The notes beneath the pieces were generated by a model that was not told where the DNA came from, searched no databases, and saw only the letters and a program-made list of their open reading frames with translations. From assembly GCA_029250825.1 (NCBI GenBank), contig JAQXEN010000085.1:1-64000 (forward strand): a stretch of DNA of 64,000 bases, given 5' to 3'. A program made the translations under genes and the position numbers. This document shows positions 1-64,000 of the stretch, in pieces. Origin of the DNA: Porticoccaceae bacterium. Its GTDB lineage: Bacteria > Pseudomonadota > Gammaproteobacteria > Pseudomonadales > Porticoccaceae. Each line of letters begins with the position of its first letter. The stretch's first letter is position 1.

Positions 1-37
1 TATCCCACAGCTTGTCGTAAAGTGTTCTTCCAGTCAT
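1..37 (-). CDS. leuC: 3-isopropylmalate dehydratase large subunit (LeuC), first 12 codons only
   Basis: Only the N-terminus lies in the window. The reverse strand from base 37 reads MTGRTLYDKLWD, which matches the very conserved beginning of LeuC (usually M-A-G-K-T-L-Y-D-K-L-W). A GGGAG Shine-Dalgarno sits 6 nt before the ATG. LeuC is the large, Fe-S containing subunit of isopropylmalate isomerase in leucine biosynthesis. A divergent LysR regulator directly upstream is a common arrangement for leuC in gammaproteobacteria and supports the call. Twelve residues is little evidence, but the motif is distinctive. Confidence 0.8.
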   Translation of the reverse strand, partial: MTGRTLYDKLWD

Positions 38-87
38 CACAGTCTCCCAGACGTGCTTATTTCAAGTTGCAGCCATTGTAGACCTGC

Positions 88-120
88 CTTATGATGAAAT
101 AAATTCATATTTAGCATAAG
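88..120. promoter_or_regulatory. Candidate LysR-type operator between leuC and the LysR gene
   Basis: The divergent intergenic region holds ATGAA-N5-TTCAT at 94-108, an interrupted palindrome of the T-N11-A kind bound by LysR proteins. It is embedded between CTTATG (88-93) and CATAAG (115-120). Its place between a lysR gene and its divergent neighbour is where such a site is expected. That the LysR protein binds here is inference. Confidence 0.4.
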
Positions 121-156
121 TTACATTCCAGTTGAGAATGACCGGAGTCCCAAGGG

Positions 157-1026
157 ATGGATAATCAAAATCTAAAAGCCTTTATTACTGTTGCCAGCTG
201 CGGCTCTTTTTCAGAGTCTGCGGAACACCTCTATCTCACCCAGTCCGCGATCAGCAAACGTATCGCCCAACTAGAACAGCAGATAGGTAAAAAACTCTTT
301 GATCGGATCGCCCGTCAGGTGACCCTCACTGAGGCGGGTAAAGAGTTGCTGCCCAGGGCAACACGCATACTTCAAGAATATGAAAATGCTCTACAGGCTA
401 TTAATGACCTCTCCGGCGAAGCCAGCGGCACATTGCGATTGGCCATTAGCCACCACCTTGGACTGCATCGCCTGCCGCCGATTCTCAAGCAGTTCGCCCA
501 GCAATATCCCAGTGTCACCTTGGACATCGAGTTTATGGACTCGGAAAAGGCCTATGAGCAGGTCCTCCATGGGCAGTCCGAGGTTGCGGTGATTACCTTA
601 GCCCTAGAGAGCCACCACAATATTCACAGCAAAAAGATCTGGAATGATCCACTTCGCTTTATCTGCGCTCAGGATCACCCACTGGCGGAGCTCAAGAAAC
701 CCCAGCTTACCGATCTGGCTGAATATCCGATTATCCTGCCCGGACTTAATACTTATACCGGACGGATTATTCAGAATCTGTTCCACCAAGAAGGCATACC
801 CCTAAAGGCCCCCATGTCGACCAACTATCTGGAAACCATCAGCACTATGGTGGAGATTGGGCTGGGCTGGAGCGTATTACCAGAGACGCTAGTCAGAGAG
901 CTTCATGTGATGCGCTTTGAACAAGTCAGTATCGAGAGAGATTTGGGCTATATCCACCATATGAAGAGAAGCTTATCGAATGCGGCGGTGGCATTTTTAG
1001 GATTGCTGGATAGCAGCCAAGCCTAA
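157..1026 (+). CDS. LysR-family transcriptional regulator, probably of the divergent leuC operon
   Basis: The 289 residues have the usual LysR length and layout. An N-terminal winged helix-turn-helix spans roughly residues 3-62 (SFSESAEHLYLTQSAISKRI core), followed by a two-lobed periplasmic-binding-like effector domain from about residue 90. CGGAG lies 8-9 nt before the ATG. LysR proteins usually regulate a divergent neighbour and themselves, and here the neighbour is leuC. A role in sensing a leucine-pathway intermediate is therefore likely but not shown by the sequence. Nothing in the effector domain identifies the ligand. Confidence 0.9.
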   Translation: MDNQNLKAFITVASCGSFSESAEHLYLTQSAISKRIAQLEQQIGKKLFDRIARQVTLTEAGKELLPRATRILQEYENALQAINDLSGEASGTLRLAISHHLGLHRLPPILKQFAQQYPSVTLDIEFMDSEKAYEQVLHGQSEVAVITLALESHHNIHSKKIWNDPLRFICAQDHPLAELKKPQLTDLAEYPIILPGLNTYTGRIIQNLFHQEGIPLKAPMSTNYLETISTMVEIGLGWSVLPETLVRELHVMRFEQVSIERDLGYIHHMKRSLSNAAVAFLGLLDSSQA

Positions 1027-1197
1027 ACAAGCACCACTCAACAGAGCTAAAATATACAGAGCTAACTCAACCCCCAACAACCAAAAAATACCTCTCAGGG
1101 CAAGATAGGGCTTTACTCCGCGATGGAGTCCTATATACCGACTCGCATCGAAGCATTTACTTGTTGGTAGAATCTAAAACAAAAGAGGCGCCATTTC

Positions 1198-1953
1198 GTG
1201 ACTAAGCATCTATCCATAATCATTTACGTTGTATTCTCAAGCTTCATGATTCACGGCTGTGAAAGTTTTAGTGCACAAAAAGCCGACCTTAGCGCACTAC
1301 CTATTCTTAGTAACACACCCAACGCTTCAGACCGCGAAGAAAATGAGTGGTGGCGAGATCGCCATAAAGGAAAGAAGCAAGATGCAAAGTCCCAGAAAAT
1401 TGATGTATTGATGATCGGCGACTCCATTACGCATTCTTGGGAAAAAGTAGGGCTATCCGTTTGGAACAAATACTACCAATCGCGCAATGGTTTCAATATT
1501 GGTATTGGTGGTGATCGCACTGAACATGTTCTCTGGCGTTTACAAAATGGGGCTGTGGACAATATGCAACCCAAGGTCGCGGTATTGATGATTGGGACTA
1601 ACAATACTGGCCACCGAATGGACCCTGCAGATCATACTGCTATGGGAATCGAGTCCATCATTAAAAGCCTTCGACAGCGCCTACCAAATACTAAGCTATT
1701 ATTACTTGCAATTTTTCCTCGAAATCTGTCCATACACAACGAACTGCGTCGTCGAAACAACGCGATTAATATGCAATTAGCAACGCTAGCAGACGATGAA
1801 TACATCTATTTCCTCAATATAAATGATGTATTTTTGGACCAGCATGGATCTCTAAACACTAAAGTGATGCCAGACCACTTACATCTAAATGAAGAGGGAT
1901 ATCGCTTATGGGCAGAGTCTATGGAACCCACACTAAAAAAATTGCTGAAATAA
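1198..1953 (+). CDS. SGNH/GDSL-family esterase lipoprotein (PAF-acetylhydrolase-like)
   Basis: A 251-residue secreted hydrolase with a GTG start and an AGAGG ribosome site about 9 nt upstream. A hydrophobic leader ends in I-H-G-C (Cys21), a plausible lipobox. The SGNH blocks are all visible: G-D-S-I-T (74-78, nucleophile Ser76), the GIGGDRTEHVLWRL glycine block (102-115), G-T-N-N (133-136, oxyanion Asn) and D-H-L-H (226-229, Asp and His of the triad). The R-T-x-x-V-L-W-R-L pattern is typical of the platelet-activating-factor acetylhydrolase gamma/beta-like subgroup. The substrate is probably an acyl or acetyl ester but is unknown. It stands alone, with no operon partner. Confidence 0.88.
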   Translation: MTKHLSIIIYVVFSSFMIHGCESFSAQKADLSALPILSNTPNASDREENEWWRDRHKGKKQDAKSQKIDVLMIGDSITHSWEKVGLSVWNKYYQSRNGFNIGIGGDRTEHVLWRLQNGAVDNMQPKVAVLMIGTNNTGHRMDPADHTAMGIESIIKSLRQRLPNTKLLLLAIFPRNLSIHNELRRRNNAINMQLATLADDEYIYFLNINDVFLDQHGSLNTKVMPDHLHLNEEGYRLWAESMEPTLKKLLK

Positions 1954-2102
1954 GCCATAAGGTCGCCTAGGTGAGCCCAACTACCTTATTCAGAGGCCAA
2001 ACTCTCGCCACCCTAATCTAAGTTCCACAGGTGCTACAGCCTCCTATCAGCACGAGCCTTTATTAAACAAAGGGCTAACGAAATTTTGCAGCCTAAACCT
2101 TA
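1954..2102. other. Intergenic stretch with no recognised feature
   Basis: Between the SGNH esterase stop and the lipoprotein remnant, neither strand shows a credible ORF, terminator or RNA. No REP-like unit is visible. Confidence 0.5.
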
Positions 2103-2258
2103 TTATATGACTATGAATAGACAGGGGAAAATGCCGACTTCCTCAATATGTTCGGGTGCCGAATAGTTAAAAGTGGCCGGTGGTGCGTCGGAATCGCCGC
2201 TACCACCGCCGCATCCAACTAAAGCCAGCAGAATCAAACTCAGTAATATTTTTTTAAT
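2103..2258 (-). pseudogene. Small lipoprotein fragment with ATT in place of the start codon
   Basis: From base 2258 the minus strand reads (M)KKILLSLILLALVGC-GGG, a textbook lipoprotein signal peptide with lipobox Cys16. An acidic-proline stretch follows, with a stop after 51 residues. The codon at the expected start is ATT, not ATG. The leader before it (AATTCTTAAGG, then 11 nt) is identical in sequence and spacing to the leader before the ATG of the neighbouring M23 lipoprotein, which indicates that ATT occupies the original start. An in-frame GTG at 2267 exists but lies only 2 nt from the AAGG. I read this as a decayed or truncated gene. A rare functional ATT start or a sequencing error are the alternatives. 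Confidence 0.5.
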
Positions 2259-2405
2259 TAAAACCACACCCTTAAGAATTCTCTATTAACGAGCTCCCCC
2301 CAAAGATGACTTATATCCAAATATAGTAACCGGCATTTAATATCGCCAGCTGTACTGACATAAATTACCTAACTATGATTTTCTATTTATGACTAGCAGT
2401 CACAA

Positions 2406-3056
2406 TCAAAATGAAAACGCCTCATAAAAGACGCCAAACCTAAGCCCGCAGTCAGTCACGGGGCTATTTAAGAATGACAGCGGCACAGTGGTGCAATGAC
2501 GAGGGTCTGAGTTTTCATCATGCTGAGGCATGCAGAATTCGTCGCCGTCATCAACCACCTCCATTACATCGAAATGTAGATGCGGCCCTGTCGAGTTACC
2601 GCTATTGCCACTCAAGCCAATAACATCCAATTGATTAACCCTATCCCCAACATTCACCAGAGCACCATTCTTAGTGAGGTGGAAATAGCGCGCAAAAGTA
2701 CCGTCATCATGCAGCACTATGACGACATTCTCATGTCCGGGAGTATGGTCTGTATCGGAAAACTGTTCTTCAACCAGAAATACTTCGCCGTCCCTGCTGG
2801 CGACAATCTCAGTGCCAATCGGCATGCCTATATCCAGGGAGTAATATTGAATCGGATTGATTGAATTCGATGAGGGAGCGGTCCTTGCCGCATGGGGGTA
2901 CGCTTTAAAAGATTCACCGATTTGGTAGGGTAGTATATAAGGCGATGTAAACTGGTCGGGGAATACAGAGCAGTCATAGTTTTTGTAAGTATTGCCCTTG
3001 TCGTCACTACAGCTGGCGAGTAAAAGGACCAATACTGCGGCGGGTATTCTGATCAT
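2406..3056 (-). CDS. M23-family (LytM-like) peptidase domain lipoprotein
   Basis: A 216-residue protein with leader MIRIPAAVLVLLLASC (lipobox Cys16) and AAGGATGAG before the ATG. The M23 fold is recognisable: YSLDIGMPIGTEIVASRDG (72-90, metal Asp75), H-D-D-G-T (116-120), YFHL (124-127) and GPHLHF (157-162, His159/His161). The usual first zinc histidine four residues before the Asp is Tyr71 here, a change also known in a subgroup of M23-like proteins, so activity is uncertain. The role would be murein endopeptidase or a non-catalytic envelope factor at the inner or outer membrane. Two C-terminal Cys pairs may form disulfides. Confidence 0.8.
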   Translation of the reverse strand: MIRIPAAVLVLLLASCSDDKGNTYKNYDCSVFPDQFTSPYILPYQIGESFKAYPHAARTAPSSNSINPIQYYSLDIGMPIGTEIVASRDGEVFLVEEQFSDTDHTPGHENVVIVLHDDGTFARYFHLTKNGALVNVGDRVNQLDVIGLSGNSGNSTGPHLHFDVMEVVDDGDEFCMPQHDENSDPRHCTTVPLSFLNSPVTDCGLRFGVFYEAFSF

Positions 3057-3507
3057 TTAGTTCTCATCCTTAAGAATTGTTCTTTGCCATTATGGGGTGC
3101 AAACTTTATTCCACTTTGGGTTTTAATCTAGTCAGTGAAATACACAATTACCAGTTTGAGTAACTGAAATCGTCGTAGGTAATTGGTGACGTCAAGAAGC
3201 TGTCTGTTGCTCCTTTTATTGGCTGTCAGATAGAGGGAATGCAGCTGAGGCCCGCATTAATAGAATTGGGCCGACTTGGCCATTTTGGGCAGGGATAGGG
3301 AGCGGAGCTTATTGATTACAGGCTGTGCTGCTGGAATGAGATCCCTAGTCGCTACGCTCTGCCGGGATGACAGTTTGGGGGCTCTTTTAGGATGACGATC
3401 TGGGGCTCTGTCAGGATACAAAGTGGCGAGTTCGGCAGGTATTACGGGTTAAGTCGTCCGGACTGAAGAAAAAATTGAAGGGCTTTTTACGAGTGGCAGT
3501 TTAGACG
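3057..3507. other. Intergenic region with a REP-like element and partial tandem copies
   Basis: A 450-bp gap between two minus-strand genes. The right half carries a dispersed REP-like unit (described separately). The rest shows no ORF with a ribosome site on either strand. Confidence 0.55.
3337..3430. repeat. REP-like dispersed element plus two partial tandem copies
   Basis: Unit 3337-3372 runs from TGAGATCCCT to CCGGGATGACA, the same ends found at 31914, 32111, 45915 and 50729. Its right half (GCTCT...GGATGAC) is then repeated in degenerate form at about 3381 and 3405, a 24-25 bp period. It is located downstream of a gene and is non-coding. Confidence 0.75.
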
Positions 3508-4884
3508 TCAAATAACCCTTTTAGGATTCAAAATCCCCTTGGGATCCATCGCCATCTTTAAGGTTTTCATCAATGAAATTTCGCTGGGGGTTCTCGAGAG
3601 CGCCAAAAAGTCTCGCTTGAGAACACCCACACCATGCTCTGCAGTAATAGCGCCAGAGTACTCGCCGATCATATGCATGATATCTTCATTGATCTTAAGC
3701 TTATCTTCATCGCGCCCGGTGTAGGCACAAACATGCAGATTATTATCACCAATATGACCAAACAGCAGCACACCAATATTGTTATATTTGGCTTTTAATC
3801 GCTGATCCAAGTCATCGGCAAAGGGCCCAATCTGCTCCAGCGGCAAGCTGACATCTTGGTTCGACACTGGCCCCAAGACCTGAAAAAGCTCGCCAATTCC
3901 ATCGCGTATCTGCCAAAATTTTTCTGCATCCTGGTGGGACTGTGCAATCAAGGCATCATCTATCAGAGCGGATTCAAGCTGTTCGAACAGGGCTGATTCA
4001 AAGCGTTCACTGCCCAGTGATTGACTGTTGTCTTTGTACTCAACTAACAGGTAATAGGCGTGCTGCTCTTGAAAGGGACTGGATAAATTGGGCAGCACTT
4101 CAAGTACCTTGTTGTAATAGCTGTCCCACATTAATTCAAAGCCCGTTAAGCCGGAGCCAAGGCTACGCTTAAGCTCGACCAATAACTTTGTCACTGCAGC
4201 ATAACTGCTTAGGGCGCAGAGTGCGGTATGAGAACTGCGCGATTTTGGCTGCAGTTGTAAAACCACTTTAGTAACGATACCCAGAGTGCCCTCTGTGCCA
4301 ATAAACAGGTGCTTGAGATCATAGCCAGAGTTGTTTTTGACCATTTTGTTCATTCCATTGATCACTGTGCCATCGGCTAAAACAGCCTCCAGCCCAAGAA
4401 CCATCGAACGAGTCATTCCATAGCGTATAACTTCAGTTCCCCCGGCATTGGTAGCCACGTTACCGCCTATGTTACAGCTGCCTCGCGCACCTAAATCCAG
4501 GGGTAAAAATAGATCATTATCGGCGGCGGCATCCTGAAGTACCTGCAGCGGTGTGCCCGACAGTGCGGTGAGCGTCATAGCGGTGCTATCCAACTCTTCA
4601 ATGCCGTTCATGCGCTCGAGAGAAATAGCGATCTCACCTGACTGGGGAGTCGCGCCGCCGGCGAGACCGGTGAGGCCGCCCTGAATAACCACCGGCTGCT
4701 CGTGCTGGTGACAGAGCGCCATGATATCGGAGAGTTGCTGGGTTGTTTTGGGTTTCAATAGCGCCAGTGGCTGGCAGGGATCTGCTCCACTCCAGTCAGC
4801 GTGATACTTATCGCTGATATCGGCGCCAGACAGCAGCGTCGATGAATCGAAGAGTTCGGCTAGAGAAGCAATTAGATCGTTCAT
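3508..4884 (-). CDS. FAD-binding D-2-hydroxyacid dehydrogenase (GlcD / D-2-hydroxyglutarate dehydrogenase-like)
   Basis: A 458-residue flavoprotein of the vanillyl-alcohol-oxidase superfamily. The PCMH-type FAD domain shows VIQGGLTGLAGGATP (about 66-80) and GSCNIGGNVATNAGG (about 134-148). The C-terminal cap has the metal/substrate motif GHIGDNNLHV (about 375-384) and the signature AEHGVG (about 418-423). These fit enzymes that oxidise D-lactate, D-2-hydroxyglutarate or glycolate and pass electrons to quinone or ETF; substrate cannot be fixed by reading. The gene lies 53 nt downstream of a 2-oxoglutarate dioxygenase on the same strand and near the glutamate dehydrogenase, so a D-2-hydroxyglutarate/2-oxoglutarate link is attractive but inferred. 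Confidence 0.88.
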   Translation of the reverse strand: MNDLIASLAELFDSSTLLSGADISDKYHADWSGADPCQPLALLKPKTTQQLSDIMALCHQHEQPVVIQGGLTGLAGGATPQSGEIAISLERMNGIEELDSTAMTLTALSGTPLQVLQDAAADNDLFLPLDLGARGSCNIGGNVATNAGGTEVIRYGMTRSMVLGLEAVLADGTVINGMNKMVKNNSGYDLKHLFIGTEGTLGIVTKVVLQLQPKSRSSHTALCALSSYAAVTKLLVELKRSLGSGLTGFELMWDSYYNKVLEVLPNLSSPFQEQHAYYLLVEYKDNSQSLGSERFESALFEQLESALIDDALIAQSHQDAEKFWQIRDGIGELFQVLGPVSNQDVSLPLEQIGPFADDLDQRLKAKYNNIGVLLFGHIGDNNLHVCAYTGRDEDKLKINEDIMHMIGEYSGAITAEHGVGVLKRDFLALSRTPSEISLMKTLKMAMDPKGILNPKRVI

Positions 4885-4937
4885 TTCGCTATAGTGTCAG
4901 TGGCAATGGACCTATGATAAACGACCACAGCGGCCAA

Positions 4938-6008
4938 CTACCATTTATCATCGAATGTCTGGAGGCGCTCGAATGATTCACCGATCAAAACACCCAACTC
5001 CCGCTGCTCACCCTCTTTAAGCTTTACCGAGGGACGACCATGGGCAAAGCGATAATTACAAATTAAAGCTATATCCCCCACTTTCCAGTTAATCGGGATG
5101 CCAAAGTCATCGTAGATATCGAGGAATAGCTGCTTTTCTTCAGCGGACATTTCGCTGCCATCACCAAAGGTGAGCTTTAATGGACGCTCTTCCGGTGGCA
5201 GGTGCTGAACCAGCGGCCAGCTGTCGAACCAGGCATCATCGTCAGCCAGACTGGCATAGAGCAAATTTCGGTCGAGATGGGGAAAGTACTCAAATGCCGA
5301 AATATAATAGCGCGTTTTGAGTTTGCGATCGGGTCCCCATTCAGCTTCCAGTCCGCGGCTCCGTGCTTCGGCAATCGCCTCGTCCTGATTATCGGTCAGC
5401 ATCGACTGTTGCCAGTGGTTGTAGACACCAATATCGAGACGACCGACAAAGGCATCGCGGTCCGTGAGGTCACGGTGGTAACAGAGACCCAATTTTTTAA
5501 GTTTTTGGCCAAAGTCTGTTGCCATCAGTGCATCGGTGGCCTGACAGTTGTCAGAGACAAAGGTGGCTCCACCCTCACTGGGCATCTTATGAGCCATAAA
5601 GCTGACCATTTTAGTGCTCGAGCCTATGTAGGCCATTTCGTGGTGGTAGTGTAAAGACGCGTCCAGTGGCGCACCCACTTCATAGACATTCTTTTCAATG
5701 ATGTTGCGCGGGTTGGCACCACCCTCATATTTGCGCTCATTTTTCAGCACCTGAGTGGCTACCAGACGCATGGATTGCAAATCATCCAGTCCGCTATTGA
5801 TAACATGCACCAAACCAACCCTATCGAAAGTGCTTTGCATACGCTCAGCAAGCGCCGGGCTAGCAACCAGGGGCTGTCCATCGACGCGATACTCATTGCC
5901 ATCGATAACAAACAGATCAGGAGAAATTGCCGGAGTACCAGTCCACCACCTAGGCTCTAGACGGCCAGCCAGGGGTGCAAATTCTTCGGCGAAGTTGGGC
6001 TTCAGCAT
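4938..6008 (-). CDS. TauD/clavaminate-synthase-like Fe(II)/2-oxoglutarate dioxygenase
   Basis: A 356-residue member of the TauD/TfdA superfamily. ATG at 6008 was chosen over a TTG at 6017 because the TTG lies only 3 nt from the GAG-type ribosome site. The iron triad appears as His122-x-Glu124 (LHYHHEMAY) and His323 (YRFAHGR), with Arg336 (E-Q-R-E-L-G) to bind 2-oxoglutarate. An H-x-E rather than H-x-D triad is characteristic of the clavaminate synthase/SyrP/asparagine-oxygenase branch, which hydroxylates amino acids or similar small acids. Substrate unknown. The following flavin dehydrogenase gene is 53 nt downstream and may act on its product or on 2-oxoglutarate-related acids. Confidence 0.85.
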   Translation of the reverse strand: MLKPNFAEEFAPLAGRLEPRWWTGTPAISPDLFVIDGNEYRVDGQPLVASPALAERMQSTFDRVGLVHVINSGLDDLQSMRLVATQVLKNERKYEGGANPRNIIEKNVYEVGAPLDASLHYHHEMAYIGSSTKMVSFMAHKMPSEGGATFVSDNCQATDALMATDFGQKLKKLGLCYHRDLTDRDAFVGRLDIGVYNHWQQSMLTDNQDEAIAEARSRGLEAEWGPDRKLKTRYYISAFEYFPHLDRNLLYASLADDDAWFDSWPLVQHLPPEERPLKLTFGDGSEMSAEEKQLFLDIYDDFGIPINWKVGDIALICNYRFAHGRPSVKLKEGEQRELGVLIGESFERLQTFDDKW

Positions 6009-6204
6009 GAATATCAATATCTCAAAAATTTAAAAAAGCACGGCAGTTTAGCTGCGAAATTGTGTCTCGACAATCAAAAAATAGTCACTGGTTGTAAGTT
6101 ATTTAGAGCAGTTTGCTATTAGGTTAAAACCTAACCGCCTAGACCAGCGCCACAATGACAGTCTATACGCAGTTTGTTCAGGGTTGGTTTGATCTGAGGG
6201 GATT

Positions 6205-6235
6205 CCGATTGGCCTGTAAAGACAGGCCCAATCGG
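6205..6235. terminator. Strong hairpin downstream of the glutamate dehydrogenase gene
   Basis: Arms CCGATTGGCCTGT (6205-6217) and ACAGGCCCAATCGG (6222-6235) pair around an AAAG loop with a single bulged G. It sits 27 nt past the stop of the minus-strand gdh gene. The minus-strand side lacks a long T tract, so it may be a Rho-assisted terminator or an mRNA 3'-end stabiliser rather than a classic intrinsic terminator. Confidence 0.5.
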
Positions 6236-6261
6236 TTGTTTAGAATTGGTAAATAGCGACC

Positions 6262-9200
6262 CTATCTAGATGCGCCATCAATCGATGCTTGGACTAAATC
6301 AAGCAATTCACGGAGTGCGACAGAGATCATAGCAAAATCCGGAGTCGGCCCATTGCGCAGGTCTTTTATCATAAATTTCCAGCGTTCAATCAGTGCCGCC
6401 TGCTGCTCCTGCCAGCCTGCTATCAAGGAGTCAAGATCATCTCCTCCAGTGTCACATCCCAGACTCGCAGTAAGACGACGACGCTGTCCTTCCAAATCAT
6501 CAACATAGGACTCCCGAGCCAGATCCTGCCAGCGATTCTCTGGGTGTAAAGCAACAATCCGGGCCATAAACCAATCCAGTGAGAGCAACTCGCCGAGCTT
6601 AAAGTAGAGTCTCGCCACCTGCTGCACCGGCTTGTCCAGCTGTAGGGCAGTATCTACTACTCCGAGACTGATAAACATGCTATCAGATGCCGCCAGCCGC
6701 GACGCCAAAGGCTCTGCAACTCCCTGTTTGGTAATACTGTCTTTCTCAGCGCTCCATAGATTGATCCATTCAACCTCATGCAGCTCCGGAAGGTGCTCCA
6801 ACACCGCTGCGATAGGCCCCGTAGACTGTTGAATAATCTCTGAACAATTTAAATTCTGTCGGCGATTGCGCAACAGCCAACGCGTTGTGCGGCGCGTCAG
6901 ACGAATCAACATATGTAACAGATCCAGTTTTACTGTTGCCGATAGATCCCCCTCTTCGATCTCCTGCCAGAGTCTCTGCAACCCGAGAATGCTCATGGCA
7001 ATACTGTAGGCGCGAATCACATCCCCTGCCGAGGCACCGGTGGATTCCATCTGTCTGAAGAAAAAACTAAAGCCCACACGATCGACCATATCATTGGCCA
7101 ACTGAGTGGCAACGATTTCCTGTCGCAGCTGATGGCTAGCCACTTCATCGGGATAGCGCTCAACCAGTGCTGGGGGAAAGGCTCGATCTACTGATGCGGC
7201 CAAAAAAGGCTCTGAGAGCAGATCCGCAGCTACCAGTGCTTCTTTTAATATCACCTTGGAGTAACAGACCAGTACCGCCAACTCCGGTCGAGTCCAGCTT
7301 GGCTTATGGCGATTAATGCGCTCGCTGAGCTGCTCATCCGTGGGTAAAAACTCTAACTCTCGATCCAGCTTACCGCTGCTTTCAAGCCAAGCCATAAACC
7401 GCTGATACTCTGCGTGCTGAAGATCGCTGCGATGCTGCGCCAAACTAATTGCCTGAGTCTGGCGCAGATTGTTGTGCAGCACCAACTCAGCGACACTATC
7501 AGTCATGGATTCCAGAAACTGATTGCGCTGATCAATCTCCAACTGCCCGGTCATCACCAATTGATTGAGCAGAATCTTGATATTCACCTCATGATCTGAG
7601 CAATCAACACCAGCAGCATTATCGATAAAGTCAGTATTACAGAGGCCGCCTTTTAGGCAGAATTCAATGCGACCGCGCTGGGTCATACCTAAATTGCCAC
7701 CCTCACCAAAGACCTTACAGCGCAGATCGCGACCATCGACCCGCAGCACATCATTGGCGCGATCCCCCACTTCAGCATTGTTTTCTGAGGAGGCTTTGAC
7801 ATAGGTGCCAATACCGCCATTCCAGATCAGATCAACCGGGGATTTTAGAATCCCATTAATCAATTCAGTGGGGGTCATCTCATCCTTGTCGATGGCAAAG
7901 CGCTGCTTGATCTGCGGGGTTAGCGTCAATAACTTAGCGGAGCGCGAATAGATCGCACTGCCCTCGGACATCAGTGAGCGATCAAAGTCATCCCAGGTGC
8001 TGCGCGGTGTATCAAATAACCGTTGGCGCTCGACAAAGGTCGAGGCCGCATCCGGATTAGGGTCGACAAAAATATGCAAATGATTAAATGCTGATACCAA
8101 CTGGATATGCTCGGATAAGAGCATGCCATTACCAAAGACATCGCCGCCCATATCGCCAACACCCACAACAGTAAAGTCCTGCCTCTGTATATCGATGCCA
8201 ATTTCACCAAAGTGCCGCTGCACCGCGACCCAAGCGCCGCGAGCGGTAATACCCATAGCCTTGTGGTCATAGCCATTGCCGCCGCCAGAGGCAAACGCAT
8301 CGCCGAGCCAGAAGTTGTTGCCATAGGAAATTTCATTGGCGATATCCGAGAATGTCGCAGTACCCTTATCCGCGGCCACAACCAAATAAGGATCATCGCC
8401 ATCTCGGCGCACCACATCTTTTGGTGGCACAATTTCGCCATCAATAATATTGTCGGTAATATCCAGCAATGACTGTATGTAAAGCATATAACTGGCGATA
8501 CCCTCCTGCAGCCAGGCATCGCGACCGGTGGCCATTGATGCCTGTTTGGCAACAAATCCGCCCTTGGCCCCGGTGGGCACAATCACTGCATTTTTAACCT
8601 GCTGGGCTTTGACCAGACCGAGTACTTCAGTGCGGTAATCTTCCAGTCGATCAGACCAGCGCAGACCACCACGGGCGACTTTGCCACCGCGCAGATGCAC
8701 ACCTTCAACTCTCGGCGAGTAGACAAAAATCTCAAACTCAGGGCGCGGCTTAGGAGCCAGAGAAATTTTCCCCGCCTCCAGCTTTACTGAGATATAGGAT
8801 TTAAAACTGCCGTCCTCTATAGTTTGGAAAAAATTGGTTCTCAGGGTCGCCTGAATCACTTCCAAGTAACTGCGAATGACATTGTCTTCACTGATATTAT
8901 CGATTTCATCTAGGGCCCCAAGAATCTTTGCCACCAGACCCTGAACCCGATCACCGCGAGTTTCCCCCGCATAACGGGGATCGAAATAACTCTTGAACAG
9001 GGCCACCAAGTTGCGCGTGATATCCAGATAGCGAGACAGAGTATCGGCAATAAACTCCTGACTATAGGAAATACCCAACTGCTTTAGGTAGCGTGCATAG
9101 AGCCGCAACATCGCCACTGCACGCCAATCGAGACGGGCGCCAATGACCAGACGGTTGAAGCTATCATTCTCCGCATCGCCTTTCCATACGGTGCTCAGGG

Positions 9201-11115
9201 CCTCTTTAAAGCTGCCCTGTACAGCTTCCACATCTACATCCACATCAAGTGAGAAGGACAGCTCGAATTCCTGTAGCCAGATCTGTCCATCCGCCTCTGG
9301 ACGAATCAGATAAGGGTGTTCCATAACAACGCGAAAACCAAGGTTTTCCAGCATTGGAATCATATCCGACAGCTCGAGGGGCTGCTCCCGATGAAACAGT
9401 TTCAACTGCAGGTTATTGTTCTCAGCGGCCTGCTGATGTTGTAGGGCAATAGCCAGATCGCCGGAGCTGTCCAGCACATCAAACAGTTCAATATGAGCTA
9501 GCGCCTGAAGTGGCGAATAGAGTTCCCGGTATGCGCTGGGAAAAGCGCGCTGAAACCGTCGTGCCAGTGCCACTCCCTGAATATCCCCGGCCTGTTCCAC
9601 CGCCAGTGCAGCGAACTCATCACACCAGTCTCGGGTCACCTGACGGACTATATCTTCCAGATCAGTGCTCTGAACATTTAAGTACTGTTTATTGTGCACC
9701 TGGTAGACTAGATAGATTCTCACCAGCACCGACTCGGGCAAAAACTGCGTGGTAAATTCGCTCTCAACAGCATCTAGGCGATCGCCGATTCTCTGCTGAA
9801 TTTTCATTCTCGACTGAGTGCTAAAAGACTCTCGGGGCAAATAGACAACACAGCTGACAAATTTATCGAAAGGGTCTGGATGGATAAACGCCTTTATCAC
9901 TCGGCGCTCGTAGATTTGCCAGATTCCAATTGCGGTCTCAGCCAGCCTCTCACGACTGACATAAAACAACTCATCTCGAGGATGAAAATCGAGAATCGTC
10001 ATCAGCGCTTTACCATCGTGACTGTTGGTTTTAAAGCCTGAGTTATCCATCACCCAGTTGACTTTATTGCGTAGCAACGGAATACGCCTTGGGCTGTAGG
10101 AATAGAACTGCGAAGTGTAGAGGCCCATAAAGCGCACTTCGCCACAGGGTTGGCCCTCGGTATTAAAGCGCTTGACTACCACATAGTCTGAATAGACATC
10201 CCGGTGCACCGGAGAGCGCTGGCTCGACTTGGTAATGGCCAGTAGTTCATCGCTTTCATAGAGTGCGCGCACGCCGGGGCTAAGCTCTTTAACCCAGCCT
10301 TCGCGGCGGTCACCGCTGTATTTTTTCAGTAGACCACAACGACTGTCCGCAGTTTCACTGAGGTACAGCTTGTCTCCATCGACTTTTAGATCAAACTCAA
10401 CACAGCCAGTAAACGTGAAGTAGCCACTGTGAATCCAGCGCAAAAACTCCAGAGACTCCTTAAGCGTCTCAACCTCTGGGGCATTATTTTTTAACTCAAC
10501 CATAAGGGTTTCAACGCGCTGACGCATGGGATCAAACTCATCCACCACCACCTCGACATCGTCGAGTACCTCGAGGAGTTCACGGCGTAGGTCAGCCAAC
10601 TCCGACTCCACATGGAGATCCACCTCGATGGTGATCAGGGCCTCCCGTTCAGCACCACTGGCAAAATCAGCATAGATACGCTCGATAATCCCCTTAGCAT
10701 TGCGCAACACCCAAACCGGATTGCTCTGCAAGGTAAAGATATTTAAGCCGCGACGATTGAGCACAATCCTGAGGGAGTCCACCAGAAATGGCATATCTCG
10801 CTGATTGATATAAATAGTAGTATGAGCGCTGCTCCAACCGTCCTGTTCTGGCTCCGGATTGAACACTCGAACTCGGGCGCGGCTCTCGTCAGAGGTGATA
10901 GAGATCGACTCGCCACTGAAGCACCGCAAGCCCCAGAGATTCCAAAAAATCTCCTCCGCAGGCCTCGCCAAATAATCGGCATCAGGGTAGAAATGCATAG
11001 CATTAGCAACAAAATTATCAAACTCTTGAGCCTGAGATTTTGTCAACTGACGGGCAGCAATTTTATGCAGAGCATCAATTAGCTGGGCACGTTGACCATT
11101 GTTTTTGGCGTCCAT
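6262..11115 (-). CDS. gdhB: NAD-specific glutamate dehydrogenase, large 180-kDa type
   Basis: At 1617 residues it has the length of the Bac_GDH class first described in Streptomyces and Pseudomonas. It interconverts L-glutamate with 2-oxoglutarate and ammonia using NAD+, mainly in the catabolic direction. A long regulatory N-terminal region precedes the catalytic core. The core shows GGLRWSDR and PTGAKGGFV (about 810-845, substrate-binding and catalytic lysine) and the Rossmann glycine block GVGDMGGDVFGNG (about 983-995), followed by a helical C-terminal extension. The gene is monocistronic, divergent from the moxR operon across a 200-bp AT-rich gap, and ends before a strong hairpin. Gene symbol follows Pseudomonas usage. 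Confidence 0.96.
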   Translation of the reverse strand: MDAKNNGQRAQLIDALHKIAARQLTKSQAQEFDNFVANAMHFYPDADYLARPAEEIFWNLWGLRCFSGESISITSDESRARVRVFNPEPEQDGWSSAHTTIYINQRDMPFLVDSLRIVLNRRGLNIFTLQSNPVWVLRNAKGIIERIYADFASGAEREALITIEVDLHVESELADLRRELLEVLDDVEVVVDEFDPMRQRVETLMVELKNNAPEVETLKESLEFLRWIHSGYFTFTGCVEFDLKVDGDKLYLSETADSRCGLLKKYSGDRREGWVKELSPGVRALYESDELLAITKSSQRSPVHRDVYSDYVVVKRFNTEGQPCGEVRFMGLYTSQFYSYSPRRIPLLRNKVNWVMDNSGFKTNSHDGKALMTILDFHPRDELFYVSRERLAETAIGIWQIYERRVIKAFIHPDPFDKFVSCVVYLPRESFSTQSRMKIQQRIGDRLDAVESEFTTQFLPESVLVRIYLVYQVHNKQYLNVQSTDLEDIVRQVTRDWCDEFAALAVEQAGDIQGVALARRFQRAFPSAYRELYSPLQALAHIELFDVLDSSGDLAIALQHQQAAENNNLQLKLFHREQPLELSDMIPMLENLGFRVVMEHPYLIRPEADGQIWLQEFELSFSLDVDVDVEAVQGSFKEALSTVWKGDAENDSFNRLVIGARLDWRAVAMLRLYARYLKQLGISYSQEFIADTLSRYLDITRNLVALFKSYFDPRYAGETRGDRVQGLVAKILGALDEIDNISEDNVIRSYLEVIQATLRTNFFQTIEDGSFKSYISVKLEAGKISLAPKPRPEFEIFVYSPRVEGVHLRGGKVARGGLRWSDRLEDYRTEVLGLVKAQQVKNAVIVPTGAKGGFVAKQASMATGRDAWLQEGIASYMLYIQSLLDITDNIIDGEIVPPKDVVRRDGDDPYLVVAADKGTATFSDIANEISYGNNFWLGDAFASGGGNGYDHKAMGITARGAWVAVQRHFGEIGIDIQRQDFTVVGVGDMGGDVFGNGMLLSEHIQLVSAFNHLHIFVDPNPDAASTFVERQRLFDTPRSTWDDFDRSLMSEGSAIYSRSAKLLTLTPQIKQRFAIDKDEMTPTELINGILKSPVDLIWNGGIGTYVKASSENNAEVGDRANDVLRVDGRDLRCKVFGEGGNLGMTQRGRIEFCLKGGLCNTDFIDNAAGVDCSDHEVNIKILLNQLVMTGQLEIDQRNQFLESMTDSVAELVLHNNLRQTQAISLAQHRSDLQHAEYQRFMAWLESSGKLDRELEFLPTDEQLSERINRHKPSWTRPELAVLVCYSKVILKEALVAADLLSEPFLAASVDRAFPPALVERYPDEVASHQLRQEIVATQLANDMVDRVGFSFFFRQMESTGASAGDVIRAYSIAMSILGLQRLWQEIEEGDLSATVKLDLLHMLIRLTRRTTRWLLRNRRQNLNCSEIIQQSTGPIAAVLEHLPELHEVEWINLWSAEKDSITKQGVAEPLASRLAASDSMFISLGVVDTALQLDKPVQQVARLYFKLGELLSLDWFMARIVALHPENRWQDLARESYVDDLEGQRRRLTASLGCDTGGDDLDSLIAGWQEQQAALIERWKFMIKDLRNGPTPDFAMISVALRELLDLVQASIDGASR

Positions 11116-11318
11116 AAAAAATTTCTAAACCTTTTTTTATTTTGTCAGTCTATAACCTATTTATTCGCTTTTAAGAATCCAAGAATAAACGCATCTATTC
11201 ATTATTGGATAAATATATCGCACTTAGCGGATATAAAAAAGGTCATTTTTGTGTTGCAATAATAGTCACAAGAATCGGTCACCGCGCGATTTATCACAAC
11301 TATCATTAGGGGTTAGTT

Positions 11319-12272
11319 TTGCACCAGAAAATTCATCGACTCAAAGATTGGCTGAACACTCAAATCGTCGGCCAAGAACAGCTTGTTGAACGCTTGATCA
11401 TCGCCCTCTTAGCAGATGGACACCTGTTGGTTGAAGGTGCTCCTGGCCTCGCTAAGACCAAGGCTATCAAGACGCTTTCCGAGGGTATTGAGGGCGATTT
11501 TCAGCGCGTGCAGTTCACCCCAGATCTATTGCCAGCGGACATTACCGGCAGCGATATCTACCGCCCGGAACAGGGTAACTTTGAATTTCAGGCCGGGCCG
11601 CTGTTTCATAACTTAGTGCTGGCGGATGAAATCAACCGTGCCCCAGCCAAGGTTCAGTCGGCACTGCTTGAGGCTATGGCCGAACGTCAGGTGTCGGTAG
11701 GTGGAACCACCTACCCCCTCCCCGAAATGTTTATGGTGATGGCAACCCAGAACCCTATCGAGCAGGAGGGTACCTACCCGCTTCCCGAAGCTCAGATGGA
11801 TCGCTTTTTAATGCATATAACAGTTGACTACCCAGCACCGAAAACTGAGCGTCTGATTCTCGAACTATCCCGCAGAGAAGCCCTAAAAGAAACGCCACAG
11901 CCAGTCGAGCTGCTGACTCAGGAAACCCTCTTCGCCGCGCGCAAAGAGGCTCTAGCCGTGCATATGGCCGAACCCGTTGAGGAATATCTGGTGCAGCTGA
12001 TACTGGCCACCCGGGATGTCAAACTCTATGGCGGTGATCTCGCCAAATGGCTCGACTTCGGCGCCAGTCCCCGGGCCACCATCGCCCTGGATCGCTGCAG
12101 TCGCGCACTGGCGTGTCTACAGGGTCGCGACTTTGTCACCCCAGATGATATTCGCGCGGTTGCCCACGATGTCCTGCGCCACCGTCTGATTCTTAGCTTT
12201 GAAGCCGAGGCCAGCGGCGTAACCGCCAACCAAGTGATTGATACATTACTGGAATCTGTCTCCTCAGCCTAA
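11319..12272 (+). CDS. MoxR-family AAA+ ATPase
   Basis: 317 residues with a TTG start well supported by AGGGG about 7 nt upstream. Walker A is EGAPGLAKTK (about 38-47), Walker B LADEINRAP (about 104-112), sensor 1 ATQNPIEQEG (about 144-153). This is the AAA_3 group with the C-terminal AAA-lid. MoxR ATPases act as chaperones that mature von Willebrand factor domain proteins, and two such proteins are encoded downstream. The stop codon overlaps the next ATG (TAATG), the first of a series of overlaps that marks genes 11319-16629 as one translationally coupled operon. Confidence 0.94.
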   Translation: MHQKIHRLKDWLNTQIVGQEQLVERLIIALLADGHLLVEGAPGLAKTKAIKTLSEGIEGDFQRVQFTPDLLPADITGSDIYRPEQGNFEFQAGPLFHNLVLADEINRAPAKVQSALLEAMAERQVSVGGTTYPLPEMFMVMATQNPIEQEGTYPLPEAQMDRFLMHITVDYPAPKTERLILELSRREALKETPQPVELLTQETLFAARKEALAVHMAEPVEEYLVQLILATRDVKLYGGDLAKWLDFGASPRATIALDRCSRALACLQGRDFVTPDDIRAVAHDVLRHRLILSFEAEASGVTANQVIDTLLESVSSA

Positions 12273-13213
12273 TGAATCAACCCCCAGAACATGACAGCCA
12301 CCCCGCCATCGCCAGCCTCAGCGAGATGGTGCGCCTGCGTTACGTGGCCCGTGAACTAACCGGTTTCCCCCAAGTTCAAGCGCGACAGATGATGGCTGGC
12401 GGACACCGTTCAAATTTCCGCGGCCGCGGTATGGACTTCGATGAAGTGCGTATCTATCAGCCTGGGGACGATGTGCGCACTATCGACTGGCGAGTGACCG
12501 CCAAAACCCAAGTTCCCCACACCAAAATTTTCCGCGAAGAGCGTGAGCGACCGGTTCTGGTGGTCTGCGACCTGCGCGGCCCAATGTTCTTTGGTAGTCA
12601 GCGTTTAAAGTCTGTGGTCGCTTGTGAGATTGCCGCGGCTCTGGCTTGGGCTGGACTCAGCGCCAACGATCGGGTCGGCGGACTGGTATTTGGTACCCAA
12701 CAACAGGCAGAAGTAAAAGCTCGGCGCAGCCACCATGCGGTACTGCAATATATCCATCAGCTACAGGACTTTAGCCAGCAACTGCTGCAGCCCAGTGCCG
12801 ACCAATTTAGTCTCGCCGATATTCTTGAAGAGGCACGGCGCTTTGCCCTGCCAGGCACCACGGTGTTTGTTGTCAGCGACTTCCATGATTTCTCTGACGC
12901 CTGTGAGCGACAGCTATTTGAGCTGGCTCGTCACAGCAACCTCAATTTCTGCCATGTCTTCGACTCTATTGAAACGCAACTGCCCCCTGCCGCGTTCTAT
13001 GCGGTGAGCGATGGGGAGCGTCAAACAATGTTAAATACGGGCGACAACAAACTGCGCAATCAATTTGAACAGGCCTTTATCCACCGCAGTCAGAAACTTA
13101 AGCACCTCAGCCAGCAGCTCTCCGCTGGGCTACTACCCTTTAATAGTGCTGACTCGGTGATGTCAGTGTTGGCGCAGGCCTATGGCAAACGCCGCAAGGG
13201 ACGACGCAGCTAA
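12272..13213 (+). CDS. DUF58 domain protein of the moxR-bat operon
   Basis: 313 residues. The DUF58 signature GRGMDFDEVRIYQPGDDVR and TIDWRVTAKT occupies about residues 50-80, and a degenerate VWA-like fold follows (VLVVCDLRGPMFFGS at about 95-110). DUF58 proteins are constant partners of MoxR ATPases, and a direct MoxR interaction is known in a few systems. Molecular role is otherwise unclear. No membrane segment is visible, so it is likely cytoplasmic or membrane-associated through the Bat proteins. Start overlaps moxR by 1 nt and its stop overlaps the next start by 1 nt (TAATG). Confidence 0.92.
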   Translation: MNQPPEHDSHPAIASLSEMVRLRYVARELTGFPQVQARQMMAGGHRSNFRGRGMDFDEVRIYQPGDDVRTIDWRVTAKTQVPHTKIFREERERPVLVVCDLRGPMFFGSQRLKSVVACEIAAALAWAGLSANDRVGGLVFGTQQQAEVKARRSHHAVLQYIHQLQDFSQQLLQPSADQFSLADILEEARRFALPGTTVFVVSDFHDFSDACERQLFELARHSNLNFCHVFDSIETQLPPAAFYAVSDGERQTMLNTGDNKLRNQFEQAFIHRSQKLKHLSQQLSAGLLPFNSADSVMSVLAQAYGKRRKGRRS

Positions 13214-13764
13214 TGGCCAATACTCCTACCCCTGCCAATTCACTCAACCCTCAGGCACAGGCCCCCAACCCCTTGGATCAACTGCGGGATATTCATCTGC
13301 CGGAACCCATATCCTGGTGGCCACCGGCACCGGGCTGGTGGCTTTTAGCCGTGGCTAGCGGTGTTCTATTAACTTGGATATTAAAGTACCTCCACAGTCG
13401 TTATCGTGCCAATCACTATCGCCGTCAGGCTCTGGTCCGGCTGCAACAGCTGCGGCTGCAAGAGCCTGACAGGGAACCTCAAGAGCAAATTCGAGCACTG
13501 TTTGTACTGCTAAAACAAACCGCCAACTGCGCCTACCCCAAACGTCAGCCCAGCAGTTTGGCTATCCAAGCCTTTGTCGATTTTTTATGTTTTAGCTGTG
13601 ATAGATCAGTATTTACTCAGTCAAAGCTCGAACTAGAAAGCCTGCTCTACGCTCAACCAACAGACGAGCAAAGTGCAGATATTGACAGCTTATTTGAAGA
13701 TGCCCGCATCTGGATCAAAGACCATACAACAGAGGATAAATTGGAGGTGGGCGACCCATGTTAG
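13213..13764 (+). CDS. DUF4381 family membrane protein
   Basis: 183 residues. A proline-rich N-terminus (PLDQLRDIHLPEPISWWPPAPGWW) leads into one transmembrane helix (about 43-60, WLLAVASGVLLTWILKYL) and a basic, cytoplasmic helical tail. The 'LRDIHLPEPISWWPPAPGWW' block is the hallmark of DUF4381, found between DUF58 and batA in proteobacterial aerotolerance operons. Function is unknown; a scaffold linking the VWA proteins to the membrane is a reasonable guess. It overlaps batA by 7 nt. Confidence 0.88.
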   Translation: MANTPTPANSLNPQAQAPNPLDQLRDIHLPEPISWWPPAPGWWLLAVASGVLLTWILKYLHSRYRANHYRRQALVRLQQLRLQEPDREPQEQIRALFVLLKQTANCAYPKRQPSSLAIQAFVDFLCFSCDRSVFTQSKLELESLLYAQPTDEQSADIDSLFEDARIWIKDHTTEDKLEVGDPC

Positions 13765-14762
13765 AACTGATCTGGCCCTGGGCGCTGGCACTGGCACCCC
13801 TGCCACTTCTCTATCGCTGGTTACGCAAGCCATCCGAGGTACGCATGCGCGCCCTTCGCGCACCACTACTGGCCAATGCTGCAGGCACCAGTAGTTCTGC
13901 GGCCACATCCGCCTGGCGCAAATCACTGCTGCTATTGATATTGGGGCTTATCTGGCTCTGCACTCTGTTAGCCATTGCCCGGCCGGTGTGGATTGGAGAG
14001 CCGGTATCACTGCCCACTAGCGGTCGGGATATTCTATTGGCGGTGGATATCTCCGGCAGTATGGAGCGGGAAGATATGCAGCTCAGTGGGCAGACCGTTA
14101 ACCGACTGATGGCAGTAAAAGCTGTGGTGGGTAAATTTGTCACCGAGCGCGAGGGGGATCGCCTGGGACTGATTCTATTTGGCGAGAAAGCCTATCTGCA
14201 AACCCCACTGACCTTCGATCGCAAAACTATGCAGACCTTGCTCAACGAAGCGCAGCTTGGCTTTGCCGGCAATGGCACCGCAATCGGCGACGCTATTGGA
14301 CTCTCCATCAAACGCCTGCAGCAGCGGCCAGAAAATCACCGAGTAGTAATACTGCTCACCGATGGCGCCAATAACGCCGGCGAACTGGAACCCTTAAAGG
14401 CTGCCGAGCTGGCCAGTCGCGCCAAGGTTAAAATTTATACCATCGGTATCGGCGCTGAAACTCAAGAGGCCTGGGGACTGTTTGGCAAACGGGTCACCAA
14501 CCCCTCAGCGGATCTCGATGAGAAAACCCTCAGCGCCATTGCCGATGCCACTGGCGGGCAATACTTCCGCGCCCGCAATCCCGAGGAACTCGTCGCGATT
14601 TATGAACAGCTCAATCGTCTCGAGCCCATTGAACAGAGTGCCGAGACGATTCGCCCGATTGCCGCGCTCTATCACTGGCCACTGGCATTGGGGTTTATTC
14701 TCAGCTTACTGATCGGCCTCACCAGCGGTTCGAGAAACTATAACGGGAAGTCACATGCTTGA
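13758..14762 (+). CDS. batA: BatA-like von Willebrand factor A membrane protein
   Basis: 334 residues. N-terminal membrane segments at about 5-20 and 56-74, a VWA domain with a complete MIDAS metal site (D97-I-S99-G-S101, plus T and D residues downstream such as LLTDGANNAG at about 200) and a C-terminal helix at about 311-327. The arrangement matches BatA of the Bacteroides-type aerotolerance operon. VWA domains with an intact MIDAS bind Mg2+ and protein partners in the periplasm. It is the fourth gene of the coupled operon and overlaps the following gene by 8 nt. Confidence 0.9.
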   Translation: MLELIWPWALALAPLPLLYRWLRKPSEVRMRALRAPLLANAAGTSSSAATSAWRKSLLLLILGLIWLCTLLAIARPVWIGEPVSLPTSGRDILLAVDISGSMEREDMQLSGQTVNRLMAVKAVVGKFVTEREGDRLGLILFGEKAYLQTPLTFDRKTMQTLLNEAQLGFAGNGTAIGDAIGLSIKRLQQRPENHRVVILLTDGANNAGELEPLKAAELASRAKVKIYTIGIGAETQEAWGLFGKRVTNPSADLDEKTLSAIADATGGQYFRARNPEELVAIYEQLNRLEPIEQSAETIRPIAALYHWPLALGFILSLLIGLTSGSRNYNGKSHA

Positions 14763-16629
14763 GTTTTTCAATAGCGACTTCAGTGAACTGCATCTGCTGC
14801 GGCCACTGGCACTACTGGGCGTAATTCCGGCATTAATCGCAGTGGCTCTGGCTCAATGGCGCAAACGCAGCGCCGGCAACTGGGAAAAGGTCATTAATCC
14901 GGCACTGCTGCCCTTTTTAATGCAGGGCCAAAGCGACAAAAAGCAACGGGGCATGCTCTGGGTGCTGCTGGCGTGGATTATCACCTGTCTGGCGCTGGCC
15001 GGCCCAAGCTGGCAGCAACTACCGCAACCGGTGCATAAAAAAGATGCGGCTCTGATTTTGATTATGGATCTGTCCCCCTCAATGCTCGCTGAAGATATTG
15101 CACCGAGCCGCCTAGAGCGGGCGCGCTATAAGTTAATTGATATTCTCAAGAATCGCCGGGAAGGTTTTAGTGCACTAGTGGTATACAGCGGCGCGGCCTA
15201 TACCCTGACCCCTTTGACCGAGGACAGCAATACCATTATTAGTCTGGTGCCAGTACTGCACCCTAATCTGTTGCCCGAGTACGGCAGCAATACTGAAGAA
15301 GCTATCGAGACGGCGCTGGAGCTGGCGCTTAACGGCGGCTATCAGCAGGGCGATCTATTGCTGATTACGGATGAAGTGTCGCGCTCAGCTTTTAGTAGCA
15401 TTCAATCAATGATCTCCAAGGCGGGTGCATTTAGACTCTCCATATTGGGCATTGGCACCGAACAGGGTGCGCCGATTCCCACTGCAGCCGGAGGCTTTGC
15501 CAAAGACTCTGCGGGCGCAATTATTATTCCCAAGCTGTTTCCCGGGTCGCTGCAGATGTTAGCGCAAAATAATGGCGGTATTTATGCTGGCATAAGTGCT
15601 GATGACAGTGATATCGAGGCGCTACTGGCCACCACTGAAGAGTTATTTCCGGACGCTACCAAAGAGCTGGAGCGCTCCTTTGACCTCTGGGACGATCAGG
15701 GTTTTTGGCTGGCATTTTTGCTGCTGCCGATCATTCTGCTGAGTTTTCGCAAAGGCAATGTCGCCGTGATTCTGTTGCTGCCAATGGTCTTTTCCGACCC
15801 CGCCTCCGCCCTTGACTGGCAGGATCTCTGGAAAACCCCTGATCAACAAGCCAGTGAGGCGCTTCAGAGTGGTGATGCGGCACTCGCTCAGAGTCTATTT
15901 AAAAATCATCAATGGCGCGGCAGTGCCGCCTACAGAGCTGGTGACTATGAGTCTGCAATCAGTGATTATCTGGATCTCGACACTGCTGACAGCCACTACA
16001 ATCGCGGCAATGCTCTGGCCCACACAGGTGATCTCGATAGGGCTATTGAAGCCTATAATCAAGCTCTGGCCCTGAGCCCTGAGATGGAGGATGCAGAGGC
16101 TAACAAAGCACTGCTTGAGCAACTTAAGCAACAGCAGGAGCAACAACAGCAGAACTCTGAGGATTCGGATTCCGAGCAGTCTGAATCACAGGACTCTCAA
16201 TCAGAAAATTCAGAACCACAGAATTCGGATTCAGAGACTTCGGACTCACAGCAGTCTGACCAACAGGATCCGGCGGAGCAAGAGTCACAACCTGCAGATG
16301 GCGAGCCGGAAGAGCCTGGGGAGCAAGAGCCTGGGGAGCAAGAGCCTGGGGAACAAGAGTCTGGGGAGCAAGAGTCCCAGCAACAGCCTGAGAAGCAACC
16401 CTCTCAGCAGGAAGAAGAACAGCAGAACTCCGAACTCAGCGAGCAACCCACCGAAGAGCAGAGCGAAGCAGAAAAGCAAGCTCAACAAGAGCTGGAGCAG
16501 TGGCTGCGGCGAGTTCCAGATGATCCTGGTGGCCTGTTGCGGGAAAAATTCCGCTATCAATCTCGGCAGCGCGCGCTTGAGCGACGCCGCCCAGCACCTC
16601 CCAACAACGAACAGCAAGAGCGCTGGTAG
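14755..16629 (+). CDS. batB: BatB/BatC-type fusion: VWA domain plus TPR and acidic Gln/Glu/Ser tail
   Basis: 624 residues joining functions that are separate in Bacteroides (BatB and BatC). Membrane helices lie at about 17-33 and 67-83. The VWA domain has MIDAS D105-L-S107-P-S109. A third helix pair lies at about 315-345 (FWLAFLLLPIILLSF). TPR repeats follow at about 375-455 (ALAHTGDLDRAIEAYNQALALSPEME). A long low-complexity tail rich in Gln, Glu, Ser and Pro (about 460-595) includes four exact-length 15-bp repeats, and a short basic C-terminus ends the protein. Overlap with batA and close spacing to batD place it in the operon. The tail length is likely variable between strains. Confidence 0.9.
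   Translation: MLEFFNSDFSELHLLRPLALLGVIPALIAVALAQWRKRSAGNWEKVINPALLPFLMQGQSDKKQRGMLWVLLAWIITCLALAGPSWQQLPQPVHKKDAALILIMDLSPSMLAEDIAPSRLERARYKLIDILKNRREGFSALVVYSGAAYTLTPLTEDSNTIISLVPVLHPNLLPEYGSNTEEAIETALELALNGGYQQGDLLLITDEVSRSAFSSIQSMISKAGAFRLSILGIGTEQGAPIPTAAGGFAKDSAGAIIIPKLFPGSLQMLAQNNGGIYAGISADDSDIEALLATTEELFPDATKELERSFDLWDDQGFWLAFLLLPIILLSFRKGNVAVILLLPMVFSDPASALDWQDLWKTPDQQASEALQSGDAALAQSLFKNHQWRGSAAYRAGDYESAISDYLDLDTADSHYNRGNALAHTGDLDRAIEAYNQALALSPEMEDAEANKALLEQLKQQQEQQQQNSEDSDSEQSESQDSQSENSEPQNSDSETSDSQQSDQQDPAEQESQPADGEPEEPGEQEPGEQEPGEQESGEQESQQQPEKQPSQQEEEQQNSELSEQPTEEQSEAEKQAQQELEQWLRRVPDDPGGLLREKFRYQSRQRALERRRPAPPNNEQQERW
16312..16371 (+). repeat. 15-bp coding tandem repeat in the BatB tail
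   Basis: Four consecutive 15-bp units of the type GAGCCTGGGGAGCAA encode E-P-G-E-Q / E-S-G-E-Q. Units 1 and 2 are identical and units 3 and 4 differ by one base each, which indicates recent slippage expansion. The repeat keeps the reading frame. Confidence 0.9.
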
Positions 16630-16631
16630 TA

Positions 16632-18380
16632 ATGATTAATATGACTAAAACTCGGTTTAAACAGATCTATTTTATGGCCCTAGCAGCTATTTTGGCACTG
16701 GCCTCTAGCCATAGTTGGGCGACGCTCACTGCCACCGCGGACCGCACCATTATCGACAGCAATGAAACCCTGCAACTGTTGCTGCGTCTGGACTCACAGG
16801 TTCTGCTTGGCGAGCCCGACTTTAGCGCTATCGAGACTGATTTCGAGATCCTCTCCACCAGCCGCCAACAGAAGTATTCGAGATCCAACGGCCAGACTCA
16901 GTCTTATACCGACTGGAATTTGCTGCTGGCCCCGAAGCGTATTGGTCGCCTATTAGTACCCTCAATCAAGTTTAAAAAAGATATCAGCAATGCCATTGAA
17001 ATCAACGTGCGTCAGGGCACTGCTGCCTCTGCAACTGGGCAGCCGGTATATACCGAAACCCTAGTGGATAAAACCGAGGTCTATATTCAGGAGCAGTTAC
17101 TGCTCACCCATAGACTCTATACATCGGTGGGGCTCAGCGACCTAGGCCTCGACCCCCTGCAGGTTGATGACGCGGTTATACAAAAAGTCTCCGAGACTCA
17201 GTTTCAGAAAAATATTGGCGGCAAAAACTATCAGGTGGTTGAAATTGTCTACGCTCTCTTCCACCAGACCAGTGGTAAAATGCAGATACCTGCACTGCGG
17301 TTTTCTGCCTACAAGACAGACAATAACCGCTTCAGCGGATTTAACACCAGAGGCAATCGCCTGATCCTCAGCACCGATGCCAAAACCGTCGATGTCATGG
17401 CAAGACCTGCCAATATTGATTTGGATAACTGGATGCCCGCAAGCAGTATTCGTTTAGATCAAAAGTGGAGCAGCCCTCTGGATCAGCTCAAAGTCGGCGA
17501 GCCCATTACGCGCAGTATTAGCATCATCGCCAAGGGTCTGACTGGCGCTCAGATTATGCCCCTGTCCTTCAACCAAAGTGACGACTATAAGATCTACCCC
17601 GATCAGCCCCAAATCGATGACAGCGTCAATGCCTCTGGGGTCACCGGTATTCGCCGTGAATCCTTTGCTCTAGTACCCAATCGCCCTGGACAGATAATCC
17701 TCCCAGCGGTCACTGTTCGCTGGTGGAACAGTCGCAAACAGCGTATGCAAACGGCCAAACTCGAGGCTGTAGTACTGCAGGTGGCTGCCGCGGAAGTCAG
17801 TGCAATAACCCCCTACAACAGCGCCCCAGGTACCATTGCCAGCGATAGACTAGCAACAGAGTCGATCCCAGAGGAACCGAAAACCCTGACTGCAGAGCTG
17901 CGCTCATCGCTACCCTTACAGATATCCTTGGCCAGCAATGCACTGCTCCTGCTATTGATGCTGCTATTGTTCATATGGATGCGCCAACCTAGGATTGTCA
18001 CTGCAGCCCGAAACCTCAGCGATCGCCATGCCGCGCCACTGGAACTCAAGCAACTCTTGAATAGCATTGAACGGGCTGCAGGAAAATCTGACTTAGGCGT
18101 ATTGCGTGAGACTATTCTTGCATGGGGTCGCTGTATTTTCCCTCAGCAGAAGATTAAAACTCTCGCGGAAATCGCCACACTGCTGCAGAGCGACAAGTTC
18201 GATAATGCACAGTTGCAGGAGCAGTTTGATCTGCTCGATCAGGCTCTATACAACAGCAGCTCTGAGCAACAGCCGGACCTGAAATTATTGGTGAGCTTGA
18301 TACGCAATGTGATTGTGCCAAAAACTAACAGCCCTAAAACAGCCAAGGCAGAACTTGCACCGCTCTATCCCAGCGGCTGA
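16632..18380 (+). CDS. batD: BatD family protein
   Basis: 582 residues. A signal peptide (about 1-30, LAAILALASSHSWA), a large periplasmic beta-sandwich region with BatD blocks (QSYTDWNLLLAPKRIG at about 89-104, PSIKFK at about 109-114), one transmembrane helix at about 430-450 and a cytoplasmic tail. BatD proteins are the membrane-anchored adhesin-like subunit of the moxR-bat locus, whose proposed role is oxidative or envelope stress tolerance. An ATG at 16641 is an alternative start. The gene begins 2 nt after the batB stop and closes the operon. Confidence 0.9.
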   Translation: MINMTKTRFKQIYFMALAAILALASSHSWATLTATADRTIIDSNETLQLLLRLDSQVLLGEPDFSAIETDFEILSTSRQQKYSRSNGQTQSYTDWNLLLAPKRIGRLLVPSIKFKKDISNAIEINVRQGTAASATGQPVYTETLVDKTEVYIQEQLLLTHRLYTSVGLSDLGLDPLQVDDAVIQKVSETQFQKNIGGKNYQVVEIVYALFHQTSGKMQIPALRFSAYKTDNNRFSGFNTRGNRLILSTDAKTVDVMARPANIDLDNWMPASSIRLDQKWSSPLDQLKVGEPITRSISIIAKGLTGAQIMPLSFNQSDDYKIYPDQPQIDDSVNASGVTGIRRESFALVPNRPGQIILPAVTVRWWNSRKQRMQTAKLEAVVLQVAAAEVSAITPYNSAPGTIASDRLATESIPEEPKTLTAELRSSLPLQISLASNALLLLLMLLLFIWMRQPRIVTAARNLSDRHAAPLELKQLLNSIERAAGKSDLGVLRETILAWGRCIFPQQKIKTLAEIATLLQSDKFDNAQLQEQFDLLDQALYNSSSEQQPDLKLLVSLIRNVIVPKTNSPKTAKAELAPLYPSG

Positions 18381-18471
18381 TTAATCATTAGTTTTGCCCC
18401 CTAACCACTATCGCTTTTGCTCTAAGTTTGGGTAAAATCGAGGTCGGTTTGTAAACAATGGAGTGAAGTCA

Positions 18472-19251
18472 ATGCGCAGAGTTATTTTCAATGAGAAAGG
18501 CGGCGTCGGAAAATCAAGTATCACCTGTAATCTGGCCGCAATTAGCGCCTCGAGAGGTAAGCGCACACTAGTTGTAGATCTCGACTCTCAGTGTAATTCC
18601 ACCCATTATTTGCTCGGCGACAGTCCCGAAGAGAATACCGTAGCGGACTACTTTGATGGCACTCTGGAGTTCTCCTCGAAGCTCAATGAAGCGCTCGACT
18701 ATGTTCATGAAACTGCCTATGACAATTTGTTTGTGCTGCCCTCCAGCGTCAACCTGCTGGCCCTTGAGCATAAACTCGAGTCACGGCAGAAGATCTACAA
18801 GCTGCGCGACCTGTTAAATAAACTCGATAAAGACTTTGATGAGGTTTATATCGACACAGCCCCGGCGTTAAATTTTTATACTCGCTCAGCCCTAATAGCC
18901 GGCGATTCAGTATTGATTCCCTTTGACTGCGATGCCTTTTCACGTCAGGCGCTCTACTCCATTCTTGATGTGATCTATGAAATTCGCGAAGATCACAATG
19001 AAGATCTCAGTGTTGGCGGCATTGTGGTAAACCAATTTCAGCCGACTGCGTCTCTGCCTTCGCGATTGATTGCTGAAATGAAAAAAGAAAAGCTGCCGGT
19101 GATTCCCACCTATCTCAATCAGTCGGTGAAAATGAAAGAGTCTCACAATGAGTCTGTGCCGCTGATTTATTACGCGCCATCACATAAGTTGACGGGGCAA
19201 TATATTGCCCTGTTTGATCATTTGGTTAGGAAGCGACGCAAGAAAAAGTGA
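18472..19251 (+). CDS. Orphan ParA/MinD-type ATPase
   Basis: 259 residues from ATG 18472, which has GGAG exactly 8 nt upstream; a GTG at 18463 overlaps that ribosome site and is rejected. The deviant Walker A KGGVGKS (9-15) with both signature lysines, the switch DLDSQCN (about 38-44) and DTAPAL in the second switch are clear. ParA proteins form ATP dimers that position DNA or protein cargo. No parB, parS-like repeats or chemotaxis/cellulose genes are adjacent, so the cargo is unknown. Similar stand-alone ParA proteins are common in gammaproteobacterial chromosomes. Confidence 0.88.
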   Translation: MRRVIFNEKGGVGKSSITCNLAAISASRGKRTLVVDLDSQCNSTHYLLGDSPEENTVADYFDGTLEFSSKLNEALDYVHETAYDNLFVLPSSVNLLALEHKLESRQKIYKLRDLLNKLDKDFDEVYIDTAPALNFYTRSALIAGDSVLIPFDCDAFSRQALYSILDVIYEIREDHNEDLSVGGIVVNQFQPTASLPSRLIAEMKKEKLPVIPTYLNQSVKMKESHNESVPLIYYAPSHKLTGQYIALFDHLVRKRRKKK

Positions 19252-19414
19252 GGGCACTTTGGTCGAGCACTTTTAAGACCTCGCCATTGCATTCGAGATG
19301 ACAGTATTATGTTCCATCCCGACGGGGGACTCTAAACGATCAGCCCGATAGAACTCAGCAGCGAGAGACCTCTGATATAGATTTGAAACCACCCAATAAT
19401 AACGATAAAAAACT

Positions 19415-20356
19415 ATGAATCTAAAAACCATTGCCTTTGGCTCCGGGGAATCCGGCGACTGTTACTACCACGAGTGGCCTGTTGAAGCTGCGCAAGAACC
19501 TCGAGCTTGGCTGCATATTATGCACGGCATGGCGGAGCATAGCGGGCGCTACGCTGACTTGGCAGCCTACCTCAATCAGCAGGGTTTCCATGTTACCGCC
19601 GATGATCATCGGGGCCACGGCAAAACCGCTGAGGCTAACAACAATCTCTACCATTTCGCTGATCGAAACGGCTGGAATCAGATGGTCGATGACCAGTTAC
19701 AGATTATCCAGCATCTGGGCAGGGACAATCAGTTACCGCTAATTATTCTCGGCCACAGCATGGGTTCTTTTTTGGCCATGCATACCTGTCAGCGCTTTGC
19801 CGAGAAACTTGCCGGACGCCTGAAGGGGCTGGTTCTGTCCGGCTCCAATTACGCCCCGCCTTGGTTTTGCAGCACTGCAAGTCAAGTCGCCAGAATTGAG
19901 CGCGCGCGATTGGGCGGCAGGTCACCGAGCAAACTGCTGGAAACCATGTCCTTTGGTGCCTTTAACAATGCCTTTAAGCCTGTGCGCACCGAGAAAGATT
20001 GGATCTCCAGCAATGTTGAAACCGTTGACCGCTATATCGCCGACCCCCACTGTGGCGGTGCAATTTCAACTCAATCTTGGTATGACTTTTTGCGCGGACT
20101 GGCTGAGCTCTCAGCGCCAGCGGCAATGGCCAAGATCAATAAAGCGCTACCTGTCTATATTTTTTCCGGCGCATTGGACCCTGTGGGGGGTGCTGGCAAG
20201 GGTGTGAAAAAGCTCGCCGAGGTCGCAACCAATGCTGGCATTAAAGAGGTCACCTGCCGTCTCTATGAGGGCGGGCATCATGAAATGCTCAATGAAACAA
20301 ACCGCGCAGAGGTTTATAGCGACTTGCTAAGCTGGCTCAATGGTCTAAACCTATAA
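19415..20356 (+). CDS. Alpha/beta hydrolase, monoacylglycerol-lipase/lysophospholipase type (serine aminopeptidase S33 fold)
   Basis: 313 residues, no signal peptide. It has the HGMAEHSGRY oxyanion block (37-46), DDHRGHGKT (63-71), nucleophile elbow GHSMGS (113-118, Ser115), acid Asp255 (SGALDPVG) and His288 (EGGHHEM). The HGMAEHSGRY and DHRGHG pair is typical of bacterial monoacylglycerol lipases and PldB-like proteins. Substrate is therefore probably a mono- or lysolipid. It lies 44 nt before the symporter genes on the same strand, though no functional link is evident. Confidence 0.88.
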   Translation: MNLKTIAFGSGESGDCYYHEWPVEAAQEPRAWLHIMHGMAEHSGRYADLAAYLNQQGFHVTADDHRGHGKTAEANNNLYHFADRNGWNQMVDDQLQIIQHLGRDNQLPLIILGHSMGSFLAMHTCQRFAEKLAGRLKGLVLSGSNYAPPWFCSTASQVARIERARLGGRSPSKLLETMSFGAFNNAFKPVRTEKDWISSNVETVDRYIADPHCGGAISTQSWYDFLRGLAELSAPAAMAKINKALPVYIFSGALDPVGGAGKGVKKLAEVATNAGIKEVTCRLYEGGHHEMLNETNRAEVYSDLLSWLNGLNL

Positions 20357-20399
20357 GGTTTAAGCTGCACTATTTATAAACCGACTTAGAGGGGTTCAG

Positions 20400-20738
20400 A
20401 TGTCTGAAGAGACCTACCATCATCAGGGGGAAAATCACCCACCGGAAACTCATAACGATCAGCGAGTTCTCTCCGAACAGGAGGCCAAGCGTTACTGGAA
20501 GGCTAATCTTAGTCTCTTAGGCAAACTGCTAACGGTGTGGTTTACGGTGTCTTTTGGCTGCGGCATTCTGCTGGTTGACTGGCTCGATCAGTTTTCCTTT
20601 TTTGGTTTTAAACTGGGCTTCTGGTTTGCCCAACAGGGCGCCATCTATGTGTTTGTGGCACTGATATTTGTTTACACCTGGCGCATGCAGGCGATCGAGC
20701 GTGAGTTTGGTATCGATGATGATGAGGAGCAGCGCTGA
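20400..20738 (+). CDS. DUF4212 small subunit of a sodium:solute symporter
   Basis: 112 residues with two membrane helices (about 40-63 and 78-98) and a charged C-terminus. GAGGGG lies 6 nt before the ATG. DUF4212 proteins are found almost only directly before VC_2705-type symporters and are thought to be an accessory subunit. The stop overlaps the next start (TGATG), indicating coupled synthesis of both parts. Confidence 0.92.
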   Translation: MSEETYHHQGENHPPETHNDQRVLSEQEAKRYWKANLSLLGKLLTVWFTVSFGCGILLVDWLDQFSFFGFKLGFWFAQQGAIYVFVALIFVYTWRMQAIEREFGIDDDEEQR

Positions 20739-22432
20739 TGACCACTCAAATGCTCACCTTCCTCTTTGTCGGCGCTTCCTTTGCACTCTATATCGCCATT
20801 GCGATCTGGTCTCGCGCCGGCTCCACTAAGGACTTCTATGTGGCTGGGGGCGGTGTCCATCCGCTGGTCAATGGCATGGCGACTGCCGCTGACTGGATGA
20901 GTGCTGCATCGTTTATCTCTATGGCCGGTATTATTGCTTTTATGGGTCGTGATGGTGCGGTGTACCTGATGGGTTGGACTGGCGGCTATGTTCTGCTGGC
21001 ACTTCTGCTAGCCCCCTATCTGCGCAAATTTGGCCGCTTTACGGTGCCGGATTTTATCGGTGAGCGCTACTATTCCCGCGCCGCACGAATCGTTGCCGTG
21101 GTCTGTCTGATCTTTGTCTCCTTTACCTATGTGGCGGGCCAGATGCGCGGAGTCGGGATTGTCTTTTCACGGTTTCTCGAAGTCGAGGTGAATACCGGTG
21201 TCATTATCGGTATGGCAGTGGTGTTTATGTATGCGGTACTTGGAGGCATGAAAGGTATTACCTATACTCAGGTGGCGCAGTACTGCGTGCTGCTGTTTGC
21301 TTATATGGTTCCGGCGGTGTTTATCTCCATAATGATTACCGACAACCCCATTCCACAGCTCGGTTTTGGCTCTATGGTGGCTGATGGCTCCTCTGAGGTC
21401 TCAGTGCTGCAAAAGCTTGACCATGTGCTGCTGGATCTTGGCTTTAAGGCCTATACCGAGGGCGCCAAGTCGACCTTGGATATCTTTGCCATTACTGCCG
21501 CACTGATGTTTGGCACTGCCGGCCTGCCCCATGTACTGGTGCGTTTTTTCACTGTGCCTAAGGTGTCTGATGCCCGCTTATCCGCAGGTTATGCGCTAGT
21601 TTTTATCGCTATTGTCTACACCACCGCCCCTGCCGTAGCCTCTTTTGCGCGACTTAATTTAGTGGACACGGTCCATAATACGCCCTATGAACAGGCACCG
21701 GAATGGTTTAGCACCTGGCAGGAGACTGGTCTGGTGGACTGGGAGGATAAAAACGCTGACGGCCTGATGCAATACAGTGCAACCGAGACCAATGAGGTCA
21801 CGATTGACCGAGATATTATTGTTCTCGCCAATCCAGAAATTGCCGGCCTGCCCGGCTGGGTTATTGCTCTGGTTGCCGCAGGAGGTGTGGCCGCGGCCCT
21901 CTCCACAGCGGCGGGCTTGCTACTGGTGATCTCCAGCGCGGTTTCTCACGATCTGCTTAAACAGACCTTTATGCCGGGAATCAGTGATAAACAGGAGCTG
22001 CTATTTGCCCGTATTGCGGCGGCAGTGGCGGTCTGTGTTGCCGGTCTCTTTGGGATTTATCCACCGGCCTTTGTGGCTCAGGTGGTAGCCTTTGCCTTTG
22101 GCTTGGCGGCTTCATCGTTGTTTCCAGCGCTGCTTATGGGTATCTTCTCAAAGGGCATCAATAAACAGGGTGCCATCACCGGTATGCTAATCGGGCTGGT
22201 GTTTACCTTTAGCTATATTGTCTACTTTAAGTTTATCGCGCCGGAACTCAATAGCGCAGATTATTGGCTGCTGGGTATTTCACCGGAGGGCATTGGCTTT
22301 ATGGGTATGTTGCTGAACTTTGCCAGCGCCTATGGCGTCAGCCGCGTGACTGCGCCACCGCCAGCGGAAGTACAAGATATGGTCGATGATATCCGCATTC
22401 CCGCTGGGGCAGGTATCGCCCACCAGCATTAG
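20738..22432 (+). CDS. Sodium:solute symporter, VC_2705 / acetate-permease (ActP)-like
   Basis: 564 residues with the SSS-family helices. N-terminal STKDFYVAGGGVHP (about 28-41) and GMATAADWMSAASFIS (about 46-61) are the family blocks; AALSTAAGLLLVISSAVSHDLLK (about 387-409) is the conserved helix near the sodium site. A soluble insertion at about 318-365 contains D-K-N-A-D-G, resembling a calcium-binding loop, which is common in this subfamily. Likely substrates are short carboxylates such as acetate or pyruvate, but specificity cannot be read. Partner of the overlapping DUF4212 gene. Confidence 0.92.
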   Translation: MTTQMLTFLFVGASFALYIAIAIWSRAGSTKDFYVAGGGVHPLVNGMATAADWMSAASFISMAGIIAFMGRDGAVYLMGWTGGYVLLALLLAPYLRKFGRFTVPDFIGERYYSRAARIVAVVCLIFVSFTYVAGQMRGVGIVFSRFLEVEVNTGVIIGMAVVFMYAVLGGMKGITYTQVAQYCVLLFAYMVPAVFISIMITDNPIPQLGFGSMVADGSSEVSVLQKLDHVLLDLGFKAYTEGAKSTLDIFAITAALMFGTAGLPHVLVRFFTVPKVSDARLSAGYALVFIAIVYTTAPAVASFARLNLVDTVHNTPYEQAPEWFSTWQETGLVDWEDKNADGLMQYSATETNEVTIDRDIIVLANPEIAGLPGWVIALVAAGGVAAALSTAAGLLLVISSAVSHDLLKQTFMPGISDKQELLFARIAAAVAVCVAGLFGIYPPAFVAQVVAFAFGLAASSLFPALLMGIFSKGINKQGAITGMLIGLVFTFSYIVYFKFIAPELNSADYWLLGISPEGIGFMGMLLNFASAYGVSRVTAPPPAEVQDMVDDIRIPAGAGIAHQH

Positions 22433-22526
22433 AGATCAGGGAATTATTTGGAGGGGCGGTTTAGAGAGGCTTTCAAGGGGGCTATGTAAAAAGCCTATCT
22501 AGCAAAGCCCAACTGAGCTGGAGCGA

Positions 22527-23624
22527 CTAGCGCTCCGGCCCAACGGATACCAGACCGCTATCCACATCGCCGTTCTGACCGCGATTGCGCAGATAGTGAT
22601 CCATCAGAGTGATCGCCAGCATGGCCTCGGCAATGGGCACCGCGCGAATGCCAACGCAGGGATCGTGTCGTCCGGTGGTAACCACTTCCACTGATTCACC
22701 GGCTGTATTGATCGACTGTCCGGGAATTCGCAGGCTTGAGGTAGGCTTGAGTGCTAAATTGGCAACAATACTTTGACCCGATGAGATACCTCCGAGAATG
22801 CCGCCAGAATTATTCGACAGAAAACCCTCCGGGGTCATTTCATCGCGATGCTCGGTACCCTTCTGGCTTACTGAATCAAAACCAGCACCAATCTCTACGC
22901 CTTTGACCGCATTAATACCCATCAGCGCATGGGCCAGATCCGCATCGAGACGATCAAAAACCGGCTCCCCCAAGCCCACAGGCACCTGTTTGGCCACTAC
23001 AGTGACCTGAGCGCCCACCGAATTACCCTCTTTGGTCAGAGCCTGCATATAGGTTTCCAGCTCAGCAATCTTATCTGGATCGGGAAAGAAAAATGGATTC
23101 TGTTCGATTTCATCCTGCACAAATCGTTCGGCGACAATCGGCCCCAACTGGGACACATAGCCGTAAATCTCAAGCCCAAGGCGCTCTTGTAAATACTTTT
23201 TAGCGATACCGCCAGCGGCTACGCGCATGGCCGTTTCACGGGCAGAACTGCGTCCACCGCCACGATAATCACGCTCGCCATACTTCTGATGGTAGGTATA
23301 ATCAGCATGAGAAGGTCTGAATAAGTCTTTGATTTTACTGTAATCTTTAGACTTTTGATCTTTGTTTTCAATGATCATTCCAATCGCGGCACCGGTGGTC
23401 TTGCCCTCGAATATACCGGAGAGAATTTTCACCTCATCATCTTCTCGGCGCTGAGTGGTGTAGCGGGACTGACCGGGCTTGCGGCGATCAAGATCCGGCT
23501 GTAAATCCGCAGCACTGATCTCTAGACCTGGAGGGCAACCATCGACAATACAGCCAATCGCTAAACCGTGGCTCTCGCCAAAGCTGGTTACGGTGAAGAG
23601 TTTTCCTATACTGTTTCCGGACAT
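22527..23624 (-). CDS. aroC: Chorismate synthase
   Basis: 365 residues, normal length. It converts EPSP to chorismate with reduced FMN, the last common step to aromatic amino acids, folate and quinones. Signatures are FGESHG at the N-terminus, RPSHADYTY (about 103-111), [12 protein letters not shown] (about 119-130) and [17 protein letters not shown] near residue 320. It is downstream of prmB with 55 nt between, the usual gammaproteobacterial order. The stop codon lies inside a GGAGCG/CGCTCC hairpin. Confidence 0.97.
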
Positions 23625-23679
23625 AATGCAGTTAAGCCTTGTGGTGTCTGCTGTAAAAGCAGCGATTATACGTAAGTTA

Positions 23680-24624
23680 TTAGAAAGATTCCCGGTGTTC
23701 GAGCAACTGCTCGCGAGTCAATAAAAACACCCCGCTGTCACCCTCACTAAATTCAAGCCATAAAAAAGGCACAGTGGGGAAATCCCGCTCTAAGGCTACC
23801 CAAGAGTTGCCCACTTCAACCACCAGAACGCCCTCTTCGGTTAAATGCTCAGCTGCCTCACGGAGCAATCGGCGCGTAAAGTCGAGGCCATCATTACCCG
23901 AGGCCAAAGCGATTTCTGGCTCATGTTGATACTCATCGGGCATTGAAGCGAAATCCTCTGCATCCACATAGGGTGGATTGCTGACGATCAACTGAAACTG
24001 CTCACCGGACAACTGTTGAAACAGATCCGATTCCACCGCTGAGACCCGATAGCCCAGCTTGTGCTGAACAATATTAGCCTCGGTAATCTCAAGTGCTTGG
24101 GCGGAGATATCACTGAGCACTACCTCTGCCCTGTCAAAAGCATAGGCACAGGCAATACCGATACAGCCACTGCCGGTGCAGAGATCGAGCACGCGACTCG
24201 GCTCCTCAGCACACCAGGGCTGAAAGCCGGTCATAATCAGCTCCGCTATGGGGGAACGGGGAATAATCACCCGCTCATCCACAGTAAACGGTAGGCCGCA
24301 GAACCAGGCGCGGCCGGTTAAATACGCCGCCGGAATGCGCTCAGCGATACGCCGCTGATATAGCGCCAAAATGGCGGTCTGCTGCTGTGGCGACAGCTCT
24401 TTCTCAAGCACTCCACGATCAACATCTGGCGCTAGACCCAGCACAAAAGAGAGCAGATAGACCGCTTCATCCCAGGCGTTGTCGGTGCCATGACCAAAAT
24501 AAATACCACTCTGTTCAAAGAGCGCTTGGCCATGGTCGAGCATCTCGGCAACCGTATTGGTCGAGGTTTTGTTGATTGAACTCAGGTCAATATCTGACTG
24601 AGTGCCTGCTTGATTGTCTGACAT
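23680..24624 (-). CDS. prmB: Ribosomal protein uL3 N5-glutamine methyltransferase PrmB
   Basis: 314 residues starting at ATG 24624 (GGAGA about 10 nt upstream). The reading frame continues upstream to a TTG but that adds non-conserved residues. The class I SAM fold shows [14 protein letters not shown], and N-P-P-Y-V-D is the glutamine-methylating motif shared with PrmC. The downstream [18 protein letters not shown] is typical of PrmB/HemK proteins. It modifies a glutamine of ribosomal protein L3 during assembly. Divergent from folE and upstream of aroC. Confidence 0.94.
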
Positions 24625-24742
24625 AATTGTGGATTCTCCGCTAGCCAAACATTTTACCCTTGAAACTAGCAATAATGTGCACTTTGTTACAGAATGCAGC
24701 GTATAAATAACATTCAAAATTTACCTGCTTGGAAACACCTCA

Positions 24743-25282
24743 ATGAGAAATCACTACGAAAAAATTATTCAGAGTACTGGCGAAGATATTTCCCGTCCCG
24801 GACTCATAGACACTCCAGATAGAGCCGCTAAGGCATTCTCCTATCTCACCAGCGGCTATGAGATGGATATCAAAACAGTAATCAACGATGCGTTGTTTCC
24901 ATCGGATTCTGAAGAGATGGTGATTGTTAAGGACATTGAGCTGTTCTCACTTTGCGAGCATCACCTGCTACCCTTTATCGGCAAGTGCCATGTTGCCTAT
25001 ATTCCCAACGGCAAGGTTCTTGGACTATCAAAAGTCGCTCGAGTAGTGGACATGTTTGCCCGCCGTCTGCAGATTCAGGAAGCACTGGCACAGCAGATTG
25101 CCTCTACCATTGCCGATGTCACTGAAGCTCGCGGTGTCGGTGTGATTGTTGAAGCCAAGCATATGTGCATGATGATGCGCGGTGTTGAGAAGCAGAACTC
25201 ATCCATGAAGACATCAGCCATGTTGGGGACATTCCGCTCCGATCAGGCAACCCGCACTGAGTTCCTGTCACTGCTGTCATAA
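24743..25282 (+). CDS. folE: GTP cyclohydrolase I
   Basis: 179 residues. It converts GTP to 7,8-dihydroneopterin triphosphate, opening folate and pterin synthesis. Zinc ligands are visible as Cys71 and His74 (LCEHHLLPF) and Cys142 (KHMCMMMRG). Substrate blocks [17 protein letters not shown] and VEKQNS are conserved. The next gene, converging from the other strand, is a pterin-4a-carbinolamine dehydratase, so the pair may serve tetrahydropterin-dependent reactions as well as folate. Ends at a clear bidirectional terminator. Confidence 0.97.
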
Positions 25283-25316
25283 TAGCCGGCACCAGACACT
25301 CTATCCCAATACGCAA

Positions 25317-25344
25317 AAGCCCACTTTTAAGTGGGCTTTTTATT
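25317..25344. terminator. Intrinsic terminator, folE / phhB convergent
   Basis: Perfect 10-bp stem AAGCCCACTT / AAGTGGGCTT with a 2-nt apex and T-rich flanks on the plus strand (TTTTTATT) and an A/T context on the other. Serves folE and probably also stops minus-strand transcripts. Confidence 0.85.
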
Positions 25345-25384
25345 AGTTGCTAGTTAGCAGATGATTACTGTTCAAGACTTAATT

Positions 25385-25720
25385 TTACGCCAGCTGATTG
25401 GTTTTGGCTGCGCAAATAAAGTCATTGATATGCAGACCTTTAATCGTATGGGTCCACCAGGTCACTCTCACCTTGCCCCACTCTGTGAGGATCGCCGGAT
25501 GATGATCTTCGGCTTCCGCTAACTCGCCGACTCTCTGAGTAAAGGCCATAGCCTCAGCGTAGCCGGAAAAGCTAAATAGCTTTTCCAGCTGCTGGACACT
25601 GCCTTGCATTTGCAGCTGCCAGTCACCCAGCTCCCCCATTAAGCCGTCTAACTCAGCACCCATTACGGGCGCTGAATCTGCACGGCAGAGACTGCACTGC
25701 TGTTGTTGGAGTGGTTTCAC
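25385..25720 (-). CDS. phhB: Pterin-4a-carbinolamine dehydratase
   Basis: 111 residues with a GTG start backed by GGGAGG 7 nt upstream. The family pattern E-D-H-H-P (about 71-75), W-x(9)-H and D-F of the active site is present ([16 protein letters not shown] at about 86-101). The enzyme recycles 4a-hydroxy-tetrahydropterin and is the partner of phenylalanine hydroxylase. No phhA lies in the window. N-terminal [10 protein letters not shown] cysteines are common in the Pseudomonas-type proteins. 34 nt separate it from the upstream DUF2164 gene, possibly one transcript. Confidence 0.93.
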
Positions 25721-25754
25721 TTTATGCCTCCCAATGAAGCTTAATCATGAACGT

Positions 25755-26009
25755 CTAGCGACATAAGTCAGTAGGCTTTTCAATTTCATAAAATGCATCC
25801 GTAATCGATTCGAGCTTTTGTTCAAGGATTAGCTTGGCATCACTCAGACCGCGATTGTAATAATAGGCACCGATTTCCTGAGAGAAAAAATCCAGTAAGA
25901 ACTCGGCGTCAAACTGGGCTATGTCCTGCACCAGCTCAGCGTGAAAATAGCCCTTTATCTTGCCTACAATAGACTCTTTCTCAGTGTCGCTAAATTCAAT
26001 TTTAGCCAT
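25755..26009 (-). CDS. DUF2164 family protein
   Basis: 84 residues, GGGAG about 8 nt upstream of ATG. The pattern YFxxELxxDIxQFDAEFLLDFFxxEIGxYYYNRGLxDA is the DUF2164 core. It is a small soluble helical protein with no known function. It lies between an alpha/beta hydrolase and phhB on the same strand. Confidence 0.88.
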   Translation of the reverse strand: MAKIEFSDTEKESIVGKIKGYFHAELVQDIAQFDAEFLLDFFSQEIGAYYYNRGLSDAKLILEQKLESITDAFYEIEKPTDLCR

Positions 26010-26053
26010 TTTCCATCTCCCTACTCAGTTAACACAGCCAAGCCCCTAGGCAT

Positions 26054-26917
26054 TCACTCGGGCAATATAAATTTCTGTACCTCATCCGCTACTTGCTGAG
26101 CCTGCTCTTCCATATGTAAATGGTGCGAACCGGGCATCCTCAACAGCCGGAAATTGGTTATCCAGGAAAAGGTTTCATCTTGCTGAGCATCGGGCTTAAA
26201 ACCGCTATCTTCTGCTTGAATCAGCATCACCGGCGCAGTGATCGAGCTGAAAAAGTCCTGCATATGATCACGGGTTAACTTGAGCTGCGAAGCCGCTTTT
26301 AAGCGTTGGTCTGTATGCCAGTAAAAACCTCGCTCATGCTGACGCACACCACGCTGGGCCAGTACCGCAGCAGCAGCCTCTTTAAGCGGGATAAAGCCAT
26401 TGACCCGGGCTTTAACGGCGCTATCAAAGTCAGGAAAGAAGCTCGGACTGGCATCGCCAAAGCGCTTTGCCTCGTAGACCGATTTCGCCAGCTGAACCGC
26501 GGTGCCTTTGGCATCCGCAAGACCCGGCATATAGCCATCAATTAGCGCCGCACGGCTAATCCGATCGGGAAAAGCACCGGCGATAAGAGTCGAAATAATC
26601 GCACCCCGGGAATGCCCCAGCAGGACAAACTGATTCCAGCCCATCTGATCCGCAACACCCAGAACTTCGGCAATATCCTGCCAGATATTGTAACCCGAGT
26701 CCGCTGAGCGGAAGCTGCTGCCACCGTGACCGGCACAGTCCAAAGCAATCACATGCAGGTCGCTCAAAAATGGCAACATAAGATCAAAACTGGCGGCGTT
26801 ATCCAACCAACCATGCAGTGCTATAACTGGTGTATAACCGGGAGAGCCCCACTCTTTAGCCGTGAAGGTTAAGCCATTTACATCAAAGGTTCGTTCGCAG
26901 ATAAAACTAAGGGACAT
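26054..26917 (-). CDS. Alpha/beta hydrolase
   Basis: 287 residues, cytoplasmic. HGWLDNAASFD (about 35-45, oxyanion block), D-C-A-G-H-G-G-S (about 60-67), nucleophile GHSRGA (about 100-105) and C-terminal His in GSHHLHME (about 263-270) form the canonical fold. The HGWLDN start is typical of proteobacterial hydrolases next to housekeeping genes (serine hydrolase / MhpC-like). Substrate unknown. Confidence 0.88.
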   Translation of the reverse strand: MSLSFICERTFDVNGLTFTAKEWGSPGYTPVIALHGWLDNAASFDLMLPFLSDLHVIALDCAGHGGSSFRSADSGYNIWQDIAEVLGVADQMGWNQFVLLGHSRGAIISTLIAGAFPDRISRAALIDGYMPGLADAKGTAVQLAKSVYEAKRFGDASPSFFPDFDSAVKARVNGFIPLKEAAAAVLAQRGVRQHERGFYWHTDQRLKAASQLKLTRDHMQDFFSSITAPVMLIQAEDSGFKPDAQQDETFSWITNFRLLRMPGSHHLHMEEQAQQVADEVQKFILPE

Positions 26918-27035
26918 AGTGGATTCCGTTATTATTTAGCGATTCCCGAAAGCGTATCCGGATCGCTAAACCTTTCTAATTATTGGTCGGTAAAAGAGCC
27001 GCTTCTGTGCGAAGGCTCTTGGTTAAAACATTCCC

Positions 27036-27095
27036 TTGAAAAACAGCTCCTTGATAGATAGCTCCTAAATAAACAGCTCCTAAATAAACACTCAC
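27036..27095 (-). repeat. 15-bp tandem repeat downstream of the DUF4389 gene
   Basis: Four 15-bp units (27036, 27051, 27066, 27081), with cores such as TAAATAAACAGCTCC on the plus strand. Read on the minus strand in one frame they give a pentapeptide pattern (V-Y-L-G-A / I-Y-Q-G-A / V-F-Q-G-N). That frame opens only inside the neighbouring gene and has no convincing ribosome site, so I treat it as a repeat and not a gene. Confidence 0.75.
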
Positions 27096-27165
27096 AAATA
27101 CCCCTACAAAAAAGCCAGCTGAGGCAGTACCGCAGCCGGCGAATGCACACACAACGCCTAAAATA

Positions 27166-27585
27166 TTAGTCGGTATTCTTAGGGCCGTCTTCGTCACGGT
27201 CAGACTGATCTGCAGTAAACGAGGGGATATCGTCGTTGACCACTTCTTCAGCATCCACCAGTTCACCCTCTGTCACATCTTCCACTGGATTCGCCGAGTA
27301 GCCCTCTGAGGTATCAATGGCTGGCCACTCATCAAAGGGAAAAGGTTTCTCTTCGCTATTAAAGGTTAGGAACATCAACGTCTGATAGACCCATTTACCC
27401 AAGCCCTGGCCAAGATTGCGCAAATTCTGGTTATCTGCACCAACAAGCAGTACAAACAAAAACTGCACCACCACAACTATGCTGATCACCAACCTTGCAG
27501 CAACCAACAGCACGCCGAATAAAAGCATATAAGCGCCGCGGATCCAGGTATTGGAATTGAGTAAGGAGATTTTATTATCGCTCAT
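27166..27585 (-). CDS. DUF4389 family membrane protein
   Basis: 139 residues. A hydrophobic region at about 15-50 contains two adjacent membrane helices; L-R-N-L-G-Q-G-L-G-K-W-V-Y-Q-T-L-M-F-L-T-F (about 55-75) and E-K-P-F-P-F-D-E-W-P are the DUF4389 hallmarks. A very acidic C-terminal tail (about 90-139) follows. Function unknown. It overlaps the end of gpsA by 11 nt and so is translationally coupled to it. Confidence 0.9.
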   Translation of the reverse strand: MSDNKISLLNSNTWIRGAYMLLFGVLLVAARLVISIVVVVQFLFVLLVGADNQNLRNLGQGLGKWVYQTLMFLTFNSEEKPFPFDEWPAIDTSEGYSANPVEDVTEGELVDAEEVVNDDIPSFTADQSDRDEDGPKNTD

Positions 27586-28609
27586 TTGATTTCACCATAA
27601 ATTCAACATCAGTGTTTTGCTCTGCAACCATCATTGTACGCAGGGACTCGACTATCGGTCGCTGCTCAAACATAGTGGCATACAATGCCGAGGCCAATGG
27701 CATGTATATCCCCAATGCATCGGCTCTCTCTTTTACTAGTTTAGTCGTATTTACGCCTTCGGCCACTTGCCCAACATCAATTATCGCCTGCTCGAGGCTC
27801 TTGCCTCCTCCCAGAGCTAAACCGATGCGGAAGTTGCGGCTCAGGGGCGAGCTGCAGGTAACGTATAGATCACCGACTCCACTGAGGCCCAAAAAAGTCA
27901 GCGGATCAGCGCCGAGCTTGCAGGCAAAGCGACTCATCTCGGCGAGACTGCGAGTCAAGACGACACTTTTGGTGTTCTGCCCAACATTCATAGCCTCGGC
28001 AATGCCGGCAACAATGGCATAGATATTTTTTAGCGCACCGGCCAGTTCAACACCATAGCGATCATGATTGGCATAAATTCTAAAATACTTTGAGGCCAGT
28101 ATCTGCTGTGCACGGCTACAGACTTCGTCGTGCTCGCTGGCAATCACCGTGGCGGTAATCTCATAGCTGGCAATCTCTTTGGCAAGATTGGGGCCGCTGA
28201 GTACACCAATTTTAGAATCCGGCAGTTCCTGATCAAGAATCTGACTGGGCAACGCAAAGCTCTCTGCCTCTATTCCCTTGGCGGTGCTAATTAATAGCGC
28301 CTCTGAGTTAATCGATGATTTAGCCAGTTGGGCCACCTGTCGCAGGGCACTGCTGGGCACGGCAAAAAACACCGTGTCGGCGCCCTCTAGAGCCTGTTGC
28401 AGATCAGTGGTGAAGCTGAGCCTTGAATCAAAGCGATAACCGGGAAGATAGGCGGCGTTTTCGCCAGTGCTTGAAATGGCTTGCAACTGCTTGTCGCTAC
28501 GCATCCACAACGTGGTGGCAAAGCCATTGACCGCGAGCATATTGGCAATCACAGTACCAAAGCTACCGGCACCCAAAACCGCGATTTTATAATCATTATT
28601 GGCTGTCAA
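27575..28609 (-). CDS. gpsA: Glycerol-3-phosphate dehydrogenase [NAD(P)+]
   Basis: 344 residues. It makes sn-glycerol-3-phosphate from dihydroxyacetone phosphate for phospholipid synthesis. GAGSFGTVIANML (13-25) is the nucleotide-binding loop, VFFAVPSSALR the second block, and ALKNIYAIVAGI (about 191-202) carries the catalytic lysine. Start is TTG at 28609 with AGGG 6 nt upstream; no ATG fits the conserved N-terminus. In many relatives gpsA follows secB-grxC, which are not here. Confidence 0.95.
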   Translation of the reverse strand: MTANNDYKIAVLGAGSFGTVIANMLAVNGFATTLWMRSDKQLQAISSTGENAAYLPGYRFDSRLSFTTDLQQALEGADTVFFAVPSSALRQVAQLAKSSINSEALLISTAKGIEAESFALPSQILDQELPDSKIGVLSGPNLAKEIASYEITATVIASEHDEVCSRAQQILASKYFRIYANHDRYGVELAGALKNIYAIVAGIAEAMNVGQNTKSVVLTRSLAEMSRFACKLGADPLTFLGLSGVGDLYVTCSSPLSRNFRIGLALGGGKSLEQAIIDVGQVAEGVNTTKLVKERADALGIYMPLASALYATMFEQRPIVESLRTMMVAEQNTDVEFMVKSNER

Positions 28610-28715
28610 AGAGACCCTACTCCAGATGGCTAAAAGCTGGTAACTAATTACTGAGCACTAAACCCGTTTGTGGCCAGTATTATAGGGGGATGTGCGCCAG
28701 AGTGTAAGCCACTCT

Positions 28716-28768
28716 ATAAAAAAGCACCCTCCGTGAAAGACCTTAAAGAATCCACGAAGAGTGCTTTG
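28716..28768 (-). terminator. Intrinsic terminator of htpG
   Basis: On the minus strand AAGCACTCTTCGTG pairs with CACGGAGGGTGCTT (G-T wobbles only) and is followed by a run of Ts. It lies 20 nt beyond the htpG stop codon and 107 nt before gpsA. Confidence 0.85.
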
Positions 28769-28787
28769 AGACTGACTTAGATGGCCT

Positions 28788-30725
28788 TTAGGCTTCAAAC
28801 ATCAGACTATTCAGCTGTTGGACAAACTGTGCTGGATTCTCCAGTGGTCGACCAGCAGATAGGGCCGCCTGATCAAACAACAGGCTGGCCAATAGTTTCG
28901 CTCTGTCATCATCGGATTCACCCTCTAATTTGTTCACCAGCGGATGTTGAGCATTGATCTCAAGAATCGGCTTCACTTCCGGGACAGGTTGCCCGGCTGC
29001 GGCCATAATCTTGCGCATCTGCTCACCCATATCATCGGCACCCACTACCAGACAAGCTGGCGAACTGGTGAGTCGCGTGGTGACACGCACTTCTTCAACT
29101 TTGCCATCGAGCAGAGTGCTAATACGCGTCAATAGAGCACCCTGCTCGCTATCATCGTCTTTCTTGTCAGCGTCTTCCGCTTTTGGCTCTTCACCGGTAA
29201 TTTTGCTCAGATCCAACTCGCCGCGAGCGATATCCTGAAAGGACTTGCCATCGAACTCGCTTAGGTAGCCCATCATCCACTCATCGATACGATCTGACAT
29301 CAGCACCACTTCAACACCGTGCTTGCGGAAGATTTCCAAGTAAGGGCTGTTGCTGATCACCGAGTGGCTGTCGCCAGTCAGGTAGTAGATCTTGTCCTGC
29401 CCCTCTTTCATGCGCCCAACATAGTCAGTCAGGCTAACATCAGTGGCAGCTGAGTCGCTGGTAGAGCTGGCAAAGCGAAATAGCTTGGCGATTTTTTCAC
29501 GGTTGCTGTGATCTTCGCTGGGGCCTTCTTTTAATACAGGACCGAACTGAGTCCAGAATGTAGCGTACTTCTCCGGCTCGTTAGTCGCCATTTTGCCGAG
29601 CATATCCAACACACGTTTGGTCAATGCGGCACGAATGCTGTCCACCAATGGTGTCTTCTGGAGAATCTCCCGGGACACATTTAACGGCAGGTCGGCACTG
29701 TCGAGTACACCCTTAACAAAGCGCAGGTACATGGGCATAAACTGCTCAGCGTCATCCATAATAAAGGTGCGCTTGATATACAGCTTGATACCCCGTGAGG
29801 CCTCGCGTTGGTAGAGATCCATAGGGGCCATACCCGGAATATAGAGCAGACTGGTGTAGTCCTGTTTGCCTTCAACGCGGTTGTGGCTCCAGGCTAATGG
29901 CTCGGCGAAATCATGGGATACCAAGCGGTAAAATTCTTTGTACTCATCATCGCTGACATCCTGACGGGAACGCGTCCAGAGTGCCTGAGCGTCATTAACA
30001 GCCTGCCACTCCGGTGCTTTGTCAACATCAGCTACTACTGCATCATCTTCTGCAGGGGCAGCGGGCGCTTCCTGTTTGATCATTTCCACTGGAATGGCGA
30101 TATGGTCAGAGTACTTCTTGACGATACTGCGCAGACGCCAGTCGCTGGCAAATTCATGTTCATCGCCCTTGACGTGCAATGTGATTGAGGTGCCCCGCTC
30201 AGAGCGATCGATATTTTCGATCTGGTAGTCAGCTTCCCCCTCACAGGTCCAGCGAATACCTTGATCGGCGGCTGCCCCAGCGCGGCGAGTTTCAACAACC
30301 ACACGCTCAGCGACAATAAAGGAAGAGTAGAAACCGACACCAAACTGACCGATTAACTGGGAATCTTTCTTCTGATCGCCAGTAAGGTTCTTCATAAATT
30401 CCGAGGTACCAGAACGGGCAATGGTACCTAGATTGGAGATCACTTCATCACGGGACATACCAATACCGTTATCGGAGATGGTGATGGTCTTGGCATCTTC
30501 ATCAACAGCAATGCGAATACGCAGATCGCCATCATCTTCATAGAGACCAGAATTTTCCAGAGCTTCAACGCGCAACTTATCCGTTGCATCGGAGGCATTG
30601 GAAATCAACTCGCGAAGAAATATCTCCTTGTTGGAGTAAAGCGAGTGAATCATAAGATGGAGAAGCTGTTTGGCTTCAGTTTGAAAACCCAGTGTTTCGG
30701 CTTTGTCTTGAGTCTTTGCGGTCAT
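28788..30725 (-). CDS. htpG: Molecular chaperone HtpG (Hsp90)
   Basis: 645 residues from ATG 30725 with AGGAG about 11 nt upstream. The longer frame to 30773 is rejected because [20 protein letters not shown] aligns with the normal Hsp90 start. ATP-lid GHKL motifs are clear: [15 protein letters not shown] and G-Q-F-G-V-G-F-Y. The middle-domain arginine loop NVSREILQ is present. HtpG helps fold proteins under stress. A sigma-32 type promoter lies 57-85 nt upstream and a terminator follows, so it is a monocistronic heat-shock gene. Confidence 0.97.
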
Positions 30726-30781
30726 ATGCTGCTGATCTCCTGATCTGATATTAATGACATGGACTGTTTCCATGGCATATC

Positions 30782-30809
30782 AGATGGGGGCGGAGAAAGA
30801 GATTTCAAG
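30782..30809 (-). promoter_or_regulatory. Sigma-32 (RpoH) heat-shock promoter of htpG
   Basis: The minus strand reads CTTGAAA (30809-30803), a 13-nt spacer, then CCCCATCT (30789-30782). This matches the RpoH consensus CTTGAAA-N(11-15)-CCCCATnT at every fixed position. It is positioned 57 nt from the htpG ATG. Confidence 0.9.
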
Positions 30810-30812
30810 CAC

Positions 30813-31271
30813 TCAGGTTAGAAAGTGACAGCGCGCCGTGGCAATCGGGGTTTGCTCGTCATCCTGCCAGGCGGTGGCCGAGACATTGACCAGCTGTTTG
30901 CCCTGCCGCATGACCTTGCAGCTGGCGTAGATGGTCCTGTAACGGCCGGGGCGCAGATAATCCAGAGAGAAGTCGACGACCTTCGGCATATCGCTAACAT
31001 TGAGGTTATAAATAATCTCGATGGCCGCAGCCAGCTCAAGAAAACCGCCAATCACACCACCATGAATCGCCGGCAGCGAGGGGTTGCCAATATTCGAGGG
31101 GCGCTTATCCAGCCAGTAGAGCAGACGCTGATCGTCCACCTTGACCTCGGCACCAATAAAAGCAGCATAGGGAATCATATCAAGCAGTGATTGAGGATCT
31201 CGCTCTTGCCGCGCTGCGCCGACCCGCTCCTGCCAATCCAGTAGCAATTCACCTGTATTCTGCTGATCCAT
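30813..31271 (-). CDS. PaaI-type hotdog thioesterase (second of a pair)
   Basis: 152 residues. The hotdog helix block AIHGGVIGGFLELAAAIEI (about 68-86) with HGG and acidic residue, and DFSLDYLRPG (about 98-107) are the PaaI/4HBT signatures. It likely hydrolyses acyl-CoA or aryl-CoA esters. Its ATG overlaps the stop of the preceding thioesterase (TAATG), so the two paralogues form a coupled pair and may work as a hetero-oligomer. Confidence 0.88.
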   Translation of the reverse strand: MDQQNTGELLLDWQERVGAARQERDPQSLLDMIPYAAFIGAEVKVDDQRLLYWLDKRPSNIGNPSLPAIHGGVIGGFLELAAAIEIIYNLNVSDMPKVVDFSLDYLRPGRYRTIYASCKVMRQGKQLVNVSATAWQDDEQTPIATARCHFLT

Positions 31272-31798
31272 TAGTTCTGCTCACTATCGGTGACTGAAGC
31301 CTGACGCCAAGGCATTAAACGCCGCAGTCTCTTCATGGCAATGCTGCGAAATTGAATACTTTTCGAATCAACCTTCATAAAGTTGGCCACACAGTGGGCG
31401 ATGGGGTTCTCCCTGTCATCCTGCCAGGCAACACCGCGACAGAAAATCACATTGGATGACTGCCGATAGACCTTGGCCTCCACATAGATTGGCTTGTGAA
31501 GCTGGGCCGGACGCATATAGTCGAGTCGCAGATCCATAGTCGGGGTCACCGAAGGCTTGTTCTGGACCGTCATCGCCGAGCAGCCGCAGGCGGTGTCGAG
31601 CAAGCTAACGATAGTACCGCCATGCACCACGCCAGTAATCGGATTGCCGATTAAGTCCTCACGGTAGGGAAAGGTCAGATGGGTTTCGCCGCGCTCGAGC
31701 TTATCGAGGGTAAACCCCAGAGCGGCGCCATGACCATTGCGCTCCAGCGCGAACTTGAGGGCTGGCCGAACCAGCGCCATTTTCATATCAAAGGCCAT
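31271..31798 (-). CDS. PaaI-type hotdog thioesterase (first of a pair)
   Basis: 175 residues. GVVHGGTIVSLLDTACGCSA (about 56-75) is the classic PaaI active-site helix, and MDLRLDYMRPA (about 87-97) the partner strand. A basic C-terminal extension of about 35 residues is beyond the usual length. Coupled to a divergent paralogue downstream. Acyl-CoA proofreading or detoxification is the family role; substrate unknown. Confidence 0.88.
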   Translation of the reverse strand: MAFDMKMALVRPALKFALERNGHGAALGFTLDKLERGETHLTFPYREDLIGNPITGVVHGGTIVSLLDTACGCSAMTVQNKPSVTPTMDLRLDYMRPAQLHKPIYVEAKVYRQSSNVIFCRGVAWQDDRENPIAHCVANFMKVDSKSIQFRSIAMKRLRRLMPWRQASVTDSEQN

Positions 31799-31913
31799 GT
31801 TTTTATTGTTCTATGCTAGGGTAAATTAGACGTCTTAGCCGATGAGTTTAGCAGTTATTGATTTAGAACTAAGGGTTTTTTTGAGAACTTTGAATGGAGT
31901 GCTGTGGACTATT

Positions 31914-32038
31914 TGAGATCCCTCATCGCTCCGCTCAGTCGGGATGACATAAATGGGTTGAGTTGGCTTTTTCTAGAACCACACCGCTGTCATCTCGAAC
32001 CACACCGCTGTCATCTCGAACGAATGTGAGAGATCTCA
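31914..32038. repeat. REP-like elements with a 21-bp tandem duplication
   Basis: A full unit (TGAGATCCCT to GGGATGACA, 31914-31949) is followed by an inverted variant ending in GAACGAATGTGAGAGATCTC (32008-32038). In front of the variant its CTGTCATCTCGAAC half is duplicated with the preceding CACACCG at a 21-bp period (31976 and 31997). Confidence 0.85.
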
Positions 32039-32110
32039 GAACCCAGCACCCAAACTCCCAAATAGCCAGAGGCTATGCGCAGTCACCCGGCCTACTGCCA
32101 ATCAAACAGA

Positions 32111-32240
32111 GAGATCCCTCGTCACTGCGTTCTGTCGGGATGACAATATTTAGAATATGCTCTGTCGGGATGACAACCATTTGAATATGGGCTGTCGGGA
32201 TGACAACGGTTCGAATATGGGCTGTCGGGTTGACACATAC
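32111..32240. repeat. REP-like element expanded into a 30-bp tandem array
   Basis: A full unit at 32111-32145 is followed by further copies of its CTGTCGGGATGACA end at exactly 30-bp spacing: units start at 32131, 32161, 32191 and 32221. The 15 bp between conserved cores are AT-rich and similar between units (TTTGAATATGG type), unlike CRISPR spacers. Confidence 0.88.
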
Positions 32241-32280
32241 ACACTAAAGCACTGAGACGACACAAAAAATTAACAGACAT

Positions 32281-32311
32281 AAAAAAAGCGGCTCGAAAGC
32301 CGCCTTTTTAC
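32281..32311. terminator. Intrinsic terminator of sucD
   Basis: Stem GCGGCT-CGAA-AGCCGC (32288-32303) flanked by A7 and T5, functional in both directions. On the minus strand the T7 tract follows the stem, 17 nt after the sucD stop codon. It marks the end of the TCA gene cluster. Confidence 0.9.
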
Positions 32312-32327
32312 ACTGCCAAAAAAGAAC

Positions 32328-33200
32328 CTACCAACCAGTAAGTTCTTTCAGGCCATTACCAATATCAGCCAAGCTGCGAACAGTCTTAACACCAGCATCT
32401 TCAAGCGCTGCAAACTTCTCATCTGCAGTGCCTTTACCACCGGAAACAATCGCGCCAGCATGACCCATACGCTTGCCTTCAGGTGCAGTAACACCGGCAA
32501 TGTAAGAGACAACAGGCTTGGTTACATTAGCTTTAATATAAGCTGCCGCTTCTTCTTCAGCCGTTCCGCCAATCTCACCGATCATAACAATCGCCTCAGT
32601 AGCAGGATCTTTCTCAAACAGTGCCAGAATATCGATAAAGCTAGATCCGGGAATCGGATCGCCACCAATACCAACACAGGTAGACTGGCCAAAACCGTAA
32701 TCAGTGGTCTGCTTAACCGCTTCATAAGTCAGAGTACCTGAACGAGAAACGATACCAACCTTGCCTGGCAAGTGAATGTGGCCTGGCATAATACCAATCT
32801 TACATTCCCCTGGAGTAATAACACCCGGGCAGTTTGGACCGATCAGACGCACGCCTAAGCTATCGCAAACAACCTTACAATCGAGCATATCCTGAGTCGG
32901 AACGCCTTCAGTAATACAGACAACCAATTTAAGGCCAGAATATGCGGCTTCAAGAATAGAGTCTTTGCAAAAAGGAGCCGGTACATAGATAACCGAAGCC
33001 TCAGCACCAGTCTCTGCTACTGCTTCAGCAACAGTATTAAATACTGGCAGCCCAAGATGAGTAGTACCCCCTTTGCCTGGGGTTACACCACCGACCATTT
33101 TTGTGCCGTATTCAATCGCTTGCTCTGAGTGAAAAGTGCCCTGCCCGCCAGTAAAGCCCTGACAGATAACCTTAGTGTCGCTATTAATTAAGATAGACAT
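32328..33200 (-). CDS. sucD: Succinyl-CoA synthetase alpha subunit
   Basis: 290 residues, usual length. CoA-binding Rossmann region [18 protein letters not shown] (about 15-32), [10 protein letters not shown] (about 150-159) and phosphohistidine motif [14 protein letters not shown] (His at about 247) are present. With SucC it converts succinyl-CoA to succinate with substrate-level phosphorylation. Starts immediately after the sucC stop codon, last gene of the cluster. Confidence 0.98.
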
Positions 33201-34367
33201 TTAGTTAGCCTCCGCAGCTTTAACAACTTGCTGTGCCGCATCAGTCAGACTGGTTGCTGCAATAATTGCCAGACCGGATTCGGCCAGCTTCTTAGTTCCC
33301 AAATCGGCATTATTGCCTTCCAGACGGACAACCACTGGAATCTGAACGCCCACTTCTTCAACTGCACCAATCACGCCGTCAGCAATCAGGTCACAGCGCA
33401 CAATACCGCCAAAGATATTGATCAGTACTGCTTTAACATTGGCATCAGAAAGGATAATTTTAAACGCCTCTACCACGCGCTCTTTGGTCGCGCCGCCACC
33501 TACATCGAGGAAGTTAGCGGGAGAGCCACCGTGCAGGTGCACAATATCCATAGTACCCATAGCCAGACCAGCACCGTTGACCATGCAACCAATATTGCCA
33601 TCGAGAGCAACATAGTTAAGCTCAAATGACGCTGCATGAGCTTCACGGGCATCTTCCTGTGAGGGATCGTGCATCGCTTTGATCGCTGGCTGACGGTACA
33701 TAGCGTTGCCATCGATAATCACTTTGGCGTCGAGACAGTGAAGATTGCCTTCGTCAGTGATAACCAGTGGGTTAACTTCTAACAGCTCAAGATCCTTCTC
33801 TTTAAACAGTTTCGCCAGACCCATAAAGATCTGCACAAACTGCTTAATCTGAACCCCTTTAAGGCCCAGTTTAAAAGCCAGATCACGACCCTGGTATGGC
33901 TGTGCACCAGTGACCGGATCAATAATCGCTTTGAGGATTTTCTCTGGAGTCTCTTCGGCAACTTTCTCAATCTCAACACCGCCTTCGGTGGAGGCCATAA
34001 AGATAATGCGGCGTGAACCACGATCAACCACAGCGCCCAAATACAGCTCTTGGTCAATCTCAGTGCAGGTCTCTACCAGAATACGGCTGACCGGCTGGCC
34101 CTTGGCATCTGTTTGGTAGGTGACCAGGTTTTTACCTAACCACTGCTCGGAAAATGCTTCGATCTCGGCTTTTGAGCTAACCAGCTTTACGCCGCCCGCT
34201 TTACCGCGACCACCAGCGTGTACCTGAGCCTTAACGACCCACTTATCACCACCAATTGCATCGGCGGCGGCGACAGCTTCCGCTACGGTTTCTGCTGCAA
34301 TGCCTTGCGACACTGGTAGCCCATATTCGGCAAACAGCTGCTTACCCTGATATTCATGCAGGTTCAT
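33201..34367 (-). CDS. sucC: Succinyl-CoA synthetase beta subunit
   Basis: 388 residues from ATG 34367, the exact family length ([12 protein letters not shown]). The 22 residues upstream in frame come from the intergenic hairpin region and are excluded. ATP-grasp features [11 protein letters not shown] and the C-terminal [10 protein letters not shown] are visible. A stem-loop lies between lpd and this gene, which may lower or separate its transcription from the upstream genes. Confidence 0.97.
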
Positions 34368-34403
34368 ACTTTGGTTCCCGTTAATTTTTTCAATGAATAA
34401 AAC

Positions 34404-34440
34404 AACGGAGCTGCTAGACGTACTAGAAAGCAACTCCGTT
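34404..34440 (-). terminator. Hairpin between lpd and sucC, possible attenuator
   Basis: On the minus strand AACGGAG pairs with CTCCGTT, extended inside by a CTAG/CTAG stem, and is followed by GTTTTATT. It lies 17 nt after the lpd stop and 37 nt before sucC. It could terminate part of the sucAB-lpd transcripts or protect their 3' end. Confidence 0.65.
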
Positions 34441-34456
34441 TAGTGATTACTGCGGT

Positions 34457-37128
<2,672 letters not shown>

Positions 37129-37182
37129 CTAATTTTTTTCCTATGTTACGAGTCGTTTGTACGAGTCTTTTAATAAGTCTTG

Positions 37183-40020
37183 CTACGCGATTGGCGCGAG
37201 AGCTTCATCGATAAATTGTTTTTGTTCTTCCAAGTGCGCCGACATATAGCCACAGGCCGGTGCAGCAGAGCTGACACGACCCACATAGCGCAGGTGGAGC
37301 ATTGGATCTATGCCCTGTAATACATGGCGCATATGGTGCTGACTGCTATACCAGGCGCCCTGATTCATCGGCTCTTCTTGACACCAGACAACATCTTTGA
37401 CGTTGCTGTAGGGCTTTAACACCTCTTCCAACTCAACGTCTGGGAAGGGATAGAGCTGTTCAATGCGGACCAGGGCAATATTGTCGATGCCACGGGCCAT
37501 ACGCTCTTCCAACAGGTGGTAATAGACCTTGCCAGAGCAGAGCACCACGCGGGTAACCTTGTCTGCAGCCAATTCTGTTTCAGCGATAACATTCTGAAAG
37601 GTACCGCCGGCCAGTTCTTCCAGAGAGGAGGTTGCAAGCTTGTGACGCAGAATCCACTTGGGACTCATGATAATCAGCGGACGTCGCATTGGACGGATCG
37701 CCTGACGACGCAGCAAATGGAAAATCTGTGCCGGCGTAGTGGGATTAACCACCTGCATATTGTGCTCAGCACAGAGCTGCAGGAAGCGTTCTAGGCGCGC
37801 CGAGGAGTGTTCTGGCCCCTGCCCTTCAAAGCCGTGTGGTAACAGCATAGTCAGGCCAGATAGACGGCCCCACTTGTGCTCGCCACTGGCGATAAACTGA
37901 TCGATAACCACCTGGGCACCATTGGCAAAATCACCAAACTGAGCTTCCCAGATAATTAAACCCTTTGGCGCGGTGGTGGCGTAGCCATACTCAAAGGCCA
38001 GCACCGCTTCTTCGGATAGCACCGAGTCGTAGATATCAAACTGTGGCTGATCTTCGGAGAGATTCGCCAGTGGCAGATAGGCTTCGCCATCTTTCTGATT
38101 AAAGACCACCGCGTGACGGTGAGAGAAGGTACCACGACGCACATCCTGACCGGTGATACGGATCGGATAGCCTTCATCCAACAGCGTACCGTAAGCAAGC
38201 AGTTCAGCCATACCCCAGTTCAGCGGCAGCGCGCCACCGGCCATCTTGCGGCGATCATCATAAATTTTACTAACCTGACGCTGCACCTTTATACCATCGG
38301 GAATTTCGATGATTTTGGCGGCCACATTCTGTAGCTCTTTAAGACCCAGACCGGTAGTAGCCGGGGTGCGCCAGTCATGGCCCAGATAGGGTTCCCAGTT
38401 AACAAACAAACTGGTGTCCGGCTCGCGAACCAAATTGTGCACAACAAATTCGCCCTTATCTAATCTGGCGCGATAATCATTGGACATTTCATTGGCTTGA
38501 TCTTGGCTTACCACGCCCTCTGCAACCAACTTCTGGGAGTAAAGCTCACGGGTGGTTGAGTGCTTGCGAATCACGTCATACATCAGGGGCTGAGTCGAAG
38601 ACGGCTCATCGGTCTCGTTGTGACCGCGACGGCGATAACAGACTAGATCGATAACCACATCTTTGCCGAACTCATAGCGATAATCCATGGCTAACATGGC
38701 TGCAAACATCACTGCATCGGGGTTGTCGCCGTTCACATGGAGGATCGGCGCCTGAACCATCTTGGCGATATCAGTACAGTATTCAGTCGAACGGGCGTCA
38801 TCCTGGCGGCTTGTAGTAAAGCCAACCTGGTTATTGATAACAACATGAATCGAACCGCCAGTTTTGTAAGCGCGGGTCTGAGAGAGTTGGAAGGTTTCCA
38901 TAACCACACCCTGACCGGCAAATGCTGCATCACCGTGCATCAGGATGGGTACAACTTTCTCACCGGTGCTGTCATCCCGCCGATCTTGACGAGCGCGGCC
39001 AGAGCCGATAACAACCGGGCATGAAATTTCCAGGTGCGATGGATTAAAGCCCAGTGCCATATGCACTTCACCGCCGGGGGTCATCACATTGGATGAAAAG
39101 CCCTGATGATATTTCACATCACCGGAGGTGTTGACCAATCGCTTGCCTTCAAACTCTTCAAAGAGTTCGGTGGGGTTCTTGCCGAGGATATTGACCAGTA
39201 CATTGAGGCGGCCGCGGTGGGCCATGGCCATCACTATCTCTTTGCCGCCATATTCGCCGGCGCGACGCACTAGGCAGTCGAGCAGCGGGATTAGGCTCTC
39301 GCCACCCTCGAGACCAAAGCGCTTGGTGCCGGGATATTTTGAATCCAGATGTTTTTCCAAACCCTCAGCAGCGGTCAGACGGTTGAGTACATCAACTCGG
39401 GCCTCGTCACCATAAGTGGGCTTGGAGCGCACGCTTTCAAAGCGCTGGGCCAGCCACTGCTTTTCGGAAAACGAGGTAATGTGCATATACTCGGCGCCAA
39501 GGGAACCGCAGTAGGTCTCTTCAAGAGATTCTACAATCTCCCGCAGGGTTGCTTCCTGCTTGCCAAAATACAGCGGGCCAGTCTGAAATGTCGTGTCCAG
39601 ATCAGCTTCCGTAAGACCGTGAAAATGCAGATCCAGATCCGGTACATGCTCGCGAACCATCAGACCTAAGGGATCGAGATTAGCTTTTTGATGTCCACGG
39701 AAGCGGTAGGAGCTGATTAATTGAACAACCTTAACCTGCTTGCGCTCGTGCTGAAGATGAATACCACCGGAGCCAGGAGCCGGAGTCGGACGCGCCTGAC
39801 GCCGACCGAGCAGTTCAAAGTGCTGAACGATAGTGGCATGGGAAATATCTGGGGCAGTGCTGCCGTTAGTGCGCGGCAAGGTGTCGAAAAAGCTACTCCA
39901 CTGCTGCGGAACCGCATTGCGATCGTGCAAATAGGTATCGTAGAGGTCTTCTATATAAGCAGCATTGCCACCAGAAAAGTGAGAGGAGCGAAGAAAGTGC
40001 TCCATAGGGCCCTCAGGCAT
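37183..40020 (-). CDS. sucA: 2-oxoglutarate dehydrogenase E1
   Basis: 945 residues, usual size. N-terminal YIEDLYDTYLHDRNAVPQQW is the E2-binding helix region, GMAHRGRLNVL lies near residue 255-265 and G-D-A-A-F-A-G-Q-G (about 370) marks the thiamine-diphosphate site. It decarboxylates 2-oxoglutarate and passes the succinyl group to SucB. GGGGA sits 9 nt before the first ATG; an internal Met6 is possible but has poorer spacing. The gene is separated from sdhB by a terminator, so sucAB-lpd may have its own promoter. Confidence 0.97.
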   Translation of the reverse strand: MPEGPMEHFLRSSHFSGGNAAYIEDLYDTYLHDRNAVPQQWSSFFDTLPRTNGSTAPDISHATIVQHFELLGRRQARPTPAPGSGGIHLQHERKQVKVVQLISSYRFRGHQKANLDPLGLMVREHVPDLDLHFHGLTEADLDTTFQTGPLYFGKQEATLREIVESLEETYCGSLGAEYMHITSFSEKQWLAQRFESVRSKPTYGDEARVDVLNRLTAAEGLEKHLDSKYPGTKRFGLEGGESLIPLLDCLVRRAGEYGGKEIVMAMAHRGRLNVLVNILGKNPTELFEEFEGKRLVNTSGDVKYHQGFSSNVMTPGGEVHMALGFNPSHLEISCPVVIGSGRARQDRRDDSTGEKVVPILMHGDAAFAGQGVVMETFQLSQTRAYKTGGSIHVVINNQVGFTTSRQDDARSTEYCTDIAKMVQAPILHVNGDNPDAVMFAAMLAMDYRYEFGKDVVIDLVCYRRRGHNETDEPSSTQPLMYDVIRKHSTTRELYSQKLVAEGVVSQDQANEMSNDYRARLDKGEFVVHNLVREPDTSLFVNWEPYLGHDWRTPATTGLGLKELQNVAAKIIEIPDGIKVQRQVSKIYDDRRKMAGGALPLNWGMAELLAYGTLLDEGYPIRITGQDVRRGTFSHRHAVVFNQKDGEAYLPLANLSEDQPQFDIYDSVLSEEAVLAFEYGYATTAPKGLIIWEAQFGDFANGAQVVIDQFIASGEHKWGRLSGLTMLLPHGFEGQGPEHSSARLERFLQLCAEHNMQVVNPTTPAQIFHLLRRQAIRPMRRPLIIMSPKWILRHKLATSSLEELAGGTFQNVIAETELAADKVTRVVLCSGKVYYHLLEERMARGIDNIALVRIEQLYPFPDVELEEVLKPYSNVKDVVWCQEEPMNQGAWYSSQHHMRHVLQGIDPMLHLRYVGRVSSAAPACGYMSAHLEEQKQFIDEALAPIA

Positions 40021-40092
40021 TACTGTTATTCCCCATTCAGGTGGTAAAATTAGGCTAGTTTGATGGCCCGGTATTCTAAACCTCTAATACAG

Positions 40093-40118
40093 AAACGGCC
40101 AGTAAAAACTGGCCGTTT
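40093..40118. terminator. Intrinsic terminator after sdhB
   Basis: Perfect 11-bp stem AAACGGCCAGT / ACTGGCCGTTT with an AAAA loop. Lies about 48 nt after the sdhB stop and 73 nt before sucA, so it splits the sdh and suc transcripts at least partly. The T tract on the minus strand is short. Confidence 0.75.
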
Positions 40119-40165
40119 AAGTAAAGCAGATCACTACCACCCTTCTTATGGGGGGTATTTACCGT

Positions 40166-40870
40166 TTAAGTCGCGGTTCTGATCAACATATCGCGAATAT
40201 GGCCAATCGCCTTGGTCGGATTCAGTCCTTTTGGACAGACCTGAACGCAGTTCATAATGCCGTGGCAGCGGAAGACGCTGAACGGATCATCGAGATTGGC
40301 AAGACGCGCTTCAGTGGCTGTGTCACGACTGTCTGCCAAAAAGCGATAGGCTTGAAGTAGACCAGATGGGCCGATAAATTTATCCGGGTTCCACCAGAAC
40401 GAGGGGCAAGCTGTTGAACAGCAGGCACAGAGGATACACTCATAGAGCCCATCCAGTTTCGCGCGCTCTTCTTGAGACTGCAGACGTTCAATGGCAGGTG
40501 CTGGCGAGTTGTTAATCATGTATGGCTGAATCTTCTCATACTGGGCATAGAACTGGCTCATATCGATCACCAGATCGCGAATCACCGGCAGGCCAGGCAG
40601 CGGACGAATCACCAGCTTGTTTTTCTTAACCGCTTCAGACAGCGGCGTAACACAAGCCAATCCATTTTTTCCAGAGATATTCATACCGTCTGAACCACAG
40701 ACTCCTTCGCGGCATGAGCGACGGAAGACCAGCGTGGGATCTTCGATCTTGAGCTTCTCAAGCACGTCCAACACCATAATATCTTTGCCTTCAGTATCGA
40801 ACTGAAAGTCTTGCATATAAGGCTCAGAGTCAACTTCTGGGTTATAGCGATAAATACTTACGTTTAACAT
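40166..40870 (-). CDS. sdhB: Succinate dehydrogenase iron-sulfur subunit
   Basis: 234 residues. The three cluster motifs are complete: CREGVCGSDG...C for [2Fe-2S] (about 54-74), CILCACCSTACP for [4Fe-4S] (about 148-159) and CHGIMNCVQVCPKGLNP (about 205-221) for [3Fe-4S]/[4Fe-4S]. It carries electrons from SdhA to ubiquinone. 17 nt after sdhA and last gene of the sdhCDAB operon. Confidence 0.98.
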   Translation of the reverse strand: MLNVSIYRYNPEVDSEPYMQDFQFDTEGKDIMVLDVLEKLKIEDPTLVFRRSCREGVCGSDGMNISGKNGLACVTPLSEAVKKNKLVIRPLPGLPVIRDLVIDMSQFYAQYEKIQPYMINNSPAPAIERLQSQEERAKLDGLYECILCACCSTACPSFWWNPDKFIGPSGLLQAYRFLADSRDTATEARLANLDDPFSVFRCHGIMNCVQVCPKGLNPTKAIGHIRDMLIRTAT

Positions 40871-40887
40871 AATTCTGTCAGCCCCTA

Positions 40888-42660
40888 TTAATAGGTACGA
40901 ATTTTAGGTTCAAAAGCTTCGCGTGTTTTCAGATTGAAATTGACACCGCGCTTGCCCACTCGCTTATCCGAGGGGAAAAACACCGAGTGACACAACCAGT
41001 TCTCATCATCGCGCTCTTTGAAATCATCCCGTGCGTGAGCGCCGCGACTTTCAGTGCGTGCTTCAGCAGTAATTGCTGTCGCCTCAGCCACTTCAAATAG
41101 ATTTTGCAGTTCAAGCGCTTCGATACGCGAGGTATTAAAGGCGTTACTCTTATCGCTCAGGGCAACATTTTTGATCCGTGGACGCAGCGCCGCCAGCTTG
41201 GCAATACCTTCCTGCATAAAGTCACCGCGACGGAAGACGCCGAAGTAGTTTTGCATGATGGTCTGCAGCTCCGCGCGCAAAACCGCCGCATTCTCGCCAC
41301 CGTTGGAGTCATTGAGGTGATTCAATCCGGCCATTGCTGCTTCGATATCCGCTTCACTGGCATCCTTGAGTTCAACACCTTCTCGGAGTTGCTGTTCAAT
41401 AAACATACCCGAGGCACGACCAAATACCACCAGATCAAGCAGTGAGTTGCCACCCAGACGGTTAGCGCCGTGAACCGACACACAGGCCGCTTCGCCACAG
41501 GCGTAAAAGCCTTCGATCACTTCATCATTGCCTTCGCCATCAATGGTCAGTGCCTGACCATTAACGTTAGTGGGAATGCCGCCCATCATATAGTGACAGG
41601 TAGGTACCACTGGAATCGGCTCTTTAACCGGATCCGCGTGGGCAAAGGTGCGTGACAGCTCGAGAATACCCGGTAGCTTGGCGTTAAGGGTTTCTTCGCC
41701 GAGATGATCGAGTTTAAGGTAGACATGATCCCCATCAGGGCCACAGCCGCGTCCCTCAAGAATCTCCAAGACCATAGAACGGGCTACCACATCGCGGCCA
41801 GCCAAATCTTTAGCATTGGGTGCGTATCGCTCCATAAAGCGCTCGCCATCTTTATTCACCAGATAACCACCCTCTCCGCGACAACCTTCGGTTACCAGGG
41901 TGCCGGCACCGTGAATGCCGGTTGGGTGGAACTGCCACATCTCAATATCCTGAACCGGGAAGCCGGCGCGCAGCGCCATGCCAATACCATCGCCAGTACA
42001 GATGTGTGCATTAGTAGTAGACGCGTAAATCCGCCCTGCTCCGCCAGTGGCGAATACGGTAGCTTTAGATTTCACATAAACGGTCTCACCGGTTTCAATA
42101 TTGAGAGCCACTACACCGACTACAGCGTTGTCGGCGTTCTTAACAATATCCACAGCAAACCATTCATTTAAGAAGGTGGTTTCATTTTTCAGGTTGCCCT
42201 GATACAGCGTGTGCAACAGCGCGTGACCCGTACGGTCCGCTGCAGCACAGGTGCGAGCCGCTTGACCGCCATTGCCAAAGTCTTTCGACTGACCGCCAAA
42301 GGGGCGCTGGTAGATGCGGCCTTCTTCGGTGCGAGAGAATGGCAGACCCATATGCTCAAGTTCAAAAATCGCTTCTGGGCCGGTTTGACACATATACTCA
42401 ATGGCTTCCTGATCACCGATGTAGTCAGAGCCTTTAATCGTGTCATACATGTGCCACTGCCACTGATCATTGGGATCATCACTGGCAATTGCACAGGTGA
42501 TACCACCCTGAGCAGACACCGTGTGCGAGCGGGTTGGAAATACTTTAGTGATAACTGCTGTTTTGTATCCTGACTGAGCCAACTGCAGTGCAGCGCGCAT
42601 TCCGGATCCACCGCCGCCAACAATTACAGCGTCGAAAGTCATTGTTCTGATGTTAGCCAT
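40888..42660 (-). CDS. sdhA: Succinate dehydrogenase flavoprotein subunit
   Basis: 590 residues. FAD-binding [14 protein letters not shown] (about 16-29), the histidine that carries covalent FAD in [10 protein letters not shown] (about 45-54), and the active-site H-P-T-G-I / R-G-E-G-G region are present. GGGGA lies 9-10 nt before the ATG and overlaps the end of sdhD. Oxidises succinate to fumarate at the cytoplasmic face. Confidence 0.98.
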
Positions 42661-42664
42661 TTAC

Positions 42665-43033
42665 TTAAATTCCCCACAAAATATCGATAGCCCAGATCAC
42701 GTATAACAAGGTAATCGCGATCATGCCCAACTGAAAAATGATACGCAGTGCTGTGGCTTTTGGCCCAATCAAACGCACTGTTATATAGTCGGTTAAAACA
42801 CACCACAATCCGATCCAAGCATGGGCCGCGATGGAGAGAATCGTCAGCAGACTAAACATGCGCATTGGCAGCGAACTATTTAGCGCCGCCCACTGGCTAT
42901 AACTCAGCTCTGGAGTCAGCATCAGGTATCCGACAATAAAAATCAGGTATGCGGTCATCACATAAGCTGAGACTCGCTGAATAAGCCAGTCGGACAAACC
43001 ACTGCGACCGAGACTAGTGACTGTTGTTACCAT
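42665..43033 (-). CDS. sdhD: Succinate dehydrogenase membrane anchor SdhD
   Basis: 122 residues from ATG 43033; the frame upstream of it lies inside sdhC and is excluded. Three membrane helices (about 22-42, 57-80, 95-117) and the W-L-I-Q-R-V-S-A-Y (about 16-24) and AHAWIGLWCVLTDY (about 66-79) blocks, including the heme-ligand His, match SdhD. Overlaps sdhC by 7 nt. Confidence 0.94.
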   Translation of the reverse strand: MVTTVTSLGRSGLSDWLIQRVSAYVMTAYLIFIVGYLMLTPELSYSQWAALNSSLPMRMFSLLTILSIAAHAWIGLWCVLTDYITVRLIGPKATALRIIFQLGMIAITLLYVIWAIDILWGI

Positions 43034-43410
43034 AAGAAAACCCACCCTGTGACTAATACAATAATGACGGCAGCAACGACCACTGCAGCCCAAGCTGTTG
43101 CGCGACCCGTTTCAAATGAGTCTTCACCAAAACCCAGATCCATGATCAGGTGACGAATACCGGCGACCGCATGGTAGGCCAGTGCCGCAAGGCTGCCCCA
43201 AATAATAAACTGGCATAGTGGATTGGCGAAAAGCGCTTTGACATCTTCAAAGCTCTGCTCGGAGGCGAGACTGCCTTCGAGTAACCAGAGGAAGATACCG
43301 ATGGCGACAAACAAAATCACACCAGAGATGCGGTGCAAGATCGATACATACGAGGTGATTGGAAGGCTTACGGTTCCAAGATCAAGATTGACAGGTCTTT
43401 TTTTGTCCAC
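43027..43410 (-). CDS. sdhC: Succinate dehydrogenase cytochrome b556 subunit SdhC
   Basis: 127 residues with GTG start and AAGGTAAT about 9 nt upstream. Family motifs RPVNLDLGTVSLPITSYVSI (5-24), LHRISG (25-30, quinone site) and YHAVAGIRHLIMD (about 79-91, heme ligand) are clear, with three membrane helices. First gene of sdhCDAB; its promoter must lie in the gap to gltA. Confidence 0.95.
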   Translation of the reverse strand: MDKKRPVNLDLGTVSLPITSYVSILHRISGVILFVAIGIFLWLLEGSLASEQSFEDVKALFANPLCQFIIWGSLAALAYHAVAGIRHLIMDLGFGEDSFETGRATAWAAVVVAAVIIVLVTGWVFLW

Positions 43411-43879
43411 GGCGGGTATTACCTTAAAAGTAGTGATCCGACAAAACGGAGATGAATTTATTCTGGATTCAATTAACTTAAAGCAACTTAAAACAGTGTA
43501 GAGTCAAGACAGACTGCGCATCAAAAGGGATTTTGGCGAGCAGGTGGTTGATGGCGCAGCAGTATAGTTACTAGATGGTCTAAATTCAATCCGCAGGACC
43601 GAAACAAAATGGAAACATTGTCAGCTAAAATAGGTCACAACTTTTGGCTGGATTGCACTTCATGCAGATCTGCCCTGCCTCGAGGGAAAAATTAGCATGT
43701 AGATCATGGCAAAGCATTTTACTGATGAATAACGGCTATCTAATCAGGCTGATTACGCTAGCATAAAAGGCGATTTAAGCCAGTCACAGCTCCCAGCAGA
43801 GTTGACAATTTGCCGCGAACATCTATAGTTGCCCCTCGAAATTTTGCCCTAACTAATACGTTTTATCAGAGGATCCTGC
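43411..43879. other. Divergent regulatory region sdhC / gltA
   Basis: A 470-bp gap between the two TCA operons. On the gltA side there is a good sigma-70 promoter (listed separately). On the sdhC side a TTGACT lies near 43505 but no good -10 is spaced correctly. No ORF with a ribosome site is seen; the length leaves room for regulators such as ArcA- or CRP-type sites or a small RNA, none of which I can identify. Confidence 0.6.
43802..43829 (+). promoter_or_regulatory. Sigma-70 type promoter of gltA
   Basis: Perfect -35 TTGACA (43802-43807), 16-nt spacer, -10 TATAGT (43824-43829, one mismatch to TATAAT). A start of transcription near 43836 would give a leader of about 44 nt. Confidence 0.75.
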
Positions 43880-45166
43880 ATGAGTAATCGAAAAGCTACC
43901 CTAACCATCGAAGGTCAAGCTCCCATTGAGCTGCCGATTCTCAAAGGAACTCTAGGCCAAGATGTCATTGATATCGGCACTCTGGGTTCGCACAATGTCT
44001 TTACCTATGATCCCGGCTTCTCAGCAACGGCGGCCTGTCAGTCTGATATTACCTACATTGACGGCAATCAAGGCATCCTGTTGCACCGCGGCTATCCGAT
44101 TGAGCAGTTGGCAGAAAAGTCAGACTATCTCGAGACCTGCTACCTGCTTCTGGAAGGCGCTCTGCCCAACGCTGAAGAGAAAGCTGAGTTCGTCAATACA
44201 ATCAAATATCACACCATGGTAAACCGCTCGGTTGAGCACTTTATCAGCGGTTTCCGCTACGACGCACACCCAATGGCCATGCTCGTGGGTGTAGTTGGAG
44301 CCATGTCTTCGTTTTATCATGACTCACTGGACATTAATAATGAAGAGCACCGCAAGATCTCTGCTCACCGTCTGATCGCCAAGATCCCAACGATTGCCGC
44401 CATGTGTCACAAACACTTTACTGGCCAGCCGTTTATCTACCCAGACAACTCACTGTCTTACTCTGAGAACTTCCTGCATATGATGTTTGGCACGCCCTGC
44501 GAGCCCTACGTAGTTCAGCCGGCAATTGCCAAGGCTATGGACCGTATTTTCCTGTTGCACGCAGATCACGAGCAGAACGCTTCAACTTCAACCGTACGCC
44601 TGGCTGGCTCTACTGGCGCCAACCCATTCTCCTGTATTGCAGCAGGCATTGCGGCTCTCTGGGGACCGGCTCACGGCGGCGCCAACGAAGCAGTATTGGA
44701 TATGCTTGAAGAAATTGGTCACGAAGACAATATCGAAGCCTTTGTTGCCAAGGCTAAAGATAAAAACGATCCATTCCGTCTGATGGGCTTTGGTCACCGT
44801 GTTTATAAGAATCACGATCCCCGCGCTACGGTTATGCGTGAGAGCTGCGATGAAGTTCTGGCTGTTCTGGGGCTGGAGAATGATCCCCTGTTCCGTCTGG
44901 CCAAGAAACTGGAGAAGATCGCCCTTGAAGATGAATACTTTATCAGCAAGAAGCTCTACCCCAATGTCGATTTCTACTCCGGTATTATTTTGAAGGCTCT
45001 GGGTATTCCAGTTGAAATGTTCACCGTGATTTTTGCCACCGGTCGCACGGTTGGTTGGATCTCACACTGGAACGAGATGATCACTCATCCCTACCGTATC
45101 GGCCGTCCGCGTCAGCTTTACACCGGGGCTGATGTGCGTGACTACCCTGAAATGGACGATCGTTAA
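43880..45166 (+). CDS. gltA: Citrate synthase, type II
   Basis: 428 residues, the length of the hexameric Gram-negative enzyme. GAGGA is 6-7 nt before ATG. Catalytic histidines lie in [19 protein letters not shown] (about 220-238) and [14 protein letters not shown] (about 308-321), with the aspartate in P-N-V-D-F-Y-S-G (about 364-371). Condenses oxaloacetate and acetyl-CoA. Divergent from sdhCDAB, as in Pseudomonas and enterics. Confidence 0.98.
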
Positions 45167-45191
45167 GCACTGATTGTCTATTTTAAGCATT

Positions 45192-45219
45192 AAAAAAGGC
45201 AGCCTAGGCTGCCTTTTTT
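45192..45219. terminator. Bidirectional intrinsic terminator gltA / miaE
   Basis: AAAAAAGGCAGCC / GGCTGCCTTTTTT, a perfect stem with a 2-nt apex between convergent genes, 25 nt after the gltA stop codon. Confidence 0.92.
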
Positions 45220-45248
45220 AATGTCTATCAATTTATCTGAGCCTGCCA

Positions 45249-45854
45249 CTAGGCAATAGGGCCCGAATGAAAGCGGAACTGCTTATCCGGCGATTCAATC
45301 AACTGGCCCTCGCGCTGGGCGATCAACTCAACACGATCATCAATGGACTGCTCCCCGGCGACTGTTTTTGCCAACTTTAAATAATCCTGATAATGCCGCG
45401 CTTCAGACTTCAGCAGCGACAGATAAAATTTCTCTAACTCGGCATCCAGATGGGGCGCCAACATTGCAAAGCGCTCACAGGATCGGGCTTCAATAAACGC
45501 GCCAATAATCAACACATCCACCAGCTTCCCAGGATCATCCCGGCGCGCTAAGTCCCTAAGACCTGCGGCATAGCGTGACGCAGAAACATGCTCATAGGAG
45601 ATCTTGCGGCGCTTCATCAGGGCGATCACCTGTTCGAAGTGACGCATCTCTTCCCGTGCTAGGCGCGACATTTTATTCAGTAGATCAAAATTTTCGGTGT
45701 AGCGATTGATTAGGCTCAGGGCTGTGCTGGCGGCTTTTTTCTCACAGTTGGCGTGATCAATCAGCATTAGGCTTTGATTTTCCAGAGCGTTTTCAATCCA
45801 GCGGTTAGGTGTAGCGCAGGTTAAAAATGCTTGTATTTCTGTTAGAGCGCTCAT
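45249..45854 (-). CDS. miaE: tRNA-(ms2io6A)-hydroxylase MiaE
   Basis: 201 residues. A ferritin-like diiron enzyme that hydroxylates the isopentenyl side chain of modified A37 in tRNAs. Iron ligands are visible as Glu in CEKKAA (about 38), E-E-M-R-H-F-E (about 69-75), Glu in FIEARSCERF (about 120-129) and SEARHY (about 151-156). Monocistronic; converges with gltA. Confidence 0.94.
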   Translation of the reverse strand: MSALTEIQAFLTCATPNRWIENALENQSLMLIDHANCEKKAASTALSLINRYTENFDLLNKMSRLAREEMRHFEQVIALMKRRKISYEHVSASRYAAGLRDLARRDDPGKLVDVLIIGAFIEARSCERFAMLAPHLDAELEKFYLSLLKSEARHYQDYLKLAKTVAGEQSIDDRVELIAQREGQLIESPDKQFRFHSGPIA

Positions 45855-45914
45855 TAGAAGCCTGTCTGATATATGGGGATACTGTTGCTTTGGTTATTGC
45901 TGGGAAAAAGAATC

Positions 45915-46078
45915 AGATCCCTCGTCGTTTCACTCTGTCGGGATGACAGGCCCATCTGTCATCTCGAACCGCTCATCTGTCATCTCGAACCATCCACCTG
46001 TCATCTCGAACGAATGTGAGAGATCTCAAAACTCACAAACCACCAGCCCCCTCGCCGCTAGACTCAGTCGGGATATAA
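45915..46078. repeat. REP-like elements with a three-copy 21-bp tandem array
   Basis: Unit 45915-45948 (AGATCCCTC to GGGATGACA), then three copies of CTGTCATCTCGAAC at 45956, 45977 and 45998 (exact 21-bp period), the last completed by GAATGTGAGAGATCTC to 46028. A degenerate copy lies at 46049-46078. Located between nfuA and miaE. Confidence 0.87.
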
Positions 46079-46090
46079 AGTGGTCCGTTA

Positions 46091-46672
46091 CTACATATAG
46101 GCGTTACTGGTATCCGTGTGGTCCGTTACATCACGCACACCTTTTAACTCGGGAATCTTTTCCATCAGTGTCTTCTCAACTCCCTCTTTAAGGGTCATAG
46201 ACACCGCCGAACAACCCTGACAACCGCCGCCGAACTCCAATACCGCAAAGCCTTCATCCATATCCGACAGGGATACCACGCCACCGTGAGAAGCCAAACC
46301 GGGATTGATCTCGTTATAGAGCAGGTAATTAATACGATCTTCAATAGGACTATCGTCATTAACATTGGGCAATCTTGAGTTGGGAGCGCGAATGGTTAAC
46401 TGACCACCAAACTTATCCTCGGCAAAATCCACCTTGGCTTCATCGAGAAAGGCGATGCTGCGCTGTTCGAAGTAGGCATTAAAGGCCTCGTACTCAACAA
46501 CCATATCTTCTTCGTTATGCTCACCGGGACGGCTGTAAGCAATGCAAGTCTCAGCTTTTGGAGTGCCAGGGTCAGAGACAAACATGCGAATACCAATGCC
46601 TTCGCAGTTCTGTTTTTCCAATAATCCCGCCAGATATTTTTGCGCTGATTCAGTGATAGTGACGTTGAGCAT
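46091..46672 (-). CDS. nfuA: Fe-S biogenesis protein NfuA
   Basis: 193 residues. An N-terminal degenerate A-type domain (about 1-95) and a C-terminal Nfu domain with the cluster-binding Cys151-x-x-Cys154 in [19 protein letters not shown]. It delivers [4Fe-4S] clusters to target enzymes under stress. AGGA lies 7 nt before ATG. Divergent from metH. Confidence 0.96.
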
Positions 46673-46810
46673 AGTCTTTCCTAAAATCCATTCTGACAGC
46701 CGACTTCTAATTGTTCAGACCCGACTGATTAAACTTGAGTAATTAAGTGGGTTATTTTACGCCATACAGAGGCTCAGACGAAACCCTCATTTTCTTTTAA
46801 AGGTCGCTTT

Positions 46811-46855
46811 TTTAAAATATTTTGGTATCATACCCATCCATCAAAATATTTTGAT
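46811..46855. promoter_or_regulatory. AT-rich palindromes upstream of metH, candidate operator
   Basis: A perfect 16-bp palindrome ATCAAAATATTTTGAT lies at 46840-46855, 31 nt before the metH ATG. A second AAAATATTTT core lies at 46814-46823, 29 bp away centre to centre. Position and symmetry fit a dimeric repressor or activator. Which regulator (for example a SahR-type ArsR protein or MetR) is unknown. Confidence 0.5.
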
Positions 46856-46886
46856 GCAATAGAATATCAAAGGCATAGACAAGCAT

Positions 46887-49800
46887 ATGACGGACAAAAT
46901 TAGGCAGGCAGCTGAACAGCGGATTCTGATTCTCGATGGCGCGATGGGTACTATGATCCAACGTCATACCCTCGAGGAGGAGGACTTTCGCGGCCAGCGC
47001 TTTGCCGATTGGCACACCGACTTAAAGGGCAACAATGACCTTTTAAGCCTTACCCAGCCTGATATTATCTGTGATATTCACCGCGCCTATCTGGATGCCG
47101 GTGCCGATATTATTGAGACCAACACCTTTAACTCCACGACAATCTCCCAAGCTGATTACGATATGCAAGAGATCTCTCGGGAGATCAATGTGGTCTCAGC
47201 CCAGCTTGCCCGCAAAGCGGCAGATGAATTTTCCACCCCAGAAAAGCCACGTTTTGTTGCCGGTATTCTTGGGCCTACCAGCAGAACTGCCTCCCTGTCG
47301 CCGGATGTAAACGATCCCGGCGCGCGCAATGTCACCTTTGACGAGCTGGTTGAAGCCTATATAGAATCTACCGAAGCCCTTATCGAAGGGGGCGTCGATA
47401 CCATAATGGTAGAAACCATCTTCGATACACTGAACGCCAAAGCCGCGCTATTTGCGGTGCAGGTAGTATTTGAGAAGCAGGGTTTTGAGCTGCCAATTAT
47501 GATCTCTGGCACCATTACCGATGCCAGCGGTCGCACACTCTCGGGCCAAACCCCTGAAGCCTTTTGGAATTCAGTGCGCCATAGCAAGCCAATCAGTGTT
47601 GGCCTGAACTGTGCCCTTGGGCCAAAAGAACTGCGCCCTCACCTGCTGGATATTTCAACGGTTGCCGACACTCTGGTTAGCTCCCATCCCAATGCTGGAT
47701 TGCCCAATGAGTTTGGCGGCTACGATCTAGATGCCGAGGCTATGGCCGAAACCGTAGCGGAATTTGCCAGTGCCGGGCTATTAAATATTGTCGGCGGCTG
47801 CTGTGGCACCACCCCTGATCATATCCGTGTGATTGCCGATGCCGTGGCCCAAATAAGCCCACGTGTGATACCCGAGATCGAGCCTGCCTGTCGTCTGTCT
47901 GGACTTGAACCTTTCACTATCAAGAGTGACTCTCTGTTTGTGAATGTGGGTGAGCGCTGCAATGTCACCGGTTCAGCAGTGTTTAAACGCCTGATTCTCG
48001 AAGAGAACTACGATGCCGCTCTGGAAGTGGCTCGCCAACAGGTTATTAATGGCGCGCAGATTATCGATATTAATATGGACGAGGGCATGCTCGAGTCGCT
48101 GCCGGCCATGGTTAAATTCTTAAATCTGATTGCCGGGGAACCGGATATTTCCCGCGTGCCAATTATGGTGGACTCATCAAAATGGGAGGTCATTGAAGCC
48201 GGGCTGAAATGCATTCAGGGCAAGTCGGTAGTCAACAGTATCAGTCTTAAAGAGGGCGAAGCCGAATTTATTGAACGAGCCAAGCTGTGTAAAAAGCACG
48301 GTGCCGCAATTGTGGTGATGGCCTTTGACGAAGATGGTCAGGCCGATAACCTCGAGCGCCGCAAACAGATCTGTCAGCGCAGCTACGATATGCTGGTGAA
48401 TGATATTGGCTTCCCCCCAGAGGATATTATTTTTGACCCCAATGTCTTCGCCGTGGCCACTGGTATTGAAGAGCACAATCGCTATGGTCTGGATTTTATC
48501 GAAGCCAGTGGATGGATTAGACATAACCTGCCCCACGCCCTAATAAGTGGCGGCATATCCAATGTCTCCTTCTCCTTTCGCGGCAATAACCCTGTGCGTG
48601 AGGCGATTCACTCGGTATTTCTCTACCATGCCATTCGCGAGGGCCTGACTATGGGCATCGTCAATGCAGGCCAGCTGGCGGTCTATGATGATCTGCCGGA
48701 AGAACTGCGTCAGGTGGTTGAAGATGTGGTTCTATTTCGCACCTCAGAGGGCACTGACAATCTGCTGGCCATTGCCGACAAATATCGCGGTGATGGCTCC
48801 AAACAGGCCTCTGTGGAGGATCTTAGCTGGCGCGATGCCGAGGTTAATCGGCGACTTGAACACAGCTTGGTAAAGGGGATTACCGCCTATATCGAAGAAG
48901 ACACCGAAGAGGCTCGGCAACAGGCCGATCGTCCGCTGCATGTTATTGAAGGCGCGTTGATGGACGGCATGAATATCGTTGGCGATCTATTTGGTTCGGG
49001 GAAAATGTTTTTGCCTCAGGTGGTTAAGTCGGCTCGGGTTATGAAACAGGCCGTGGCCTATTTGCAGCCCTTTATCGAAGATGAAAAAGATGCCACCGCC
49101 AGCACCAACGGCAAGATCCTTATGGCCACGGTGAAAGGCGACGTCCACGATATCGGCAAAAATATTGTCGGCGTAGTGCTGCAGTGCAATAACTACGAGG
49201 TTATTGACCTCGGAGTAATGGTCTCTGCAGAAAAGATTCTGACTACGGCACGGGAAGAAAACGTGGATATTATTGGTCTCTCAGGTCTGATTACCCCCTC
49301 TCTCGACGAGATGGTGACATTGGGTAAAGAGATGCAGCGTCAGGGCTTTACTGTGCCCCTAATGATTGGTGGCGCCACTACATCCAAAGCCCATACAGCG
49401 GTGAAAATTGCGCCCATGTACGAGAACAATCAGGCTATCTATGTATCTGATGCCTCCCGCGCCGTGGGCGTTGCCAGCAAGCTGATCAGCCATCAGCACC
49501 GTGATGAATTTATCGCCGATATCCGCCGGGACTATGATGCGGTGCGCCTGCGCACCGCCAACAGAACCCCTCGGGGAACCCTCTACACCTACCCCGATGC
49601 GATTAAACAGAAACCGCAGATTAACTGGCGCGACTATCAACCAACCCTGCCGGCCAATCCCGGCATCACGGTTCTAGACGACTACCCCTTAGAAGCACTG
49701 GTGCCCTATATCGACTGGACGCCCTTCTTTATCACCTGGGATCTGATTGGCAAGTACCCGAAGATTCTTCAGGATGAGGTAGTGGGAGAAGCGGCAACCA

Positions 49801-50555
49801 CATTGTTTGCCGATGCACAGGCGCTATTAAAGGATATTATCGACAATAAACGCTTAACTGCTCGGGCCGTATTTGGTCTCTGGGAAGCCAATACAGTCAA
49901 CCATGATGATATTGAAATTTATGCTCACGATGGCTCAACCAAAGCCAGCCTGCATCATATCCGCCAGCAGATTCAAAAGCCCGGCGCCAGTGAAGAGCTC
50001 TGTTCTCTGGCTGACTTTGTCGCACCCAAAGAGACTGGTATAAAAGATCATATAGGTGCCTTTGCGGTAACGACCGGCATAGGTGCTGATGAGTTGGCTG
50101 GGGAATATGAAGCCAAGCACGATGACTACAATGCGATTATGGTCAAAGCTCTGGCAGACCGACTGGCAGAGGCCTTTGCTGAACACCTCCATGAACGCGT
50201 CCGCTGCGAGCACTGGGGCTATGCGGCAGATGAAGCCCTCGACAATGAAGCTTTGATCAAAGAGAAATACCGTGGTATTCGACCGGCGCCAGGCTACCCT
50301 GCCTGCCCAGATCACACCGAGAAAGGCACTCTGTTTGAGCTGTTGGATGTGGAGAATAATATTGGCCTTCAGCTCACCGACAGTTATGCCATGACACCGG
50401 CTGCGGCGGTGAGTGGCTGGTACTTTGGTCATCCGGATGCGAAATATTTTAATACCGGTAAAATTGCGCCGGATCAGGTTGAATCTCTGGCTCAGCGTAA
50501 AGGCATGTCAATGGATGATATGGAGCGCTGGTTGACACCGGTACTGATTGATTAG
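46887..50555 (+). CDS. metH: Cobalamin-dependent methionine synthase
   Basis: 1222 residues, all four modules present. Homocysteine domain (about 1-325) has zinc cysteines at N-C-A-L-G (about 244) and [10 protein letters not shown] (about 310). The methyltetrahydrofolate domain (about 350-620, [13 protein letters not shown]) follows. The cobalamin domain has D-V-H-D-I-G-K-N (His about 753, lower ligand of B12). The C-terminal SAM reactivation domain has [12 protein letters not shown]. It needs B12 from import or synthesis. Monocistronic, with a palindromic candidate operator just upstream. Confidence 0.98.
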
Positions 50556-50584
50556 CCGTTTTTCAAGTGCAGGGATGGGAGATT

Positions 50585-50614
50585 TGAGATCTCTCAGGTT
50601 CGTTCGAGATGACA
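50585..50614. repeat. REP-like element, short variant
   Basis: TGAGATCTCTC...GTTCGAGATGACA, the inverted form of the variant at 32008 and 45998. 30 nt after metH. Confidence 0.8.
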
Positions 50615-50626
50615 GTTCTGTAGCTC

Positions 50627-50710
50627 GGAATAAAGGGCTTGGGATAAAAGGCTTGGAATAAAGGGCTTGGAATAAAGGGCTTGGGATAAATGTCCCCGGG
50701 TAAATAGCTT
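50627..50710. repeat. 14-bp tandem repeat, six units
   Basis: Six head-to-tail 14-bp units, core GGAATAAAGGGCTT; units 1, 3 and 4 are identical, the last two degenerate. The period is not a multiple of three and the stretch is intergenic. Such a repeat is prone to slippage and so may vary between strains. Confidence 0.88.
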
Positions 50711-50728
50711 GGGAGACTCACCATTAAC

Positions 50729-50765
50729 CTGTCATCCCGACAGAGCAAAGTGATGAGGGAACTCA
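50729..50765. repeat. REP-like element, long variant
   Basis: CTGTCATCCCGACAGAGC to GAGGGAACTCA, the reverse orientation of the units at 3337, 31914, 32111 and 45915. Confidence 0.8.
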
Positions 50766-50866
50766 GGCAGTCCCCAGAGATTCTTTTCATTTTTTCGAGT
50801 ATGACGAGCACCCGAGCAGGACGCCAAACTCTCCAGTTGAACTAAACCCTAAAATAGTGTCTGATC

Positions 50867-51253
50867 ATGTATATGAAGACGCGCTCATCCTTAGTATCGA
50901 CCCTGCTCAATATCCTCGTGATTATCTTCATGATGAATGGGACCCTGGCTCATAGCACCTGCACTATGGGCAACGGCGCCAGCGCTCCAGAGATGCTAGA
51001 ACAGGTAGAAGATGCTACTCAGGCAGCTATGCCCTGTCATACATCGGAGCACTCAGAGGCCTCGAGCGCAACCAGCTCAGACATTAGTGAACCCAACCAA
51101 TGCTGTGCCGACTGCTCAGTCTTGAGCCTGCCAATGAGCACTGGGAAAGCCATAGTCACTGCACCACCGACTCCCGCCACTATTGCACCAACACTAACCC
51201 TTTCCCGCAGCATCGAACTGCCTTTTAGACCCCCAATAGCAAACCTTTTATAG
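50867..51253 (+). CDS. Cys/His-rich secreted protein of a putative metal locus
   Basis: 128 residues. A hydrophobic leader (about 8-30, ending A-H-S) suggests export. The mature part has Cys32, Cys57 with His58/His62 (PCHTSEHSE) and a C-C-A-D-C cluster (79-83), and then a proline-rich end. This resembles small periplasmic copper-associated proteins of the DUF2946 kind, but I do not recognise a defined family. No good ribosome site is visible, and ATG 50873 is an equally possible start. Followed by three genes with metal-transport features. Confidence 0.6.
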   Translation: MYMKTRSSLVSTLLNILVIIFMMNGTLAHSTCTMGNGASAPEMLEQVEDATQAAMPCHTSEHSEASSATSSDISEPNQCCADCSVLSLPMSTGKAIVTAPPTPATIAPTLTLSRSIELPFRPPIANLL

Positions 51254-51335
51254 CTGACTTTTCGTTCTCTTATAGCTCTCTGCGCCCATATTTGGCGCAA
51301 TATTGATTAATCTGAACACTATTAAAGGTGACATC

Positions 51336-51665
51336 ATGCGTCTTAAAACTTTAGTTATATCGCTATTTCTAGCGCAGATCTCTGCACTTATTGCCTCCCC
51401 TGTCTGGGCAAAAAACTACCAGATCCATGTCAATGGTATTGTCTGTGAATTCTGCGCCTTTGGCGTGGCCAAGAAACTCCGCAAACTGGACTTTATCGAC
51501 CCCAGTCAATTCGAGGATGGTGTCAAAGTCGACATCGAAAATCAGCGAGTCTACATCAGCATTCAAGATGACCTGCCACTGGATCGAGAAGCAATCTTTG
51601 TAGCAATTAAATCCGGTGGTTATGACCCAATCAAGATGTTGCCAATGGACGAGGTGGCCCAGTGA
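51336..51665 (+). CDS. Secreted heavy-metal-associated (HMA/MerP-like) domain protein
   Basis: 109 residues from ATG 51336 with AGGTGA 6-7 nt upstream; the in-frame start at 51303 is rejected. Signal peptide ends S-P-V-W-A (25). The mature protein is a single ferredoxin-like HMA fold with the metal motif G-I-V-C37-E-F-C40, where MerP and copper chaperones have G-M-T-C-x-x-C. It probably binds Cu+, Hg2+ or a similar soft metal in the periplasm. Its stop codon overlaps the GTG start of the next gene (GTGA). Confidence 0.82.
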   Translation: MRLKTLVISLFLAQISALIASPVWAKNYQIHVNGIVCEFCAFGVAKKLRKLDFIDPSQFEDGVKVDIENQRVYISIQDDLPLDREAIFVAIKSGGYDPIKMLPMDEVAQ

Positions 51666-52327
51666 AACAGCTGACCGCACTTCTGCTGCTCACCATATCG
51701 TGCACCCTTACCAGCCATGCCATTGCCCATCAACCGGTAATGGATATGGCGCCACGCTGGAATGGCGGCTACGGCGCTCAAACTCGCATCACCCATGCCA
51801 ACAATACAACCACCACTTGGATCGAGGGGGTTTACACCTTTAAGCCCGCTCTGCGTATGACCTTAAAGGTGCCATATAGTGGTGGCGAAAGTGGTGATGC
51901 GATCGTTGCCATGCCGATCAAACGCTATATAAACTCTGCGGCATCCACTTCTAATTGGGGCATCACACCCTCAGTGAGAATGCCCACTGGTGGCGGTAGC
52001 GACTGGGACGCGGGGCTAAGCCTGAGTTACAGTGCCGAATCAAAGGGCTACTACCAGCTCTATGATATCTACCGGCTGGGTGATACCACGGGCATTGATA
52101 TCAATGCCGGCATGAGCCATGCCGACGGCAACGGTTCTTCTTGGTTTACGCTCTGGGATATTACTGCAAGAGATTCAGATTCCGGGCAACATCTGCTCAC
52201 TGGGCCAGTCTTGGTGTACTTCAAACGCAATGTGATTCTCCGGGGTGAATATAAGTTTGTCGCCCTCGATAACGACACACAATGGGATGGCGACTATCTC
52301 AGTATTGGCATCGGTATGGTGTTTTAA
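51662..52327 (+). CDS. Putative outer-membrane beta-barrel protein of the metal locus
   Basis: 221 residues, GTG start overlapping the previous gene by 4 nt. A cleavable signal (about 1-22, TLTSHAIA) precedes His-x-Pro-Val-Met-Asp-Met-Ala-Pro-Arg-Trp. The rest is alternating hydrophobic/polar strands rich in Gly, Ser, Tyr and Trp and ends G-I-G-M-V-F with a terminal aromatic residue, typical of outer-membrane barrels. No family is recognised. A pore for metal uptake or efflux is inference from the neighbours. Confidence 0.6.
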   Translation: MKQLTALLLLTISCTLTSHAIAHQPVMDMAPRWNGGYGAQTRITHANNTTTTWIEGVYTFKPALRMTLKVPYSGGESGDAIVAMPIKRYINSAASTSNWGITPSVRMPTGGGSDWDAGLSLSYSAESKGYYQLYDIYRLGDTTGIDINAGMSHADGNGSSWFTLWDITARDSDSGQHLLTGPVLVYFKRNVILRGEYKFVALDNDTQWDGDYLSIGIGMVF

Positions 52328-52342
52328 AATGGAGGGAACTGT

Positions 52343-52708
52343 ATGAATAAACCACGCTCCTGGAGTTGGCTGCTGTTATTTACCACCTCCGGCACCCTGC
52401 TCTGCTGCGCCCTGCCCATCACCTTAGTCACCCTCGGTCTAGGGGCCAGTGTTGCGTCTATGGCATCTGCAGCTCCCTGGTTGATTACTCTAAGCCAGTA
52501 TAAAGGCTGGATGTTTGCCCTGTCCGGTCTGCTGATCGGCTTAGCTTTTTGGGCAGTCAATCGCCCTGGGCGGGTCTGCCCAAGCGATCCTGAACTGGCT
52601 GCAGCCTGTGCCTCCGCAGATCGCTGGAACCAGCGTTTCCTATGGTTATCTGCGGGCATGTGGTGTATTGGTTTTGGCGCTGCCTATGCACTACCAGTTT
52701 TGCAGTAA
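52343..52708 (+). CDS. MerT-like inner-membrane metal transport protein
   Basis: 121 residues with GGAGGG 6 nt before ATG. Three membrane helices (about 10-30, 55-72, 98-118). The vicinal Cys21-Cys22 in the first helix and a cysteine pair in the loop after helix 2 (Cys79, Cys89) mirror the arrangement of mercury transporter MerT. Overall sequence is otherwise distinct, so the metal may be different (copper, for example). The order HMA protein, barrel, MerT-like protein suggests a transport path across both membranes. Confidence 0.65.
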   Translation: MNKPRSWSWLLLFTTSGTLLCCALPITLVTLGLGASVASMASAAPWLITLSQYKGWMFALSGLLIGLAFWAVNRPGRVCPSDPELAAACASADRWNQRFLWLSAGMWCIGFGAAYALPVLQ

Positions 52709-52825
52709 TGGGCAGGCACCGATCTCTGAAGGGATATAAAAAATGTTGCTAAGCGAGTAGAATCGGGTTTCCGGAAAATTACATTTACCACTCGTCAAAC
52801 ACCATTTTTTTTAAGGGAGTCATCC

Positions 52826-52849
52826 TTGAGCGAAGAGAGAGAGCAATGA
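52826..52849 (+). other. Possible 7-codon leader ORF overlapping the DUF2970 start
   Basis: TTG at 52826 has AAGGGAG 6 nt upstream and would encode M-S-E-E-R-E-Q with a TGA that overlaps the next ATG (ATGA). The following gene begins M-S-E-E-I, so the start region looks duplicated over 20 bp. It may be a coupling leader or only a duplication scar. Confidence 0.35.
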
Positions 52850-53079
52850 GCGAAGAGATAGTAGTTAGCGAAAACAAACCAAAGAAGAAAACCAATATTG
52901 GCGCATTGGTTAAAAGCATTTTAGCCGCTGCCATCGGTGTTCAGAGCAACAAGAACCGAGAGCGCGACTTCGAGGAAGGTAATCCCTTGGCTTTTATTAT
53001 TGGCGGCTTTGTCTTTACAGCGCTGTTTATCGCCACTATTGCCACCATCGTAGGCTTTGTACTGAGCACTAATGGCTAA
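52846..53079 (+). CDS. DUF2970 family small membrane protein
   Basis: 77 residues. The block V-K-S-I-L-A-A-A-I-G-V-Q-S-N-K-N-R-E-R-D-F (about 23-43) and one C-terminal membrane helix (about 50-73) define DUF2970. Function unknown. Its own ATG has only a weak purine tract because the strong AAGGGAG is placed for an upstream TTG, see the leader entry. A bidirectional terminator follows. Confidence 0.88.
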   Translation: MSEEIVVSENKPKKKTNIGALVKSILAAAIGVQSNKNRERDFEEGNPLAFIIGGFVFTALFIATIATIVGFVLSTNG

Positions 53080-53125
53080 CCTAAGATCCGCTTAACAGGC
53101 GCTGAGAAACACCCTATAGACACAA

Positions 53126-53161
53126 TAAAAAAAGGGGCTGCATCACTGCAGCCCCTTTTTT
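53126..53161. terminator. Bidirectional intrinsic terminator
   Basis: GGGGCTGCA-TCAC-TGCAGCCCC (53134-53155) flanked by A7 and T6. Serves the DUF2970 gene and the convergent TonB-dependent receptor. Confidence 0.92.
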
Positions 53162-53190
53162 GACCTTCTTTTTAATCAAGCTGTTCCAGT

Positions 53191-55578
53191 TTAGAAGCTG
53201 TACTTAGCCTGCAGTGCAATGTTCAACGGACGGTTGACGAAAGCGTAGTAAGAATTACCCGCACCACCGGTCAAAGTTCCACCCAGTGGCGTGTTGCCAC
53301 CAAAGTTAATCACTGTCTCATCAGTGAGGTTACGGCCTAACAGAGCCACTTCCCAAGTACCTTCAGAATCACTAATTGCAACACGAGCACTCACCTGAGT
53401 GGTGGCGTCCTGCTTAGTGCGCGGATCCAAGTTTGAAGCGTAGAGGTAGTCATCCATATAAACTAGATCAACGGATGCAGCCATCACTAAGCCTTCACCC
53501 ACATCACCTACCCAAGACGCACCAATATTGGCCTGCAGCTCTGGCGTGTACTCTTTGCGCTCTCCGCCAACATCGCAGAGACCAGGGAAATCAGCTGAGT
53601 TAGACGCCTGACCAAAATAGCACTGTGAATTAGGGAACTTGTCGTAATTGAAGTCCAGATAAGCTGCAGAACCTGTCAAGGTGACATTATCTGACACAGC
53701 CCAACGGCCATCAGCTTCGAGACCCTTAACCGTAGCCTCACCCGCGTTGGTGACATTAAAGCCAAGGGTGCCATCAAACTGAGAAACCTGCAGATCGCTG
53801 TACTCGGTCATATAGAGAGCAACATTAAACTCTGCAGCACCATCCGCAAGAGTCATCTTTGAACCCAACTCAATACTGGTGGCCTCTTCACGATCGAATT
53901 CCCAGCTACCGGTAATAGGGCTTCCACTAAGAGGGTTACCCGCATTGTTAACTGCCGCATCTGGATGGCCGTTAGAGCGCGCATCAAAACCGCCGGACTT
54001 AAAGCCCTTAGTCCAAGTCAGGTACGCCATAGTGTCTGCATTGGCATCCCACTCGACAGTGACTACTGGCGTAAATGAGCTGTCATCAAGCTCGCCAACA
54101 ATTGTCTCGTAAGGCTCAATGGCAAAAATACCCCAAAGCGCGTTATAGGCCCCAGAAACCGGATCAACAACAACTGGGGACTGATACTGACCGCCAAACG
54201 CTGCAACCGCTTTATGCTGTTGAGTGCGATCCGCATCTTTGTTTTCTTGTGTATAACGACCACCAACAGTGACTCGCAGTTCATCAGATAATGTCCAGGT
54301 ACCCTGAGCAAACGCAGCCCAAAGGTCGCCTTCCTGATTAAAGCTACGATCAGTAGAGGCACCAGGCGCAAATGGTACAAGCCCAGCAGCCGAAGGAATA
54401 CCACCCAGTACATCGGCAATCAATGTTGGGGTAGGCAAGCTAATTTGGTCTTTGTAATTTAGTTCGGTTGACTGGAAGAATAGTCCGCCGATGTAGTCAA
54501 AATCACCGCCAAGATCTGACGTAAAGCGGAATTCTTGGCTAAACTGCTCGTACTTTTCCTGACGGGCGGCATCAAAAACTGCAGCGCCAGTGAAGTCACA
54601 GTCACAGTTCTCATCAAATTCATATTCGACAAAGCCCGTTACCGAGGTCAGGGAGAAGCCGTCCATATCCCAGTCCACAGTCAACGTCACGTCAGTGACT
54701 TCATTGTCGCTGAAATGGCCATTATTATCGGCGCTGTAGTTGAGCCCAGATTCAACTGGAGAGGCAACGGCGGCAGATGGAATGCCATTCAGCACAGAGA
54801 TATGATCTGGCGCGCCAATGCTGTTATAGACTTCCATATTACGGCCGACAGTATCAAAGGTGGAACGAGAAACCTTCAAGCTAGCAGTGACATCTTCGTT
54901 GACATCCCAACGCAGAGAGCCGCGGAATACCTGCTCTTCTTCCTGCTGCTCATCCTGACCTGAGACAGTGTTGAACACATAGCCATCTAAGGTGCGGTCG
55001 AGAATGGCGATACGACCACTGACGCTGTCGCTGATTGGACCAGACAACACGAAACGTAGATCCTGCTCACCGTGATCTGGCTCGTAGAGTGCTGTAATCG
55101 ATCCTTCGAATTCGTCGGTAGGCTTGGCACTGACCTGGCTGACGGCGCCGGCAATACTGTTTTTGCCAAATAGGATACCCTGTGGGCCACGGAGAACTTC
55201 CACTCGCTCCATATCCATCATTGGGATTCGCGCTAACTGATCGCGACCGTAGAAAATACCGTCATTGTAGATGCCTACAGACTGTTCAAAGCCGGGGTTA
55301 ATACCCGAACTGATACCACGGATGGTCACAGTGGTGGAGATACCGGTTTCATTAATGCTGAAGTTAGGCACTAACTCAGATAGACCCTGAAGGTCGACAA
55401 TACCGGCGTTGGACATTTTTTCAGCCGTAACCGCGGCAACTGAAACAGGAACGTCCTGCAGCGATTCTGCACGCTGCTGCGCAGTTACAACGATTTCTTC
55501 CAATTGTACGGCATGAAGCGCGCCAGCACTCGTGGAAATAGCTAGTGCTAAAAGTGACTTCTGTACTACTTTTCTCAT
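53191..55578 (-). CDS. TonB-dependent receptor
   Basis: 795 residues. Signal peptide (about 1-23), TonB box E-E-I-V-V-T-A-Q (27-34), plug domain (about 45-155, with V-E-V-L-R-G-P-Q-G-I-L-F-G-K-N) and a beta-barrel ending in the aromatic signature Q-A-K-Y-S-F. The opening QQRAESLQDVPVSVAAVT is typical of the large class of marine and sphingomonad receptors with unknown or organic substrates, not classical siderophore receptors. An acyl-CoA dehydrogenase gene lies upstream on the same strand, 170 bp away, which may hint at a hydrophobic organic substrate. Confidence 0.95.
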   Translation of the reverse strand: MRKVVQKSLLALAISTSAGALHAVQLEEIVVTAQQRAESLQDVPVSVAAVTAEKMSNAGIVDLQGLSELVPNFSINETGISTTVTIRGISSGINPGFEQSVGIYNDGIFYGRDQLARIPMMDMERVEVLRGPQGILFGKNSIAGAVSQVSAKPTDEFEGSITALYEPDHGEQDLRFVLSGPISDSVSGRIAILDRTLDGYVFNTVSGQDEQQEEEQVFRGSLRWDVNEDVTASLKVSRSTFDTVGRNMEVYNSIGAPDHISVLNGIPSAAVASPVESGLNYSADNNGHFSDNEVTDVTLTVDWDMDGFSLTSVTGFVEYEFDENCDCDFTGAAVFDAARQEKYEQFSQEFRFTSDLGGDFDYIGGLFFQSTELNYKDQISLPTPTLIADVLGGIPSAAGLVPFAPGASTDRSFNQEGDLWAAFAQGTWTLSDELRVTVGGRYTQENKDADRTQQHKAVAAFGGQYQSPVVVDPVSGAYNALWGIFAIEPYETIVGELDDSSFTPVVTVEWDANADTMAYLTWTKGFKSGGFDARSNGHPDAAVNNAGNPLSGSPITGSWEFDREEATSIELGSKMTLADGAAEFNVALYMTEYSDLQVSQFDGTLGFNVTNAGEATVKGLEADGRWAVSDNVTLTGSAAYLDFNYDKFPNSQCYFGQASNSADFPGLCDVGGERKEYTPELQANIGASWVGDVGEGLVMAASVDLVYMDDYLYASNLDPRTKQDATTQVSARVAISDSEGTWEVALLGRNLTDETVINFGGNTPLGGTLTGGAGNSYYAFVNRPLNIALQAKYSF

Positions 55579-55748
55579 TTTCCCCCCTCGGGAATTTTTG
55601 TTACATTAGAACTGTTTATTGGTGATTTTTTACTGCTTTTGACCCTCTCTCTCCCCACTACTCACTGGCATTCTATTATCCAGCACTTTATTAATCTGCG
55701 GACTATCCCCAAGTCGCAGCAACGCTCTACAACCTAGCCATTCGAACA

Positions 55749-57533
55749 TTAAGCCGATAAGAAATCGGCTGGTTGCAGAGCGTCAAAACTCTCTGCCCCT
55801 AATATCAATGTCGCCAAATAACCACTGTTGCGCGGTAAAATTTGGGTAGAGAAGAACTCTGCCGTGGCTATCTTCTGGTTATAAAAGCGATCAGTCTCAC
55901 CCTCGGCAAGACGATCCTGAGCCGCCGCCGCCAACTTAACCAACAGCCAATAGGCAACAGTATTTCCATACATCATCATAAAGTTGTACGCGATGCCCTG
56001 AGACTCACTGCTATTTTCGAGTACATATTGCAAGGCACTGCGACATTGCTCAATCCCATCTCGTAGTCGATTGCGCAAATTCGCTACACTGCCATGAGCT
56101 GAAGCCAGTTGATCAACCGTGCTCTGCATATCCGCCAGCAATACCTGTACTGTCTGACCACCATCGCGGAGACATTTGCGACCGACAAAATCCAATGCCT
56201 GAATACCATTGGTACCCTCATAAATGGGTAGAATTCGAGCATCGCGCATATGCTGCGCCGCGCCAGTCTCTTCAATAAAGCCCATACCCCCATGAACCTG
56301 AACACCAAGAGAGGTGCTCTCCATGGCCACCTCGGTACACCAGCCTTTTACCAGTGGGGTCAAAAGTTCAACCATCTGCGCACTGTTTGCACGGACCTGC
56401 TCATCGGGATGATGAGAACTGCGGTCCTCTGCTGCGATGGCATGGTAAGACATGGCACGACCACCCTCAGTCAATGCCCGCATCTGCATCAGCATGCGTT
56501 TAACATCTGAGTGATGAATAATCGGCGCGCGACCCTCGACACCAGAGGCGCGACCCTGAACACGATCCGTGGCATAGGCAACCGCTTGCTGATAGGCGCG
56601 CTCCCCCAGAGCAACACCCTGATGACCAACCGACAGACGGGCATTGTTCATCATTGTAAACATACACTGCAGGCCTTTATTTTCCTCGCCAACTAGGTAG
56701 CCAACAGCACCGCCGTTATCGCCGAAAGCCAGAGTGCAAGTGGGGCTCGAATGGATGCCTAACTTGTGCTCAACACCCACGGGCGTAACATCGTTACGCT
56801 GACCCAGACTGCCATCCCCATTGACTAGGAACTTGGGCACCAAAAATAGTGAGATACCCTGATTGCCCTCGGGAGCATCGGGGCGACGGGCGAGTACCAG
56901 GTGGATAATATTGTCGGCGCAGCTGTGATCGCCCCAGGTAATATAGATTTTTTGGCCACTGATCAGATAGTGGTCGCCATTTAAAATGGCTTTGGTTTTT
57001 ACCGCGGACAGGTCACTGCCAGCTTGAGGCTCGGTGAGGTTCATAGTCCCAGACCAAGCACCTGAAATTAGATTACCCAGATAGGTGTCTTTTTGCTCAT
57101 CGCTGCCGTACTGATTGAGCGCATGAACCACACCACGAGTGAGCATAGGCAATAGGCTAAATCCGCAGTTAGCGGTCTGCAGCATTTCCTGCACCGCCAA
57201 ATCCACAACACTGGGGAAACCTGCGCCACCATAATTGCTATCGCCATTTAGACAACACCAGCCAGCCTCAACCATCTGTCGATAGATAGGATCCAGGCCC
57301 GGTGATGTGACCACCTCGCCATCTTTCAAAAACGCCGGATTTTTGTCAGTCTCGTGATTGGTTGGCGCCACTATATCTTCAAAGAATTTAGCCGCCTCTG
57401 GCAGCACCACATCGACCATATCGCGGCTCGCTTCTTCGAACCCCGGCATGCTGCAAATTTCGGAATAATTAATAATCTCATCAAAAATAAATGCCAATTC
57501 CTTCTGCGGTACTTTATATGCGCTCACAGCCAT
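55749..57533 (-). CDS. Acyl-CoA dehydrogenase
   Basis: 594 residues, the long form with an extra N-terminal helix segment (MAVSAYKVPQKELAFIFDEI) and a C-terminal extension. M-N-L-T-E-P-Q-A-G-S-D-L (about 159-170) and H-G-G-M-G-F-I-E-E (about 412-420) are the flavin and catalytic-region blocks. It introduces the alpha-beta double bond of acyl-CoA in beta-oxidation. It is divergent from the phosphorylase gene with a 32-bp palindrome between them, which may control it. Confidence 0.94.
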   Translation of the reverse strand: MAVSAYKVPQKELAFIFDEIINYSEICSMPGFEEASRDMVDVVLPEAAKFFEDIVAPTNHETDKNPAFLKDGEVVTSPGLDPIYRQMVEAGWCCLNGDSNYGGAGFPSVVDLAVQEMLQTANCGFSLLPMLTRGVVHALNQYGSDEQKDTYLGNLISGAWSGTMNLTEPQAGSDLSAVKTKAILNGDHYLISGQKIYITWGDHSCADNIIHLVLARRPDAPEGNQGISLFLVPKFLVNGDGSLGQRNDVTPVGVEHKLGIHSSPTCTLAFGDNGGAVGYLVGEENKGLQCMFTMMNNARLSVGHQGVALGERAYQQAVAYATDRVQGRASGVEGRAPIIHHSDVKRMLMQMRALTEGGRAMSYHAIAAEDRSSHHPDEQVRANSAQMVELLTPLVKGWCTEVAMESTSLGVQVHGGMGFIEETGAAQHMRDARILPIYEGTNGIQALDFVGRKCLRDGGQTVQVLLADMQSTVDQLASAHGSVANLRNRLRDGIEQCRSALQYVLENSSESQGIAYNFMMMYGNTVAYWLLVKLAAAAQDRLAEGETDRFYNQKIATAEFFSTQILPRNSGYLATLILGAESFDALQPADFLSA

Positions 57534-57602
57534 TCTCCCTAGAATTTAAAATAATTTTATTTAGAATCAGCACTTTAGGAGCTAGCCGTCCTTGCTGTAA
57601 AC

Positions 57603-57634
57603 CTTAATCAATGACCATATGGTCTATGATTAAG
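57603..57634. promoter_or_regulatory. 32-bp near-perfect palindrome, candidate operator
   Basis: Arms CTTAATCAATGACCAT and ATGGTCTATGATTAAG match at 14 of 16 positions, with a perfect 12-bp core GACCATATGGTC. It lies 70 nt upstream of the acyl-CoA dehydrogenase start and 68 nt before the phosphorylase start. The size and symmetry are those of a TetR- or MerR-type site; no such regulator gene is adjacent. Confidence 0.6.
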
Positions 57635-57701
57635 AGAATGAATAAAACCTTTGACGGGTTGCTATTCTCGGATCACAGACAGCAGAAAACGGGAACAGAG
57701 T

Positions 57702-58550
57702 ATGTTGGGAATTATTGGCGGTTCAGGGTTTTATCAGCTCAAGGAATTACAACTCCACAGAGAGCGAAGTTTAGTTACGCCCTTTGGAGCCACATCTTCA
57801 GCGATCAGCTGTGGTCAATACAATGGCCAGCCAGTATTGTTTCTTGCCCGCCATGGCAGCGATCATCAACTGCTGCCCCACGAGATTAATTATCGCGCCA
57901 ATATCTATGCCCTCAAGTCTCTCGGTGCACGGCGTATCATTTCTTTTTCTGCCGCCGGCAGCCTGCGCAAAGACCTCAAGCCCGGGGATTTGGCACTGGT
58001 TGAGCAGTATTTTGATCACACCAAAGGCCACCGCGCTCAGAGTTTTTTTGGCAATGGTGCCGCCGCCCATATAACCACTGCCAACCCGGCCTGTGTCACG
58101 CTTAACAACGATATTAAACGCGCCGCGGACAGCCTCGATCAGTCAGTCCATATGGGCAAAAGCTATGCCTGTGTCGAGGGTCCACGACTGGGCACTCGCG
58201 CCGAAAGCTTCTTTTTACGGGATGCAGCCAACTGCGACTTAGTGGGCATGACTAATCTGCCTGAAGCATTTCTGGCCCGTGAAGCACAGATTGCCTATAG
58301 CTCCCTTTGCTTGATTACCGACTATGACTGTTGGATGGATGACCCCAGCCAACATGTGAGTCTGGATAAATTCTTTGAGGTCTACAGCGGCACTCTAGCC
58401 CGGGCACTGCGGATTTTAACACCGCTGCTAGCCACCCCCTTTTCTGAGACTCCGAGCAATATTAGACAGGCACTGCGAAGCGCATTGCTAACACCTCGAG
58501 ACCAACTTAGCAGCTCTCAGCAACAGTGGCTTGAGGTGTTGGAACGTTGA
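57702..58550 (+). CDS. mtnP: MTA phosphorylase-type nucleoside phosphorylase
   Basis: 282 residues from ATG 57702 (upstream TTG rejected). PNP/MTAP family: G-I-I-G-G-S-G-F (3-10), LARHGSDHQLLPHEINYRAN phosphate and ribose region (about 47-66), E-G-P-R-L-G-T-R-A-E-S (about 163-173) and MTNLPEAFLAREA (about 185-197). The purine pocket reads T-D-Y-D-C-W (about 206-211), the form found in adenine-specific 5'-methylthioadenosine phosphorylases, rather than the 6-oxopurine form. It probably splits MTA or 5'-deoxyadenosine to adenine plus the sugar 1-phosphate. Overlaps the next gene by 4 nt. Confidence 0.85.
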   Translation: MLGIIGGSGFYQLKELQLHRERSLVTPFGATSSAISCGQYNGQPVLFLARHGSDHQLLPHEINYRANIYALKSLGARRIISFSAAGSLRKDLKPGDLALVEQYFDHTKGHRAQSFFGNGAAAHITTANPACVTLNNDIKRAADSLDQSVHMGKSYACVEGPRLGTRAESFFLRDAANCDLVGMTNLPEAFLAREAQIAYSSLCLITDYDCWMDDPSQHVSLDKFFEVYSGTLARALRILTPLLATPFSETPSNIRQALRSALLTPRDQLSSSQQQWLEVLER

Positions 58551-59203
58551 TTCAGTCAGTATTGGCTGAGGTGTCTATTATTATCCCCCTGGCTGCTGGC
58601 GAGAATCAGCAACAGTACCTGCTCGCCGATCTGGCCAGTAGACCATTGCAGGCTGAGATTATTAAGAGTTATCAAACCAGTTCAGAACAGAGCCGCGCCA
58701 GCAGTCTCAATGCCGGAGCCGAACAAGCGGTGGGTCCGTGGCTATGGTTTTTGCATGCTGACAGCCGTGTCAGTCAGGATAATCTCCGCGCCCTTGAGCA
58801 CAGTCTGGAGCGAGACCAACAGAGGGCTGCCCTGCACTACTTTGACCTAGGTTTTATAGCTGGCGGCCCTCTCTTGAGCACCAGCGCTCGCGGCGCCAAC
58901 CTGCGCTCTCGGTTGCTGATGTGCCCCTACGGAGATCAGGGATTTTGCATTTCAAAGCAACTGTTTTTAGCCCTCGGCGGCTTTCCCGAAGGGCACGCCT
59001 GCGGTGAAGATCTACTACTTGTCTGGCGCGCCCATCAGGCTGCTGTGGCACTGCAACCCATAGCCTCCACACTGCTTACCAGTGGTCGAAAATACCATCG
59101 GCAGGGCTGGCTCAAAGTCACGGCTTTACATCAGTGGTATTGGCTGCGCCTATCGCTGCCCGAGCTGTTTAAGCTTGCAGTGCAGCGCTGTAGACGGCGA
59201 TGA
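58547..59203 (+). CDS. Family 2 glycosyltransferase of the TIGR04283 (arsenosugar-type) group
   Basis: 218 residues. TTG start overlapping the phosphorylase stop (TTGA) with GAGGT about 10 nt upstream. GT-A fold elements: V-S-I-I-I-P-L (9-15), W-L-W-F-L-H-A-D-S-R (about 65-74, D-x-S metal motif) and YGDQGFCISKQLFLALGGFPEG (about 126-147). The LHAD and Y-G-D-Q-G-x-F patterns are those of the group named for arsenosugar biosynthesis. Sugar donor and acceptor are unknown. Coupled on both sides. Confidence 0.85.
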   Translation: MIQSVLAEVSIIIPLAAGENQQQYLLADLASRPLQAEIIKSYQTSSEQSRASSLNAGAEQAVGPWLWFLHADSRVSQDNLRALEHSLERDQQRAALHYFDLGFIAGGPLLSTSARGANLRSRLLMCPYGDQGFCISKQLFLALGGFPEGHACGEDLLLVWRAHQAAVALQPIASTLLTSGRKYHRQGWLKVTALHQWYWLRLSLPELFKLAVQRCRRR

Positions 59204-59880
59204 ATTTCCCCCAAAGCCGCACCGCGATCGCTATCTTTGTGAAAACCCCTGGCCTCTCGCCGATTAAAACCCGTCTCGCCAGATCCATAGGCCAGCTTGC
59301 CGCCGAGAGTGCCTACGGCCTCTGTATAGGGGCCATAAAAGAAACCCTTATAAATGTCAGTGCAGACAGCTACTTTGCTGTAGCCGAACAGGAAGGACTC
59401 AGCGATCCTCTATGGCAGGGACTGGAGTGTATTCACACAGGCCCCGGTTGCCTTGGCCAGCGTCAGCATCACATTTATCAGCAACTTCTAGAACGTTACC
59501 AGCAGGTTATTTTAATCGGCTCCGATAGCCCCCAGCTCACAGCCCAAGGATTACAGCAGGCAATTGAAGCACTAAAAACCGAGCAATTTGTTGTCGGCCC
59601 AGCAGTAGACGGCGGCTACTACTTATTTGCCGGAAGGCGTCAACTAAGCCAAGAATTTTGGACCAACCTTTCTTATAGCTGCCCTGAAACCTGTACCAAC
59701 TTGCTCGTCGCCCTGCCCGTCAAAGCAGCCCTGCTAAAGCCATTAACCGATCTGGATACAGTGAATGACCTGCCCCTGCTACAGTACCAATTGCGTGAAC
59801 TGGGCACAGCTATCAATCCGCAACAGCAGGCTCTGATAAGCTGGCTTGAGGATCGACTTACTGGAGCTAAAGTGCATTAG
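59200..59880 (+). CDS. DUF2064 / TIGR04282 nucleotidyl- or glycosyltransferase-like protein
   Basis: 226 residues, overlapping the previous gene by 4 nt (ATGA). V-K-T-P-G-L-S-P-I-K-T-R-L-A (about 14-27) is the nucleotide-binding start, L-I-G-S-D-S-P-Q-L (about 105-113) and G-P-A-V-D-G-G-Y-Y-L (about 130-139) the metal and product sites. The fold is that of CofC/MobA nucleotidyltransferases, and proteins of this group nearly always accompany TIGR04283 glycosyltransferases. It might activate the sugar phosphate released by the phosphorylase, which is inference. Confidence 0.85.
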   Translation: MNFPQSRTAIAIFVKTPGLSPIKTRLARSIGQLAAESAYGLCIGAIKETLINVSADSYFAVAEQEGLSDPLWQGLECIHTGPGCLGQRQHHIYQQLLERYQQVILIGSDSPQLTAQGLQQAIEALKTEQFVVGPAVDGGYYLFAGRRQLSQEFWTNLSYSCPETCTNLLVALPVKAALLKPLTDLDTVNDLPLLQYQLRELGTAINPQQQALISWLEDRLTGAKVH

Positions 59881-59888
59881 CACTTCAA

Positions 59889-60824
59889 TCAGTCAGCCAC
59901 CGAGCAGCTGCCGCCACCCAACACACAAAAACTTGCGCAATGAGGATGATTGAGCGACACAGTTTGCTGGGCTTCCAGCAAACTCCGCCCCAGATTAAAT
60001 TGCTGATCGTAGGCCAACAATGTGCAGGCCATTACTGCAGGCTGAGGGTCGCCATTGCGCACCACCACCATCCGCGATGAGGCACACATCATGGCATCTG
60101 GGTCTATATTGAGAATCTGCCAACAATCTTCAGTGATCTCCGGCAGATTGGGGCCAGCGGTAATCTCCGGAAACAGCACCAAAGCTTTTTTATCAAAGGC
60201 ATCCAGTTGAATGCCGTGCTGTTTAAATAACGCAGCATAGCCCTCGCGCAATTGCTGTTCATCTTCACCCCAAATTCTGCGCCCAGCGATATCAATATTA
60301 AAGCCCTGCTGGGACAGCCAGCAGAGTCCATCGACCATTGGCTGCCAAGATTTTGGCCCCCGCTCCTGCTGGTGCAGCTGCTTATCAAAGTGATCCATAG
60401 AGACTCGTAGTGTCAGCCGCTCGCCATAGCGCTTTTGTAGCGCCAGCAAACCAGTCTGCCGTTTTAGCATTGGCCGCATAGCATTAGTTAATACCAGAAG
60501 ACGAAAACCACGGCGCAGAATCAATCCCATAATGGCAATAATATCTGGATTGAAAAACGGTTCGCCGCCGGTTAAGCCAATCTCCTGAGTAGCCAGATTA
60601 TGGAGCTGAATCTCATCGAGAAACTGCTGTACCTGACTGACACGGATAAATTCCAAGCGATTATTGGTGGGGGATGATTCAATGTAACAATGGCTACAGG
60701 CGAGATTGCACAGAGTGCCGGTGTTAAACCAGAGGGTTTTAAGCTGCTTGAGCTGGACACTGGCCCGCGGGCATCCGGTCGCGGTAAACAGTGGGTTAGA
60801 GAATTTTTCGAGCTGAGTATCCAT
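59889..60824 (-). CDS. Radical SAM protein with C-terminal cysteine-rich extension
   Basis: 311 residues from ATG 60824 (TTG at 60830 rejected). The SAM cluster motif is Cys39-x3-Cys43-x2-Cys46 (TLCNLACSHCY), followed by G-L-T-G-G-E-P-F-F (about 82-90). The C-terminal part has further cysteines (about 244, 264, 296, 300, 307; ending C-V-L-G-G-G-S-C), a pattern that could bind an auxiliary Fe-S cluster as in SPASM/Twitch enzymes. It is not the ArsS family by eye. It converges with the phosphorylase-glycosyltransferase operon, 8 nt between stop codons. Substrate unknown. Confidence 0.85.
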   Translation of the reverse strand: MDTQLEKFSNPLFTATGCPRASVQLKQLKTLWFNTGTLCNLACSHCYIESSPTNNRLEFIRVSQVQQFLDEIQLHNLATQEIGLTGGEPFFNPDIIAIMGLILRRGFRLLVLTNAMRPMLKRQTGLLALQKRYGERLTLRVSMDHFDKQLHQQERGPKSWQPMVDGLCWLSQQGFNIDIAGRRIWGEDEQQLREGYAALFKQHGIQLDAFDKKALVLFPEITAGPNLPEITEDCWQILNIDPDAMMCASSRMVVVRNGDPQPAVMACTLLAYDQQFNLGRSLLEAQQTVSLNHPHCASFCVLGGGSCSVAD

Positions 60825-60903
60825 ACTCAAGGTCCGATCTATTTAATGCTTTAAGCGTAGCCTAAGTCAGCTTTAAGACAATATAAGATGGAGTCAGATT
60901 GGC

Positions 60904-61371
60904 TTAGTCGGTGGCAATAGGATCCGGTCTAGTGACTGAATAGGCCCAGTAGAAGGCCACAAATTGAAGAGCCAAACGCACATAGAGTGCAGCAACGGGA
61001 ATATCGGGAAACAGCTCGGGGTTGAACGCCATATACAGATTCGCCGGATACACCGCAATCAATAGCGCCACCAGTCCAAGACCTGCCAATGAACGAAAAC
61101 GGGGAATTAAAACCCCAATACCGCCCATAATTTCAAATATACCGCTGATATAAACCAAGGCCAAGTGTGCCGGTATCCAGGGGGGCATAATGCTCACATA
61201 GAAATCCGGAGCAAACAGATGATGGAAGCCCGCATAGGTAAAAAAAGCACTGAGCATAAACAGAAAAAAGCGTTTTACCCAACTTCTCGGCAGCTGCATG
61301 GCTTGAATTAACCCTCCTGACTGCCCCATATCTGGCATGTCTTGCGTCTTATTTGAGACTGTTTCAGTCAT
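60904..61371 (-). CDS. DoxX-family membrane protein
   Basis: 155 residues with four membrane helices (about 34-52, 67-88, 95-115, 128-146). F-F-T-Y-A-G-F-H-H-L-F-A-P-D-F-Y (about 42-57) and Y-I-S-G-I-F-E-I-M-G-G-I-G-V-L (about 73-87) match DoxX-like proteins. Role uncertain (redox or small-molecule membrane protein). On the same strand as and 79 nt before the radical SAM gene, so it may be co-transcribed with it. Confidence 0.85.
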   Translation of the reverse strand: MTETVSNKTQDMPDMGQSGGLIQAMQLPRSWVKRFFLFMLSAFFTYAGFHHLFAPDFYVSIMPPWIPAHLALVYISGIFEIMGGIGVLIPRFRSLAGLGLVALLIAVYPANLYMAFNPELFPDIPVAALYVRLALQFVAFYWAYSVTRPDPIATD

Positions 61372-61398
61372 AGGGGTTAGCCTTTACTCTGGGTATTT

Positions 61399-63240
61399 TT
61401 AAAGTACCGACACCGTACCAAATTCTTCAATCAGCTCAGCGGCGATACGCTCCTGCTCGGCACGGGCATCCACCTTTTCACACTGACCTGCGTTCCAAGA
61501 CTGATAGCGGGCAATATCGACACTGCCCACATTGGTCAGAGTCTCCCACAGCAGCAGACATTTTTCAGTGTGATTGGCATTAGTGTCTGCAGCAATGTCG
61601 GCCAATAATGTATCCAGAGTTTGCGTCTCCATTTGCAGTTCTAAAAACTCATCCCGATCGAGGCGCACATAGGGTTTAGTCTTGCTGTTGTAGCGCTGCC
61701 ATTCAAAATCGAGGGACTTGTCGGGAGCACCGGTGTACGCAAAATCACCCCAGACATTCATAAAGGTGCGCTCCATCTGATCCCGCGCCTCACCCTCTGG
61801 GTAGATATAGGAAGTGACCGGACCATACTTAAAATCACCAGTAATAAAAGAGATATCGGTACCGTGGGCGGCGCCAAAGATAGACGGGAAGTCGATAAAT
61901 AATGACTTTTTCTGATCATCCCAATCGAAGCGATAGTTATATAACTGGTCGTAACCCGCCTGTTCCATGGCGCTCAGGGGCTCATCAACTCCGCGAGCTT
62001 TCCAGGCCTGAGAGCGGGTTCGCACCCAAAAATTGTACAACTCTGAATCTTTGATAGTGACCTTGGGCGGCAACAGTTTGGTCAGCGGGTAACTGGTCTG
62101 CATAAAGTAGCGATGCAGCGCAAACCAGAGCGTTACTTCATCTTTGTTAGCCCCAGAAATAACCGGTACATTCTTAGCGTACTGGGGATCAGCCAAGGCC
62201 GCGGCCATACCCACTTTGGGAATAACAATACCGTCAGCCGTGGTCAAGGGAGAGTAGTCAACGGTGGCCGGCTTGTCGTTATAGAGGGCAATAAACTCTC
62301 GGGAATCGATACTTTTTAACCGCTCACGCATCGAGTCGCCACTGAGATCAGCCTCCGCGACACCCTGCTGGGCCAGCATCTTTTCGGTTATCTGCCAGCT
62401 ACCTCGGGTGACAAAGCGGTCTGCGCCCTGAAAATTGTAAGCACTTTCAAGGCTGCTGGTTACGGTGTAACCGGACTGAGCAATAGCTCGGTGGAACAGG
62501 CCATTAGCCAGGGGGGATGCCAACAGCGCATAGACATTGTGACCGCCGGCGGACTCTCCAAAAATTGTCACATTCTCAGCATCGCCGCCAAATCCAGCTA
62601 TATTGTCACGGACCCATTTTAGCGAGTGAATAATATCCAAGTGACCGAAATTAGATGCCTGATCCTCACCCGACTGGGGTCCTTGAATCGCCGGATGGGT
62701 AAACCAGCCCAGGGCGCCCAACCGATAATTGACCGCCACCACAACAATCTTTTTGTCCGCCGCCAACTTGCTGAAGTCGTAGTAGTCTTTTAGACCCGTG
62801 GTGTTGCTGCCACCGTGGATCCACAGCATCACAGGGTATTTTTTGCTGGCAAAGTCCTTTGGCGCGCGAATATCCAAAAACAGGCAATCCTCCGAACCAA
62901 TAACCCCTTCGGCACCTCCCTCGACACCGCCATAGCGACTGGCCTGCTGAACACAGGCAGTGTCTTCACTCTCGACAATCAACTGTTCTGGAGCAACTAG
63001 CGCTCGCGGAGCTCTCCAGCGCAGATCACCAACCGGCGCCTGGGCATAGGGAATGTCAAACCAACTGACCACCTCAGCACCGACCTGTTTATCCGCACTG
63101 GCATATAGTCGGCCCTGAGACATTCCCGTGGCGGTTTGAACTTTATATTGGACAAGGTTTTCCGGCACCGTCTGCTGTGACGTCATCAGCCCGCAGGCGG
63201 CCAAGATCAGTAGACTGGATATACTCAAAATCAGTTTCAT
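61399..63240 (-). CDS. Type B carboxylesterase lipoprotein
   Basis: 613 residues from ATG 63240. The leader MKLILSISSLLILAAC carries lipobox Cys16. Carboxylesterase B features: E-D-C-L-F-L-D-I-R-A-P (about 131-141), oxyanion H-G-G-S-N (about 155-159), nucleophile F-G-E-S-A-G-G-H (about 227-234) and catalytic His in G-A-A-H-G-T-D (about 454-460). Such exported esterases hydrolyse a wide range of carboxylic esters. A weak ribosome site is noted. 27 nt before DoxX on the same strand. Confidence 0.92.
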   Translation of the reverse strand: MKLILSISSLLILAACGLMTSQQTVPENLVQYKVQTATGMSQGRLYASADKQVGAEVVSWFDIPYAQAPVGDLRWRAPRALVAPEQLIVESEDTACVQQASRYGGVEGGAEGVIGSEDCLFLDIRAPKDFASKKYPVMLWIHGGSNTTGLKDYYDFSKLAADKKIVVVAVNYRLGALGWFTHPAIQGPQSGEDQASNFGHLDIIHSLKWVRDNIAGFGGDAENVTIFGESAGGHNVYALLASPLANGLFHRAIAQSGYTVTSSLESAYNFQGADRFVTRGSWQITEKMLAQQGVAEADLSGDSMRERLKSIDSREFIALYNDKPATVDYSPLTTADGIVIPKVGMAAALADPQYAKNVPVISGANKDEVTLWFALHRYFMQTSYPLTKLLPPKVTIKDSELYNFWVRTRSQAWKARGVDEPLSAMEQAGYDQLYNYRFDWDDQKKSLFIDFPSIFGAAHGTDISFITGDFKYGPVTSYIYPEGEARDQMERTFMNVWGDFAYTGAPDKSLDFEWQRYNSKTKPYVRLDRDEFLELQMETQTLDTLLADIAADTNANHTEKCLLLWETLTNVGSVDIARYQSWNAGQCEKVDARAEQERIAAELIEEFGTVSVL

Positions 63241-63351
63241 AGCGAGGGTCTTTTTTATTATTATTGTATGCAAACTAGCCACCACAAGACATCCTCGGCT
63301 ATGAATGCACTTTTTAACTATCTTTTAATACGTTTTAGTGCTCAGAGACGA

Positions 63352-64000
63352 TCACTCAGCGCTGTCTTGGGAGAACTGCAATTCAGCCAGTCTGGCATAG
63401 AGCGGACTAGAGGCGATCAATTCATGATGACTACCCTGAGCCACTTTCTTACCTCTGTCCATCACCACAATGCTGTCAGCATGAAGAATAGTCGCCAGAC
63501 GATGAGCAATAATTACCGTAGTACGGCCCTTCATCAACTTATCCAAGGCCAATTGCACCTTGTATTCACTCTCCGCATCCAAGGCGCTAGTGGCCTCATC
63601 CAAGAGTAAAATACGCGGGTCTTTTAACAGCGCCCGAGCGATAGCAATCCGCTGCCGCTGCCCCCCTGAGAGGCGCACGCCCTGCTCACCTAAATCACTG
63701 TGATAACCATCGGGCAACTGACCAATAAACTCATCCGCATGGGCCGCCTTGGCCGCGGCAATAACCTGTTCGTCTGTGGCAGAGCTGTTACCGTAACGGA
63801 TGTTGTACATCACATCGCCGGTAAACAGGGTGGGCTGCTGTTGTACCACCGCAATCTGCTCCCGCAGCTGAGTCGGTGTCATCTGGCGGATATTGATCGC
63901 GCCCAACAACAGCTCGCCCCGTTGCGGGTCATAGAAGCGCTGAATCAAATCAAACAGCGTCGACTTGCCGGCACCGGAGGGCCCAACTAAGGCGACAATC
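63352..64000 (-). CDS. ABC exporter, C-terminal ATPase part (MsbA/LmrA-like), runs off the window
   Basis: The frame is open to the last base, so the gene continues beyond the window; the TTG at 63948 is not its start. Walker A is G-P-S-G-A-G-K-S-T in the final 45 nt, then Q-loop V-V-Q-Q-Q-P-T-L-F, signature L-S-G-G-Q-R-Q-R, Walker [13 protein letters not shown] and H-loop I-I-A-H-R-L-A-T. The fused membrane domain expected upstream is outside. The full-length protein is probably a homodimeric multidrug or lipid exporter. Confidence 0.93.

Follow-up and report, generated by a model that had tools for sequence, protein, structure and literature searches.

A candidate arsenosugar-type biosynthetic cluster with a second radical SAM family in a Porticoccaceae bacterium

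The locus described here, from a marine, SAR92-type Porticoccaceae bacterium, is probably a biosynthetic cluster of the arsenosugar type, where a radical SAM protein of a second family, here termed rSAM2, would take the part of ArsS, on substrates that we infer throughout. This reading is based on the genes and their families, their linkage, the mutual exclusion of rSAM2 and ArsS in the sampled order, the co-occurrence with a glycosyltransferase and a search of the genome that found no mtnA. Within the window, that is, the whole 64,000-nucleotide stretch of DNA that was analysed, three overlapping genes run on the plus strand towards a convergent radical SAM gene on the minus strand. The phosphorylase and glycosyltransferase genes overlap by 4 nt (TTGA), as do the glycosyltransferase and DUF2064 genes (ATGA), and 8 nt (59881-59888) lie between the DUF2064 stop and the radical SAM stop. 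A first-pass annotation of this DNA had given the same coordinates, overlaps and convergence, all of which were reproduced, and profile matches agree with its family assignments (MTAP, TIGR04283, DUF2064/TIGR04282 and radical SAM), with all four proteins falling below the NCBIfam equivalog cut-offs. The features are as follows:

57702..58550, plus strand: MTAP-type nucleoside phosphorylase P0001, 282 aa, ATG start (PF01048, TIGR01694, PDB 4glf)
58269..58271, plus strand: codon of F190, in PEAFLAREAQ (aligned phosphorylases)
58317..58334, plus strand: TDYDCW motif, P0001 residues 206-211 (alignment)
58547..59203, plus strand: TIGR04283-like family 2 glycosyltransferase P0002, 218 aa, TTG start, proposed for inverting ribosyl transfer (TIGR04283, Glycos_transf_2)
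59200..59880, plus strand: DUF2064/TIGR04282 CofC-like protein P0003, 226 aa, proposed for nucleotidyl activation of a sugar phosphate (DUF2064, TIGR04282, PDB 3cgx)
59889..60824, minus strand: radical SAM protein P0004, 311 aa, rSAM2 subfamily I, proposed arsenic adenosyltransferase in place of ArsS (Radical_SAM, alignments)
59904..60125, minus strand: C-terminal cysteines C234, C247, C267, C296, C300 and C307 of P0004 (alignment, ArsS profile comparison)
60687..60710, minus strand: CxxxCxxC motif C39/C43/C46 of P0004, for the SAM-binding 4Fe-4S cluster (invariant in both alignments)

In the proposed route, whose order and substrates are predicted, rSAM2 would cleave SAM and pass the 5'-deoxyadenosyl group to a methylated trivalent arsenical. 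Next, the MTAP-type phosphorylase would swap adenine for phosphate, giving the alpha form of 5-deoxy-5-dimethylarsinoyl-ribose-1-phosphate, the CofC/DUF2064 protein would convert this arsenoribose-1-phosphate into an NDP-sugar, and the GT2-type enzyme, which has an inverting fold, would move the sugar onto glycerol, a glycerolipid or another acceptor, yielding a beta-riboside. Natural arsenosugars are beta-ribosides. A nucleoside-derived route of this kind, with adenosylation, loss of adenine and glycosylation, had been put forward in the first-pass annotation; comparative evidence supports its core idea and suggests that its doubt about arsenic was too strong. The ArsM/ArsS arsenosugar pathway of Synechocystis, reportedly treated by Xue in 2019 and Cheng in 2021, resembles the window locus in its proposed key step, the adenosylation of arsenic by a radical SAM enzyme, in its TIGR04283-like and TIGR04282-like partners and in the presence of ArsM in many relatives of the locus. 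It differs in that rSAM2 is another family, found instead of ArsS, in that the window cluster includes a phosphorylase, and in that no ArsM has been found in the window genome.

The radical SAM protein P0004 matches Radical_SAM with 56.3 bits (cut-off 29.5) and stays below the cut-off of every NCBIfam model listed. For its radical core the best NCBIfam match is not ArsS but the Rv1681 family NF049973, with 91.9 bits, far under the cut-off of 380 and confined to residues 30-206. Membership of ArsS itself was rejected, since P0004 scores about 62 bits with TIGR04167 and the cut-off is 300. The best TIGR04167 match in the genome has 61.8 bits, in line with the earlier observation that no recognisable arsS is present. 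Among 46 aligned rSAM2 homologues, C234, C247, C267, C296 and C300 are invariant and C307 is conserved in at least 90%, and judging from the sequence this region probably holds an auxiliary Fe-S cluster; no Pfam SPASM match was obtained for P0004. A profile of the whole rSAM2 family can be aligned with ArsS from position 28 to 316 of 326 (E 5e-16), with the last five C-terminal cysteines of P0004 falling on ArsS cysteines; with subfamily I alone, or with one single ArsS sequence, the alignment ends at position 213. The extra C-terminal cysteines that had been pointed out for this protein are real and conserved, but they probably do not distinguish it from ArsS, which has a comparable set. A structure search with the P0004 model, which is unreliable at residues 307-311, returned radical SAM enzymes of a generic kind, among them SPASM maturases, viperins and MoaA, and left the range of possible substrates as wide as before.

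For the two proteins between the phosphorylase and rSAM2, P0002 and P0003, TIGR04283 and TIGR04282 are by far the best matches, though both lie under the cut-off. P0002 reaches 142.6 bits with TIGR04283 (E 1.3e-41; cut-off 182) and 24.3 bits with Glycos_transf_2 (cut-off 23.3), with no PDB relative at E<=0.1. P0003 reaches 123.4 bits with TIGR04282 (cut-off 134) and 72.9 bits with DUF2064 (E 2.6e-20; cut-off 25.8), as well as 18.3 bits with the F420_cofC model TIGR03552 (E 0.0014; cut-off 105), and matches PDB 3cgx, a 'putative nucleotide-diphospho-sugar transferase' (E 5.8e-13).

The distribution of the two radical SAM families is a main line of evidence. Across 293 genomes of the order, rSAM2 occurs in 40, ArsS in 103 and both together in none, with 14.1 expected (Fisher 1e-8, relatedness ignored); a within-family permutation gave p 5e-5, a rough value with family labels covering part of the genomes. 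Six families hold both types, in different genomes. The 40 counted genomes match at E<=9e-37 and include one with a decayed copy (G202) and one with a copy cut by a contig end (G179); 52 genomes had matched at first, and 12 with only weak matches (E 2e-14 to 1e-10), all of them ArsS genomes, were dropped before counting. A TIGR04283-type glycosyltransferase is present in 38 of the 40 rSAM2 genomes and 102 of the 103 ArsS genomes, and in 27 genomes of this sample with neither. In a second set, of 50 rSAM2 genomes with three or more common to the order sample, 46 have the glycosyltransferase and one has ArsS, the Thiobacillus MAG L131, which carries it together with rSAM2.

Gene neighbourhoods were compared at loci of the order and in a species-level genome collection, which was scanned with peptide patterns of subfamily I; the scan gave at least 583 relatives at tblastn E<=1e-3, and the best 80 of these, with 54-88% identity, were examined. 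The four genes recur with the window's flanking genes in L121-L124, the closest relatives among the matches listed, and in rearranged form in the distant L038-L040 and L053, which indicates that the grouping is not due to chance. The gene order in L038-L040 is CofC-ArsM-rSAM2-ArsC-MTAP-GT, with the ArsM and ArsC of L038 both under the cut-off, at 181.2 bits (cut-off 263) and 139.5 bits (cut-off 174.3). An ArsM-MTAP-GT-CofC run converges on rSAM2 in L131, L135 and L136, as well as in L126 and L133, where an ArsC-like gene is added, and L132 has ArsM-GT-CofC-rSAM2 with MTAP absent nearby. In L135, also from Porticoccaceae, the flanks on either side are those of the window locus (acyl-CoA dehydrogenase, 71%; DoxX-like, 53%; carboxylesterase, 57% identity). 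A TVP38-FAD oxidoreductase adjoins both rSAM2 and ArsS.

No ArsM match at E<=1e-25 was found in the window genome, which is 91% complete, so the first-pass remark that arsM is missing holds for the genome at that completeness; the best match to the ArsM of the closest sister has E 9.4e-8 (31% over residues 65-176). This sister, closest among the matches listed, carries its ArsM on a separate contig, beside an ArsC-like gene, and the absence in the window genome may thus reflect incompleteness. As arsM is missing from the cluster in the window locus and its closest sisters, it is proposed that the methylated arsenical would be imported, for instance as DMA released by phytoplankton, or supplied by an ArsM encoded in an unassembled part of the genome. 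The order's seven subfamily-I genomes all gave no ArsM match. Near rSAM2, ArsM was seen at 11 of the order's 38 loci and at 14 of 80 loci (best 80 of at least 583), that of L130 being a 107-aa piece only.

It is unlikely that rSAM2 adenosylates a non-arsenic substrate (another element or a small metabolite), with a non-arsenic 5-substituted riboside being made and ArsM having joined some clusters secondarily. ArsM is unmatched in 24 of 40 rSAM2 genomes of the order and 33 of 50 in the second set, which is in keeping with such a substrate, but ArsS genomes are also often without an ArsM match (35 of 103 in the order). Of the two rSAM2 records that a plasmid search gave, the Marinobacter one has few neighbours; in the other, from Roseomonas, the neighbours are informative and include a PhnDEC-type importer, a metallophosphoesterase and another radical SAM gene, which likewise favour a non-arsenic substrate. 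Against it, separate lineages have ArsM within the cluster, L135 doing so at the same chromosomal site, and in L038-L040 an ArsC-like gene goes with ArsM. Because relatives carry arsM inside the same cluster, a product free of arsenic is less likely than had been allowed earlier, with the unmatched genomes leaving that suggestion some weight.

The phosphorylase P0001 matches PF01048 with 129.4 bits (cut-off 25.1) and TIGR01694 with 264.8 bits, below the cut-off of 274.85; its best PDB match is 4glf (E 1.7e-67) and it is the sole MTAP match found in the window genome. The TDYDCW motif, which we take to be a mark of adenine-specific MTAPs and which had been recognised as an adenine pocket before, is indeed present, with T206, D207, D209, C210 and W211 kept in at least 97% of the 36 rows aligned, some loci being represented by two rows. 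Among the aligned loci, 24 distinct phosphorylases linked to rSAM2, that of the window among them, have F at residue 190, and three phosphorylases from ArsS loci and three from alphaproteobacterial rSAM2 loci have K. A methionine-salvage MTAP was set aside, as the TIGR01694 cut-off is missed and mtnA (TIGR00512) has no match in the window genome (G000). P0001 shares the family and adenine-site motif of such enzymes; it differs from them in its place in an arsenosugar-type cluster, its F190 signature and the lack of a detected mtnA. Since mtnA was not found here and no MTAP was found in five congeners of the order sample, the phosphorylase probably does not serve methionine salvage. A complete salvage pathway elsewhere in the genome, which the first-pass annotation had considered, was looked for through mtnA, found in one of 23 genomes tested and not in this one. 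MTAP is not universal, having no match in G076, G200 and G262; G200 has a piece at a contig edge.

MTAP-family enzymes accept MTA, and P0001 could be a housekeeping enzyme for the 5'-deoxyadenosine or MTA that polyamine metabolism and radical SAM reactions produce, its position next to rSAM2 being incidental to the sugar pathway; this would concern the phosphorylase step only and is compatible with the main reading. The intact adenine-site motif would suit such a role, as would the limited linkage, with a phosphorylase near rSAM2 in only 23 of 80 loci (best 80 of at least 583) and five of 38 loci of the order, and near ArsS in four of 20. The lack of a detected MTAP in the five congeners, the F190 common to the 24 rSAM2-linked phosphorylases and the recurrence of the linkage in both rSAM2 subfamilies, with differing gene orders, make it unlikely. 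In favour of the main reading, a deletion in the congener G202 has fused the phosphorylase gene start to the decayed rSAM2 gene; against it, the congener G262 has an intact rSAM2 gene, and neither phosphorylase nor glycosyltransferase was found anywhere in that genome.

The arsinothricin cluster arsQML comprises three genes, and its radical SAM enzyme ArsL acts with ArsM on arsenic, using the ACP part of SAM (PMC8552651). ArsL differs in transferring the ACP group, with no glycosyltransferase or phosphorylase named for the cluster in the passages at hand, and is here set apart by description, not by sequence. An ArsL-like reaction of rSAM2, for which a phosphorylase acting on leftover MTA would make sense, is very unlikely, as it leaves unexplained both the TIGR04283-type enzyme in 38 of 40 rSAM2 genomes and the mutual exclusion with ArsS, and no mtnA was found to use methylthioribose-1-phosphate. 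Within the literature matches listed (titles, abstract starts and passages, with few subscription journals), none describes a phosphorylase for arsenosugars or the replacement of ArsS by a second radical SAM family; the passages were those of PMC10138600, PMC8552651, PMC12159101, PMC13077682, PMC8801600, PMC8787705, PMC11009773, PMC12608789 and PMC6426599.

A chance grouping of an ordinary MTAP gene and two glycosyltransferase-like genes with a radical SAM gene unrelated to them is hardly credible, for although in 46 of 80 rSAM2 loci (best 80 of at least 583) no other query gene lies within a distance of at most 6 kb, four-gene clusters recur in alpha- and gammaproteobacteria, as a comparison suggested in the first-pass annotation has revealed, and the genes co-occur genome-wide. 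Independence of the radical SAM gene and phosphorylase from the glycosyltransferase pair, which that annotation had held to speak against its proposal, is seen locally, at these 46 loci, but not at the level of whole genomes, 38 of 40 and 46 of 50 of which have the glycosyltransferase.

In seaweed, organic arsenic occurs mainly as arsenosugars, which are also a base of the arsenic in marine food chains; to our knowledge the steps that follow adenosylation are not settled. For every step the window locus offers a candidate enzyme, and with one operon of three genes and a single further gene it is small enough to be reconstituted. Surveys based on ArsS only would miss many possible producers, namely 40 of the 293 genomes of the order (one with a decayed copy) and the at least 583 relatives in the species-level collection. 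More tentatively, rSAM2 may be a second, widespread family of arsenic adenosyltransferases that replaces ArsS across alpha- and gammaproteobacteria; the cluster could then represent the middle of arsenosugar synthesis (phosphorolysis, formation of NDP-arsenoribose and inverting transfer), with marine carriers devoid of ArsM using methylated arsenic released by phytoplankton.

On re-reading of the window sequence, the four genes have been borne out in coordinates, overlaps and orientation as the first-pass annotation had claimed, and family searches have placed their products as follows:

57702-58550, + strand, MTAP-type phosphorylase
58547-59203, + strand, TIGR04283-like glycosyltransferase
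59200-59880, + strand, DUF2064/TIGR04282 (CofC-like) protein
59889-60824, - strand, radical SAM protein (P0004)

All four proteins lie above the general Pfam cut-off and under the relevant NCBIfam equivalog cut-off. A palindrome, GACCATATGGTC, is found at 57613-57624, between the acyl-CoA dehydrogenase and phosphorylase genes; since it is retained in two congeners without an intact phosphorylase (L033, L037), it probably goes with the dehydrogenase gene.

P0004 scores 62 bits against ArsS, the known arsenosugar radical SAM enzyme (TIGR04167, cut-off 300), and 92 bits against the Rv1681 family (cut-off 380), both matches being confined to the radical core. Its predicted structure (pLDDT 90.6) is similar to those of SuiB, BlsE, SkfB and other radical SAM enzymes. 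Matches at E<=1e-10 were detected in 52 of 293 genomes of the order; the family, termed rSAM2, was counted in the 40 clear relatives (E<=9e-37), the remaining 12, which are ArsS genomes, being left out. Alignment of 17 members revealed two subfamilies, I, which includes P0004 and shows CYIESSP in its motif region, and II, with CLEGSxP and 30-37% identity to P0004. C39/C43/C46 and the C-terminal cysteines are common to all 17, and a separate alignment of 46 subfamily-I sequences agrees with this. When profiles of 114 rSAM2 and 24 ArsS sequences were compared, positions 28-316 of 326 were aligned (E 5e-16), a span containing five C-terminal cysteines; the local alignment stops at 213 with subfamily I alone, and likewise with one ArsS sequence. 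Two control radical SAM proteins likewise aligned in the core only (139 and 82 columns). rSAM2 and ArsS thus look distantly related, with a C-terminal match of uncertain specificity.

Among the 293 genomes, rSAM2 occurs in 40 and ArsS in 103 (all over cut-off), with both in none, versus 14.1 expected (Fisher two-sided 1e-8, relatedness of genomes ignored). Six families hold the two in separate genomes, and so does one genus (ArsS in G110; rSAM2 in G044, G161, G183, G204 and G224); within-family shuffling gave p 5e-5, a rough value because family is known for listed genomes only. A TIGR04283-type enzyme (E<=1e-20) is encoded in 38 of the 40 rSAM2 genomes, the others being G202, where rSAM2 is decayed, and G262, as well as in 102 of 103 ArsS genomes and 27 with neither enzyme. 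A second set was formed by the first 50 of 80 genomes from a scan of a species-level collection; here ArsS was found in one and the glycosyltransferase in 46 (1/47 and 44/47 without L125, L137 and L140, which repeat order-set genomes). The sole double carrier among these 50, a Thiobacillus MAG (L131; G303 contig 16, L203), has an ArsS-TVP38-glycosyltransferase-CofC-ArsM cluster (ArsM, arsenic methyltransferase) and an rSAM2 cluster, which may be due to binning. Exclusion together with a shared glycosyltransferase is the pattern of a single pathway slot, filled by rSAM2 or ArsS; such a slot agrees with the TVP38-FAD oxidoreductase seen next to both enzymes, at 13 of 38 rSAM2 loci and at least 5 of 20 ArsS loci.

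Neighbourhoods were fetched for 38 order loci (the 40 genomes minus the window's own and G179). With ArsM and ArsC called as best matches under cut-off (in L038, 181.2 of 263 and 139.5 of 174.3 bits), ArsM is near rSAM2 in 11, the phosphorylase in five, with an extra piece at a contig edge in L035, and phosphorylase, glycosyltransferase and CofC-like gene together in four (L038-L040, L053), three of which additionally hold ArsM and ArsC. For the best 80 of at least 583 subfamily-I relatives, with neighbourhoods of at most 6 kb and many contigs shorter, the neighbours include the phosphorylase (23), CofC-like gene (23), glycosyltransferase (20) and ArsM (14, a mere piece in L130), and 46 loci have none of the query genes nearby. 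Relatives with named records include uncultured Pseudomonadales, Porticoccaceae MAGs and a SAR92 bacterium (L125, the same contig as congener G262). The four closest among the matches listed (L121-L124) share both the genes and the flanks of the window cluster, with no ArsM among them. A Porticoccaceae MAG (L135) keeps the flanks (acyl-CoA dehydrogenase, DoxX-like, carboxylesterase) and has ArsM between phosphorylase and acyl-CoA dehydrogenase; the window cluster is therefore an arsM-less form of a cluster bearing arsM at the same chromosomal site in a relative.

Other surroundings were also observed. On a Roseomonas plasmid (L204, 5034-11994), rSAM2 adjoins TIGR04282, DUF547 and a second radical SAM gene (459 aa), together with genes for a metallophosphoesterase and an importer of PhnDEC type; such a set might extend the pathway by uptake and processing. 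In L070, L056, L067, L069 and similar loci, rSAM2 is followed by sodium:solute symporter-like (~467 aa) and metallophosphoesterase-like (~316 aa) genes, labelled by eye from sequence and the L205 annotation.

As to the arsenic source, searches found no ArsM in the window's genome (a 2.33 Mb draft, 91% complete) or in the order's seven subfamily-I genomes, and no match in 24 of 40 rSAM2 genomes of the order and 33 of 50 in the second set. An ArsM match is also missing in 35 of 103 ArsS genomes, so this absence is not peculiar to rSAM2. In the closest sister among the matches listed, another contig bears ArsM together with an ArsC-like gene of the low-molecular-weight phosphatase type. According to one study (PMC6426599), the methyl groups of DMA, which phytoplankton produce in detoxification, are oxidised by a SAR11 strain in culture; marine heterotrophs are thus able to meet and take up DMA. 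One internal TGA was seen within the ArsM frames of G006, G049, G133 and G310, possibly selenocysteine or frame damage.

The phosphorylase is the sole MTAP match found in the window's genome, where mtnA was looked for and not found; in the 23 genomes tested, mtnA was detected in one (G076). Counting against a fixed role, rSAM2 genomes G076, G200 and G262 have no MTAP match, and of 20 ArsS loci only four (L102, L106, L109, L117) have a phosphorylase nearby. The five congeners in the order sample (G159, G202, G222, G262, G281) gave neither MTAP nor glycosyltransferase matches. In G202 (L037 9780-10634), a deletion fuses the opening codons of the phosphorylase gene to the decayed rSAM2 gene, which has lost its C-terminal part and the third cysteine of CxxxCxxC; in G262, rSAM2 is intact and the other three genes are absent from the locus. 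Across 30 distinct aligned phosphorylases, position 190 is F in 24, all rSAM2-linked, and K in six, three at ArsS loci and three at alphaproteobacterial rSAM2 loci.

Natural arsenosugars are beta-ribosides, MTAP-type phosphorolysis yields an alpha-1-phosphate and GT2 enzymes are inverting. An alpha-1-phosphate from the phosphorylase, followed by GT2 inversion, would give a beta-riboside as in natural arsenosugars. The CofC-like protein would, judging by its family and fold (E 0.0014 to TIGR03552, far under cut-off; PDB match 3cgx), carry out nucleotidyl activation of the sugar phosphate. In oxo-arsenosugar biosynthesis, arsenic is adenosylated by a radical SAM enzyme, as stated in a paper citing Cheng 2021 (PMC12159101). 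It appears fairly probable that rSAM2 takes the role of ArsS and that the locus makes an arsenosugar, the detailed step order being less certain. What would be new is the presence, in a cluster of arsenosugar type, of a radical SAM enzyme other than ArsS and of a phosphorylase of its own.
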